A stretch of DNA of 46,280 bases. Origin: Rickettsiales bacterium. Lineage in GTDB: Bacteria; Pseudomonadota; Alphaproteobacteria; Rs-D84. The stretch lies in assembly GCA_031279085.1 (NCBI GenBank), contig JAITJD010000025.1:1-46280 (forward strand). The letters run 5' to 3'. Within the stretch, counting starts at the first letter, position 1. Each line of letters begins with the position of its first letter. Below are positions 1 to 46,280 of the stretch, one piece after another. The notes beneath the pieces are model-generated. The model saw only the letters and a list, made by a program, of their open reading frames with translations, did not search any database and was not told the origin of the DNA. The translations under genes were made by a program, and so were the position numbers.

Positions 1-111
1 GCGAGATTTAATAGAAAGAGCAAGAGATATAGTAAAGAGTTGGATATGCTGAACGCAACCCTAGGCTTGTTTTTTGATAGAAAGCGATATTATAAATTCC
101 CATCAATATAA
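1..111 (+). pseudogene. 3' end of an IS1-like transposase (cut by window edge)
   Basis: The frame is open from base 1 and stops at 109-111, giving 36 residues. The sequence contains RYSKELDMLN followed by LGLFFDRKRYYKF. The spacing of the basic cluster, the YSK motif and the LFF...K tail resembles the C-terminus of IS1-family (InsB-type) DDE transposases, where a CFSKS-like motif sits in the same place. Only the tail is visible, so whether the gene is intact upstream cannot be judged. It ends just before a copy of the composite hairpin repeat, so it may mark a mobile-element boundary. The family assignment rests on a short pattern and is tentative. Confidence 0.5.
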
Positions 112-124
112 AGTGAGCAATCTG

Positions 125-416
125 TTTACCAAGGGGGACAGAGTTGGCTTGCTGAGCCGTAGGCGAAGCTAGCAACTCTTGGGGGATTTGTGGTTGAAGA
201 TTGGTATTAATAAAATTTATGGTTTATACGAAGGATTTATTCTTAATAATAAAAAAACAAATAATCTTCTATTATAAACAAAAAAGGAAGAAGAAATATT
301 CTCTTACTACTCAAACAAAAATCTCCCCGTTTTTCCGGCAAGCAAGCTTGCTCGGAAAACCTCCCCTCTTTATCAAGAGGGGCGTGCCCAAGCTCGACAT
401 TTATCCACCTTGGTAA
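125..416 (+). repeat. Composite hairpin repeat, copy 1 (long-spacer form)
   Basis: The unit begins with half of a GTCCCCCTT-TACC-AAGGGGGAC hairpin. It continues with an AGAGTT...AACTCT stem whose core is GGCTTGCTGAGCC...GCTAGC, then TTGGGGGATTTGTGGTT. An AT-rich spacer of about 130 bp follows. The unit closes with AAATCTCCCCG, a TTTTCC/GGAAAA stem with a CGGCAAGCAAGCTTGCT-type core, and CCCCTCTT-TATC-AAGAGGGG. The same plan recurs near 6.1, 7.3, 22.7-23.4, 24.0, 33.8-34.5 and 46.1 kb. Short ORFs inside are translations of the repeat, not genes. Confidence 0.85.
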
Positions 417-476
417 ATTGTTATCACCTCGTATCATAACGAAGACGAAATTACTTAAAGAAAAATGCTTGAATAT

Positions 477-1022
477 TTATCTGATAATTCTGCGAAATGT
501 GCCGGTGCGACGTATGCTCGACCCGCGGCTGCCAATAGAAGTTTCCCCGGGCTTTACGCAAACCCATTCTCCATCGCGCAGCAATGCTGTTTCGCCGCTG
601 GGACAATTAGCCTGCTCTAAACGCCATGAAAAGCAATTGCCTTTTTGATAAGAAATATATGTCGCGTTGTCATCTCCCCCGCGGGTGTACGCGCCATATT
701 CGGGATTCCATATTCCGGCAGGATCGCCCGAGCACCATTTTCTATCGCCAAAGCATTCCGCGCAATTGTTTTCCGCATCGCATAGCCTGACAGTCGCGGA
801 GTCCGCCTTGTATCCGCTGGCCGCCGTATTTCCGCTTCCCATTGATTTGCCTGTTTCCAAATCGCGGCACCACAGCTTTTGGCACTCAAATGTATTCACC
901 CCGTCTGTCTTTTTTGAGCTTGAATCCAAAATATACCCCTGGCCACAGGACAAAAACTTCTCGCCCGCAGCATGCGCGCCGACCGCTGTGAAAAGAAATA
1001 AGAAAATAAATACTTTTTTCAT
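477..1022 (-). CDS. Secreted Cys-rich protein, unknown function
   Basis: This 181-residue protein begins with a typical signal peptide (MKKVFIFLFLFTAVGAHAA, cleavage likely after AHAA). The mature part has many cysteines in pairs and short clusters, such as CDAENNCAECFGDRKWC around residues 100-116, and a basic Ser/Arg-rich tail (SSIRRTGTFRRIIR). I recognise no family. Paired cysteines suggest disulfides formed after export, in the periplasm or at the surface. The start is supported by a promoter with -35 TTGAAT, 17-bp spacing and -10 TATAAT, placed only 6 nt before the ATG, with no Shine-Dalgarno sequence; the mRNA is probably leaderless. It lies downstream of bamE on the same strand but has its own promoter. 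Confidence 0.75.
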   Translation of the reverse strand: MKKVFIFLFLFTAVGAHAAGEKFLSCGQGYILDSSSKKTDGVNTFECQKLWCRDLETGKSMGSGNTAASGYKADSATVRLCDAENNCAECFGDRKWCSGDPAGIWNPEYGAYTRGGDDNATYISYQKGNCFSWRLEQANCPSGETALLRDGEWVCVKPGETSIGSRGSSIRRTGTFRRIIR

Positions 1023-1028
1023 GCTTTG

Positions 1029-1057
1029 ATTATATCACATTTTATAAGCCTATTCAA
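1029..1057 (-). promoter_or_regulatory. Leaderless-type promoter of the 477-1022 gene
   Basis: On the minus strand -35 is TTGAAT (1057-1052), the spacer is 17 bp, and -10 is TATAAT (1034-1029). Six bases (CAAAGC) separate the -10 from the ATG at 1022, so transcription should start at or next to the first base of the start codon. No ribosome binding site is present. Confidence 0.75.
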
Positions 1058-1077
1058 TTGCTACCTGCCGGTCAATT

Positions 1078-1515
1078 TTACTGGCCTAATCCGGCGGGTT
1101 TGAACCTGCCGACATTATTGAACAATTCCTGCAATGCGTTCAATTCTATCGCGGCGGGGATTTCGGTTTCTCCGTCGGCCGGCTCTATTTCTGGCAAATC
1201 GGCATCATGCAGGATTTTTGTCTGCATTATTTTACCGGCTCCGTCGTTCCAAGCCAGCAGGACTGTCTTGTTGTCATAAGTCAGCGGCAGCGGCCCGCGA
1301 TAATTTTCGTCCGCGCCGTAATAAATCCAGACCGGAGTTCCGTAAATGGTTTTGACCTGGGGGCTGCCGAATTTTTCTTCCAGCTGAGCCGTGGTTTTTA
1401 GCGATGCAACTTCGCTTTCCAAATTTTCCGGAAAAACATAGCCGCGATGCTTGGTCTGGAAAGTGCATGCGCACACCAAAAGGCAAAGAGCAAAAATCAG
1501 ATGGATTTTCTTCAT
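1078..1515 (-). CDS. bamE: BamE-type outer-membrane lipoprotein
   Basis: This 145-residue protein has a lipoprotein signal peptide (MKKIHLIFALCLLVCACTF) with a cysteine at a lipobox-like position. It is followed by the BamE/SmpA/OmlA core: TTAQLEEKFGSPQVKTIYG then PVWIYYGA, about residues 38-70. BamE is an accessory lipoprotein of the BAM machine that inserts beta-barrel proteins in the outer membrane. The spacing of KFGSPQ and WIYYG and the weakly conserved C-terminal extension resemble alphaproteobacterial members. Upstream, TTGCAA-N17-CAATAT ends 7 nt before the ATG, again suggesting a leaderless start. The gene lies 76 bp downstream of nifJ on the same strand. Confidence 0.75.
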   Translation of the reverse strand: MKKIHLIFALCLLVCACTFQTKHRGYVFPENLESEVASLKTTAQLEEKFGSPQVKTIYGTPVWIYYGADENYRGPLPLTYDNKTVLLAWNDGAGKIMQTKILHDADLPEIEPADGETEIPAAIELNALQELFNNVGRFKPAGLGQ

Positions 1516-1591
1516 GTCTTAAATATTGTCATTTTGGCGCGCAGTTTGCAAGAGCTAAAAAAATTCAAAGCCCCGCCGCGCCGAATCATAT

Positions 1592-4500
1592 TCAACCCTC
1601 GTTTGCCTTTGGGCTGTTGCGAATCATCGAAAATGATGCGATATGTTTTTTCAGCTCGCGCCGGTATTCGTTATTGGAAACAGCGCGCTCCACCAGTCCC
1701 GCGAACTTTGTCGGATTCATCGCCTGCGCCGACTTGAACCGGCCTTCGGATTTCAGAAATTCTCTGAATATTTCCGCTGCATTGTCGCCGGCCGAGCTGT
1801 CCATAATCAGCGGATTCGCGCCCTGCTCTATCAAGTCCGGATTGAATCGGTACAACGGCCACGCGCCCGTCTGAACCATTTGAATTTGATGCTCGACACT
1901 GTTTCTTAAATCATATCCGTGCGCGATGCAGGGCGCGTATGCCAATATTATGGACGGCCCGTTAAAGCTTTCCGCTTCGCGGAATGCCTTGACAGCCTGA
2001 GCCTGGTTTGCGCCCATCGAAATTTGCGCGACATAAGCGCCGCTCATCATGGCGATCAGCCCCAGGTCTTTTTTGGCGTGCTCTTTGCCGCCGATTGAAA
2101 ATTTCATGCTGGCGCCGAACGGCGTGGACTTGGATTGCTGGCCGCCTGTGTTGGAATATCCTTCGGTATCCAAAACCAGAATGTTAACATTTTCGCCGCT
2201 GTGCAGTATATGATCCAGCCCGCCGTATCCGATGTCATACGCCCAGCCGTCGCCGCCGATAATCCAAACGGACTTGTCGACAATATTGCCCAGCAAGCTT
2301 TCCGCCAAGCGCGCGCGCGGATTTTTCATCGCGCCGATCTTTTCTCGCAGAGTTTTTGCATTTTCGCGTTGGCGCGAAATATCAGTTTCGTCAAACAATG
2401 CCTCAACATTGCTTATTTCCAACTCAAACAACAAGCCTTTCAAAGCGGCTTTTTTCTGATTCAAGGCGATTCGCATGCCCAACCCGTATTCCGCATTGTC
2501 TTCAAACAAAGAATTAGACCAAGCAGGCCCGCGGCCCTCCGCATCGGCGCACCAAGGCGTAGTCGGCAGATTAGCGCCGTAAATCGACGAGCAGCCGGTG
2601 GCGTTTGCGACAACCATTCTGTCGCCGAACAGATGCGCCATTAACTTTATATACGGCGTCTCGCCGCATCCCGCGCATGCGCCCGAGAATTCGAAATAAT
2701 GCGGCAGCAGCTCCACATGCTTCGGAATGTTCAGGTTTAATTTTTCGCGCGGAAATTCCGGCAGCTTCACAGCCTCGTCAAAAGCGTCCTGCTGGCCGGC
2801 AGCCACGGCGTCTGCCGCAGGAATCATCGACAGAGCCTTGACCGGACAATTTCTCACGCACACAGTGCAGCCCGTGCAGTCCGCCGGCGAAATATTCAGG
2901 GTAAATTGCAAATCCGCGCCTAATTCCTGGGTTTTCATATCAGCAAAACGAATCAGCGGCTTATGCGATTCGCTTTGCGTCTTTGGCAATATATTCTGAC
3001 GTATGACCGCATGCGGGCACAGCATGCTGCACTTTCCGCACTGAATGCACTTTTCCAAATCAACTGTCGCGACATATTCGGAAATCGAGCGTTTTTCATA
3101 TTTTGCGGTGCCGACCGGAAATTCGCCAAAATCCCCGAATGCGGACACAGGCAGCTCATCTCCGCGCATGGCGGCGGCCTCGCCCAAGATTCCGGCAATC
3201 GCAACCGGCGCGTCTGCGGTCATTGCAGGCATAAAATCCGGCGCGAAATTTGACGGCCCCGACGGCAGCTTGAATTCGTGCAAGAACTCTGCGGCGCGGT
3301 CGACCGCCGCCCAGTTGGCTTCTACTATTTCCATGCCTTTTTTTCTGTAAGTCTTTTCAATCGCGACCTTGGCAGAGCGCGCCGCAATGGACGGGTTTAT
3401 GATTTCCGTGATATTGAAAAAGTTCAGCATTATAAAAGTATTTATTCGGTTGCCCAGCCCTAATTCCGACGCCGCGCGATTCGCATCCAAGAAATAAACG
3501 TGGGCGCGGATGCGAATCAAGTGCTCCTGAACTTGGCGCGGCAAATTGGCAAAGGCTTCTTCGGGCGCGCGCGAAGTGTTTATCATGACCGACCCGCCCG
3601 GCTTTAAACCGCGAAATACATCAAACCTCTGCGCGATTGCAAAATTTGAAACAGAAATGAAATCCGCGTATTCCACCAAGTACTGCGACCGAATGCGAGC
3701 CGGCGCAAAACGCAGGTGGCTGGCGGTCAAACCGCCGGATTTTTTCGAATCATAGACCGCGTATGACTGCGGATACAAATCCGAGTTTTCACCTACGATT
3801 TTCACTATGTTCTTGACGGCGCCGACTGTTCCGTCGCTGCCGATTCCGTAAAGAATCGCGGACTTGTATCCGGCATCGTCATTGGCGAAAGCGGGGTCTG
3901 TCTTCAGCGACAAGTTCGTCAGATCGTCCGTGATTCCGACGGTGAAATTATGGCGCAGAGTCCCGCGCATCATGTTTTCATAAATCGCCTTGACATCGCG
4001 CGGCTTGAATTCTTTGCTGCCCAACCCATAACGTCCGCCGAAAACACTTGCGGTTTGAGCCTTGCGCAGAGCGCTTTGTTGCAGCGCGGACACCACATCC
4101 TGATACAGCGGCTCGCCAATGCTGCCGGGCTCTTTCGTGCGGTCAAGGACGGCGATGCTTTTCGCTGTTTTCGGCAATGCGTTCAAGAATGCAGACACAG
4201 GAAACGGCCGGTAAAGATGAACTACAATCAAGCCGGATTTAGGCGGCAGATGCGTCAAGGTCTCTTGAATCGTCTCTGTGGCGCTGCCCATTGCGACAAC
4301 TATGTTTTCCGCATTCGGCGCGCCGAAGTATTCTACCAAGCCGTATTTGCGTCCGGTCAGCGCGGCGAATTCATTCATAACATCGGCGACTATATCCGGC
4401 GCCGCATCATACAGCTTGTTCGCAGCCTCACGCCCTTGGAAATAGACATCAGGATTCTGAGCCGTGCCGCGAATTGTCGGCGCATCCGGCGTCATTCCGC

Positions 4501-5110
4501 GATTTCGCGCCGCCAGCAGCAATTCATCCGGCACCAGCGCGTGCAAGACTTCATCATCAATCCGTTCCAGCATGGATTCTTCGTGGCTGGTGCGAAATCC
4601 GTCAAAAAAGTGCAGGAACGGCACGCGGGCGCGCAGAGTCGCCGCATGCGCGATCGCCGCCATGTCGTGCGCCTGCTGGACATTTGCCGAAGACAGCATT
4701 GCAAAGCCCGTCTGCCGCACGGACATCACATCCTGGTGATCGCCGAAAATGGACAGCGCATGCGCGGCCAGCGCGCGCGCCGCGACATGTATCACAAAGG
4801 GCGTCTGCTCGCCCGCGATTTTATACATATTCGGAATCATCAGCAGCAAGCCTTGGCTGGCCGTGAAAGTCGCGGCCATCGAGCCCATCTGCAAGGCGCC
4901 GTGCAAAGCCCCGGCGGCGCCGCCCTCGCCTTGCATTTCAACAACCTGGGGGATTGCGCCCCAAATATTTTTCTTGTGCTGAAAAGCCCATTCGTCTGCC
5001 AGCTCTCCCATTGTGCTGCTGGGCGTTATGGGATAAATCGCCATAAATTCGGAAAGTCGGTAAGCGACATCCGCCGCAGCCCAATTGCCGTCAACTATCA
5101 ATTTCGACAT
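1592..5110 (-). CDS. nifJ: Pyruvate:ferredoxin (flavodoxin) oxidoreductase, single chain
   Basis: At 1172 residues this is the full length of one-chain PFOR/NifJ. The enzyme decarboxylates pyruvate to acetyl-CoA and CO2 and reduces ferredoxin or flavodoxin; it is cytoplasmic, thiamine-diphosphate dependent and oxygen sensitive. The N-terminal PFOR domain carries AIYPITPSSTMGELADEW and EMQGEGGAAGALHGA. A two-cluster ferredoxin domain follows at about 687-755 (CIQCGKCSMLCP and CTGCTVCVRNCP), then the C-terminal TPP-binding domain with GACAGCGETPYIKL (about 808) and GGDGWAYDIGYGGLDH (about 953). All cluster cysteines are present. It points to fermentative pyruvate metabolism. The start MSKLIVDGNWAAA matches the family; the ribosome binding site is weak (AAGAGA). 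Confidence 0.95.
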   Translation of the reverse strand: MSKLIVDGNWAAADVAYRLSEFMAIYPITPSSTMGELADEWAFQHKKNIWGAIPQVVEMQGEGGAAGALHGALQMGSMAATFTASQGLLLMIPNMYKIAGEQTPFVIHVAARALAAHALSIFGDHQDVMSVRQTGFAMLSSANVQQAHDMAAIAHAATLRARVPFLHFFDGFRTSHEESMLERIDDEVLHALVPDELLLAARNRGMTPDAPTIRGTAQNPDVYFQGREAANKLYDAAPDIVADVMNEFAALTGRKYGLVEYFGAPNAENIVVAMGSATETIQETLTHLPPKSGLIVVHLYRPFPVSAFLNALPKTAKSIAVLDRTKEPGSIGEPLYQDVVSALQQSALRKAQTASVFGGRYGLGSKEFKPRDVKAIYENMMRGTLRHNFTVGITDDLTNLSLKTDPAFANDDAGYKSAILYGIGSDGTVGAVKNIVKIVGENSDLYPQSYAVYDSKKSGGLTASHLRFAPARIRSQYLVEYADFISVSNFAIAQRFDVFRGLKPGGSVMINTSRAPEEAFANLPRQVQEHLIRIRAHVYFLDANRAASELGLGNRINTFIMLNFFNITEIINPSIAARSAKVAIEKTYRKKGMEIVEANWAAVDRAAEFLHEFKLPSGPSNFAPDFMPAMTADAPVAIAGILGEAAAMRGDELPVSAFGDFGEFPVGTAKYEKRSISEYVATVDLEKCIQCGKCSMLCPHAVIRQNILPKTQSESHKPLIRFADMKTQELGADLQFTLNISPADCTGCTVCVRNCPVKALSMIPAADAVAAGQQDAFDEAVKLPEFPREKLNLNIPKHVELLPHYFEFSGACAGCGETPYIKLMAHLFGDRMVVANATGCSSIYGANLPTTPWCADAEGRGPAWSNSLFEDNAEYGLGMRIALNQKKAALKGLLFELEISNVEALFDETDISRQRENAKTLREKIGAMKNPRARLAESLLGNIVDKSVWIIGGDGWAYDIGYGGLDHILHSGENVNILVLDTEGYSNTGGQQSKSTPFGASMKFSIGGKEHAKKDLGLIAMMSGAYVAQISMGANQAQAVKAFREAESFNGPSIILAYAPCIAHGYDLRNSVEHQIQMVQTGAWPLYRFNPDLIEQGANPLIMDSSAGDNAAEIFREFLKSEGRFKSAQAMNPTKFAGLVERAVSNNEYRRELKKHIASFSMIRNSPKANEG

Positions 5111-5214
5111 TATTTTTCTCTTAATTAATTACATATAGGCTGAATAATAACCCAAAAAGCCCGCCGATGGCAAGAATTATAAAAAATATATGACAAATAT
5201 GCTGATAGTCATGA

Positions 5215-5220
5215 TATAGT
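5215..5220 (+). promoter_or_regulatory. -10 box of the 5228 gene, leaderless type
   Basis: TATAGT lies 7 nt before the ATG at 5228, so transcription would begin at the start codon. No Shine-Dalgarno sequence is seen. The -35 region is weak (ATGACA about 19 bp upstream). Confidence 0.5.
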
Positions 5221-5227
5221 ATGTGTC

Positions 5228-6082
5228 ATGAAAGCACCGAGAAAACCTGATTTTAACAAAGCGCGGCAAACATTTGAAAATTTTAACAAGTATGGCTTGG
5301 AATCGGGCGGCCCGCAATTTTCCGAATATTCGCCGGCGTATGCGCTGACCAACGAAGACCTGCGCATCGCCACAAAGTTCCAGAATCTGGACAATGCCCG
5401 CGTTCTGGCTGCGGCCGGCAGCGGCGATGCGCCGATTTTCTATTCATTGGCGGGCGCCAAAGATGTGCATGCTTTTGACATTTCGTTATGCTCCAAGGCC
5501 ATTATGGATATAAAAACCGCCGCAATCCCTGTACTGAGCCATTTCCAGTACGGCAAGCTAATTAATGACGTTTACGGCGCGGAACATGTTTCCGCAGTTC
5601 AGAATTTTTCAGAAATACAAGCAAGCCTGCCATTAGATACGCGGGAACTCATCAGCGAAACAGACGGGCATAAAATCTTTAACAACGGACTGAGCCCGTC
5701 AAAATATAAAAAACATTTGCCGACCGAAGAGGAATATGCGGCAATGAAAAAGCTGATTTCCAAGCCATTCAAGTTTATCTGGACGGATATTTGCGAATTG
5801 CATGAACATTTGGAATTCAAGTATGATGTTATGAATCTGTCAAATATATTCGAATACATAGATGATGTCGCCAAAAAGACCGAGATTCTGGAAAACCTGA
5901 GACCGTACTTATCGTCGCGCGGCATAATATTAGTTCACACAACTTGGTTTTTCAGGGATTTTGAATTGAAAAACTATAAGCAAGTCCAAGAAAATATAAA
6001 AAACTGGGCAAGCCTGGGCATATTAAACAGTCGCGGCCAGCAGTCGATGGTATTGCATAGTCCAGAGCCGGATAGTCGCTAG
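5228..6082 (+). CDS. SAM-dependent transferase, BtaA/DUF3419-like
   Basis: This 284-residue protein has a Rossmann-type motif at about residues 58-78 (NARVLAAAGSGDAP, then SLAGAKDVHAFDIS), followed by KAIMDIKTAAI. In DUF3419/BtaA proteins (S-adenosylmethionine:diacylglycerol 3-amino-3-carboxypropyl transferases) the corresponding segment reads roughly VLxIASxGDNxL...AVDLNPxQ...LKLAAI. A later YDVMNLSNIFEYIDD fits the SNVFEY-like motif of that group. The family match comes from pattern only, so the substrate is open: betaine lipid synthesis, or another SAM-dependent reaction. The gene stands alone, divergent from nifJ, and is followed directly by a hairpin repeat. Confidence 0.5.
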   Translation: MKAPRKPDFNKARQTFENFNKYGLESGGPQFSEYSPAYALTNEDLRIATKFQNLDNARVLAAAGSGDAPIFYSLAGAKDVHAFDISLCSKAIMDIKTAAIPVLSHFQYGKLINDVYGAEHVSAVQNFSEIQASLPLDTRELISETDGHKIFNNGLSPSKYKKHLPTEEEYAAMKKLISKPFKFIWTDICELHEHLEFKYDVMNLSNIFEYIDDVAKKTEILENLRPYLSSRGIILVHTTWFFRDFELKNYKQVQENIKNWASLGILNSRGQQSMVLHSPEPDSR

Positions 6083-6094
6083 TCCATAATCCTG

Positions 6095-6335
6095 CCCCCT
6101 TTTTTTATCAATAGGGGCTTAACCCAAGCTTTAAACTTGGCGCAAGAATTCGGTCTTGCTTTGTCCCCCTTGGTAAAGGGGGACAGAGTTTATTGGCGAG
6201 TGCAACGAGCCTAAAAACTCTTGGGGGATTTGTGGTTGAAGATTGGCACTAATAGAATTTATGATTTATACGAAGGATTTATTCTTAATAATAAAAAAAC
6301 AAATAATCTTTTCTTATAGACAAAACAATCTGTAT
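6095..6335 (+). repeat. Composite hairpin repeat, copy 2
   Basis: It contains GTCCCCCTTGGTAAAGGGGGAC, then AGAGTTTATTGGCGAGTGC and AACGAGCCTAAAAACTCT as a stem with the alternative GGCGAG/GAGCC-type core. TTGGGGGATTTGTGGTT and the long AT-rich spacer (TTTATACGAAGGATTTATTC and so on) follow. The closing CTCCCCG hairpin is missing, so this copy is truncated on its right side. The bases from there to rsmH (6336-6419) are AT-rich and hold no gene. Confidence 0.8.
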
Positions 6336-6419
6336 TACTGATGATTAATGACCGCGGCCGGCGCATCATTTAAAAAAAATTATTGAATTTTCAAGATTTA
6401 TCATGAATCATTATCAATC

Positions 6420-7274
6420 ATGAAACATATTCCTGTGCTTTTGGATTTCGTTTTGGAAATTCTTGGCGAAATCGCCGGAAAAACTATCGTCGACTGCACT
6501 TTTGGCGCGGGCGGATATTCCCGCGCTTTTTTAAGGCGCGGCGCGAATGTGATTGCTTTTGACCGCGACTCGTCCGTGATTCCTGAGGCCGAAAAACTGC
6601 GGGCGGAATTCGGCGCTGAAAGATTCCGATTCATAAACGTTCCGTTTTCAGAAATTTCCTCTCATATCAGCCGTTCTCCGGCGGCCATTGTTTTCGACTT
6701 TGGCGTGTCCTCCATGCAGATTGACGACGGCGCGCGCGGATTTTCTTTTCGCTTTGACGCTCCGCTGGATATGCGAATGAGCGCCTCCGGCGATTCCGCC
6801 GCAGAACTGATAGAAAATTCATCGTATGACAAGCTGGCGGAAATCCTGCGCGAATACGGCGACTTGAAAAAAGCCCGCGCGATTGCCGCCGCAATTAAAA
6901 AAAATCTGCCGAAGACTACCTTTGAATTAAAAGACTTGGTGCATAATCCAAAAGACATCGCGCCGGTTTTTCAGGCTCTGCGCATTGCGGTGAACGACGA
7001 ATTGGGGGAAATTCGGCGGGCTTTGGACGATGTGTCCGGTCTGCTGGGCGCCGGCGGAATCTGCGCATGCGTCACATTCAATTCATTAGAGGACAGATTG
7101 GTAAAGCATGAATTCCGCAAATGGACGACCGCGGCCGGCGACCCGAGAATGCCGGAAACCGCCGCGCCGGAATTCAGATTGTTGAAGACGCGCCGGCCGG
7201 ATGATCAAGAGCTGCAAACCAACCCGCGCGCAAGGTCGGCGCACATAAGGGCAGTCGTGAAGATTGCTGGTTAA
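6420..7274 (+). CDS. rsmH: 16S rRNA m4C1402 N4-methyltransferase
   Basis: This is a 284-residue RsmH/MraW. It methylates N4 of C1402 in 16S rRNA, tuning the ribosomal P site. The SAM-binding motif VDCTFGAGGYSRAFL is at about residues 21-35. The family signature FDFGVSSMQIDD and RGFSFRFDAPLDMRM follows at about 96-125, and NSLEDRLVKHEF is near 222. Start MKHIPVLL fits the family consensus; no clear ribosome binding site precedes it. Unusually, it is not next to ftsL, ftsI or mur genes: an unrelated transferase-like gene lies before it and a repeat plus a converging protease after it. Confidence 0.93.
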   Translation: MKHIPVLLDFVLEILGEIAGKTIVDCTFGAGGYSRAFLRRGANVIAFDRDSSVIPEAEKLRAEFGAERFRFINVPFSEISSHISRSPAAIVFDFGVSSMQIDDGARGFSFRFDAPLDMRMSASGDSAAELIENSSYDKLAEILREYGDLKKARAIAAAIKKNLPKTTFELKDLVHNPKDIAPVFQALRIAVNDELGEIRRALDDVSGLLGAGGICACVTFNSLEDRLVKHEFRKWTTAAGDPRMPETAAPEFRLLKTRRPDDQELQTNPRARSAHIRAVVKIAG

Positions 7275-7284
7275 TAATCCCCAA

Positions 7285-7441
7285 CCAGAAATCTTCAACC
7301 AAAAATCTCCCCGAAAAGCTAGGGGCGGCAAAGCCGCCAAGCTTTTCTCCCCTCTTTATCAAGAGGGGCTAAGCCCCAAGCTTGGATTAGTCCCCCCATT
7401 GGCGCGCCAGGTTTTGAGCTTGGGAGACGCCGAGGGGGGCA
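7285..7441 (+). repeat. Composite hairpin repeat, copy 3 (right half) between convergent genes
   Basis: AAATCTCCCCGAAAAGCT and AAGCTTTTCTCCCCTC form a stem around a GGCGGCAAAGCCGCC core, followed by CTCTTTATCAAGAGGGG. Only the right half of the composite unit is present. It sits between the 3' ends of rsmH and the protease gene, where it could act as a structured bidirectional 3' end, although there is no clear U-run. Confidence 0.75.
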
Positions 7442-7446
7442 ATTAT

Positions 7447-8790
7447 CTATTTACTCTCGGCTTTCGACTGTTTGCTATCCGTGGATTTTGGACTCTCGGC
7501 TTTCGCCACCCTGCTAAGCGCATGCACCATATCCAGCGCGCGCTGCAACTGGTAATCCAGCGCCTCTTTTTCTTCCTCGGTTAACTCCTTGTCTTCGTCG
7601 TCGAGTTTGTTTTTCTTTTTTGCATCCTCGTTTTTCAAAGCGTTATTAAACGAAGCCTCTGAATACACGCTTTGCTTTTTTTCCAAAACTTCCACTTTGC
7701 TTTGCAGCACTTCGACATCCGGCGTTATGCCCTCGCCTTGAATCGATTTGCCAGACGGAGTGTAATATCTGGCGATCGTGATATGTATCGCGGTGCCATC
7801 GCCCAGCGGTTTTTGCTGCTGGACGCTGCCCTTGCCAAAGCTTTGGCTGCCCATCACGATTCCGCGCCCGTTGTCCTGCAAAGCGCCCGCAACAATTTCC
7901 GAAGCGGATGCCGACCCGTGGTTTATCAGCACGACAACGGGCTTTCCGTTCACCAAATCGCCAGAGGTCGCAAAGCTGCGCACGACATCGGTTTTTTTCT
8001 TGCCGCGCGTTGACACGATTTCTCCGCTGTCCAGGAAAGCGTCGGCGACATCGATCGCCGCAGTCAGATAGCCGCCCGGATTGTTGCGGACATCCAGAAC
8101 ATATCCGACGACCTTTTTCTTTTCCAGCTTTTCAAGCGCTTCTTTCAATTCTTTGGATGTTGTCGCGCCAAAGTCGGAAATGCGAACATAGCCGATTTTC
8201 TTATCGTCGCCTTTTTCTTCGAATTTGATTGATTTGACTTTTATTATGGCGCGTTTTAACGTCAGGGTTTTCGGTTCTTTTCCTTCTGAGACTATCGTCA
8301 GTTTTATTTTTGTGCCGGGACGCCCCTTCATTTTTTTAACAGCCTGGGTCAGGGTCAGATCAAAGACCTGCTCGCCATCAATGTGCGTGATATAGTCGCC
8401 GGCTTTTATTCCCGCGCGGCTTGCCGGAGTGTCGTCAATCGGGGAAATAACCCGAACGGCGCCCTTGTCGCTGGTTATCTGAATCCCCAGGCCGCCGAAT
8501 TCGCCGTATGATTTGTCGCTGAAATCTTTAAACTCGTCGGCGGACAAGTAAGACGAATGAGGATCCAGCGCGCCCAGCATGCCATTCATCGCGCCTTCCA
8601 GCATTTTTTTCTCGTCAGCTTCTTCGACAAAATTCTCACGCGCCGCCTCAAACACCAGCGCCAGTTTTTTAAGCTCTTCATAAATCTGCGCGTCAGTCAG
8701 GTGGACGACAGGCTCTTCTTTTTTCTTTTCGGCGGCATAAAGACCGATCGGAATAATCAAAGCAAATAAAACCAGCATATTTTTAAACAT
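7447..8790 (-). CDS. ctpA: C-terminal processing peptidase, S41 family (CtpA-like)
   Basis: This 447-residue exported serine protease begins MFKNMLVLFALIIPIGLYAAE, a signal peptide. That start, rather than the ATG 21 bases upstream, has AAAGGA about 6 nt before it. Domains in order: an N-terminal helical segment with LDPHSSYLS (about 75), a PDZ domain (about 95-175, GLGIQI to LTLKRAI), and the S41 core with VLDVRNNPGG (about 232). The catalytic Ser is in GSASASEIVAGAL and the catalytic Lys in FGKGSVQ. CtpA-type enzymes trim C-termini of periplasmic proteins and regulate peptidoglycan hydrolases. The Lys/Glu-rich tail after about 400 is low complexity. Confidence 0.92.
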   Translation of the reverse strand: MFKNMLVLFALIIPIGLYAAEKKKEEPVVHLTDAQIYEELKKLALVFEAARENFVEEADEKKMLEGAMNGMLGALDPHSSYLSADEFKDFSDKSYGEFGGLGIQITSDKGAVRVISPIDDTPASRAGIKAGDYITHIDGEQVFDLTLTQAVKKMKGRPGTKIKLTIVSEGKEPKTLTLKRAIIKVKSIKFEEKGDDKKIGYVRISDFGATTSKELKEALEKLEKKKVVGYVLDVRNNPGGYLTAAIDVADAFLDSGEIVSTRGKKKTDVVRSFATSGDLVNGKPVVVLINHGSASASEIVAGALQDNGRGIVMGSQSFGKGSVQQQKPLGDGTAIHITIARYYTPSGKSIQGEGITPDVEVLQSKVEVLEKKQSVYSEASFNNALKNEDAKKKNKLDDEDKELTEEEKEALDYQLQRALDMVHALSRVAKAESPKSTDSKQSKAESK

Positions 8791-8883
8791 CTTCCATCCT
8801 TTCATTTTCACACATTGAACAATAAAACAAAAATAAACTCATCGCAACACGATTTTTCAAATTATAAATTATTAAAAATCTTA

Positions 8884-8911
8884 TTGACAAATAACATTAA
8901 CAGTCTAGAAT
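8884..8911 (+). promoter_or_regulatory. Promoter of the Fic-like gene
   Basis: A consensus -35 TTGACA (8884-8889), 16-bp spacer and -10 TAGAAT (8906-8911) lie 10 nt before the ATG at 8922. The transcript should carry only about 3-4 bases before the start codon, and no Shine-Dalgarno sequence is present. Confidence 0.75.
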
Positions 8912-8921
8912 CTAAATTATA

Positions 8922-9647
8922 ATGAAGAAAAGCGACATAAAATCTTATATCGAATCCAACAAAGACGACATCAACAATATTATCGCCAAAAATCTTTTGT
9001 CGAAAAATATGTACGCCGGATTTGCCAAGGCGCGGATAATGATAGAAAACCAAGTGCTGATGCCGTCAAAAAGCGGAACGCCGAACAATGTCATTCCGCT
9101 TTTGCTGAATTACACATATATTCAGAACCAGCAAAGCACTTTTGACTATATAATAAAATCACCATTCGCCGTAATAGACGGATGCGCTATCCGCGAAGTT
9201 CACTCATGTTTGTGCAAAAATACGAACATCAGGGGCGGCGCGCCGCGTTTGTTTGAATGCCAATTGGCAAAATTGAACATATATCCGCCTGATTACAATA
9301 TTGCAATTCAGAAAATGAACGATGTCTATTATTATATGTCCGACGCCAATCTTGAACCTGTCGCAAAAGCCATGCGCGTTCATTTTGACATGATAGCGAT
9401 CCAGCCTTTCACAGATTATAACAAACGCACGACAAGAATGATTATGAATTGGGTTCTGATGAAAAACCATTATTCTCCGATAATTTTCCACCACGTCAAG
9501 GATCGGGACAAATATTTGAAAGCAATCGCTGAAAAAGCCAAAAGCAATAACGGTGAATACGAATTATTTATGCTGAATACCATGTTGCGCACACAGAACG
9601 AATTTATAAAAGTCTTGAAAAACTCTCAGGCATTCAAGGCTCCTTAA
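8922..9647 (+). CDS. Fic-fold protein with degenerate active-site motif
   Basis: This 241-residue protein has the Fic layout: an N-terminal helical part with AIREVHSCLC (about 88-97), then HFDMIAIQPFTDYNKRTTR at about 154-172. In active Fic enzymes that segment reads HxFxxIHPFxDGNGRTGR, where His is catalytic and GNGR binds the nucleotide phosphates. Here His is Gln, the first Gly is Tyr and the second Gly is Lys; Pro-Phe, Asn, Arg and the flanking helices remain. The fold is therefore recognisable but ordinary AMP transfer is unlikely. No antitoxin-like gene adjoins it. Its last 14 bases overlap the 3' end of the converging EnvC-like gene. Confidence 0.72.
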   Translation: MKKSDIKSYIESNKDDINNIIAKNLLSKNMYAGFAKARIMIENQVLMPSKSGTPNNVIPLLLNYTYIQNQQSTFDYIIKSPFAVIDGCAIREVHSCLCKNTNIRGGAPRLFECQLAKLNIYPPDYNIAIQKMNDVYYYMSDANLEPVAKAMRVHFDMIAIQPFTDYNKRTTRMIMNWVLMKNHYSPIIFHHVKDRDKYLKAIAEKAKSNNGEYELFMLNTMLRTQNEFIKVLKNSQAFKAP

Positions 9648-10716
9648 ACAGCCTGGCGGGGTCGACGGCGCGGTTTCCGCGGCGCACTTCCAGATACATT
9701 TCCGGCTTGTCCGGGTTCATGCGCCCTATGGGCTCGCCGGACAATACTTCCTGTCCGACCAGAACGTCCAATGTCCCCAGATTCGTCATGACCGTATTGT
9801 ATCCGTTTTTATGAGAAATTATAACAACTTTGCCAAACCCTTTGAAGCTGTCCGCAAATTTCACAGTCCCGTCGGCGGGCGCGACCACCAGCGCGTCGCC
9901 GCGCGCGCGGATGCGCCATCCGTCCGATTCCAGCCCCAGCGCCGTTTTTTCGCCATAAGGAACAACCAGCCTGCCCCTGACCGGCGCATTCAGCTTTCTG
10001 GTGGAAAATTTTGAATCCGCCGACATTTCAGAGCTTCCGACGCCCGCAGACAATTCCGATATGCTTTTGGCGCGCGCGGACAGCTCGCGTAATTTTTTCT
10101 GCACGGAGGATTGCTGGCTTTTCAATTTTTCATTTTGCGATTCTCGCGTGCGCAGCAATTTATCCAAATCTTTTTTTTCCGCCGCATAAACCAAGGCGGT
10201 TCTGTCCAGTTTCTCTTTTTCTGTCGAGCGGGCTTTAAGCACTTCCTCCAATTCTTTGATTTGCTTTTCCGCCGCCCGCATTTCTGCGTCGAACATCTGA
10301 GAGGCGCCGGACAGCACCGCCGATGTCAGAACATATTCGCGCATATTTTCAGAATTGAAATCCGGATGCGAAGACACAAAGAGAATCGTAGCCGCCGCAT
10401 CCGCAATACGGCTGCGGTTTTCTGCCAGCGATGCCGCTAATTTATCGCGCCGGCTGTCCAAATCGGATATTTTTCGCGCGACTGCGGCGCGTTCCGCCTC
10501 TAAGGAGCTGACTTTGTCGGCGGCTTTTACCAATTTTTTCTTGGTCTGCTCCACATCGCGGTCGGATGTGTTCAGCTTTTGCTCTATCAGCTTGTTTTGC
10601 TGCTCAGCCTGTTTTATCTGGGACTGTATTCGCACCAGTTCGGACGGCGCGGCAACAGCCGCGCCCGCAAGGAGCAATAAACAAGGAATAAAAAATAAGA
10701 GTTTTTTAATTTTCAC
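9634..10716 (-). CDS. EnvC-like murein hydrolase activator (degenerate LytM domain)
   Basis: From the GTG at 10716 the protein has 360 residues: signal peptide (KIKKLLFFIPCLLLLAGAAVAA), a long coiled coil (about 25-215) and a C-terminal LytM/M23-like domain (about 245-360). Zinc ligands of active M23 peptidases are absent: the HLH site reads MYL within KPEMYLEVRRG, and the first His position lies in SDGWRIRA. This matches EnvC/NlpD-type factors that do not cut peptidoglycan but activate cell-division amidases. TATAAT sits 6 nt before this GTG, so a leaderless mRNA starting at it fits better than the ATG at 10743, which lies upstream of the -10 box. Confidence 0.85.
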   Translation of the reverse strand: MKIKKLLFFIPCLLLLAGAAVAAPSELVRIQSQIKQAEQQNKLIEQKLNTSDRDVEQTKKKLVKAADKVSSLEAERAAVARKISDLDSRRDKLAASLAENRSRIADAAATILFVSSHPDFNSENMREYVLTSAVLSGASQMFDAEMRAAEKQIKELEEVLKARSTEKEKLDRTALVYAAEKKDLDKLLRTRESQNEKLKSQQSSVQKKLRELSARAKSISELSAGVGSSEMSADSKFSTRKLNAPVRGRLVVPYGEKTALGLESDGWRIRARGDALVVAPADGTVKFADSFKGFGKVVIISHKNGYNTVMTNLGTLDVLVGQEVLSGEPIGRMNPDKPEMYLEVRRGNRAVDPARLFKEP

Positions 10717-10722
10717 GCGCAC

Positions 10723-10728
10723 ATTATA
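10723..10728 (-). promoter_or_regulatory. -10 box fixing the EnvC-like GTG start
   Basis: TATAAT on the minus strand, followed by GTGCGC and then GTGAAA. The distance makes the second GTG (10716) the predicted +1 and start codon. The same TATAAT-N6-start layout is seen for the genes starting at 1022 and 19235. Confidence 0.65.
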
Positions 10729-10773
10729 ACACAAAAATTCCATAATGTGATAATAACGATTAAGAGCATACCG

Positions 10774-11574
10774 CTACGGCGCGGAAAACAGCGCATCGCG
10801 CGTGCACGATACATTCGTGCCATAACGTATGCAATATGAACAGTTAAACGAGCAATAGGCCAGGCATTCCGCATGCGTGTCATACGGGAAGCTGAACACC
10901 CACGCGCCCAGCACATAAATATTATCGACGCTATCGACGCGGCACCAGCAATTCAAACCGTATGTTGATTCAGATGGAACAGAACCGTTTTTTGTAGTAG
11001 TTGTAAGACACGCGGCTACACCGTTCACCTTATGACTCCCATTGTACACAGACCACGCGGTGCCCCAGTGCGGAACCTCCCAGTTTTGAGATTTTAAAGT
11101 GCTCCACGAAGGCGCGCCGCCAGCGCCTGGCGTGGACATTATCGCATTATCTACATATTCTTTTGTGGCCGCGTCCGTCGTGTCTGTCGGGGCGCCCAGG
11201 CTTGTGATTTTCGCACTGCCCATAGCTATCGCGCCCGTCATAGTCCCGCCGGCAACAGGCAGATAATCAGACCCGTTCGGTATGGTCGGCAGCTGTTCGG
11301 CGGGAACCTTGCCGTCAGCCCCTAAGGAAGCTACTCCGTCTGCAACGCCTTTCTGAGATATGGGAACCAACGCGTTTACTGCTGTTGCTATATCCGAATG
11401 ACTGGCCTTGGTAGCCAGACCGCCACGAACAAAGCCTTCGGTAGCCAGAACTTTCAGCTTGGGCTCTGAGTCGCTTGATTCTTCCGCATGAACAGAGCTT
11501 ATTGTTGCAATCCCCGCCACAGATACTATCGACATCATATTAGCTATAAACCGAGGATTTATTCTGGATATCAT
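10774..11574 (-). CDS. Secreted chimera: phage-tail-fibre-like module plus Cys-rich CWC/ALFS domain
   Basis: This 266-residue protein has a long signal peptide (cleavage probably after SSVHA, residue 30). Residues about 80-150 read like repeats of phage tail-fibre proteins: SLGADGKVPAEQLP, then YLPVAGGTMTGAIAMG and DTTDAATKEYVDN. From about 170 a Cys-rich domain begins with WSVYNG, continues with NCWCRV, GAWVFSFPYDTHAEC, CLAYCSFNCSYC, and ends RDALFSAP. The same C-terminal pattern occurs in the secreted protein at 23536-24006. The function is unknown; a surface fibre or adhesin is a guess. A good ribosome binding site (AGGGAG) and promoter precede the start. It lies between the EnvC-like gene and tyrS, all on the minus strand, but appears independently transcribed. 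Confidence 0.8.
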   Translation of the reverse strand: MISRINPRFIANMMSIVSVAGIATISSVHAEESSDSEPKLKVLATEGFVRGGLATKASHSDIATAVNALVPISQKGVADGVASLGADGKVPAEQLPTIPNGSDYLPVAGGTMTGAIAMGSAKITSLGAPTDTTDAATKEYVDNAIMSTPGAGGAPSWSTLKSQNWEVPHWGTAWSVYNGSHKVNGVAACLTTTTKNGSVPSESTYGLNCWCRVDSVDNIYVLGAWVFSFPYDTHAECLAYCSFNCSYCIRYGTNVSCTRDALFSAP

Positions 11575-11607
11575 TCAAGCTCTCCCTTGCTCAACATTTC
11601 AGAGTAT

Positions 11608-11636
11608 ATGATAGAATAAAAAGGATATTTTGTTAA
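11608..11636 (-). promoter_or_regulatory. Promoter of the 10774-11574 gene
   Basis: On the minus strand: -35 TTAACA (11636-11631), 17-bp spacer, -10 TATCAT (11613-11608). A short leader with AGGGAG then precedes the ATG at 11574. Confidence 0.6.
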
Positions 11637-11882
11637 GAGGCGACCCGCAAGAATATACAGTTATAAACCAGAATCAGTTTTGTCAAAATATAACACATCC
11701 CGTGGAAAGGGGGCTAATATGTAAACATACTAAGATTTGGAATTATCATGAATTAGTATTTTCTAATCACATTGCGGCTAACTTTGCCCGCGCTTTTTTT
11801 AACCCGAATCCCGTGGTCAAGCCGCAGGATCCGGGTTGATAAAATTCGAACAAAACGAATTCTTTTTTACTCAATAATCTTT
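11637..11882. other. Gene-free stretch with two hairpins
   Basis: No supported gene. Near 11802-11838 AACCCGAATCC and GGATCCGGGTT form an 11-bp stem with one mismatch. At 11842-11868 AATTCG and CGAATT pair around AACAAAA and are followed by CTTTTTT on the plus strand; on the minus strand this lies just beyond tyrS and may help end its transcript. The rest is AT-rich and shows nothing else. Confidence 0.4.
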
Positions 11883-13103
11883 CTACTTGATAACCACTTT
11901 CAAGAAAGTTTTTTTGCCTTTTTGCAGCAGAATCGATTCGCCGGTCGCCGGCGACATGGTTGCCCGCGGGTCGGTGATTTTCTCGCCGGCCACAATCAGC
12001 CCGCCCTGCTCTATGGCGCGGCGCGCTTCGGATTTTGACGGCACCAGCCCCGCCGCGACGATAAGGTCGACAACGTTCATATTCCCCGCCATTTTTAATT
12101 CCGTGCTTGGGATAGCTGCGGCATTTGCGCCGCCGCCGAACAATGCCATTGCCGCCGCGACAGCTTCAACCGCCAGCTCTTCGCCATGAATCAATTTTGT
12201 GGTTTCATAAGCCATGCGTTTTTTCGCGGCAACTATGTCTGACGTGCACATCGCCACGATTTCCGGAATTGGAATATCCGTGAACAGCGACAGCAGCAGG
12301 CCAGTATTTTCATCCGGCATATTGTAGAAGTATTGATAGAAATCAAACGGCGTGGTTTTGTCGCGCGCGACCCATAATGTCCCCTTTTCGGTCTTGCCCA
12401 TTTTTTTGCCGTCCACCGTCATCAGCAAAGGCGCGGTTAAGCCATAGATTTCAGATTTCCCGCCGCTTTGCCCGATGTTCATTTTTCTGAACAATTCCGT
12501 GCCGGCGACGATGTTGCCCCATTGGTCGCTGCCGCCGATTTGGAACGTGCAGCCGCGCGATTCGTTCAAGTGAATAAAATCATAAGCCTGCATGGGCATA
12601 TATCCCATCTCTAAGAAAGTCAGCCCGCCGTTTTCGCGCCGACGAGAATAAGCCTCGGATGCCAGCATGGTGTTGACATTAAAATGAACGCAAACCAAGC
12701 GCATAAAATCCACATAAGTGAATTTATTAATCCATTCCGCATTATCTACGATTTCCGTATTCGGCAAGACGAACCGGCGCGCCAGAGTCTTCACTTCCTC
12801 TATATTATGCGCGACTTCTTCCTTGGTCAGCATTTTGCGCATATCGGACTTGCCGGTCGGATCGCCGACCAGCGCGGTCGCGCCGCCGATGACCAAAATG
12901 CCATTGTGGCCGGCATTTTGCAAATGCCGGAACATGCGCAGCGCGAAAAAATGCCCGATATGCAGCGAATCCGCCGTTGGATCAATTCCAAGATAAAAAG
13001 TGATTTTCCGGCTGCCGTTCAATGCGTTTTTTATCTGCTCCGGATGCGTCATGTCTTTGACGAATCCGCGCTCTTGCAGCATATCGAAAAGTTTCTGTGT
13101 CAT
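11883..13103 (-). CDS. tyrS: Tyrosyl-tRNA synthetase
   Basis: A 406-residue class I aminoacyl-tRNA synthetase charging tRNA-Tyr. The HIGH motif is in SLHIGHFFALRM (about 45-56), the tyrosine-site segment GGSDQWGNIVAGTEL is near 190, and the KMSKS-type loop reads KKMGKTEKGTLW (about 230). A C-terminal S4-like RNA-binding domain follows (SEARRAIEQGGLIVAGEKI, about 355). Length and order fit the bacterial TyrS form with KMGKT. The ribosome binding site is GGAG, 8 nt before the ATG. Confidence 0.96.
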   Translation of the reverse strand: MTQKLFDMLQERGFVKDMTHPEQIKNALNGSRKITFYLGIDPTADSLHIGHFFALRMFRHLQNAGHNGILVIGGATALVGDPTGKSDMRKMLTKEEVAHNIEEVKTLARRFVLPNTEIVDNAEWINKFTYVDFMRLVCVHFNVNTMLASEAYSRRRENGGLTFLEMGYMPMQAYDFIHLNESRGCTFQIGGSDQWGNIVAGTELFRKMNIGQSGGKSEIYGLTAPLLMTVDGKKMGKTEKGTLWVARDKTTPFDFYQYFYNMPDENTGLLLSLFTDIPIPEIVAMCTSDIVAAKKRMAYETTKLIHGEELAVEAVAAAMALFGGGANAAAIPSTELKMAGNMNVVDLIVAAGLVPSKSEARRAIEQGGLIVAGEKITDPRATMSPATGESILLQKGKKTFLKVVIK

Positions 13104-13204
13104 ATTTTATTCTCCAAATTATTAACGCCGCAGCTTAAAAGCTTTGCTTTTTCCTTTGTGCAAATTATCTCACAAATGCGATGATTTTGCAATTTGCAAA
13201 CCAT

Positions 13205-13234
13205 AAAAAAATCGCGCTGTCGCGCGATTTTTTA
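13205..13234 (-). terminator. Rho-independent terminator after tsf
   Basis: AAAAAATCGCGC, loop TGTC, GCGCGATTTTTT: a 12-bp stem that ends in a T-run in either direction. On the minus strand it overlaps the tsf stop codon and ends the rpsB-tsf operon. Confidence 0.9.
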
Positions 13235-14101
13235 TTTCAGCATCTTCGCCACTTCGTCGGCCAGATTGTCATCGCGCTTTTCTATTCCTTCGCCCAATAC
13301 GTAATATGCGAAGCCCGCCAGGGTTCCGCCAGCCTCGGATACGATTTGCCTGACCGTCTTGGACGGGTCCATGACAAAAGGCTGCTCTTCCAAAACGGAT
13401 TCCGCGTAGTACTTTTTTATGCGGCCTTCGACCATTTTTTCAACGACCTGCTCCGGTTTGCCGGCCGTTGCGCCGGATTCGATGAAAATTTTCTTTTCGC
13501 GTTCCGCCGCCGCCGGATTCACATCCGCAACCGTCATGAATTCGGGCTTGTTCGCAGCGATATGCATTGCGATTTTCGGACCGATTTCCGTAATTCTCGG
13601 GTCGTTTCCGTTGATGGCGACCGCAACGCCAATCTGTCCCATTCCAGGCACCAAAGCATTGTGAACATAAGTAAAGATATGATCGCCTTGAACTTTGGAA
13701 ATGCGCCGCAGGTTCATATTTTCGCCGATGGTCGCGATGGTCGCGGCGACATCGTCTTTGACTGCGGTCAAAGTAGCGTCAAAATCGCCGGACAAATCCA
13801 AGGCCTTAGCGGCGACATCGGACACCAGCTTTTGAAATTTCTCATTTTTCGCGACGAAATCAGTTTCGGCATTGACTTCGACCACGCAGCCCATTCCGTC
13901 GCACTTGACGACGGTCACCAAGCCGGATGCCGCGACGCGGCCGGCCTTGCTGGCTGCTTTGACGATGCCCTTTTGACGCAGCCAGTCGGCCGCCGCCTGA
14001 ACATCGCAGTCATTTTCAACCAAAGCCTTTTTGCAATCCATCATGCCCGCGCTGGTCATCTCGCGCAGGGTTTGAATAAGTTTTGTTGTAATTTCCGCCA
14101 T
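13232..14101 (-). CDS. tsf: Translation elongation factor Ts
   Basis: A 289-residue EF-Ts, the nucleotide exchange factor for EF-Tu. The N-terminal UBA-like domain contains LREMTSAGMMDCKKALVEND (about 11-30), and the core motif is VVEVNAETDFVAKNEKFQ (about 75-92). The start MAEITTKLIQ with AAGGAGA upstream is preferred over the earlier in-frame ATG. It follows rpsB as in most bacteria, but a 71-codon ORF is inserted between them. Confidence 0.96.
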   Translation of the reverse strand: MAEITTKLIQTLREMTSAGMMDCKKALVENDCDVQAAADWLRQKGIVKAASKAGRVAASGLVTVVKCDGMGCVVEVNAETDFVAKNEKFQKLVSDVAAKALDLSGDFDATLTAVKDDVAATIATIGENMNLRRISKVQGDHIFTYVHNALVPGMGQIGVAVAINGNDPRITEIGPKIAMHIAANKPEFMTVADVNPAAAEREKKIFIESGATAGKPEQVVEKMVEGRIKKYYAESVLEEQPFVMDPSKTVRQIVSEAGGTLAGFAYYVLGEGIEKRDDNLADEVAKMLK

Positions 14102-14140
14102 TATCTTCTCCTTGTTTATAATCAAACATTTTATTTAACG

Positions 14141-14356
14141 TTAATATTCTTTCTGCCTATTAAAATAAATCGCCTTTGCGCGCACTTGCGCATCTATCGG
14201 ATTTGCGCAGAACGGCCCCTGCTCGCCGCAAAAGTTTGCCGAGTATGATTTTCTGCCATCTATAAAAGCTTCATAAACGATAAAGCCGCTTTTTCTGCCG
14301 AAAATTTCGACTTTAACTTCCTCGCCGTTTTTTCTCATTATTGTTGTTTTATGCAT
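14141..14356 (-). CDS. Small conserved-position ORF between rpsB and tsf, unknown function
   Basis: 71 residues: MHKTTIMRKNGEEVKVEIFG, then a hydrophobic-aromatic middle with SGFIVYEAFIDG and a basic end (QVRAKAIYFNRQKEY). The start codon overlaps the last codons of rpsB by 8 nt, which suggests translational coupling. The stop is 39 bp before tsf. It looks like a small soluble cytoplasmic protein with two cysteines and matches no family I know. Codon use is like its neighbours, so it is probably real. Confidence 0.6.
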   Translation of the reverse strand: MHKTTIMRKNGEEVKVEIFGRKSGFIVYEAFIDGRKSYSANFCGEQGPFCANPIDAQVRAKAIYFNRQKEY

Positions 14357-15203
14357 TTTCTGCCTTTTCAGCTAATTTTTCGCGTCGTTCCGCGCGCGCT
14401 TCGGCGGCTTTGGATTTCTGACGCGCTTCTTTTTCTTTGATTTCTGTTTCATATTCTTCCGGAATATTCGGCTGCATATCGGATTCGACTTTCTTGCCCT
14501 CAACCCCGCCCAGTCTTTTTTCAATTCCGGATAAAATCGCATCCACGAACAAATCGCAGTACAGCTGTATCGCGCGCGAAGCATCGTCGTTTCCTGGGAT
14601 CGGATACGAGGTCAGCTCTGGATTTGCGTTTGTATCGCAAATGGCGATTGTCGGGATATCAAGATTATTCGCCTCTCGCACGGCGTTGATTTCACGCGGC
14701 ACATCGATTATAACCATCGCCTGCGGAGTTCCGTGCAAATCTAAGATTCCGCCGAAAACACTGCGAAGCTTCGACACTTCTTTCGCCATGATTCCGACTT
14801 CTTTTTTGGTCAGGCCCAATTTTTCTGCATTTTCGATATCGGCTTCCATTTTTTTCAAGCGACGTATGCTTTGTGAGACAGTCATCCAATTTGTAATCAT
14901 GCCGCCCAGCCAGCGGTTATTGACATAAAATTGCCCGCAACGTTCCGCCGCATCTTTGACAATATCTTTCGCTTGATGCTTGGTAGCCACGAACAAGACT
15001 TTGCCGCCGGCGGCTGCGATTGCTTCCAACGCGACCAGCGCGCGATGCAGCAAAGGCGCGGTTTTATTCAAATTTATTATGTGTATCTTGTCTTTGACCC
15101 CGTAAACATAGGACGTCATCAGCGGATTCCAGCGGCGAGTATGATGCCCGAAGTGCACGCCGGCCTCCATTAGCTGCTTCATTGTAAATTTAGGCAATGC
15201 CAT
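14349..15203 (-). CDS. rpsB: Ribosomal protein S2
   Basis: 284 residues from the start MALPKFTMKQLMEAGVHFGH, which has AAGGAG upstream; an in-frame ATG 24 bases earlier is not supported. Family marks are GHHTRRWNPLM, KVLFVATKHQAKDIV, RWLGGMITNW and IDVPREINAVREANNLDIP. S2 binds the platform of the 30S subunit. The C-terminal extension after about 235 is Lys/Glu-rich and longer than in E. coli, as is common in alphaproteobacteria. First gene of the rpsB-orf71-tsf operon. Confidence 0.96.
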   Translation of the reverse strand: MALPKFTMKQLMEAGVHFGHHTRRWNPLMTSYVYGVKDKIHIINLNKTAPLLHRALVALEAIAAAGGKVLFVATKHQAKDIVKDAAERCGQFYVNNRWLGGMITNWMTVSQSIRRLKKMEADIENAEKLGLTKKEVGIMAKEVSKLRSVFGGILDLHGTPQAMVIIDVPREINAVREANNLDIPTIAICDTNANPELTSYPIPGNDDASRAIQLYCDLFVDAILSGIEKRLGGVEGKKVESDMQPNIPEEYETEIKEKEARQKSKAAEARAERREKLAEKAENA

Positions 15204-15394
15204 TAGTTTGCTCCTTTTCGGCCGCAAAAAACAACCAGCGAATAAGACCGGAATTTCTTTGCGTTTCTGTTATATCCTTGCCAATCGCCGACATACCCCG
15301 AAACGGGGACAGAAACCAAGCGAAAGGCTGCGTTATTCGCAACAGCTGATGCCGCGCGTAGGCTTATCTTAGAATAAGTTTTCTGAAAAATCAA
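15204..15394 (-). promoter_or_regulatory. rpsB promoter and structured leader
   Basis: On the minus strand -35 TTGATT (15394-15389), spacer 17 bp, -10 TAAGAT (15371-15366). This predicts a leader of about 155 nt before rpsB. The leader holds a CCCCG-TTT-CGGGG hairpin near 15295-15307 and other GC-rich segments. S2 operons are often autoregulated through the leader; that this one is so is inference. Confidence 0.55.
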
Positions 15395-15474
15395 GAAAAA
15401 ACAGCGCAAGAAGTAAAAAAGAGGCAAGAGGCGGCGGGCTGTTTTATTTCTCTTCGCATCTTTCACCTCTTATC

Positions 15475-16094
15475 TTAATCTGTTTCCAAATTTGTCTTGA
15501 TTCCCTTATGTTCCATAAATTTGGAAAGTGTATCGCGATGGACGCGCAGCCGTTTTGCTATTTCATACTGGCTGGTTCCACCTGTCAGTTTTGTTTTTAT
15601 ATAATTCTCTCTGCCGGCCAGCTTATAATCATTTTTGCTGCCCGCCGGCCGGCCTACGGATTTTCCCTCGGATTTCAGTCTGGCCAAAGCTTCCTTGGTT
15701 CGCTGCGATATCAGGTTTCTTTCTATTTCCGCAGACAGCCCGAACGCAAAGGCCAGAACTTTGCTGGTTATATCGCTTCCCAGCCTGTAATTATCCTTGA
15801 TAGTCCATATTCTGGCGCCGACATCCATGCAGTGATGCAGTATGCTCATGATTTGCAAAAGATTTCGCCCCAGACGCGAAAGTTCTGAGGCAATTATCAG
15901 ATCATTGGGCTGTATCTGGCGGATCAGCCTGCCCAGTTTTCTTTTTTTAAATCCCTGGTGGACGATATGGTTTCTTCAATCCACTTGTCTATGACAATAC
16001 TTTCCTTTTCGCAGAATTTCTGGATTTCAAATTTCTGATTTTCCGTGTTTTGGTGGTCGGTAGAAACTCTTATGTATCCGTATATCAAAATCAT
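15475..16094 (-). pseudogene. Serine recombinase (resolvase), reading frame split at an A7 run
   Basis: The first frame starts at 16094 (ATG, or TTG at 16088 with AGGAG better spaced) and reads IYGYIRVSTDHQ with the catalytic Ser, then runs to TRDLKK. It stops soon after a run of seven A. The second frame continues with GRLIRQIQPNDLIIASELSR and LGRN, then NYRLGSDITSKVLAFAFGLS, IERNLISQRTKEALARLK, and a C-terminal helix-turn-helix (TSQYEIAKRLRVHRDTLSKF). One added base, or a -1 slip, joins them into about 206 residues, a normal small resolvase length. TTA AAA AAA G is a slippery sequence, so programmed frameshifting, a true mutation and a homopolymer sequencing error are all possible. It sits between rpsB and recO. 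Confidence 0.8.
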
Positions 16095-16111
16095 CTCCTT
16101 TTATTGTGATT

Positions 16112-16765
16112 CTAGGCATCGCGCAGCATTCTGCGCGCCCATGGCAATGTAGCCCCCTGGCTGGCGCAGATATCTTCCAAGAACTTCCGCGTCAATGATA
16201 AAGCAATGGGCAGTCTTAACAGCTTGTCCGCGAACGGACGCGCGCAATCGTCGCAGACAGCGCGGCCGGTTTTTGGGGACAGATAATTCAGGCGGCTTTT
16301 GCAGCCGCAGTTGCAGCACTTGCCGATGTCCAAGGCATACCCTAATTCTTGCAGCAGACTTTTTTCCCAATCCAGATAGTCGCCGCGCGCGATTCGCGAT
16401 TCGCCGCTTAAAAGCAGATTCAATGTCAGGTCATACAAGGAATCGTATTTCTCGCGCTCTGGCAGCAATGCCGCGATCAGCGCAAAAGCCGCGTTCATGA
16501 ATGATAATGATTTCTGATCCGCCATCAGCTTTGCCGCCAGATTTTTCTCTGCTTCGAAATGAAATGTTCCCAGCTGGGAATCCAATCTTGCGTTCCATGC
16601 GACCGCGCCCGCATGACCGACCAGCGGGCGTTTTTTTTTCGCGACCTGCGCGCCTTTCAGCATTCCGCATAAAATCCCGAAGTCGCGCGTAAATACATGC
16701 GCGATGCAATCGCGTTCGCCGAATGGCTTTAATCCGATTAAAATTCCGGTAGATTCCAATTTCAT
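16112..16765 (-). CDS. recO: DNA repair protein RecO
   Basis: 217 residues. The N-terminal OB-fold begins STGILIGLKPFGERDCIAHVF and carries GMLKGAQVAKKKRP. The helical C-terminal part contains CCNCGCKSRLNYLSPKTG with AVCDDC (about 152-180), a four-Cys zinc site. RecO loads RecA on SSB-coated single-stranded DNA with RecR. It starts 16 bp after the stop of the DNA methyltransferase gene and is likely translated from the same mRNA. RecO next to a methyltransferase is probably chance. Confidence 0.85.
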   Translation of the reverse strand: MKLESTGILIGLKPFGERDCIAHVFTRDFGILCGMLKGAQVAKKKRPLVGHAGAVAWNARLDSQLGTFHFEAEKNLAAKLMADQKSLSFMNAAFALIAALLPEREKYDSLYDLTLNLLLSGESRIARGDYLDWEKSLLQELGYALDIGKCCNCGCKSRLNYLSPKTGRAVCDDCARPFADKLLRLPIALSLTRKFLEDICASQGATLPWARRMLRDA

Positions 16766-16781
16766 CAGTAAGCCCGAGCCT

Positions 16782-19235
16782 TTATTTTCTTAGAAATCCG
16801 TATTCGTAGACTTTCGGCTCTATCTCGGCGGCCAGCGCGCTCAAAGCGGCCGACAGCGCGGATTCCAATTCGTTAAATTCGCCGTCGTCAGATTTGATGT
16901 TCATTCTGCCGGCGGGCTGGCGGCCTTTGAAAAATTCCTTTATATCGTAAAACGAAGCATTTTGGTTTTCCGGATTCCGACTGAAATAATATCGCCATAC
17001 GGCCAGCCCCGCATTATAAGCATCGCGCGCGGCCGGCGACAATATCTCCGGCATTCTGCGGACGGCCGCAAAGTTTGACATAAAGTCGGAATCAAAAGCG
17101 CGCGCGCTTCCGACCTGGCTTTCGCTGAACGGTATCCAGCGGTTTGTTCCGGATTTTGACGACACTCTGTTCTGGCTGTGAAACAATGTGTAAATCAGGC
17201 AATCGTATTTGAATACGAAATCGTTTTCGTACGAGAATTCTTGTTCGGATTCCAGCAGGTTCGGCTGCTGCACGATATTGCGCCTGTATTCCGCGGGCAC
17301 GCCGATAACGGGATTGTATTTGTATTTAGGGCGCATGAGCGGGAATAAAAACTGGTCCCGGTCGTTCAGCCAAGTGGGCTCCATGCAGTGTCGGACTGCG
17401 AAATACATCGCGCAGTGCAGCAAATTGTCGCCGTCAATATGCAGGTGCAGCCTGTGGTCGTTGGCTTCGTTTTCAGGATTGTCTATAAAGACATATTTTT
17501 GATTCTGGAAATCCGGGCTGGCGCAATCTAAGAATCCGATAGAGTTCCTTTTGTCGCCAGTTTGGAAACCGGCTATCCATTGGTTGATTTTTTTGTCCGG
17601 CAGATTTCCGTAAAATTTTTTAAAGCCGGCCGGCTCTCCGTCTTTGTCGAAAACATCCGCGGTTATTGAAACAAATTTTTCTTTCAGCTCTGTGTTCCAA
17701 ATCTTGAATCCGATTGGAAATTTTCCATTCACATTTTCAAAAGTATTTGCCGGGACTATAAAGCATTTTAGTAATGCCGCTGCAAATACATTGCGAAAAT
17801 CCCCGAAATTGCCGGCTTGCAGAGTTTTCAACTTTGAAAACTCTGCAAGCCGGCAATTTGGGATTTCCATGTATGCGCGGATTAAAAATTGAGTAAAAAG
17901 CTCGTTCGCGGCCGCGCCGATTTGACTTTTATACCGCTGCGCGATATAAGTTTGCGCAATTCCGGACTTGGACATTCGCCCTTGTCCGCTTTGCGCCTCC
18001 GCATACGGGGGATTTATGAAAATCACCAAATTCTTGCGATCGTTTTCATTTGAAAGAATGTCGTACAATCTGTCGGGGACTTTGCCGCCGTCGCGCTGCG
18101 GATTGAAGATATCATTCAGAAAATCAAACTGGAATATGTTGTTTTCCATTGTGATTTGAGTCTGCTTCATTATCTGGACATCCGGCTCGTCCAAAGTGCT
18201 GGCAAAAACATTGCGCTTGTCCTGCGGCAGATATTGCAGCAGGTTTCCTGTGCCGGCCGCGCAATCCCAGACATACATGTCGGCGAATTCGTCGCCGAAT
18301 GCGGACGCCATGTATTCGGTCGCCTTGGCGACCCATATTTTCGGGGTAAAGAAAGCCCCTTTGCACTGGCGCACATTTCGCGGCACCAGCAGGTCGCGCC
18401 TGGTGATTATTTTGTCCCAGTATTCGCGTTTTGGCGGCCTTTTGTATCGCGCCCAGAATCGCGAATGCTTTTCCAAATCCTTTATTTTGAACACTTGTAT
18501 GAACAGCCGTTTTCCCAGTTTTAAATTAGATTTGTAAACGGGGCCGTCGCGCAGGACTTTAAGCTTGCCAAGGTCTTCCAGCGACCTGTCGCCATCGGAC
18601 ATTAAATCCGCCAGATAGAAATCCAGCGGCAGAATCCCGTCTTCTTTTTCAGATTCCGCAGGAATTTCTATATTATTACTCAGTTCTTGGGCAAACTTCA
18701 TAAACACGGAAACATAGTTTCCGAAATTGATTTGCTTTTGCAGGGCAGCGCCATTGGGCGCGCGGCCGCTTTGTATTTTTTTCAAGACCGACGCCAGCTC
18801 CGCCTCGTCCCTGTCATACTCGTAAATTCGCAGGGACGATTCGTTCGGCAGCTCTCGAACGAACTGCGCGACCAGCCGCACAGTTTTGTCATCAACCATG
18901 CTGGGCGCCTGATTCCAGTTGATATCGCTGTAAGTTATCAGCCGCTGGTACAAGCTGTCGAATTCTACTATCCCGCACTTATAGGAATCGAATCCGCCGA
19001 TATATTCCGGCAGAAACTCAAAATCTTTCTGATGCTTGTGAATTGTCAGAATCAATTGCGCCAGCATTTGAAAGATATCCGCATCGCGCTGCTTGGTTTC
19101 AAAAAAAATATGCGGTGCGGACATATCGACCCAGCCGATATGAACGTCGGGCATTTGAAAGTAGTCTTGGAAGAAGTTTTTTACATCTGCCTCTGACCGG
19201 GCGCTTTTCATAAGTTTGTACAAAGGAAGTTTCAT
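16782..19235 (-). CDS. Large adenine-N6 DNA methyltransferase (orphan or type IIG-like)
   Basis: 817 residues from the ATG at 19235. The SAM motif VWDCAAGTGNLLQYL is at about 320 and the catalytic motif FINPPYAEAQSG at about 407; together they mark an N6-adenine methyltransferase of the gamma type. About 300 residues precede motif I, with predicted mixed alpha/beta structure and no clear PD-ExK site, and a long C-terminal region follows that may include target recognition. No separate endonuclease gene adjoins it. Possible roles are an orphan methyltransferase, a fused restriction-modification enzyme, or part of a phage-defence set whose other genes lie elsewhere. The in-frame ATG 87 bases upstream is rejected because TATAAT lies 6 nt before 19235. 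A 54-bp palindrome lies inside the gene. Confidence 0.78.
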   Translation of the reverse strand: MKLPLYKLMKSARSEADVKNFFQDYFQMPDVHIGWVDMSAPHIFFETKQRDADIFQMLAQLILTIHKHQKDFEFLPEYIGGFDSYKCGIVEFDSLYQRLITYSDINWNQAPSMVDDKTVRLVAQFVRELPNESSLRIYEYDRDEAELASVLKKIQSGRAPNGAALQKQINFGNYVSVFMKFAQELSNNIEIPAESEKEDGILPLDFYLADLMSDGDRSLEDLGKLKVLRDGPVYKSNLKLGKRLFIQVFKIKDLEKHSRFWARYKRPPKREYWDKIITRRDLLVPRNVRQCKGAFFTPKIWVAKATEYMASAFGDEFADMYVWDCAAGTGNLLQYLPQDKRNVFASTLDEPDVQIMKQTQITMENNIFQFDFLNDIFNPQRDGGKVPDRLYDILSNENDRKNLVIFINPPYAEAQSGQGRMSKSGIAQTYIAQRYKSQIGAAANELFTQFLIRAYMEIPNCRLAEFSKLKTLQAGNFGDFRNVFAAALLKCFIVPANTFENVNGKFPIGFKIWNTELKEKFVSITADVFDKDGEPAGFKKFYGNLPDKKINQWIAGFQTGDKRNSIGFLDCASPDFQNQKYVFIDNPENEANDHRLHLHIDGDNLLHCAMYFAVRHCMEPTWLNDRDQFLFPLMRPKYKYNPVIGVPAEYRRNIVQQPNLLESEQEFSYENDFVFKYDCLIYTLFHSQNRVSSKSGTNRWIPFSESQVGSARAFDSDFMSNFAAVRRMPEILSPAARDAYNAGLAVWRYYFSRNPENQNASFYDIKEFFKGRQPAGRMNIKSDDGEFNELESALSAALSALAAEIEPKVYEYGFLRK
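17806..17859. repeat. Perfect 26-bp inverted repeat inside the methyltransferase gene
   Basis: Arms 17806-17831 and 17834-17859 are exact reverse complements, separated by 2 bp. They begin AAATTGCCGGCTTGCAGAG and end CTCTGCAAGCCGGCAATTT. CCC/GGG and AAAT/ATTT on the outside extend the symmetry with a bulge. In frame it encodes NCRLAEFSKLKTLQAGNF, without stops. Confidence 0.95.
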
Positions 19236-19241
19236 AGCCGG

Positions 19242-19247
19242 ATTATA
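19242..19247 (-). promoter_or_regulatory. -10 box of the methyltransferase gene, leaderless type
   Basis: TATAAT followed by CCGGCT and the ATG at 19235; no ribosome binding site. Transcription and translation would start at the same base. Confidence 0.6.
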
Positions 19248-19260
19248 TGTGAAATCAAAT

Positions 19261-19289
19261 AAAAAATCCAGCATAATGCCGGATTTTTT
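19261..19289 (-). terminator. Rho-independent terminator after rplI
   Basis: AAAAAATCC and GGATTTTTT pair (9 bp), with an inner GCAT-A-ATGC stem above an A-C mismatch. A T-run follows in either direction. It ends the rpsF-rpsR-rplI operon just upstream of the methyltransferase promoter. Confidence 0.85.
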
Positions 19290-19299
19290 ATCATAATTC

Positions 19300-19890
19300 T
19301 TATTCAGCCGCAGCGGTTTCAAATTCCGCGTCGGGCGCTTTTTGCTCTACCGCTTCCTGCGCGGCCGGATTTTCGGCCTCATCGGGCTGCTCATTCGCGG
19401 CAAAGGTCAAAGACTTGCCCGCGATCAGGGCGTCTATCTCGTACTGAGTCTGCGCGACATAAAGCTTGACCGGAACGATTACATCGGGATGCAACGCGAT
19501 TTTTGTATCAAACACACCGACTGATTTTATCGGACTGCTCAGCAATACTTGCGAAGATTCCACGGAAACATTCGCGGTTTCCTTCAATATCTGCGCGATG
19601 TCGCGCGATGATACGGAACCGTACAGGCGCCCGGTGTCGCCGGCCTGGCGAATCATGTGCAGCTTTGCATTTTTGACTGCGTCGACCTGCGCTTCGGCAG
19701 ATTTCTTGGCGACATCCTGTCTTGCCTGCAATTCCGATTTTTTGGATTCGAATACCGCGATATTTTCCTTGGACCATCGCATGGCCTTGCCTTTCGGCAG
19801 CAAATAATTTCTGGCAAAGCCGGTTTTGACTTCCACTGTGTCGCCGATATTGCCCAGTCTGCTTATTTTTTCCGTAAGAATAACTTTCAT
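19300..19890 (-). CDS. rplI: Ribosomal protein L9
   Basis: 196 residues. The N-terminal L9 domain is clear: MKVILTEKISRLGNIGDTVE, then VKTGFARNYLLPKGKA. A long connecting helix and the C-terminal domain follow (VSSRDIAQIL, GVFDTKIALHPDV). The acidic Ala/Glu-rich tail after about 165 is an extension seen in some alphaproteobacterial L9 proteins. Last gene of the rpsF-rpsR-rplI operon. Confidence 0.95.
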   Translation of the reverse strand: MKVILTEKISRLGNIGDTVEVKTGFARNYLLPKGKAMRWSKENIAVFESKKSELQARQDVAKKSAEAQVDAVKNAKLHMIRQAGDTGRLYGSVSSRDIAQILKETANVSVESSQVLLSSPIKSVGVFDTKIALHPDVIVPVKLYVAQTQYEIDALIAGKSLTFAANEQPDEAENPAAQEAVEQKAPDAEFETAAAE

Positions 19891-19941
19891 TTTAATCTGT
19901 CCTTATTTCAAGTTAGGGCCGACCGCGGCCCAGATTTATTT

Positions 19942-20172
19942 TTAAACCAAGTCGTTGTTGCGAACAAACGGCAGCAAGCCCAAATGACGCGCGCGTTTAA
20001 TGGCGGTGGCCAAATCGCGCTGATCTTTTTTGGACACTCCGCTGATTCGGCTTGGCACTATCTTGCCGCGCTCCGTTATATAGTGGCTTAACAGCTTGAC
20101 ATCTTTATAGTCGATAAGCTTTCCCTTCAACGGGTTTGATTTTTTGCGATAAATCGCTGCTCTGACTGCCAT
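19942..20172 (-). CDS. rpsR: Ribosomal protein S18
   Basis: 76 residues with the S18 core: [20 protein letters not shown], then [20 protein letters not shown] and [10 protein letters not shown]18 pairs with S6 on the 30S platform. Its start codon shares one base with the rpsF stop, so translation is coupled. The N-terminal Cys motif of zinc-binding S18 forms is absent. Confidence 0.95.
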
Positions 20173-20510
20173 TATTCAGCCTCTTCGTTATTTTTTTTCA
20201 TCATGATGCTGGGGCTTTTTGCCAATTCTTCAACGCGTATGTTCAAAAAGCGGATAACATCTTCATCAATGCGGAAACGTCTTTCAAGTTCTGAAATATG
20301 CCCGCCGTCCAGATCTAGGTTCATCATAATGTAATGAGCCTTGCGATTTTTGCGGATAATATAAGCCAAGCTCCGCAATCCCCAGAATTCCAAGGATTTG
20401 ACAGAACCGCCCAGTTCTTTGACGATATTTTCGAATTTCGCCGCTTTTTCTTTGACCTGCGGCTCGGTCAAGTCTTGGCGCAGAACCACGACTGTTTCAT
20501 AAAAAGCCAT
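20172..20510 (-). CDS. rpsF: Ribosomal protein S6
   Basis: 112 residues beginning [19 protein letters not shown], with [21 protein letters not shown] in the middle and [17 protein letters not shown] near the end. S6 binds S18 and 16S rRNA. First gene of the operon; the S6:S18 pair often controls its own operon through the leader. AAAGGA precedes the ATG. Confidence 0.95.
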
Positions 20511-20598
20511 TTTATTTCCTTTGGTCTTTTAATCGGGCCGCAGCTTCATGCCGCCGCCAGGAACGAGGCCATTATGAACTATCTCCAATAAAAATCAA
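20511..20598 (-). promoter_or_regulatory. rpsF promoter and possible S6:S18 leader hairpin
   Basis: On the minus strand: -35 TTGATT (20598-20593), spacer 16 bp, -10 CATAAT (20576-20571). The short leader can fold GGCGGCGGC against GCTGCGGCC around an ATGAA loop, with one mismatch and one G-U pair. An S6:S18-binding leader is common at this position in bacteria, but I cannot confirm the consensus loop. Confidence 0.4.
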
Positions 20599-20704
20599 GA
20601 ACAAAATACAAGTTCCGGTTGCTTTTGAAAATTTGCGCCAAGCAAATAATCCGATTGACTTTATTCGCATAATTTTATTACTATTATTACAAAAGAGAGA
20701 CTTT

Positions 20705-21502
20705 ATGACCGATCAATTTCACAGAAATCTTAACAGAATGGCTTTATTCACGGCTTTGGCGGCAGCCGGCGTGATTTTGTGCCATGAAGAATTTCTGCGC
20801 ATCGCGGTGGCAAATATATGGCTGAACGGCGCGATTATCGGGCTGGCTGTTTTCGGAATCTGCTTGTGTTTTGTCGACACATTCAAGCTGATCGGCGAAT
20901 ACAGATGGATAAAAAGATTCTTCGGGGGCGATAAGAACGCGCCTCTTCCGCCAAGAATATTAAGGCCTGTGGCGGTCATGCTTCGCGGGGGAAAATCGGC
21001 CGCCCAGATTAATCCCGCCACACTGCACAGCTTTTTAGACATTATCATAAACAGATTTGAAGACCAGCGCGAATCCGTAAGATACATAACCAGCACTCTT
21101 ATATTTCTGGGATTGCTGGGGACATTCTGGGGGCTGATACACACTGTCGGCGGATTTGCCGAATTGGTGTCCGGCCTTAATTTCGAAGACGAAAACATCA
21201 TGTCCGCATTGCAAGCCGGACTTTCAAAACCGCTTGCCGGAATGGGGATTGCGTTTACCAGCTCGCTATTCGGCCTGGCGGGCAGCCTGATAGTCGGCTT
21301 TCTGGGGTTGCAGGTCCAGCTTGCGCAGAACTCAATATTCCGCAATCTGGAAGACAATTTGTCCGAAAGAACAAAAATTCCGGAACTGGACAATACTACG
21401 AACGCCGTGCCGCAAATAAATTTTGTAACAAAAGAATTAACCAAGGCCGTTCATAAGCTGGACGCTGCGGCCAGAACTTTCAACCAGGGCGGCGATGCCT
21501 GA
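20705..21502 (+). CDS. MotA/TolQ/ExbB-like proton channel subunit
   Basis: 265 residues from MTDQFHRNLNRM; the in-frame ATG 72 bases upstream lacks support. Two membrane segments lie near the N-terminus (about 14-32 and 36-56). The hallmark pair is further on: LIFLGLLGTFWGLIHTVGG (about 140-158) and LAGMGIAFTSSLFGLAGSLI (about 183-205). This is the MotA/ExbB channel core that uses the proton gradient. It is followed 66 bp later by an OmpA-domain partner, giving a stator-like pair as in many non-flagellar alphaproteobacterial loci. No flagellar genes are present. TTGACT at 20655-20660 with TACTAT 18 bp on may be its promoter. Confidence 0.8.
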   Translation: MTDQFHRNLNRMALFTALAAAGVILCHEEFLRIAVANIWLNGAIIGLAVFGICLCFVDTFKLIGEYRWIKRFFGGDKNAPLPPRILRPVAVMLRGGKSAAQINPATLHSFLDIIINRFEDQRESVRYITSTLIFLGLLGTFWGLIHTVGGFAELVSGLNFEDENIMSALQAGLSKPLAGMGIAFTSSLFGLAGSLIVGFLGLQVQLAQNSIFRNLEDNLSERTKIPELDNTTNAVPQINFVTKELTKAVHKLDAAARTFNQGGDA

Positions 21503-21568
21503 AAGAACAATTGCAAAGAAGGCATAAATTTGTAATACTCAAATTAAAGAGAGAGGGGGGATCACAAC

Positions 21569-22645
21569 ATGCTGAAATTTCGCTTTCGTGAAAAGACCAA
21601 CACCTGGCCCGGATTTGTGGATATATTTTCCAATCTGGTAATCATACTTATTTTTCTGCTGATTGTCTTTGTATTCTTGTGGACCACCACCAACGTGTTT
21701 AACAAAAGCACCGGAATGAAAACCATTGTGGAATTAAAAAAGACAAATGAAGAGCAAGCGCAGGCCATCATTCAAATGACAGCTGACGAGCAAGAAGCCA
21801 AACGTCTGCTGATTATGGCGCGCAATGAAATGGAAAACTTGGAGAAAAACAAGGCCGTGCTGGATATGAAATTGCAGCAAATGGACACCAATGTCAAAGA
21901 GCTGGTTTACTCCTATGAGCAGGAAATGCAGAATTCCGCAATGCAAAATCAGCAGATGATTGAAAGCATGCGGACTCAATTGAACCAGGAATTAGAGCAA
22001 GAACGTCATAAGCAGCAATCAGAAATAGAAGCGCAGCGCCAGTCGCTGTCGCAGCAGCTGGCGAACTTGCAGGCTGCATTGGACGCGGCGGAGGCAAAAT
22101 CTCAAACTCAGGAAATACAGTATGTAGAAATGTCGAACCGCCTTAATAAAGCTTTGGCCGACAAAGTCGCGGAATTAAGCAAAGTATCGCAATACCAGTC
22201 GGATTTTTACAAGGCGATAAAAACCGCGCTGGGCGGCAGAAGCAGCATCCAGCCCGACGGGGACCGATTTATAGTATCCAGCGACATTTTGTTTAACAGC
22301 GGCGAATATACTTTGTCGCTTGAAGGAAAAAACCAGCTTCGCCTGATTGCAAATGTCATTAAAGATTTGGAAAACAAAATTCCGACGAATATTAATTGGA
22401 TAATACGCGTGGACGGCCACACGGATAAAAAGCCCGTCTTGGCGGGAACGAAAAGATACAAAAACAACACGCAGCTTTCGCTGCTGCGCGCCACGGCGGT
22501 CGCGAATGAATTGGCTAAAGCCGGCGTGTCAAAGCGGCGGCTGATTCCAAGCGGCTTTGGCGAATTGTATCCTGTTGAATTGGGCAATGATCAGGCAAGC
22601 CTGCAAAAGAATCGTCGAATAGAGTTGCAGTTGACGAACAGATAA
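21569..22645 (+). CDS. MotB-like protein with OmpA peptidoglycan-binding domain
   Basis: 358 residues. An N-terminal membrane segment (about 20-43) contains WPGFVDIFSNLVIILIFLLI, with an Asp placed like the proton-carrying Asp of MotB. A long periplasmic coiled coil rich in Gln and Glu follows (about 55-215). The C-terminal OmpA domain has RVDGHTDKKPV, LSLLRATAVANELAKAGVS and a NRRIELQL end, the signature for diaminopimelate binding in peptidoglycan. With the preceding gene it should form an inner-membrane stator anchored to the wall; what it drives is unknown. A GA-rich ribosome binding site (GAGAGGGGGG) precedes the ATG. Confidence 0.82.
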   Translation: MLKFRFREKTNTWPGFVDIFSNLVIILIFLLIVFVFLWTTTNVFNKSTGMKTIVELKKTNEEQAQAIIQMTADEQEAKRLLIMARNEMENLEKNKAVLDMKLQQMDTNVKELVYSYEQEMQNSAMQNQQMIESMRTQLNQELEQERHKQQSEIEAQRQSLSQQLANLQAALDAAEAKSQTQEIQYVEMSNRLNKALADKVAELSKVSQYQSDFYKAIKTALGGRSSIQPDGDRFIVSSDILFNSGEYTLSLEGKNQLRLIANVIKDLENKIPTNINWIIRVDGHTDKKPVLAGTKRYKNNTQLSLLRATAVANELAKAGVSKRRLIPSGFGELYPVELGNDQASLQKNRRIELQLTNR

Positions 22646-22659
22646 AGAAATCCGCCAAG

Positions 22660-23355
22660 GTTTTAGGGGCGCCATGAGTGGGACTAAGGCCCGAGCTTGC
22701 GGCGCACCCCTCTTGATTAAAGATGGAACAAAGAGCAAACTTGGACATGCCCCTCTTGATAAAGAGGGGAGAAAAGCTGGGAGCTTGCGTTAGCCAAGCG
22801 ACCTAAGCTTTTCGGGGAGATTTCTTTTTAATTAATATTTAACATCTAGAAACTTAAATCATAAATTCTATTAGTACCAATCTTTAACCACAAATCCCCC
22901 AAGAGTTTTTAGGCTCGCCATGCTCGCCAACAAACTCTGTCCCCCTTTACCAAGGGGGACAAATCCGAGCACGGGACATGCCCCTCTTGATAAAGAGGGG
23001 AGAAAAGCTGGGCGGCTTTGCCGCCCTTAGCTTTTCGGGGAGATTTTTGTTTTAGCAGTAAAAGAATATTTCTTCTTCCTTTTTTGTTTATAAGAAAAGA
23101 TTGTTTGTTTTTTTACTATTAAGAATAAATCCTTCGTATAAACCATAAATTCTATTAATACCAATTTTTAACCACAAATCCCCCAAGAGTTGCTAGCTTC
23201 GCCTACGGCTCAGCAAGCCAACTCTGTCCCCCTTTATCAAGGAGGACTAATCCGAGCTTGCGGGGAGTTGTGCCCCTCTTGATAAAGAGGGGAGAAAAGC
23301 TGGGAGCTTGCGCCAGCCAAGCGACCCAAGCTTTTCGGGGAGATTTTTGGTTAAC
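22660..23355 (-). repeat. Composite hairpin repeat array (two full units and a half)
   Basis: In minus orientation. Unit one (about 22740-22978) has a short spacer (TTAATATTTAACATCTAG type) and a GCGTTAGCCAAGC core. Unit two (about 22979-23250) has the long spacer and a GGCGGCTTTGCCGCC core, and its left stem has the GCTAGC...GGCTCAGCAAGCC core. A half unit (about 23275-23350) follows. Outer hairpins CCCCTCTT-GATA-AAGAGGGG and CCCCCTTTACCAAGGGGG repeat throughout. No gene is present here. Confidence 0.9.
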
Positions 23356-23397
23356 TAACATCGACTAAATAATCATTCAAATAATCATTTTTCTCAA

Positions 23398-23492
23398 TTG
23401 ACAATAATTTGAAAACAGTTCAAAATATAAAAGTAAAGTTTCTATAAAACTATGCCTAATCCAAACCTCCCTTTGGATTAGGCGTTTTTTTA
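23398..23492 (+). ncRNA. Candidate small RNA or attenuator: promoter, short transcript and strong terminator
   Basis: TTGACA (23398-23403) with CAAAAT 17 bp on is a possible promoter. It would give a transcript of about 60 nt ending in a strong hairpin: CCTAATCCAAA, loop CCTCCC, TTTGGATTAGG, then CGTTTTTTTA (23457-23492). The loop sequence is anti-Shine-Dalgarno-like. Loop plus 3' arm are the exact complement of the segment CCTAATCCAAAGGGAGGTTT at 23539-23558, at the start of the next gene. The terminator is clear; the promoter and an RNA function are inferred. Confidence 0.5.
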
Positions 23493-23535
23493 TTTTTAAA
23501 AATCCCTGATTTCTGCGACATTTTTTCTTTGATTT

Positions 23536-24006
23536 ATGCCTAATCCAAAGGGAGGTTTGTTATGTACAATCTTGGGCATGATTATGGCTGTTGCGGTGTC
23601 GGTTAGTACGGCAGACGGGGCAACAGGCTATGCGTGTTATTCTTCAACACCGACAAGCTCGACTTCATGCAGTAGTTCTACATACACCTTATACACAGGC
23701 GGCTGGTCGGTGTATGGCTGCACCGGCAGCAATGTCAGATTATTTTACGGCGCCAGCGGTTGCTCTACCACATCTGGAACTTATGGTGTTGCGGGCAGTC
23801 CGACATTTACTTCCAGCGGCGGCCAGTATTGCTGGTGCAAGATGTACGGAACAGATTTGGGTTCTGTGTCGGGTTCATGGGTCTTCAACTCCACCTACAG
23901 CACCGCGTCTGATTGCGCGTACTATTGCGCTCGCAACTGCGCGAGCTACGCCAAGGATAATTCCGGCTTTCGGTCGGCGCTGTTTTCTGGTGTGAGTATT
24001 AATTAA
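23536..24006 (+). CDS. Small secreted Cys-rich protein with CWC/ALFS domain
   Basis: 156 residues. Starting at 23536 gives a signal peptide MPNPKGGLLCTILGMIMAVA, cleavage likely near TADGA. The mature protein is rich in Ser, Thr, Gly, Tyr and Cys. Its last 85 or so residues follow the same plan as the C-terminus of the protein at 10774-11574: GGWSVYG, then YCWCKMYG, GSWVFNSTYSTASDC, YYCARNCASY, and RSALFSG. The start is uncertain: 23536 has no ribosome binding site, while GGGAGG at 23550 is ideally placed for an out-of-frame ATG at 23562 that encodes only 14 residues. In-frame ATGs at 23578 and 23584 would shorten the signal peptide. The gene stands alone between two repeat blocks. Confidence 0.7.
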   Translation: MPNPKGGLLCTILGMIMAVAVSVSTADGATGYACYSSTPTSSTSCSSSTYTLYTGGWSVYGCTGSNVRLFYGASGCSTTSGTYGVAGSPTFTSSGGQYCWCKMYGTDLGSVSGSWVFNSTYSTASDCAYYCARNCASYAKDNSGFRSALFSGVSIN

Positions 24007-24009
24007 AAA

Positions 24010-24265
24010 AGGGGGGACTAATCCAAGCACGGGCTTAGCCCCTCTTGGTAAAGAGGGGAGAAAAGCTAGGAGCTTGCGTTAGCCAAGCGACCCTAGCTTT
24101 TCGGGGAGATTTCTTTTTAATTAATATCTAGAAACTTAAACTATAAATTCTATTAGTACCTATCTTCAACCACAAATCCACCAAGAGTTTCTAGGCTCGC
24201 CATGCTCACCAATAAACTCTGTCCCACTTTACCAAGGAGGACAAAGCCAAGTTTTGAACTTGATG
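24010..24265 (-). repeat. Composite hairpin repeat (short-spacer unit)
   Basis: Minus orientation: CCCCTCTTGGTAAAGAGGGG, AAAAGCTAGGAGCTTGCG with AGCCAAGCGACCCTAGCTTTT, GGGGAGATTTC, short spacer with ATCTAGAAACTTAAACTATA, then AACCACAAATCCACCAAGAGT, a GGCTCGCC core and AACTCTGTCCCACTTTACCAAGGAGGAC. The last hairpin has lost perfect pairing (CCCAC against GGAGG), so this copy is decaying. Confidence 0.85.
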
Positions 24266-24281
24266 AGAGACCAACAGGCAT

Positions 24282-24893
24282 TTACTGCCAGATTCGCAAC
24301 AGGCCGTCCGAATCGGAATATTTCCACCCATCGCCGGCAATTGCGGCTATAAAAGACCGACGGCTGGACGCGGGAATGCTGGCGATCAAAGTCGCGCCGG
24401 AGATTTTCTTCACATCCAAATTCAATTTTTTATCGCGCAGCGCGACGTTTATTTTTATCCAATCGCGCAGGCCACCGGAAAGCTCAATCAATACCGTAGA
24501 TTTGTCCGCCGACAAAGATTCGTCTTCGACCAGCCAATTCTGAATATTATTTTCATCCAGCCATCTCCGCGCGGCATTCGCGTCCACAGTCATTTTAATG
24601 TTTGCCTGATAGGTCGTGCTTGACAGCCGCTCGCCATCTATTCCGGTTGATGAAATCAAATTTGCCAGATCAGAATCTTTCGTGCTTTCAATCAATTCAT
24701 TCAAAGCGCCGCCATGGGCGTATTTTGACAAGACTTCTGTTATGATTTGCCGCCGCGCCTCCGCCATTGCCATGGTCTTGGCCGCGGACGCGGCATCGCT
24801 GGTTATGCTTACCATCGCCGCGCCCGTCAGGTCAAGCGCCTGCACGGCAAAAGGCAAAAGGCAGAAAGCGAAAATCGCGATTATTTTCTTCAT
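24282..24893 (-). CDS. Exported protein, possibly DUF2066/FlgT-N-like, unknown function
   Basis: 203 residues with a signal peptide (MKKIIAIFAFCLLPFAVQA, cleavage after VQA). The mature part begins with a short strand, then ASAAKTMAMAEARRQIITEV, and later YQANIKMTVDANAARRWLDE. Alternation of an Ala-rich helix carrying EAR.QII with a beta hairpin and a helix ending in a Trp resembles periplasmic domains of the DUF2066 or FlgT-N kind; this is a weak resemblance. The gene starts 40 bp after the stop of the outer-membrane protein gene 24934-26385, so they are probably one operon and may share an envelope role. Confidence 0.6.
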   Translation of the reverse strand: MKKIIAIFAFCLLPFAVQALDLTGAAMVSITSDAASAAKTMAMAEARRQIITEVLSKYAHGGALNELIESTKDSDLANLISSTGIDGERLSSTTYQANIKMTVDANAARRWLDENNIQNWLVEDESLSADKSTVLIELSGGLRDWIKINVALRDKKLNLDVKKISGATLIASIPASSRRSFIAAIAGDGWKYSDSDGLLRIWQ

Positions 24894-24933
24894 ATCTTAT
24901 TTTTTTATGCAATACCCGGCAACAGGAATCAAG

Positions 24934-26385
24934 TTAAAACTTCGCCGCCAGCCCAACGCGAATTCCCATGGATTTATAGAAAGAGCTTATTTCTCCGTTC
25001 TGGCTGCATACCCAACCGGGACATTCGGCCTCCAAATTTTTGATATTTATCGCCACTTTGTCGCCGGTGTCCGGATCCAGCATGGCCGTTTCGCTGCCGC
25101 CCCACAAATTAGTCAGACGATCGTTATAAACCCCAATGTAATAAGCTCCGCTTAGATATGTCTTGGCATTCGCGCCGCTGACTGTGTAATAATCATAAGT
25201 TAATCCGATGGTCAGCATAATTGTATCTGTCAAAGCGGTCTTCCAATCCGCGCCCAGCCCCAAGTGCATTGCAGAGCCGATTCCGGCATCGTCTTCGACG
25301 CTTTTCGGATGCTGCCAGTCAAAGCGGTACGGCTGGTCGCCGACGGAGCTGTATCCGGGCATGCCCAGCTCTACACGCGCGGCCACGGAATTATGTTGAT
25401 TTATTTCATACGCAATGTCCAGCGCGGCATAAGGCCCAGCCCATGTGGTTTCGTACGAATGGCTGGTTCCCGGCTGCTGATAATAATAAGTCCCGCCGAC
25501 ATCAACCTCTCCCGCACCGTCGACTATCTGCATTGGAACATCCACATCATCGCGCCACAATATCTGCTGATTGCCGTTGCCATAGTCGATAATCACAACC
25601 GGATCGCACTGAATTTCGCCGTCGATGTCAAAGCACTGCGCGGTATCTATCGCCAGTCCGAAATTCTGGTTGGTTTTTAATTTATAGCCAAAGCTTCTGT
25701 ATCCGATCGAAGGCGTTATCTTCGCCTTGCCCCATGAAAAGAAATCCGTCAGGCCGAAAGCTATATTAAATCCGAATATAGAGCCGCCGCTGCTGGTGCC
25801 CACAGATAAAGCGTGGCCTATCTGATTGCCTATTACATTGTCGTTGTCGTCGACCCACTGGGTTATGAAATATCCGCCGTTTGTAATGTCGTCGTCGACC
25901 ATCGAAGATTCGCCGGACTGCATTCCGAATTTCACGCCGGCGCTGACCCTGGCCGTCGTATTTCCCAAATCAAAGTCATATCCGCCATTCGCTTCAAAGA
26001 CATTCCATGAAATATTGTCATAGTGCAGCGCGCTGCCGGATTCTTTCATTTCGAATTGCCACATTGCCGTTTCGCGGGAAACATTGCCGTCCAGATAAAA
26101 TCCCTTTTTTGATTCCTTGGCGCCGCTTTGCGATTTCGCGGGCTGAGCCTGCTGCTGCCGCGTCTGCGCCGCGCCGTATCTGGAATAACCCGAAGACGAA
26201 GCATAAGGCGACGTGCGCGCCGCATATCCCGTCGTGCCTTGGTTGTAATATCCGCCGGCGGAATATCCGGTCGGGCGGTAAGCCTGCTGCGGCGACTGGT
26301 ATCCGCCGTTGTAATAAGTTCCCGCGCCAAAAACGGGCGCGGCGAAAAGCGCGAATAACAAAGAGCATAAAGATATATTTTTCAT
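24934..26385 (-). CDS. Outer-membrane beta-barrel protein
   Basis: 483 residues. Signal peptide MKNISLCSLLFALFAAPVFG is followed by a Tyr/Gly/Gln-rich low-complexity stretch (about 22-95, YNGGYQSPQQAYRPTGYSAG and similar). A barrel then runs from about 95 to the end, with alternating strands such as TARVSAGVKFGMQ, ITPSIGYRSFGYKL, NSVAARVELGMPGY and TIMLTIGLTYDYYTV. It ends in a C-terminal Phe (VGLAAKF), the BAM recognition pattern. Long loops carry Asp/Asn-rich sequences and two Cys pairs (CFDIDGEIQC; CPGWVC) that could form disulfides. The family is not identified; porin, adhesin or transporter are possible. AGGA precedes the start. Confidence 0.75.
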   Translation of the reverse strand: MKNISLCSLLFALFAAPVFGAGTYYNGGYQSPQQAYRPTGYSAGGYYNQGTTGYAARTSPYASSSGYSRYGAAQTRQQQAQPAKSQSGAKESKKGFYLDGNVSRETAMWQFEMKESGSALHYDNISWNVFEANGGYDFDLGNTTARVSAGVKFGMQSGESSMVDDDITNGGYFITQWVDDNDNVIGNQIGHALSVGTSSGGSIFGFNIAFGLTDFFSWGKAKITPSIGYRSFGYKLKTNQNFGLAIDTAQCFDIDGEIQCDPVVIIDYGNGNQQILWRDDVDVPMQIVDGAGEVDVGGTYYYQQPGTSHSYETTWAGPYAALDIAYEINQHNSVAARVELGMPGYSSVGDQPYRFDWQHPKSVEDDAGIGSAMHLGLGADWKTALTDTIMLTIGLTYDYYTVSGANAKTYLSGAYYIGVYNDRLTNLWGGSETAMLDPDTGDKVAINIKNLEAECPGWVCSQNGEISSFYKSMGIRVGLAAKF

Positions 26386-26429
26386 TTTTATTCCTATAAC
26401 TTTCTCATAAGCATTTTATCATAATTTTA

Positions 26430-26457
26430 TTGAAAAAAAAAATGGTTATTGTAATAT
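26430..26457 (+). promoter_or_regulatory. Promoter of tRNA-Leu
   Basis: -35 TTGAAA (26430-26435), 16-bp spacer, -10 TAATAT (26452-26457), 13 bp before the first base of the mature tRNA. Confidence 0.6.
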
Positions 26458-26470
26458 TCTTCAAATAAAT

Positions 26471-26555
26471 GGGGATATGGCGAAACTGGTAGACGCGCAG
26501 GCTTGAGGTGCTTGTGGAGAAATCCGTGCAAGTTCAAATCTTGTTATCCCCACCA
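26471..26555 (+). tRNA. tRNA-Leu (anticodon GAG)
   Basis: 85 nt. The acceptor stem GGGGATA pairs with TATCCCC and an encoded ACCA end follows. The D arm contains GGCGAAACTGGTAGACGC. The anticodon arm is CAGGC-TTGAGGT-GCTTG with anticodon GAG. A variable arm (TGGAGAAATCCG) and the T arm (CAAGTTCAAATCTTG) complete the class II shape. It reads CTC and CTT leucine codons. Confidence 0.93.
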
Positions 26556-26569
26556 AGAATCAAATTGTT

Positions 26570-27094
26570 TCACCAGGCGATTTTAATGTTCTTTATCGCC
26601 GCCGTTATTTTTTCCAATTCTTCTTTTGAGAACCGTCCGAGAACCCAATCGGCCGGGTCTGCCGGATCGCCTGTGTCGCGCGGATGCCCGACGCCTATTC
26701 TTATTCTATGATAATCGCGCCCGACCGCGCTGTCTATGGACTTTATCCCGTTATGACCCGCGCTGCCGCCGCCCAGCTTTTCGCGAGCAATCCCCGGCTT
26801 GATGTCCATGTCGTCATGAATCGCTATCAGGTTTTCAAGCGGGATTTTATAGAAATTCATCAGCTCCCGCACGGCTTGACCGGAATTATTCATGAAAGTC
26901 TGAGGCTTTGCTATTATGACTTTTCGGCCGGCGGAAACAATATGCGCGGCCAGGGAATTCAGCTCCTTTTTCCATACCGCATCCGCGCCGGCCAGATAAT
27001 CCGCCGCCATAAAGCCCGCGTTATGGCGCGTCATCGAATACTTGTCGCCCGGGTTGCCCAGCCCGACAATTAAGACAGGTTTATTTTCTTGCAT
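26570..27094 (-). CDS. pth: Peptidyl-tRNA hydrolase
   Basis: 174 residues from MQENKPVLIVGLGNPG; the in-frame ATG 33 bases upstream would add an atypical tail. Motifs: GLGNPGDKYSMTRHNAGF (about 10-27, with the catalytic His in RHN), KPQTFMNNSGQAV (about 64), IHDDMDIKPG (about 88) and GGGSAGHNGIKSI (about 103). Pth frees tRNAs from prematurely released peptidyl-tRNA. AAAAGG precedes the start. It converges on the tRNA-Leu gene with 14 bp between them and is divergent from the barrel gene at 27144. Confidence 0.93.
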   Translation of the reverse strand: MQENKPVLIVGLGNPGDKYSMTRHNAGFMAADYLAGADAVWKKELNSLAAHIVSAGRKVIIAKPQTFMNNSGQAVRELMNFYKIPLENLIAIHDDMDIKPGIAREKLGGGSAGHNGIKSIDSAVGRDYHRIRIGVGHPRDTGDPADPADWVLGRFSKEELEKITAAIKNIKIAW

Positions 27095-27143
27095 ATCAGA
27101 CCTTTTATTATAGTATAATGATATCACACAAAAGGAGAAAAAT

Positions 27144-27680
27144 ATGCAATTAAAAACTTTCGGCCTGCTGACGCTGGCTTCTATTCTTGCTTTTTCCGCA
27201 AACGCGCAAGCGGAAATGCTGTATGATTTTTACGGCGGGGTTGCGGTCGGCGCGGGCGCCGCGACAATTTTTGTAAGCCATGAAAACGAAACCGTGTCCG
27301 CCCAGTCCTATGGCCTTGCGTTCGGCGTAGATATTCCGCTGGTCCGGCTGGAAGCGGAATACGGCTTTTTGAACGACGATTCGGCAAAGCTGCACGCGGG
27401 CATGGCGAATATATACTTTAAAATGCCTTCAACCGTCATCATACCGTATCTGGGTGTCGGCGTCGGCGGCATATTCGGCGGACATGCCGATAATCTGGAT
27501 ATCAAAACAAAGGCCGCCTATCAGGGCATGCTGGGTCTGACATTCGACATGGTGGCGCTGCCGTTCAAGCTGGACGGCGAGGCGCGCGCCTTGTATGCGC
27601 CCGACTTTTATTCCGCAGCGGGCGTAAAGCCTGATTTGCTGCATTATGATTTGCGAATAAAATTGAGATACATATTCTAA
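27144..27680 (+). CDS. Small outer-membrane beta-barrel protein (OmpA/opacity-like barrel)
   Basis: 178 residues. Signal peptide MQLKTFGLLTLASILAFSANAQA is followed by an eight-strand-like pattern: MLYDFYGGVAVGAGAATIFV, AQSYGLAFGVDIPLVRLEAE, VIIPYLGVGVGGIFGG and a closing strand LHYDLRIKLRYIF ending in Phe. Length and strand pattern fit small barrels of the OmpW/opacity/rickettsial surface-protein type. A strong AAAGGAG is 6 nt before the ATG. Its stop overlaps the polA start (TAATG), so the two are translationally coupled. Confidence 0.75.
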   Translation: MQLKTFGLLTLASILAFSANAQAEMLYDFYGGVAVGAGAATIFVSHENETVSAQSYGLAFGVDIPLVRLEAEYGFLNDDSAKLHAGMANIYFKMPSTVIIPYLGVGVGGIFGGHADNLDIKTKAAYQGMLGLTFDMVALPFKLDGEARALYAPDFYSAAGVKPDLLHYDLRIKLRYIF

Positions 27681-30394
27681 TGCTGACGTTAATTGACGGA
27701 AACTCTTTATTATTCAGGGCTTATTACGGCATGCGGTCGCGGCTTTCGCGCAGCGACGGCATGCCGACCGGCGCTGTATACGGATTTTGCAGCATGATTC
27801 TGCCGATATTGGCAAAAGCGGACTCCAAAGATATTTTTGTATGCGTCTTTGATGCTTCAAGAACCAACTTTCGCAATGAAATTTATCCGGAATACAAAGC
27901 GAACAGGATTGAAACGCCGCCTGATTTGCTGGCTCAGATGGAGATGACCCGCGATTTGGCGCGCTCTATGGGGATTCAGGTTCTGGCCGTTCCGAATGTA
28001 GAGGCTGATGATGTCATAGCCACATTGTCGCGCATTTTTTGCAGCCATGCCGGAGGCACCAGAATCATCACCAGCGACAAAGACCTGATGCAGCTGGTTT
28101 CGCCGTGCGTGTTTTTATATGACGGCATGAAGGATGCCGAAATCCGAGAGCCTCAGGTTCTTGAAAAATTCGGCGTATCCCCGGGCCAGGTCGTCGATGT
28201 CCAGGCTTTGATGGGGGATTCTTCGGACAATGTGCCCGGCGTGCCCGGGATAGGCCCAAAGAAAGCGTCAGAACTTATAAATCAATTCGGAACATTGGAC
28301 GCGCTTTATGAAAATATAAACAAGGTGGAAAACGAACGGATAAAAAAGCTGCTGGTTGAAAACGAAGACAAAGCCCGAATTTCAAAGCGGCTGGTGTCTT
28401 TGAAAACGGATGTCGCGCTGGACGCGATGTCTTTGTCGCCTTTTGTATTTGACACCTCCGCCGCGCTGGAATTTGTAAAGAATAAAATAGAAAGCAGCTC
28501 GCTGGCCGCCAGAATAGAAAAACTGTTCGGAACAAAGGATGCGGAGCCTGAGATTCACTCGTTAAATTCCAAGGACGGCAAATACGAATACAAGCTGATT
28601 ACTTCGATCGCGCAGCTTGATGAATTTCTTGGCTCGGTCGGCGATGTATTGGCGCTTGATACAGAAACCACCGGCCTGGACCAAATGAAGGACAAAATTG
28701 TCGGAATATCCTTGGCCGCCGATTCGCGCATGGGCGCTTATATTCCGATCCGGCATCAGGAGCAAGCCGGATTGTTTGATTCCGAACCCAATCCCGCGAA
28801 TCGCATCAGCCAGCTGCCGATGTCAATCGTTTATGAAAAGCTGCGGCCTTATCTGGCAAACTCCGGCATTGTCAAAGTCGGTCATAATCTGAAATACGAC
28901 CTGCATATCTTGGCGAATGAGGGCTGGGATGTAAGCGCGATTGCTCCGATTCACGACACAATGCTGATGTCTTATATTTTGCATGGGACATTGCACCTGC
29001 ACAATTTGGACGAATTGGCGAAGATTTACCTGGGGCATGAAAATATTTCTTTTGACTCCCTTTTCCCGCCGAAAACCAAAGAAAAATATTTTGACCGGCT
29101 GAAAATCGAGGCTGCGGCGCCTTATGCGGCGGAAGACGCCGTGGTGTGTTTTGCGCTTTATGAATTATTTCGCGGCGATTTGGATAAAAATGACAAACTG
29201 AAAAAGCTTTACGAAGCATGCGATATTCCATTGCTGAAAATACTTTTGGTGATGGAGCGCGCCGGCGTCCTGGTCGACAAATCCAAACTGAACAGGCTGT
29301 CAAACGCGTTCCACGAGCAGCTGCAAAAATTAGAAAAGGAAATTTGGGAACTGGCCGGCCATGAATTCAATATCGCCAGCCCAAAGCAATTGGCGACCGT
29401 TTTGTTTGACGAATTAAAGCTTCCGTCAAATAAAAAACTCTCGACAGACGCAAATATACTGACAGATTTGATGGATAGTCATGAAATTATAGAAAAAGTT
29501 CAGCAATGGCGGTCAATCGCAAAGCTGGCGGGGACTTACGCGGATGCATTGCCGCATCAAATCGGCCAAGACGGACGAATTCACACTAATTATTTGCAGA
29601 CCAGCACCAATACGGGACGGCTTTCCAGCCGTGATCCAAACTTGCAGAATATTCCCATCAAGACCGAGCTAGGCGAACAAATACGCAGCTGTTTCATCGC
29701 GCCGCAGGGACGCGTTCTGATATCGGCCGACTATTCCCAGATTCAATTAAGACTGCTGGCGCATGTCGCGAATGTCCGCACATTCAAAGAAACTTTTACG
29801 GCCGGCCTGGATATTCACGAGCAGACCGCGCGCCAGATATTCGGAATCGCGCCCGACGCGCCCGTGCCAAAAGACTTGCGGCGCGCGGCCAAGACCGTGA
29901 ACTTTTCAATCATATACGGAATATCTTCGTTCGGATTGTCCGCGCAGCTGGGCGTCGGCAGGGCAGAAGCGCAAGGCATAATAAACTCATATATGTCGGG
30001 ACTGCCGGAAATCAAGGACTATATGGACAAGACGAAAGAATTCGCGCTTGCGCATGCCTGTGTTTATACCCCGTGGGGGCGGCGGATAGAACTTCCTGAT
30101 ATTAAAAATCCGCGCTTGCGCAGCTATGCGCTGCGCGCCGCGATCAACGCGCCTATCCAAGGATTCGAAGCAGACCTGATGCGATTCGCAATGGTTAAAG
30201 TCAATGAGCAATTGCTAACGAACAATGACCAATTGAAAATGATAATGCAAGTGCACGATGAAATCGTTTTCGAATGCGATTCGGAATCCGCCGGACATTG
30301 GGCAGAAAAAATCAAGTCAGAAATGGAAAACGCGGCCAGGCTGTCGGTGCCTTTGCTGGCCGAATACAATATCGGAATATCTTGGGGAAAATAA
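27680..30394 (+). CDS. polA: DNA polymerase I
   Basis: 904 residues with all three domains. The 5'-3' exonuclease (about 1-285) starts LTLIDGNSLLFRAYYGM and has ADDVIATL and TSDKDLMQLV. The 3'-5' exonuclease (about 305-500) keeps LDTETTGLD, the KVGHNLKYDLHIL segment and YAAEDAVV, so proofreading looks intact. The polymerase (about 530-904) has ISADYSQIQLRLLAH (about 680), RRAAKTVNFSIIYGISSFGL (about 733) and MQVHDEIVFEC (about 857). It works in repair and Okazaki-fragment maturation. The coupling to an outer-membrane gene upstream is unusual. Confidence 0.97.
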   Translation: MLTLIDGNSLLFRAYYGMRSRLSRSDGMPTGAVYGFCSMILPILAKADSKDIFVCVFDASRTNFRNEIYPEYKANRIETPPDLLAQMEMTRDLARSMGIQVLAVPNVEADDVIATLSRIFCSHAGGTRIITSDKDLMQLVSPCVFLYDGMKDAEIREPQVLEKFGVSPGQVVDVQALMGDSSDNVPGVPGIGPKKASELINQFGTLDALYENINKVENERIKKLLVENEDKARISKRLVSLKTDVALDAMSLSPFVFDTSAALEFVKNKIESSSLAARIEKLFGTKDAEPEIHSLNSKDGKYEYKLITSIAQLDEFLGSVGDVLALDTETTGLDQMKDKIVGISLAADSRMGAYIPIRHQEQAGLFDSEPNPANRISQLPMSIVYEKLRPYLANSGIVKVGHNLKYDLHILANEGWDVSAIAPIHDTMLMSYILHGTLHLHNLDELAKIYLGHENISFDSLFPPKTKEKYFDRLKIEAAAPYAAEDAVVCFALYELFRGDLDKNDKLKKLYEACDIPLLKILLVMERAGVLVDKSKLNRLSNAFHEQLQKLEKEIWELAGHEFNIASPKQLATVLFDELKLPSNKKLSTDANILTDLMDSHEIIEKVQQWRSIAKLAGTYADALPHQIGQDGRIHTNYLQTSTNTGRLSSRDPNLQNIPIKTELGEQIRSCFIAPQGRVLISADYSQIQLRLLAHVANVRTFKETFTAGLDIHEQTARQIFGIAPDAPVPKDLRRAAKTVNFSIIYGISSFGLSAQLGVGRAEAQGIINSYMSGLPEIKDYMDKTKEFALAHACVYTPWGRRIELPDIKNPRLRSYALRAAINAPIQGFEADLMRFAMVKVNEQLLTNNDQLKMIMQVHDEIVFECDSESAGHWAEKIKSEMENAARLSVPLLAEYNIGISWGK

Positions 30395-30413
30395 AAACAG
30401 GCGGCTAAAAAAC

Positions 30414-31265
30414 ATGCTAACGCTTTGCGTCTTGACATATTATCCTGAGAACTTGCTGATTTCGCTGTCGCGGCTGCGCGGCTACCGCGATTATCCGTTC
30501 AAGCTGCTGATTCACAACGACAATCCCGCTCAGAGAATTTCTTGGAATTACATCAACGGAATTTTGTGCCGGCCCGATGTGCCGATTTTTATCCATAATA
30601 ATGAAAAAAATATCGGCTGCTTGAATTCGCGGCTGAACTCAATCAGATTGATGAAAGAAAGCCCTGCTCTACAATCCAAATGGTTCATATTCATCGATGA
30701 CGACGATGTTTTGCTGGAACCGCGCCTGATCGACGGGCATGCGCCGGTTCTGAATCATAATGCGCTGGTCGTTCGCCGTCTGCGCGAAGTTTTGTCATTG
30801 ATTCGCGATCCGCATTACCACACTGGCCGGTCGGAATTCATGCATGAGGAAAAACCTAAGGACGGCTGCGTCGGAATTCCGTACGATATGCGGACATATT
30901 TTGAGTTCTATGACAAAATTCAGGGCTTTCTGCCGACTTTGTATAAAATTTACGGCACGGAAAAAGTCATGGAGCCAGACGATGTTATCCTGATGTACAT
31001 GTTCAGAATATTTTTGGAAAACAAGCTGAATCTGACGACGGCGCAAATGCCGGAATACATGGCCAGATTTGCGCAGAATTCATATTCCTATGCGCTGACT
31101 TATTTGGAAGAGCGACGCGGTCGGTATGAAATTGCGGCCGGAATTGCGGACTTGCGCTATGGAAATAATCCGACGGGCATTTCTTACGAAAGCCTGTACA
31201 ATGATATTTCCGGCGCGTTTTATAAATATTTGGGAATAAGAAACCGGCAGGCGCCAGGTTCTTGA
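30414..31265 (+). CDS. Glycosyltransferase-like protein (GT-A type fold)
   Basis: 283 residues from MLTLCVLTYYPENLLISLSR; an ORF opening inside polA is not used. The N-terminal strand-helix-strand (CVLTYY, FKLLIHNDNPA) and the KWFIFIDDDDVLL motif (about 84-96), with four consecutive Asp residues, match the DxD region of family-2-like glycosyltransferases that bind a nucleotide sugar through a metal. The second half (EFYDKIQGFLP, EPDDVILMYMF) could hold the acceptor site and base. Donor and acceptor are unknown. It lies 19 bp after polA and is probably co-transcribed. Confidence 0.6.
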   Translation: MLTLCVLTYYPENLLISLSRLRGYRDYPFKLLIHNDNPAQRISWNYINGILCRPDVPIFIHNNEKNIGCLNSRLNSIRLMKESPALQSKWFIFIDDDDVLLEPRLIDGHAPVLNHNALVVRRLREVLSLIRDPHYHTGRSEFMHEEKPKDGCVGIPYDMRTYFEFYDKIQGFLPTLYKIYGTEKVMEPDDVILMYMFRIFLENKLNLTTAQMPEYMARFAQNSYSYALTYLEERRGRYEIAAGIADLRYGNNPTGISYESLYNDISGAFYKYLGIRNRQAPGS

Positions 31266-31374
31266 CAAAATCAATAATACTATCATTTATTATTTGGCAA
31301 TAATCTGTTCAGATAGGCAAATTTTCCTTTATACCTGGGCTAATAAAAAATCGGGCTATCGCCCGATTTTTTTT
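31263..31374 (+). promoter_or_regulatory. Possible promoter in a gene-free gap, ending at the bidirectional terminator
   Basis: TTGACA (31263-31268) overlaps the end of the glycosyltransferase gene, with AT-rich -10 candidates near 31286-31295. A transcript from here would end at the terminator 31345-31374 after roughly 75-80 nt. This could be a small RNA, or chance, since the region is AT-rich. Confidence 0.25.
31345..31374. terminator. Bidirectional rho-independent terminator
   Basis: AAAAAATCGGGC, loop TATC, GCCCGATTTTTTTT. It serves the polA-glycosyltransferase unit on the plus strand and the dsbA-like gene on the minus strand. Confidence 0.9.
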
Positions 31375-31388
31375 AACCGCAATTTCGA

Positions 31389-32213
31389 TTAGTCCAAAGC
31401 TTTGATAATCTGATCGTACGGTATGGCGCCCGGGAATGCCTGGTCGCCGATGATCAGAAACGGAGTTCCGCCAATTTGGAAATGATTCGCCAATTCGCGA
31501 ACCTGAGCCAACTCGCGCGCAACAACCGGTCCGTTCATGTCTGTTTCCAGCTGCTTGACATCCAAGCCTGCTTCCTTGGCCACTTTCATGACATTCTTAT
31601 GAATTTTTTCAGCAGCTTTTGATTGGTCTTTCACATCGTCCTGAGTATAGTATTCTTTATCCATCAGCAACTTGTCCAAAGCGGCCGCTTTGTCATTGCC
31701 TTGCAGTTTTGCGGCAATGGAAGCTTTCGCGGGCGCGTCAGACAAAGGCCCGTGGATAGAGAAGTTCTTTACCACAACGCGAACATCGTCGCGGTCTGCC
31801 AAGACGCGCTGCAATTCGCCATGAACGCGGCGGCAGTATCCGCATGAATACGCGCTGAACAATATGATTGTTTTCTTGGCTTCCGGATTTCCCAAAACGG
31901 GCGCGTCGGCAACCAGCTTGTCCATATTGGAGCTGACATAGCGGCGAACTTCGCGATTGCTGTCTTTTGATTTTTGCGCTTGCATGCCGTCAGCCATTTT
32001 CTGCAAGATACCGGGATTAACCGATGTCAGGTAATAAGGCGTCCACAAATTGCTTACGCCGCCGGCGATCAATATAATAGCTAGAATCTTGATTAATTTT
32101 TTTATCAAATGCGATGCTGATATTTGAGATTTTTCCCCTTTATGCTTTACCAGCGAACCGGCAAACAAGTAGAGGACTATACCCAATAACAGAATCAGTA
32201 TTGTCCAAGTCAT
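31389..32213 (-). CDS. DsbA-like thiol oxidase (membrane-anchored)
   Basis: 274 residues from MTWTILILLLG, which has AAAAGGAG 6 nt upstream; the earlier ATG (39 bases) is not supported. Membrane segments at about 1-18 and 34-56 are followed by a thioredoxin-fold domain with FSAYSCGYCRRVHGEL (CGYC active site, about 133) and the cis-Pro loop GGTPFLIIGD (about 252). DsbA/BdbD-type proteins make disulfides in exported proteins. That fits the many Cys-rich exported proteins in the window, though a direct link is inferred. The long helix between the halves (SKAAEKIHKNVMKVAKEAG) is typical of the DsbA helical insertion. Confidence 0.85.
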   Translation of the reverse strand: MTWTILILLLGIVLYLFAGSLVKHKGEKSQISASHLIKKLIKILAIILIAGGVSNLWTPYYLTSVNPGILQKMADGMQAQKSKDSNREVRRYVSSNMDKLVADAPVLGNPEAKKTIILFSAYSCGYCRRVHGELQRVLADRDDVRVVVKNFSIHGPLSDAPAKASIAAKLQGNDKAAALDKLLMDKEYYTQDDVKDQSKAAEKIHKNVMKVAKEAGLDVKQLETDMNGPVVARELAQVRELANHFQIGGTPFLIIGDQAFPGAIPYDQIIKALD

Positions 32214-32541
32214 ATTTTTCTCCTTTTCTGTTGAACAATCAAATCCTATCAAATTTCAGAAAAAGAGCAAGCGGAAAATTAAAATAAGATATTAAATTAA
32301 GATATTAAATAATGTATGATTTAAGCCAGCGGCTAAGTGCGAATGCACGACTGGCCGGACAAAATATTTGTCAATATATAAGATTGTTTAGATTTATTAA
32401 GAATTTTCTTAGCGATAAAAATATTTTTTAAGTATCGCGGGTTTGGACAAATTGCACGAGCGGGTTAACTGCTTATGTAAGTTCGTAATTTAGCTGGATT
32501 TTTATCTTAGAATTTTATATGATTTTGTTGAAAGGAAATTT
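32214..32541. other. Gene-free stretch with a short tandem repeat and a nested hairpin
   Basis: No gene supported. AAGATATTAAATT is repeated in tandem at about 32286-32310. At about 32323-32355 GCCAG...CTGGC encloses GTGC-GAAT-GCAC, a nested hairpin. AT-rich -10 candidates lie before the methyltransferase gene, but no clear promoter can be chosen. Confidence 0.35.
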
Positions 32542-33462
32542 ATGGGACAACTTGCTCTAAGCCTTGATACACAAATAACGGCGCGACCAGTTCTTAAATG
32601 GGCTGGCGGCAAAGGGCAATTATTACCACAGATAAATTCGTTGCTGCCAAATATGAAAAATGTGAAAAGGTATATAGAGCCATTTGTTGGCGGCGGCGCG
32701 GTGTTTTTTGACTTTGCCGGCAAATATGATTTTGATGAAGTTTTTTTGTTTGATATAAATCCCGAACTTGTTATTTTGTATAATGTAATTAAAAATAATG
32801 TAAACGATTTAATTTCGGAATTATCAAAAATACAAAGTCAATATTTTGCGGCAATAGACCGGGCAAAATACTATTATGACAGACGCGCGGAATATAATAA
32901 TTTCCCTAAAAAAGTAAACGCCAATATGTTTTTTTCTGATTTTGTCAGGCGCGCGGCATTGACGATATTCTTAAATCGCACCTGCTTTAATGGATTATTT
33001 CGTGTGAACAACCAAAATAAGTTCAATGTTCCTGTGGGGAAATATACTAATCCGCGGATTTTAGATATTGAAAACTTATTGAATGTATCGCGGGTTTTAC
33101 AAAAAGCAGAAATTAAACAAATTGATTTTGCTGCGGCCTTGGATTATGCCCATAAAGAATCATTTATTTATTATGACCCGCCGTATCGTCCAATTCGCAA
33201 AACATCGAATTTCAATTCTTATTCGGATATAGTTTTTGACGATAACGAACAGAAAAGATTAAATCAAATTTTTGCAAAAGCGAATAAACTTGGGGCATCG
33301 CAAATGTTATCTAATTCCGACCCAACCAATTATATTGACGATTTATTTTTTGATGATTTGTATTCGGAATTTAATATTCACAGAGTTATGGCAAGTCGCA
33401 GAATCAACAGCAAAGCAGACGGACGAAGTGAAATTCGTGAATTGTTGATAACAAATTATTAG
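32542..33462 (+). CDS. Dam/M.DpnII-type DNA adenine-N6 methyltransferase
   Basis: 306 residues. Motif I is LKWAGGKGQLLPQI (about 16-29) and RYIEPFVGGGAVFF follows. Motif IV is YYDPPYRPI (about 210-218), typical of the D12-class alpha-type enzymes; FLNRTCFNGLFRVN (about 150) is another family mark. Dam, M.DpnII and M.MboI of this group methylate GATC; that target is likely but not certain here. AAAGGAA precedes the ATG. Base composition is clearly richer in A and T than the surrounding core genes, which suggests transfer. A short ORF resembling part of a restriction enzyme follows 9 bp later. Confidence 0.9.
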   Translation: MGQLALSLDTQITARPVLKWAGGKGQLLPQINSLLPNMKNVKRYIEPFVGGGAVFFDFAGKYDFDEVFLFDINPELVILYNVIKNNVNDLISELSKIQSQYFAAIDRAKYYYDRRAEYNNFPKKVNANMFFSDFVRRAALTIFLNRTCFNGLFRVNNQNKFNVPVGKYTNPRILDIENLLNVSRVLQKAEIKQIDFAAALDYAHKESFIYYDPPYRPIRKTSNFNSYSDIVFDDNEQKRLNQIFAKANKLGASQMLSNSDPTNYIDDLFFDDLYSEFNIHRVMASRRINSKADGRSEIRELLITNY

Positions 33463-33471
33463 GAATCATAA

Positions 33472-33684
33472 ATGAAAAAAGATGGAATTGGCGGGGCAAA
33501 TACTCTAACAGGTTTAGCATTTGAGGGTAAAACGGATTTAGAAACATTTCTGACCAAACATTCCGGTTATTCGTTTAAGAAGCCAGCATACAAAGATGTC
33601 TTAGGATACATAATCTCAGTTGGCTGCTCGTATTATTTTGAGTATATACCGTTAAATAAGTTTAATTTGCCTGTTCCAAAATGA
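33472..33684 (+). pseudogene. Probable N-terminal remnant of a type II restriction endonuclease
   Basis: 70 codons: MKKDGIGGANTLTGLAFEGK, then TDLETFLTKHSGY. The opening GGANTxTGLxFE followed by TDL resembles the N-terminus of several type II restriction endonucleases. Those enzymes are several times longer, so this is a stump, cut shortly before the repeat block that starts near 33.8 kb. The last part (YYFEYIPLNKFNLPVPK) may be non-native. It follows the methyltransferase by 9 bp, as a restriction partner would. Family resemblance is from memory of the motif and should be tested. Confidence 0.5.
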
Positions 33685-33797
33685 ATAAAAAATACATATA
33701 ATAGCCATTTGAATTGAATGATTATAAAAAGAATCCCGCAAAACCTTTGTGTCTGCTGGGTTCATTTTTTTACCTGGGGTAATTTTTCACTACTTAA

Positions 33798-34494
33798 ACA
33801 AACATCTCCCCGAAAAGCTAAGGTCGCTTGGCTAACGCAAGCTCCTAGCTTTTCTCCCCTCTTTATCAAGAGGGGCAACCGAGTTCAAAACTTGACGCAA
33901 GAATTCGGTCTTGGCTTGTCCCCCTTGATAAAGGGGGACAGAGTTTATTGGCGAGCGCAGCGAGCCTAGAAACTCTTGGGGGATTTGTGGTTAAAGATTG
34001 GCACTAATAGAATTTATGATTTAAGTTTCTAGATGTTAAATATTAATTAAAAAGAAATCTCCCCGAAAAGCTAGGGTCGCTTGCTTACGCAAGCTCCTAG
34101 CTTTTCTCCCCTCTTTATCAAGAGGGGCTAACCCCGTGCTCGGATTAGTCCCCCTTGGTAAAGGGGGACAGAGTTGGCTTGCTGAGCCGTAGGCGAAGCT
34201 AGCAACTCTTGGGGGATTTCTGGTTAAAGATTTGTATTAATAATTATATTCTGGATTTCTGGGTAATAATAGAAAAACAAATATTCTTTTCTTATAAACA
34301 AAAATACAAAGAAAAATCTTCTCTGTTATAATTAAAAAGAAATCTCCCCGTTTTTCCGGCAAGCAAGCTTGCTCGGAAAACCTCCCCTCTTTATCAAGAG
34401 GGGCATGTCCCAAGTTTGCTCTTTGTTCCATCTTTAATCAAGAGGGGCGCACTGCAAGCTTGGTTTTTGTTTCGCCTTTTATCAAATAGAGGGG
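33798..34494 (+). repeat. Composite hairpin repeat array (two full units, mixed cores)
   Basis: Plus orientation. A right half (33798-33880) with a CGCTTGGCTAACGCAAGC core is followed by a short-spacer unit (about 33920-34130) with the GGCGAGCGCAGCGAGCC core. Then a long-spacer unit (about 34150-34402) has the GCTGAGCCGTAGGCGAAGC core and a TTTTCCGGCAAGCAAGC...GGAAAA right stem. A decayed half (34430-34494) ends the block. The spacer of the second full unit has diverged. Short ORFs here are repeat translations. Confidence 0.9.
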
Positions 34495-34498
34495 ATTA

Positions 34499-37400
34499 CT
34501 AGTTGTTATCCCAGTTAAACTTTATAAGCAGATTATTATTGGCATTGGGATTACTAATGTTGGCAGTGGGCGCCCCAGATATTCTCGAACAACTCTGGTT
34601 TTCCTCGTATGTTTTAGCAGCACTATTTAATTTTTTCCATTTACCACCATTATCCTTTGGATCAAATATACAATTGTTATTACATCCTTCTTTATAATAG
34701 CTATATAAGAGAGGAGGATTAGAAGCATCACCGTATAAGTAAGCTGCAGAACTATATACGCCGGTGCTTTTATTTATTACAACAAAAATTCCATCTGTGC
34801 CGCAACTTACTCCTCTTCCATCGGGAAACTCGTCGTTGGGTTCGTCTTCATCGTAGGAATCGACAGTATTAGTATTAACACATACAAGAATATTATTATC
34901 ATAGGGATACTCGGGATACTTGGCGGCGAAATTTAACGCATCACCAGCAGTATTATTTGTAGCGCAAATGTCCTTGTTATCGGCAGAAATATTACTATAA
35001 TCCTTATCAGTCCCAAACCCTAAATTCTTCATACCCCCTTCGCAACAATTGCCCATAAAGTCTTTCGCGGTACTACTGCAACAATTTTTATATTCACCAG
35101 CAATGATAACTTTAGATCCACTAGTACAATTTTCTCCCTCATCACTAACTCCATCAGAAGCTGCGCAAAAACCACCGCAAACCATTTTTTGTCCTGGACC
35201 GCAATCTGTGCTCCTGCAACTATCGGGATAATTGGTAGGGTCATTTGTTCCTGTATTTGTCGCAAACCAAGACAACAAGGTTTCAGTGCTCGGGTTTACT
35301 TTAATTTTATTATGAGGGTTATCACTACTTTCCAGAGGGTGGGTTGGTTCATATTCGCAGTTGCCCCAGATTCTTTCAGCCAAACGGCAAGTACCACAGT
35401 CAGGCTTGCCGGCCGTGCCGCAGTCATAGCATATATCATAAACAAGCTTTTCGTCATCAGGGCAAGAAGAGCCAGAGTTTGTCCTGCATACATCGTCTTT
35501 GTAAAGCTCTTTATAAAAATCACCGCTACTCTGCGTAGGCGTCTTGCCCAGCCTTTCCATAATGCGGCCTATATTATCCGCGCCTGTGCTGGCCACGCAC
35601 TGCAAAACATCAGGCCAGCATGCACTTCGGTTGATGATAGACTTTCTATTGGTGGATTTATCAATACTCTCGCATAATCCAAAATTTCCGGAAATTGATT
35701 TACAGCTTTGGATAATGCAGGCTTTGCCAACTTCGCGGCAGGTACTGATAATCGAATCATAGGTTTTGTCCGTCGCAATTTCCGTCATGCCGCCAACCCA
35801 ATCCGCATCACTGCCGGTTGTCTGCAACAAAGAGGTGCATGCAGTCTTGATGCCGGCGCACATCTCGTTCACGGTTTTGTCCGCCAATACGCCGAAAATA
35901 GACAGCGCGCGCGCGTCAAACTCCGAAACGGAATCGGCGGTATCCTCTAAGCACTGAGTCGTCAGAGTTGTGCATCCCTGGCGCATGTCTTCCAGCTTTT
36001 TCTCCTGCGCCAGCTTTATCTGCGCCAATGCGTCTTCAATAAAATCGTCCCACACTTGGCCGGAAATATCCTGGCAGTTTTCCATTGCGGGCTCCAAATA
36101 ATTTTTCTTGGAATTCAGATAAGACACAAAAATATTGTTGCCCGGCGCGGTTGTCCATTTCTGATCGCCGGACGGCCGCGTTATAAGGCTGCCCAGATTG
36201 ACCAGGTTCACGGTCAGGAAAGCCTCGCCCGTCGACGGGTCTATGTATCTTCCGGTCGTGTCCAGGCATTTGCCCAAATCCGTGCCGCATACGGACGAAT
36301 CGGACATCATGTCCAGCATTTTCTTTTTGCATGTCAGAATGTCGTCGGAATTGCGTTTCTGATAAATGTCAAGCCGCGACATGTCCAGCAGCGCGCTTCC
36401 TTCGCGCACTTTTTCAACCGCCTGGCCCTGCAAGGTTTCATAAGCCTTGGCCACGGTGTTGCAATCCTGCTCTATCGTCATTTGATATCCGCTTTCCGCG
36501 ATCGCGGCGCCGTCGGTGTCGCAGACTTCCTTGACCATATCGCGGCACACCGGCAGCGCGGCGGAATAAAGCGCGGTTCCCTCTTTCGCGGCGGTGGACG
36601 AACCCATCATCGAATCTATGCTGTCAAACGCGCTGTCGGTGTCCAGCGACAAGGATATCGCGGACAAGTTGCGCGACAATTCGTTGTCGGCGGAGCTGGT
36701 TTTTAATTTTTTTGCAATCTCGTCCAAAATCTGCTTTGACGAAGATTTGTCTTCTTTTTGAAACGCCAGCTCGCCTTCGGTCGCAAGCGATATGGCGGCG
36801 GCGTCTTCCTTGTCCATGCTGACGGTCAAGAGACGTTCGTTGAATGTCAGAATTTTATCTTCCACATTGCTCATTTTATTTTTTATGCTGTCAAAGTCAT
36901 GCACTTTGGAAGAACAAGCGCATCTTTTCAGCTGGGCGTCTTTGTTCGCGCAGAATTCGTCCATGCAGCCGTAAAAAACCTCGCGGCATTTTTTGTAATC
37001 TTTTGCAATGGACGCGGACGCGCTTGTTCCGGCGGCGCGAGCAATGTTGGCGGCGGCGCGTGAGGGACTTTTAATCCGCGCATCTGTGGCGCTGCGGACG
37101 GCGGAAGTCGCGGGCGCCATGCCTGCCGCGCGCGTCGTCGCAGTACGCGCCGCCGATGCGGGTATTCTTTCAGAGACCCGCTGACCAGTCTGCGCCGCAT
37201 TTGAGCGGCCGACGCTTTGGCGCGGGGCGACGGATTGGTTAACGCGGACGGCCCTGGATTTTTCTGCCGGCGCAGCTGCGCCGTCGCGCGGCGAAGTCGT
37301 CCGCTCGCGTGCGACCACATCGGTTTTTTGAGCCGCGCCCGACAAACGCGAAGCGCCCTGCGAAGATGCGGCAGAGCCCGCGTCGGCTTTCTGCCGGCCG

Positions 37401-37531
37401 GAAGATACCACGGCGGTATTCGTACCGCCGCGCTTTGCGGCGCGCGCGGTGTCCGCATCGTCGGCGCGAACATCAAGCGGCGCAACGCAGACAGCAAGCC
37501 AAGCAAACAAAATGATAAAGATTTTTTTCAT
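34499..37531 (-). CDS. Giant exported Cys-rich protein, family member A
   Basis: 1010 residues from MKKIFIILFAWLAVCVAPLD, a signal peptide cleaved near VRA. TATAAT lies 7 nt before this ATG, so the one 9 bases upstream is rejected. Residues about 25-175 are a low-complexity Ala/Ser/Thr/Arg region without Cys. Then comes the shared module KCREVFYGCMDEFC with KRCACSS (about 181-205), a helical stretch, ALYSAALPVCRDMVKEVC, a CGTDLGKCLDTTGRYID segment and CQDISGQVWDDFIEDALAQI. The C-terminal 340 residues hold many Cys-rich repeats (CYDCGTAGKPDCGTC, CCSSTAKDFMGNCCEG). The DNA for that last third (34500-35530) is visibly richer in A and T than the rest. Location is periplasm or cell surface; function unknown. 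Closest relative in the window is member D. Confidence 0.85.
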   Translation of the reverse strand: MKKIFIILFAWLAVCVAPLDVRADDADTARAAKRGGTNTAVVSSGRQKADAGSAASSQGASRLSGAAQKTDVVARERTTSPRDGAAAPAEKSRAVRVNQSVAPRQSVGRSNAAQTGQRVSERIPASAARTATTRAAGMAPATSAVRSATDARIKSPSRAAANIARAAGTSASASIAKDYKKCREVFYGCMDEFCANKDAQLKRCACSSKVHDFDSIKNKMSNVEDKILTFNERLLTVSMDKEDAAAISLATEGELAFQKEDKSSSKQILDEIAKKLKTSSADNELSRNLSAISLSLDTDSAFDSIDSMMGSSTAAKEGTALYSAALPVCRDMVKEVCDTDGAAIAESGYQMTIEQDCNTVAKAYETLQGQAVEKVREGSALLDMSRLDIYQKRNSDDILTCKKKMLDMMSDSSVCGTDLGKCLDTTGRYIDPSTGEAFLTVNLVNLGSLITRPSGDQKWTTAPGNNIFVSYLNSKKNYLEPAMENCQDISGQVWDDFIEDALAQIKLAQEKKLEDMRQGCTTLTTQCLEDTADSVSEFDARALSIFGVLADKTVNEMCAGIKTACTSLLQTTGSDADWVGGMTEIATDKTYDSIISTCREVGKACIIQSCKSISGNFGLCESIDKSTNRKSIINRSACWPDVLQCVASTGADNIGRIMERLGKTPTQSSGDFYKELYKDDVCRTNSGSSCPDDEKLVYDICYDCGTAGKPDCGTCRLAERIWGNCEYEPTHPLESSDNPHNKIKVNPSTETLLSWFATNTGTNDPTNYPDSCRSTDCGPGQKMVCGGFCAASDGVSDEGENCTSGSKVIIAGEYKNCCSSTAKDFMGNCCEGGMKNLGFGTDKDYSNISADNKDICATNNTAGDALNFAAKYPEYPYDNNILVCVNTNTVDSYDEDEPNDEFPDGRGVSCGTDGIFVVINKSTGVYSSAAYLYGDASNPPLLYSYYKEGCNNNCIFDPKDNGGKWKKLNSAAKTYEENQSCSRISGAPTANISNPNANNNLLIKFNWDNN

Positions 37532-37538
37532 TCTTGCC

Positions 37539-37544
37539 ATTATA
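37539..37544 (-). promoter_or_regulatory. -10 box of member A, leaderless type
   Basis: TATAAT, then GGCAAGA, then the ATG at 37531. The upstream ATG overlaps the -10 box itself, so it would not be on the mRNA. Confidence 0.6.
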
Positions 37545-37637
37545 TTAGCAAATTTATGAAAATCCGGGCAAGAAGAATTTATGTAGTCTGATTAAGAGAA
37601 TTTTCTTCACATCGGCGATACCGCTTGAATAGCTGTT

Positions 37638-37668
37638 GAAAAAAATCCGGCAAACGCCGGATTATTTC
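37638..37668 (-). terminator. Rho-independent terminator after member B
   Basis: On the minus strand AATAATCCGGC, loop GTTT, GCCGGATTTTTTT. It ends the C-B operon 30 bp after the B stop codon, so member A, which lies beyond it, must have its own promoter. Confidence 0.85.
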
Positions 37669-37693
37669 AAGATTCTATCCATGCGACGATATT

Positions 37694-40168
37694 TTACATC
37701 AAGATGTCTTCGCATTTTTCAACAGGGTCGGACATTGTGCATTCCATTCTCTTGCTGTTGTGGAACCAGCTGGAAGAGCCCTTTGTCTGGCAGCTTTTTA
37801 CAGAAGTGACCGTGCATATATGGCAATTTCTGGTATCGCGGGTGAACAATGCGCTGACCTCTCTGCTGATTCCGGTGCCGTCATTTGTCACCTTGGTGCT
37901 CCATCCGCCACTGAAATTCATAGACTCGGCAGAGGTCGACCCGCGGCCGCCCTTTAACAAATCTTCGGTTGTCAGACCCGCGCCGACTTCATACGAAATC
38001 GAATAAGGCGGCGTCAAGGGCGTATTCACCGCAGCTGTGGGGGAATAGCTGTTGGCGTTGGATTCCGCCATTTTCTGACACATGTACTGCGCCAGGTCGG
38101 CAGAAGCGTCCTTGGTTGCCTGGGATATTTCTTCATTCAGCTTCTTGTTGTAATTATCATTTGCCTGGCGCAGAGCCGCCAGCGCTATCTGCATCTTGAC
38201 CTGGTTCAGCAAGTTCGGGAAACGGGCGCTTGTTTTTTCACTTTTGCCCGTTATTTGCGACAAGTCGCGCCCCGACACGCAGAATTGAATCTCAGGATCG
38301 CTTTCAACCATTTCAATCGTGCGGTTTATTGTTCCCGCAATATGATTCAATTCCTCTTCAATCGAAGACATTATTCCTGCGGCGTTGGCAACAGTCGCGT
38401 TCTTTGCGCGGACTTGCTCCAAATATTCCTGGACGCCGATTTCGCCCGGCCCCAGCTTTGTTTTTTCGTCTTTTGTTTTTCCGGACGAATCGCCCATCTT
38501 GATGCTGCCGAATGAAATCATTCCGGTCACCCGATAAATCGTGCCGGCCTTCTGCGAGCGCAGCGAGCCCGTTCCGATAGTCTCATCGGCCGCAAATTTA
38601 TTGCAATCGGTCGTAGAGCCGCATATCTCCGCCATTTTGGCATCAACCTTGTTCTGGCAGTTTTCCAACGCGGCGTTGTCAACATTCAAATACAGCCCCA
38701 TCAGCATGGAATCCAAATCATCCATGGAGAATTTCGGATTATTGGCCTTGCAGACGACCAGCTTGTCCAGCGGGCAGATATCATGAATGTAATCGAAATC
38801 CATGCCCATGCAGTTGCTGAAATCAGTTCCGCATCTGTCTTCGGATGTAAAGCATTCCTTGACCTCGGCCGTGCATGCGTCAACGCGCATGGCCGCCAGC
38901 TTGTCTTTCACATAGCCCCAGATCAGCGGCTCCATCCGCTCGCAAGTATCAACCTGAATCTTGCAAAAGCTGCGCACCATTTCCGGACGGGACAGGCACG
39001 AATCCATGGTATCCACGCCTTTGCCGACGATATCGTCCTTGCATGCCTTTTGTATGCAGCTGGAAATGTCGGTCAGGCAAGACTGGCGCATTTTGGATTC
39101 CGCCGCCTGCTCTGCCACTTTGATTGTGGGCGCCGCCTCGCGCAGAAAGGCCGGCCACACCATATCGCGAACCGCGACGCATTGGTTTAATACTTTTTCG
39201 CAAATATTTCGCTTGGAATCCAGAATTTCCATAGTGGAATCGGTTATGTCAAACTGCGAAACATGCTTTACCTTGGTTCCGGCGGTGCTGGCCGCTGTAT
39301 TATTCTGCATGTTTTCAGAAGCGATCGTCGAAACGCAGTTCGTCCAATCCTTGCCGCAGGAATCATCAGTCTGCATGCATTTTTTGAATTCGACCATGCA
39401 GGTTCCAAGATCGAATTTGTTTGCCTCGTTAAAGCTGTCTTTCAGCGCGGTGCGGACATCCGAGCGGGCGCTGGCCAATTCCTGGTCGGCGGCGTTTTGT
39501 TTTTCCGCAACTGTATTTTCAAATCCCTTGCAGTCCGATTTTATCTGCGTGGAATACATCTGCCCCAGAATAGTCAAATCTTTTGAGCACGAATCCGGCA
39601 TCTGTTCAAGGCAAAGCTGGTTCGCGGCGGAATAAAGCGCGCCGCCTTTTTTATCGCCGATATTGTCAATGCTCTCTTCAAATTCCTCTTCATCATACAA
39701 TGTGTTGTTAAATATCGACATCAAATCTTGTTTTTTCTTGGCTTTTTCATCAACGGCATCGACTTTCTTCACATTTCCTTTTTCATCGTATTCGCGCGCG
39801 CCGTTGAATATGATGTCGGACTGCGCGCCGTATTTTATTTTTTCAACTTCCACTGTTTTGATGTTATTCGCATCAGCCAGCTGTTTTTTTATGTCTTCAA
39901 GTTTTTCTTCCAGCCGGGCGTTTTCGTCGCTGCAAGCGCAGCTGCCGCCGTTTCCATTGTCCGGAATGCAAAACTGATCCATGCAGCCATAATAAGAATC
40001 ATAGCATTCCTGGGAATAAAGCCCTGTCGCCTGCACTTTTGCGCGGACATTGGTTCCGCGCTGAATCGCCGATTGCGTTTTAGCCTTTGCCGCGGCTGGA
40101 TGCGCGGTCAAGTGCACAGAACATAATACGCACGCAACCAAGAAGATATTGAAGTTTTTATTAATCAT
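37694..40168 (-). CDS. Giant exported Cys-rich protein, family member B
   Basis: 824 residues from MINKNFNIFLVACVLCSVHL, a signal peptide; GGAGAG is 6 nt upstream, and the longer open frame above it is unsupported. Shared modules in order: ECYDSYYGCMDQFC with SCACS (about 52-75), a coiled-coil-like charged helix, ALYSAANQLCLEQMPDSC, CMVEFKKCMQTDDSCGKDWTNC, and then several helical Cys pairs (CEKVLNQC, CLTDISSC, CKIQVDTC, CTAEVKEC). It ends RNCHICTVTSVKSC...ECTMSDPVEKCEDILM. The same end pattern closes member C. The layout suggests a long, mainly helical, disulfide-stapled exported protein. It starts 26 bp after member C, in one operon. I recognise no family. Confidence 0.85.
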   Translation of the reverse strand: MINKNFNIFLVACVLCSVHLTAHPAAAKAKTQSAIQRGTNVRAKVQATGLYSQECYDSYYGCMDQFCIPDNGNGGSCACSDENARLEEKLEDIKKQLADANNIKTVEVEKIKYGAQSDIIFNGAREYDEKGNVKKVDAVDEKAKKKQDLMSIFNNTLYDEEEFEESIDNIGDKKGGALYSAANQLCLEQMPDSCSKDLTILGQMYSTQIKSDCKGFENTVAEKQNAADQELASARSDVRTALKDSFNEANKFDLGTCMVEFKKCMQTDDSCGKDWTNCVSTIASENMQNNTAASTAGTKVKHVSQFDITDSTMEILDSKRNICEKVLNQCVAVRDMVWPAFLREAAPTIKVAEQAAESKMRQSCLTDISSCIQKACKDDIVGKGVDTMDSCLSRPEMVRSFCKIQVDTCERMEPLIWGYVKDKLAAMRVDACTAEVKECFTSEDRCGTDFSNCMGMDFDYIHDICPLDKLVVCKANNPKFSMDDLDSMLMGLYLNVDNAALENCQNKVDAKMAEICGSTTDCNKFAADETIGTGSLRSQKAGTIYRVTGMISFGSIKMGDSSGKTKDEKTKLGPGEIGVQEYLEQVRAKNATVANAAGIMSSIEEELNHIAGTINRTIEMVESDPEIQFCVSGRDLSQITGKSEKTSARFPNLLNQVKMQIALAALRQANDNYNKKLNEEISQATKDASADLAQYMCQKMAESNANSYSPTAAVNTPLTPPYSISYEVGAGLTTEDLLKGGRGSTSAESMNFSGGWSTKVTNDGTGISREVSALFTRDTRNCHICTVTSVKSCQTKGSSSWFHNSKRMECTMSDPVEKCEDILM

Positions 40169-40194
40169 ACCATCTCTCCATCCAGTGAATTTCT

Positions 40195-42312
40195 TTACAT
40201 ATTGACATCTTCGCATGATTCCAATTCCTGGCAGAATTCTTCTTTTCCGCCCGAAGCGCTTCCCGCAAAGAACCCGCCGACCGCGCCAACGACGCCGCCT
40301 ATCGCCGTTCCCCAACCGGGCGTGATCATCGTTCCGGCCGACGCGCCCGCAGCCAATCCGCCGGCGGCAGCCTTTAATCCGCTGGTCGCTTTGGATTCGC
40401 CGCCGACTTCGCATACCTGCTGCATGCGGCATACATGGCAGTTGCGCAAAGACGGCTCAAACGAGACGCTTCTTATATAGCTGTAATTTTTGTTGGATTT
40501 GTCCGGCGTTTCAACTTTGTAAGTTTCGCGGCAGTTCTTTTCTGCGGCGGCCAAATCCTGTTTGCGCGACAATTCGGCTATTTTCGATTCCAGCTGGCGC
40601 ATGGCTCTGTTTTCGGCGCCGATTTCCGCAATCAGCTTTGCGCTGTTGAACACATTGTCGCCCAGAGAAGCGCGACCCGTCGGTTTTTTGCTGTCCTTGC
40701 ATGCAGAGACCGTGGTGTCTTTCTCAAACTTTTTGAAGAATTCGTCAACGGCCGACTTGGAGTTCTCGCGAACTTTCACGCGCAGAGCCGTAAGACCCGC
40801 TTCGCTATCCGGTATGCTTGTCAGCGCCGAAACCGTGTCGTCCGCAGGCAGGCATTCCATGTCCGTGCCGCAGGTTTTGCCCAGCTGCTCGCCAAAATAA
40901 TTCACGCATCCTTGCAGCATCTGATAATCCATTTGCAGCAAGGCCGCCTGTACGATTATGTTGAACTGAGTCTCGCCATTGCAGGACGGGAACATTCTCT
41001 GGGGGCACATGGCCGTGATTTCGCTGGTCTTTTTTCCAACACATTCCGGAGCGGTGTAATTTTTTCCGCATTTGTCCTGCAAGCATTTATCTATGTCATT
41101 CTGGCAGAATTGCGTGCGCATAAAGCCCAGCTTGTCATTGACGGAATTTTTAATGCCGGGAATAATCTCGTTGCATTCGTCGATAATCGGGCAGATTCCA
41201 GCCGCGACACTCACATTGGTCAGACATCCGGAATTGCTGGCTGTCGAGCATCCGTCTTCCAAGCATGCCTGGATTTTCGCAAAACATGTCGCGCGGCGGT
41301 TTTTATCCGCATACTTTTCTGCTTCTGCCAGCACGGATTTGGATTCCGCGTCCCAGTCCAGCAAGACATAGGATTTGACGGACATGCACTGGTCCAGAAC
41401 ATCTTCGCAGGCGTGGGCGCGGCGCCCCAGCAGCTCTGCGTCAAGGCAGTTTTCAAAAGTCGCGCCGCATCCGCCCTTGTCCGCGATGCATGATTTATAG
41501 GCCAGCAGACATTCGCCGCGATTGTATTTGTTCGTAGTGCCCAGCATCTCAAAGCGCGCTTTGCGAACCGCGGCGTCTGCAACCTTTTTGTTGGATTCCG
41601 CCTCGCGCTTTTGATCGGTCAGATAAGTGTTGAAGTTCTTGCAGTCTTGGACAATCATGCGCGAATACAAAGTCTCTTCCATTTCGGCGGAGCTTCCGCA
41701 TGCTTTCGCCTTGTCGGCGCAATAATCTGCCGCCATGGAATACAAGCCGTCCCCGATATCTTCGTCGGAATCCAGCGCGACATTATCGCCGGTACTGGAA
41801 TTCAACCATTCTGAAAAGCTGAGCCCCGACGCGCGAGAGCTTTTCTTTGCGGCCTCGCTTTCGCCGAACACCAGCTTGGCCTTGGCGCCCAGTTTTTCGC
41901 GTTCCACCCCTTCGTTGTAAAGCTTTTCGGATTCCTCTTGAATTTTTTGGATTTCCTGTATGATTTTCTTCGATTGGTTTATATTTGCGGAACATGCGCA
42001 GCGCGAGCCCTCTGATTCATCAAGCAGGCAGAATTCGTCCATGCAAGCGCGATATTCGTCCCTGCATCCGGTCGGCGCGGCCGCAGGTTCGGGCGTTTTG
42101 GCAGATTCGGAAGATGATGCGGGCGCTTTCGGCGCGCTTTGCGCCGGCTGTTCGTCGGATATTCCATCGGATTTTACGGATACGGCCAAGTTGGGCATAC
42201 GCGCCGCCGCCTGTGAAATTCGGGACACGCCGACCCTTGCGTCGCTCCTGTCCGCTGAGTTCGCCGCAAGCGGCAGCAGGAAAAGAATTGCCAAGAAAAA
42301 TTTTAATTTCAT
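40195..42312 (-). CDS. Giant exported Cys-rich protein with glycine zipper, family member C
   Basis: 705 residues. Signal peptide MKLKFFLAILFLLPLAANSA; AGGTG precedes the start. After a short Ala/Ser/Pro linker comes GCRDEYRACMDEFC with RCACSAN (about 81-105), a charged helix, GLYSMAADYCADKAKAC, CLLAYKSCIADKGGCGATFENC and a series of Cys pairs (CEDVLDQC, CFAKIQAC, CQNDIDKC). The end reads RNCHVCRMQQVC, then a Gly/Ala hydrophobic hairpin (GLAAGASAGTMI...AIGGVVGAVGGFFAG, about 640-685) like the glycine-zipper 2TM segment of 17-kDa-type surface antigens, then CQELESCEDVNM. The zipper is absent from B and may anchor the complex in a membrane. First gene of the C-B operon. Confidence 0.85.
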   Translation of the reverse strand: MKLKFFLAILFLLPLAANSADRSDARVGVSRISQAAARMPNLAVSVKSDGISDEQPAQSAPKAPASSSESAKTPEPAAAPTGCRDEYRACMDEFCLLDESEGSRCACSANINQSKKIIQEIQKIQEESEKLYNEGVEREKLGAKAKLVFGESEAAKKSSRASGLSFSEWLNSSTGDNVALDSDEDIGDGLYSMAADYCADKAKACGSSAEMEETLYSRMIVQDCKNFNTYLTDQKREAESNKKVADAAVRKARFEMLGTTNKYNRGECLLAYKSCIADKGGCGATFENCLDAELLGRRAHACEDVLDQCMSVKSYVLLDWDAESKSVLAEAEKYADKNRRATCFAKIQACLEDGCSTASNSGCLTNVSVAAGICPIIDECNEIIPGIKNSVNDKLGFMRTQFCQNDIDKCLQDKCGKNYTAPECVGKKTSEITAMCPQRMFPSCNGETQFNIIVQAALLQMDYQMLQGCVNYFGEQLGKTCGTDMECLPADDTVSALTSIPDSEAGLTALRVKVRENSKSAVDEFFKKFEKDTTVSACKDSKKPTGRASLGDNVFNSAKLIAEIGAENRAMRQLESKIAELSRKQDLAAAEKNCRETYKVETPDKSNKNYSYIRSVSFEPSLRNCHVCRMQQVCEVGGESKATSGLKAAAGGLAAGASAGTMITPGWGTAIGGVVGAVGGFFAGSASGGKEEFCQELESCEDVNM

Positions 42313-42446
42313 TTGCGAACACCTACATTCTTTATTACAAGCATTTTATCAAATGTGGGGGCTTGGCGCAAGTATATAAAATTTCCTTGATTTTTTTCAA
42401 GCCAGCTAATATTATGATAAATTGAATTTAATCAAAAAGGTTTTTT

Positions 42447-42704
42447 ATGGCGAAAGATGATGTGATCGTATTCAACGGCGTTGTTGAAGACAAGCTGCCG
42501 AACACGATGTTCCGCGTGAAATTGGAAAACGGGCACGAAATTCTGGCGACGGTCTGCGGAAAGATGAGAAAGGCCAGAATCTGGGTCAATGTCGGCAAAA
42601 AAGTGCGCGTTGAAATGACTCCTTATGACTTGGACAAGGGGCGTATCACTTTCGTGGAGCGCAACAGGCCCGCGCCCGATGCGGCCGGTCCGGCCAATGT
42701 CTAG
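42447..42704 (+). CDS. infA: Translation initiation factor IF-1
   Basis: 85 residues: [39 protein letters not shown] and [12 protein letters not shown], the OB-fold of IF-1, with a short Pro/Ala tail beyond the usual 72 residues. It occludes the ribosomal A site during initiation. It lies between member C (divergent) and member D (same direction, 80 bp downstream), an unusual place for this essential gene. Alphaproteobacterial infA often sits next to maf or yacG genes, none of which is here. AAAAGG precedes the start. Confidence 0.95.
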
Positions 42705-42784
42705 CTGACTGACCGACTGTTTAGCGCCTCAAACATTTTCCTCTTGCTCAGTTTTTCATAATTTTGCTAACATTTGTTTCAAGA

Positions 42785-45235
42785 ATGAAAAGACTGTTTG
42801 CCCTTTGTTTTTTATTTTTCATAATCTGCGCGGGCGCGCCCATGCGGACTAATGCCGCCGTGCGCGATCAAGATGTCGTAAATCGCCAGAAAACCGAAAC
42901 GGCGGCGGCCGCATCCAGAACGGCGGCGACGGCCAGGACAACCCAGAAAACCGTGCCAAGGACAGCCGCATCCGCAAAGCGGACCGACAGCGCGCGCGCA
43001 ACCGTATCCAGAACGGCGTCCGCGCCCAAGACGACGCAGAAAGCCTCTCCCAGAACCGCGACCGCATCGACATCGACAATTTCGCGCGCGGCCGCAAACA
43101 CCGGCGCTGCGGCATCTCTGACCAAGACGGCCAAAACCGCGCGCGCCGCGATAACGGCCGCAGAATCAAAAACTTTCGGAACCGGATACAATTCGTGCCG
43201 CGACGCGTACTTTACCTGCATGGATCAATTCTGCGCGAAACGGAACGACACTTACCGCCGCTGCATATGCTCGTCGCGATTAGATGAAATACAATCCAAA
43301 GAGCGCGCGCTGGGCCAGACGGCGCAGCAGCTGCAGGACTTCAAGGATTTGAACTTAGATTCGATATCAAAAACCGGCGCCGAAGTAAAGGCCATGCTGT
43401 CCGCGACAACCGGCGAATCGGCATCCGCATCCGCAAAAGACAATTCAGCCAGCGCGCAACAGTTGGAGGGAATCAGCGCCGTGCTGGCCAAAACAAAATC
43501 CAATTCGCTGTCAACCCAGGGCAAGCTGGATATAGCCGGAGATATAAATGTCATCTGGTCCACCACGGATTTGGCGGCCGGCGCGGACATCATGAATCTG
43601 ACCGGCGAAAAGCTTTACAATGCCGTGCACTCTCAGTGCGCCGAATTCGTAGCCGGAAGCTGCGAATCAAAATCCATTTCCAGCATGGTTGTGTCGGCGT
43701 ACGGAATGTACATCGAAAACGACTGCACCAGCCTGTCCAATGCCCTGGCTAAAAAGACAACGGAAGCGGGCGGCGAGATACGTCAAACCGAACGCGAGAT
43801 GAATCTTGCAAGATTGGACAATTACAACGCTCATAATTCGACCGGCATCAACGACTGCATCGCCCAGGTTCGCAAAGACATCACATCATCGGGGGCATGC
43901 GGCGAAAATTACGTCCATTGCCTCGACATAACCGGAAAATATTTGAATCGCGATACCGGCGAGCCTATTTACAGTCCGGATTTTTACCAATTGGAATTGC
44001 AGGTTTCGCTGACCGGGGACGTCTTGTCGAACCAGGCGAACAGAATGCTGGTCGCGGAACTGAACAAGAAAAAAACATTCGCAGAGCGCGGCTTGGACAC
44101 CTGCCGCGATTTGTCGGGCGAAGTATGGGATGAATTCATGCGCCAGGCTGTCGCTGAAATATACCAGGGCCAGCAGTCGCGCATAAGACAGGTCAAGAAC
44201 GAATGCGTCGAAGTGGTGAACAACTGCTATGACACGCAAAGCAAATCATTGAAAGATTTCAGCAATATCAAGGAACAGCTGGTGTTGGGCGCACGCATGG
44301 AATTATCGGAACAAATGTGCAAGGAAAAGCTGGACGCATGCAGCAATCTCTACGGCGGCAGCAGCGCCGGTCTTTCCGAATTGATATCGACAATGTCAAA
44401 AACGGTGGATCAGACAATTGCAAAAGATTGCAAAATCGCGCTGGAAGAATATGCTCTTGATATATGCGCTACACCCAGCAGCGATATTCTTCACGCTTAT
44501 CCGTATTCCTGTCGCGTATATGCGCCCGGCAATCAAATATACGCCACTGTTCCCGCATGCAACCAAATATTCACAACCAACCCCGACGGCTCTTCCCAAG
44601 AGCTATATGACTGCACACCCGCGGAAAGCACCAGCGGATACAATTGTCCGGCTTACAAACAATACAACAGTTGCGCGCAACACTACGTTATGGTTAAGTC
44701 AGATTGCAAGCGCGACGATGTTGAAGCAAACAATATAATGCCCGGAAACCATTGCTCGCCTTGCCCGGACGGATATAGATGCGAAGGCGGCACCGCCCCC
44801 GCCGTCCTTACTCAGGTTCCGACTGAATCTCCGGATTGCGGCGACGACTATGTCGGCAGCTTGTATCAAAAGCTGGTGCGTTATGGACTGCAAACTTGCA
44901 TGCGTCCATCTATACCGTTGAACGAACCCATATCAACCTATGTTCTGGGCGATGTGAATACAGTTATGGATGCTATAAAAGTAAAAATGGGCACGGAATT
45001 GGCGGCTGAATGCGAACGTTTGGGCGGAACCTGGATCAGCGACCCATGGATTGATACGAATGATGATAAGTGCCATGATGTAAATAAAAATTATTGCGGA
45101 TGTGATAGCAATACCAGAACCAACACTGCTGATTGTAATTGTCCTTCCAGTTGCCAAACAGCAATGTGGTATAAAAAGTTTTATGACGGAACCAGTGCTA
45201 ATAAAAAATGGGGATATTGCGCCCCCCCCCTCTGA
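42785..45235 (+). CDS. Giant exported Cys-rich protein, family member D
   Basis: 816 residues from MKRLFALCFLFFIICAGAPM, a signal peptide cleaved near TNA. Residues about 27-130 are an Ala/Thr/Ser/Arg low-complexity linker like that of member A. Then SCRDAYFTCMDQFC with RRCICSSRL (about 137-165), KLYNAVHSQCAEFVAGSC, YIENDC, CGENYVHCLDITGKYLN, CRDLSGEVWDEFMRQAVAEI and further Cys pairs. Several of these match member A almost position by position. The C-terminal third is different (YNCPAYKQYNSCAQHY, CSPCPDGYRCEGG, CGCDSNTRTNTADCNC) and its DNA is richer in A and T. The gene ends in a run of nine C at 45222-45230, two codons before the stop. TAACAT 11 nt before the ATG and no good ribosome binding site suggest a near-leaderless mRNA. 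Confidence 0.85.
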   Translation: MKRLFALCFLFFIICAGAPMRTNAAVRDQDVVNRQKTETAAAASRTAATARTTQKTVPRTAASAKRTDSARATVSRTASAPKTTQKASPRTATASTSTISRAAANTGAAASLTKTAKTARAAITAAESKTFGTGYNSCRDAYFTCMDQFCAKRNDTYRRCICSSRLDEIQSKERALGQTAQQLQDFKDLNLDSISKTGAEVKAMLSATTGESASASAKDNSASAQQLEGISAVLAKTKSNSLSTQGKLDIAGDINVIWSTTDLAAGADIMNLTGEKLYNAVHSQCAEFVAGSCESKSISSMVVSAYGMYIENDCTSLSNALAKKTTEAGGEIRQTEREMNLARLDNYNAHNSTGINDCIAQVRKDITSSGACGENYVHCLDITGKYLNRDTGEPIYSPDFYQLELQVSLTGDVLSNQANRMLVAELNKKKTFAERGLDTCRDLSGEVWDEFMRQAVAEIYQGQQSRIRQVKNECVEVVNNCYDTQSKSLKDFSNIKEQLVLGARMELSEQMCKEKLDACSNLYGGSSAGLSELISTMSKTVDQTIAKDCKIALEEYALDICATPSSDILHAYPYSCRVYAPGNQIYATVPACNQIFTTNPDGSSQELYDCTPAESTSGYNCPAYKQYNSCAQHYVMVKSDCKRDDVEANNIMPGNHCSPCPDGYRCEGGTAPAVLTQVPTESPDCGDDYVGSLYQKLVRYGLQTCMRPSIPLNEPISTYVLGDVNTVMDAIKVKMGTELAAECERLGGTWISDPWIDTNDDKCHDVNKNYCGCDSNTRTNTADCNCPSSCQTAMWYKKFYDGTSANKKWGYCAPPL

Positions 45236-45306
45236 CAAATTAAAATTTTTGTCAACATATATTAAAGTATGGAATTTTTTATATTTTATAAAACGATTTT
45301 TTGTGA

Positions 45307-45312
45307 TATAAT
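45307..45312 (+). promoter_or_regulatory. -10 box of the 45327 gene
   Basis: TATAAT 14 nt before the ATG at 45327, in the 91-bp gap after member D. A purine-rich AAAAAAGAA precedes the start codon. No clear -35 match. Confidence 0.45.
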
Positions 45313-45326
45313 TTTAAAAAAGAATT

Positions 45327-46040
45327 ATGAAAAAAACAATATCTGCATTTTTGCTGATTTCCAGCTGTCTGGCCGCCCATGCGGCGGTGGCGGCTATCCC
45401 TTGGTGGCAACAGCCTACAATATGCAAGCCCGTCCCGACGCAATGCTATGCGAATATGAGCAATGGATTCGAAGCCGGAATGTGGGACGCGACTGGAAAC
45501 TGCTGGGGCTTGAAGATAATATGTCCCGAAGCGCTGGCGCCGGCCGGCAATGCTCCGGTTGCGATGGGAAAGAAAACGATTGCAAACGGCACTGGAATAA
45601 ATTCCGACTTTGATACGAATATGTTTAATAATGACTGTTTTGGCGCCAGAAAAACAATCGCCAACGGCAGCCAGGCATCCGTGGGCGGAGCTTTCGTAAA
45701 TGTGTGGTGCAGCGGCGTTTTAAGCAGCGCGGACGAGGAATTGCCGACCGGCGAAATAACTTTTGGCAGCCAGCCGACATGCAGCATTCTTGCCGCAGAC
45801 GGCTGGGTCGCGGCATTGAATCAAAAATGCTATGGAAAATATTACGATCCGGCAAATTATTACATTGAATGCGAAGGCAATGATTTGCTGCCGAAAAGAT
45901 TAATAACGTTGAACGGCGCGGAAGCCGTGGTCGGCGCGGGTCCTGCTAATTCGGGCTATCCGGCGGACAAAAAAGCGGCCGATGAGTTATTTGACAAAAT
46001 GCAGTCGGTATCCGCCGCACAAAAAGCAAAATATTTCTAG
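45327..46040 (+). CDS. Secreted Cys-containing protein, unknown function
   Basis: 237 residues with a signal peptide (MKKTISAFLLISSCLAAHAA). The mature part opens IPWWQQPTICKPVPTQCYAN and has Cys in spaced pairs (NCWGLKIIC; NDCFGAR with VWCSG; CSILAADGWVAALNQKC; YIEC). KTIANG occurs twice, about 27 residues apart (near 83 and 109), hinting at an internal repeat. The C-terminal part (KKAADELFDKMQSVSAAQKA) is helical. It follows member D on the same strand and may work with it. It does not carry the CMD-x-FC module. I recognise no family. Confidence 0.72.
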   Translation: MKKTISAFLLISSCLAAHAAVAAIPWWQQPTICKPVPTQCYANMSNGFEAGMWDATGNCWGLKIICPEALAPAGNAPVAMGKKTIANGTGINSDFDTNMFNNDCFGARKTIANGSQASVGGAFVNVWCSGVLSSADEELPTGEITFGSQPTCSILAADGWVAALNQKCYGKYYDPANYYIECEGNDLLPKRLITLNGAEAVVGAGPANSGYPADKKAADELFDKMQSVSAAQKAKYF

Positions 46041-46074
46041 AATAAAACAGCAACCGCCATTTGATAGTTGAGAA

Positions 46075-46280
46075 ATTAATAGCCTCTCTTGATAAAGAGG
46101 GGGAATCCTAGCGTGGCTTAGCCCCTCTTGATAAAGAGGGGAAAATCCGAGCACAAGGTTGGCCCCTCTTGATAAAGAGGGGAGAAAAGCTTGGCGGCTT
46201 TGCCGCCCTTAGCTTTTCGGGGAGATTTTTGTTTGAGTATTAAAAATAAGAATATTTCTTCTTCTTTTTTGTTTATAAGA
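46075..46280 (-). repeat. Composite hairpin repeat at the window end
   Basis: Minus orientation: three CCTCTTGATAAAGAGG hairpins in a row, then GAAAAGCTTGGCGGCTTTGC with CGCCCTTAGCTTTTC, GGGGAGATTTTTG, and the start of the long spacer (AAGAATATTTCTTCTTC...GTTTATAAGA), cut by the window end. Confidence 0.85.

What the first reader, a model, noticed from the sequence alone, without database searches (positions are those of the whole stretch)
10774..11574. New C-terminal Cys domain (WSVY...CWC...WVF...ALFS) shared by two secreted proteins
The last 85-100 residues here and in the gene at 23536-24006 follow one plan: WSVY, CWC-[RK], G-[AS]-WVF-x(3)-Y-x-T-x(3)-C, YC-x(2)-NC, R-x-ALFS. The genes lie 12 kb apart and their N-terminal parts are unrelated. 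The shared tail could be an attachment or sorting domain. I do not know it as a described domain.
Basis: seen in the sequence. Interest (0 to 1): 0.7.

Follow-up and report, generated by a model that had tools for sequence, protein, structure and literature searches.

The report
Hypermutated cysteine tail of secreted proteins
The shared protein tail is a surface-display domain that a reverse-transcriptase mutator (a diversity-generating retroelement) rewrites in related bacteria, and this tiny genome carries about fourteen scattered copies, ten of them with the mutator's fingerprint although no mutator is found in the assembly.

Summary
Both proteins end in the same ~100-residue Cys-rich domain (BLASTP E 9e-12), which matches nothing in Pfam, NCBIfam, PHROGs or PDB. 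It is not a sorting tag. It is the variable-region (VR) domain of a diversity-generating retroelement (DGR).

The genome (0.81 Mb, 85% complete) holds 14-15 copies. Ten near-identical paralogues differ in a C-terminal stretch at codon positions 1 and 2, not 3 (NNC/NNT). Ten related genomes carry the full cassette (target, adenine-rich template TR, small ORF, DGR-type RT), and their TRs encode this tail; TR-to-adjacent-VR changes fall at template adenines. Columns with A in another genus's TR are hypervariable here (23/30, against 5/72 elsewhere; p 3e-12). Silent sites inside the VR are three times more uniform than outside, as expected if dispersed copies were rewritten in trans.

No RT or TR was found in this assembly. 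Most near-complete relatives with the tail also lack the RT; three keep cassette remnants.

The VR looks like one face of an alpha-helix, unlike the C-type-lectin beta-hairpin of known DGR proteins (periodicity p ~0.002; low-confidence model). The named gene (10774-11574) is an older, divergent member, and its own rewriting is unproven.

The parts
10774..11574 (-). The finding's gene: 266-aa secreted protein with signal peptide, phage tail-fibre-like middle (GSDYLPVAGGTMTGAI...DAATKEYVDNAI) and Cys-rich VR-type tail; divergent single-copy subtype with an extra Cys pair
   Evidence: Translation; PHROGs tail and tail-fibre matches to residues 42-148; no Pfam match
10777..11061 (-). Cys-rich tail domain of the 266-aa protein
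   Evidence: BLASTP with the second protein, E 9e-12; same subtype in G002 and G022/G018
10783..10893 (-). Stretch homologous to the VR (after WVF); aligns codon for codon with the G022 TR-encoded peptide
   Evidence: Against the G022 TR: A sites 16/26 changed, non-A 37/94 changed; too diverged to prove rewriting of this copy
23536..24006 (+). Second gene: 156-aa secreted protein, one of ten near-identical dispersed paralogues (first codons overlap a conserved leader element, so the true start may be downstream)
   Evidence: Translation; own-genome search, 74-91% identity to the query for the ten
23701..23988 (+). Cys-rich tail domain of the 156-aa protein
23887..23967 (+). Hypervariable VR codons (NNC/NNT) between fixed TGC/GCG/TCT codons; predicted alpha-helix
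   Evidence: Codon alignment; statistics; periodicity; model
23968..23988 (+). Conserved 3' end of the VR (TTT CGG TCG GCG CTG TTT TCT); expected place of the retrohoming initiation site (inferred, not tested)
   Evidence: Conserved in the ten paralogues and in relatives' TR and VR
23398..23426 (+). Promoter-like TTGACA-17-CAAAAT, conserved upstream of the paralogues
23452..23559 (+). Leader: terminator-like hairpin 23452-23485, whose arm 23462-23483 is also perfectly complementary to the ribosome-binding/start region 23538-23559
   Evidence: (z -7.4)
23241..23362 (+). Upstream copy of the ~110-nt direct repeat flanking the gene
24012..24160 (+). Downstream copy of the flanking direct repeat (54 matches in the genome)

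Best explanation
The shared tail is the variable-region domain of a diversity-generating retroelement. In this family of small alphaproteobacterial genomes a DGR reverse transcriptase copies an adenine-rich template RNA, misincorporating opposite A, and the mutated cDNA replaces the 3' end of target genes. Those genes encode secreted proteins ending in this disulfide-stabilised tail. SHOWN in related genomes: RT, TR, and VR with mismatches at template A. SHOWN in this genome: ten dispersed paralogues whose tails carry the same A-site fingerprint and whose silent VR sites are homogenised, meaning they were rewritten from a common template after (or while) they spread. INFERRED: the retrohoming step itself and its action in trans on scattered copies; disulfides; a VR formed by one face of an alpha-helix with Cys/Ala packing against the sheet; a function in recognising variable surfaces or ligands, as an adhesin-like display. 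NOT SHOWN: that the RT still exists in this genome, or that the named gene at 10774-11574, an older and more divergent member, has itself been rewritten.
For: Ten paralogues: pairwise codon-position differences in the VR .366/.297/.130 against .092/.128/.204 upstream; invariant VR columns contain 0/38 A against 43/206 elsewhere (Fisher p 7e-4). TR/VR pairs next to an RT in ten relatives with this tail; in the nine measured, adjacent VRs have 44-75% of A sites changed and 0-3% of ~100 non-A sites changed. Targets beside those RTs are secreted proteins with the same tail. Independent test: template A columns of G014 are hypervariable here in 23/30 cases, against 5/72 non-A columns, p 3e-12; the TR reconstructed from the ten VRs is 88/102 identical to the real G014 TR. 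Four-fold silent sites differ 9.4% in the VR against 28.9% upstream (p .005), replicated in G020 (12.9% against 24%, p .03). The RTs carry the PIGNxxSQ motif and their best PDB match is 8ub7 (E 2.6e-69).
Against: No RT, TR or cassette ORF in this genome's assembly; it is 85% complete, so absence is not proof. The named gene differs from the nearest same-subtype TR at 39% of non-A sites, so its own diversification cannot be shown. The structure model is of low to medium confidence (pLDDT 62) with no fold match. No binding partner is known.
Confidence: 0.93

Rival explanations
1. Ordinary multigene family under diversifying selection and gene conversion, without a DGR: duplicated surface proteins whose exposed residues are selected to vary.
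For: Dispersed paralogues flanked by repeats, surface-type proteins, and no RT in the assembly.
Against: Point mutation under selection would not leave third positions of hypervariable codons fixed, would not empty invariant VR columns of A (0/38), would not make silent VR sites more uniform than flanks, and would not place variability at the template adenines of another genus (p 3e-12). Relatives have complete TR/RT cassettes for this same tail.
Confidence: 0.04
2. Donor-copy model: the DGR rewrote only one target next to the RT, and rewritten copies were then scattered by recombination between the flanking repeats, so the dispersed genes are frozen archives rather than trans targets.
For: Repeats flank several paralogues on both sides; remote VRs in relatives usually show some non-A drift (1-20%); T. 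denticola has comparable leftover targets (PMC4891356).
Against: Silent VR sites are about three times more uniform than the rest of the same genes (replicated), which fits rewriting after the copies had diverged. Some remote VRs match the current TR at nearly all non-A sites (1/108 changed for L181, 1/67 for L177).
Confidence: 0.2
3. Sorting, anchoring or secretion tail.
For: C-terminal, Cys-rich, shared by secreted proteins with unrelated N-termini.
Against: It is the most variable part of the protein and is encoded by DGR templates. A sorting signal should be constant. In L196 the domain is followed by tens of further residues of the same protein.
Confidence: 0.03

Closest known systems
Diversity-generating retroelements (Bordetella phage BPP-1 type)
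   Same: In related genomes: RT whose closest solved relative is 8ub7 (which I take, from memory, to be the BPP-1 RT), A-rich TR, VR at the 3' end of the target, A-specific changes.
   Different: In the window's genome neither RT nor TR is found. Targets are a large dispersed family with a new Cys-rich tail, and a conserved ~100-aa ORF of unknown family sits between TR and RT where an Avd-type gene would be expected.
Treponema denticola remote and orphan DGR targets (TvpA family; Nimkulrat et al. 2016, PMC4891356)
   Same: One TR/RT serving 2-7 dispersed targets; isolates that lost RT and TR but keep targets with the A signature.
   Different: There the targets are FGE-sulfatase-type C-type lectins. 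Here the domain is different and repertoires reach 30 copies in a ~1-Mb genome (G020).
C-type lectin (CLec) variable domains of DGR proteins
   Same: C-terminal VR on a constant beta scaffold, variable residues exposed (inferred).
   Different: No CLec/FGE match. Predicted order is four strands then a helix, with the VR in the helix; CLec VRs are described as a hypermutated beta-hairpin (PMC10743442).
Cyanobacterial dispersed DGR variable proteins (PMC7517822)
   Same: Intragenomic dispersal of one variable domain onto different N-termini.
   Different: CLec domain, mostly cytosolic regulators; here secreted Cys-rich proteins.

Membership tests
Diversity-generating retroelement (as a system present in the window's genome) | DGR-type reverse transcriptase in the genome | tested here: inconclusive
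   No RVT_1 and no match to the family RT profile in G000, but the assembly is only 85% complete
Diversity-generating retroelement (as a system present in the window's genome) | Template repeat (TR) matching the VRs | tested here: inconclusive
   Degenerate pattern with 3 mismatches finds only VRs, no all-A copy; 15% of the genome is missing
Diversity-generating retroelement (origin of the tail's variability) | VR variation confined to template adenines | tested here: met
   Ten paralogues in G000; TR/VR pairs in ten relatives
Diversity-generating retroelement (in related genomes) | RT of the DGR clade (PIGNxxSQ instead of QGxxxSP) next to the TR | tested here: met
   16-sequence alignment with invariant P-I-G-N...S-Q-W and Y-DD; closest PDB entry 8ub7; PHROG 1423. 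Reading of the motif is from memory
Diversity-generating retroelement (in related genomes) | VR at the 3' end of a protein-coding target | tested here: met
   Targets in L095-L104 end within a few residues of the VR; the domain is internal in L196, where no TR was found
Diversity-generating retroelement (in related genomes) | Accessory protein (Avd or HRDC type) | tested here: inconclusive
   A conserved ~100-aa ORF without Pfam match lies between TR and RT in most cassettes; one 23S-IVP/bAvd-like ORF noted in L101
Diversity-generating retroelement | Initiation-of-mutagenic-homing site and active retrohoming | not testable with these tools
   Needs an experiment or read-level population data
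C-type lectin fold variable domain | CLec/FGE-sulfatase sequence match | tested here: not met
   No Pfam match to CLec or FGE for the window proteins or for the relatives' targets
C-type lectin fold variable domain | CLec fold with VR as beta-hairpin/loops | tested here: inconclusive
   Model with pLDDT 62 places the VR in a helix; periodicity 92-98 degrees per residue, p .001-.002; Foldseek finds no CLec or other match

The most novel reading that the evidence does not exclude
A DGR variable scaffold that is not a C-type lectin: a small Cys-clamped sheet-plus-helix domain whose hypervariable surface is one face of an alpha-helix. It is used as a dispersed repertoire of up to 30 secreted receptors in ~1-Mb genomes, rewritten in trans and then repeatedly frozen by loss of the reverse transcriptase while the repertoire persists.
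Probability: 0.55. Interest if true: 0.85.

Novelty: new variant of a known kind. Interest (0 to 1): 0.72.

Why it matters
In the published survey of 31,007 DGRs (PMC8144416), annotated variable regions were systematically C-type lectins, and that survey could not detect targets far from the RT. A variable helix on a Cys-rich scaffold would be a second natural way to carry massive sequence variation. A ~1-Mb genome spending up to 30 genes on such proteins argues that recognising variable partners is central to its life. The family also gives a natural series, from intact cassettes through damaged ones to orphan repertoires, in which to test whether diversity is kept after the generator is lost.

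Tried and rejected
Tail as a known domain: no Pfam, NCBIfam, PHROGs or PDB match. RT, TR or cassette ORF in the own genome: none. The scan of named genomes returned one locus only, L155 from 'Rickettsiales bacterium Gx485_bin105', with no TR/VR pair in the part scanned. Viral contigs: no relative with the first profile, one with the second (L196). Phage records hold no tail relative, only RT relatives. First structure model (three sequences, pLDDT 46) too poor to use; second (pLDDT 62) gave no fold match. A TR/VR-like pair in L105 is a low-complexity repeat and was discarded; L111 and L113 gave none. The finding's own gene was compared with the best same-subtype TR and is too diverged for a verdict. 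The variable patch upstream (codons 45-53 of the alignment) lacks the clean third-position pattern and was not taken as a second VR.

Full report
WHAT IS THERE. The gene at 10774-11574 lies on the minus strand and encodes a 266-aa protein with a signal peptide, a phage tail-fibre-like middle part and a Cys-rich tail. The gene at 23536-24006 lies on the plus strand and encodes a 156-aa secreted protein. No Pfam, NCBIfam, PHROGs or PDB family matches the tail. The window is a whole contig (C8) of a 0.81-Mb, 39-contig, 85%-complete genome that holds 14-15 copies of the tail.

A HYPERVARIABLE FAMILY. Ten of the copies (including 23536-24006) are near-identical dispersed paralogues. Their codon alignment shows a C-terminal stretch where positions 1 and 2 of about 15 codons vary almost freely while position 3 is nearly fixed (NNC, NNT, NNG), separated by fixed TGC, GCG and TCT codons. 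Pairwise differences at positions 1/2/3 are .366/.297/.130 in this stretch and .092/.128/.204 in the rest of the gene. Invariant columns contain no A in the stretch (0/38) but 43/206 outside it (Fisher p 7e-4). This is the fingerprint of adenine-directed mutagenic reverse transcription.

THE MACHINE IN RELATIVES. Among 100 related genomes the tail occurs in 40, nearly all in one family of 0.5-1.1-Mb genomes. In a draw of 385 genomes of the class, matches are this genome, two of the same family and one weak outsider. In ten relatives (G002, G009, G014, G021, G022, G039, G041, G043, G049, G053) a reverse-transcriptase gene lies close to an adenine-rich template that encodes exactly this tail, e.g. 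G014: WVYNNDNSSADNCANNCANNCANNARNNSDFRSALFT. In the nine measured, VRs near these templates differ from them at 44-75% of A sites and 0-3% of about 100 non-A sites (the tenth, G021, has 12 of 12 mismatches at A). The RTs carry PIGNxxSQW and YxRYCDDF-type motifs and are closest in the PDB to 8ub7 (E 2.6e-69 as a profile, 5.8e-42 for one sequence), which I take from memory to be the BPP-1 DGR reverse transcriptase. The targets beside the RTs are secreted proteins with the tail fused to different N-terminal parts, including collagen-like and tail-fibre-like repeats.

LINKING THE TWO. The template inferred from the ten VRs of the window's genome is identical at 88 of 102 positions to the real template of G014, a different genus. 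Without using the inferred template: columns where the G014 template has A are hypervariable here in 23 of 30 cases, against 5 of 72 other columns (p 3e-12; G002 template p 1e-14). Four-fold silent sites differ by 9.4% within the VR but 28.9% in the rest of the same genes (p .005). G020, with about 30 copies (21 analysed), gives 12.9% against 24% (p .03). Greater silent uniformity together with extreme A-site variability is what rewriting from one template after duplication produces; selection on point mutations does not.

IS THE SYSTEM STILL THERE? No RT, TR or cassette ORF was found in the window's assembly. Of 45 family members at least 90% complete, 29 have the tail; only nine of these have a near-full-length RT of this clade, and eleven genomes with five or more tails have none (tally). 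Remnants show the route. G020 has a truncated template run into the last ~55 codons of the RT, and the template piece still differs from the neighbouring VR only at A (9/9). G035 has an RT fragment with a stop next to a tail gene. G052 has a shortened template and an intact cassette ORF but no RT. Orphan targets after RT loss are known in Treponema denticola (PMC4891356). For the window's genome both readings remain open.

THE NAMED GENE. The tail of 10774-11574 has an extra Cys pair. The same subtype occurs in G002 (five copies) and in G018/G022, and the G022 template encodes it (LGGSWVFENTNSSAANCANNCANNCANCVQNGTNNSCARSAVL). Against that template it has changes at 16/26 A sites but also 37/94 non-A sites. 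It therefore belongs to a DGR-type domain, but its own rewriting is not shown.

STRUCTURE. Variability along the VR has a period of 92-98 degrees per residue in two genomes analysed separately (permutation p .002 and .001), as expected for an alpha-helix with one variable face and a Cys/Ala face. A four-sequence AlphaFold2 model (pLDDT 62) gives four strands, then a helix covering the VR and a second short helix, with no match in PDB or BFVD. Published DGR variable domains are C-type lectins with a hypermutated beta-hairpin (PMC8144416, PMC10743442). A helical VR would be new, but the model is weak.

FUNCTION (inference). Signal peptides, adhesin-like and tail-fibre-like N-terminal parts and Cys clamps point to extracellular display. 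By analogy with known DGR proteins the variable face probably binds variable surfaces of host or neighbouring cells.

VERDICT. Observation confirmed; 'sorting domain' rejected; the domain is a DGR variable region of an undescribed type, in a dispersed repertoire.

Noticed in passing
window 23398-23559; same element upstream of the other core paralogues: Promoter followed by a leader whose arm (23462-23483) is perfectly complementary to the ribosome-binding/start region (23538-23559) and can instead form a terminator-like hairpin (RNA z -7.4). The middle base differs between copies together with its partner (CCTCC/GGAGG here, CCACC/GGTGG elsewhere). Possible RNA switch controlling these genes; MPNPKGG may be leader sequence rather than protein.
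   Followed up: partly
window 22748-22867, 23241-23362, 24012-24160, 33791-34157, 7303-7396, 46115-46242: About 110-150-nt repeat with 54 matches in the 0.81-Mb genome; it flanks several core paralogues in direct orientation and may be the means of their dispersal. No Rfam match.
   Followed up: partly
L101:2721-3047, L095:4787-5113, L096:4102-4425, L097:3905-4231, L102:4828-5127 and others: Conserved 99-108-aa ORF between TR and RT in most cassettes, without Pfam or confident PHROGs match; a candidate new DGR accessory protein.
   Followed up: partly
L106, L108, L109, L112, L114: RTs of the same clade with TR/VR pairs whose target ends are unrelated to the Cys tail and unknown to Pfam (those tested: L106, L108, L109, L114), so this RT family serves several undescribed variable domains.
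   Followed up: no
L107:4384-6399 and L110:2065-2964: A second RT clade whose VR lies near the N-terminus of the target (in L107 ahead of an ATPase-like region, judged by eye), unlike the usual C-terminal place.
   Followed up: no
L201:1089-1382, L095:4519-4776, L182:3549-3839, L197:1707-1988: Small secreted Cys protein (CPSGYTSAGTADSCLISSPAGSCIMYAP type) beside tail genes or inside the cassette; in the window's genome it follows tail copy L025 and may mark a former cassette site.
   Followed up: no
L196:405-5438 (IMG/VR 3300028797_006173): 1677-aa protein with leucine-rich BspA-like repeats (judged by eye) carrying the same tail domain internally, on a contig filed as viral; no TR/VR pair found there.
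   Followed up: partly
window 32001-34000: Low-GC stretch (35.5% against ~49%) holding a D12-class adenine methyltransferase (32542-33459) next to the dispersed repeat; probably acquired.
   Followed up: no
window 8922-9644: Fic/DOC-family protein two genes from the finding's gene, next to an M23 peptidase gene.
   Followed up: no
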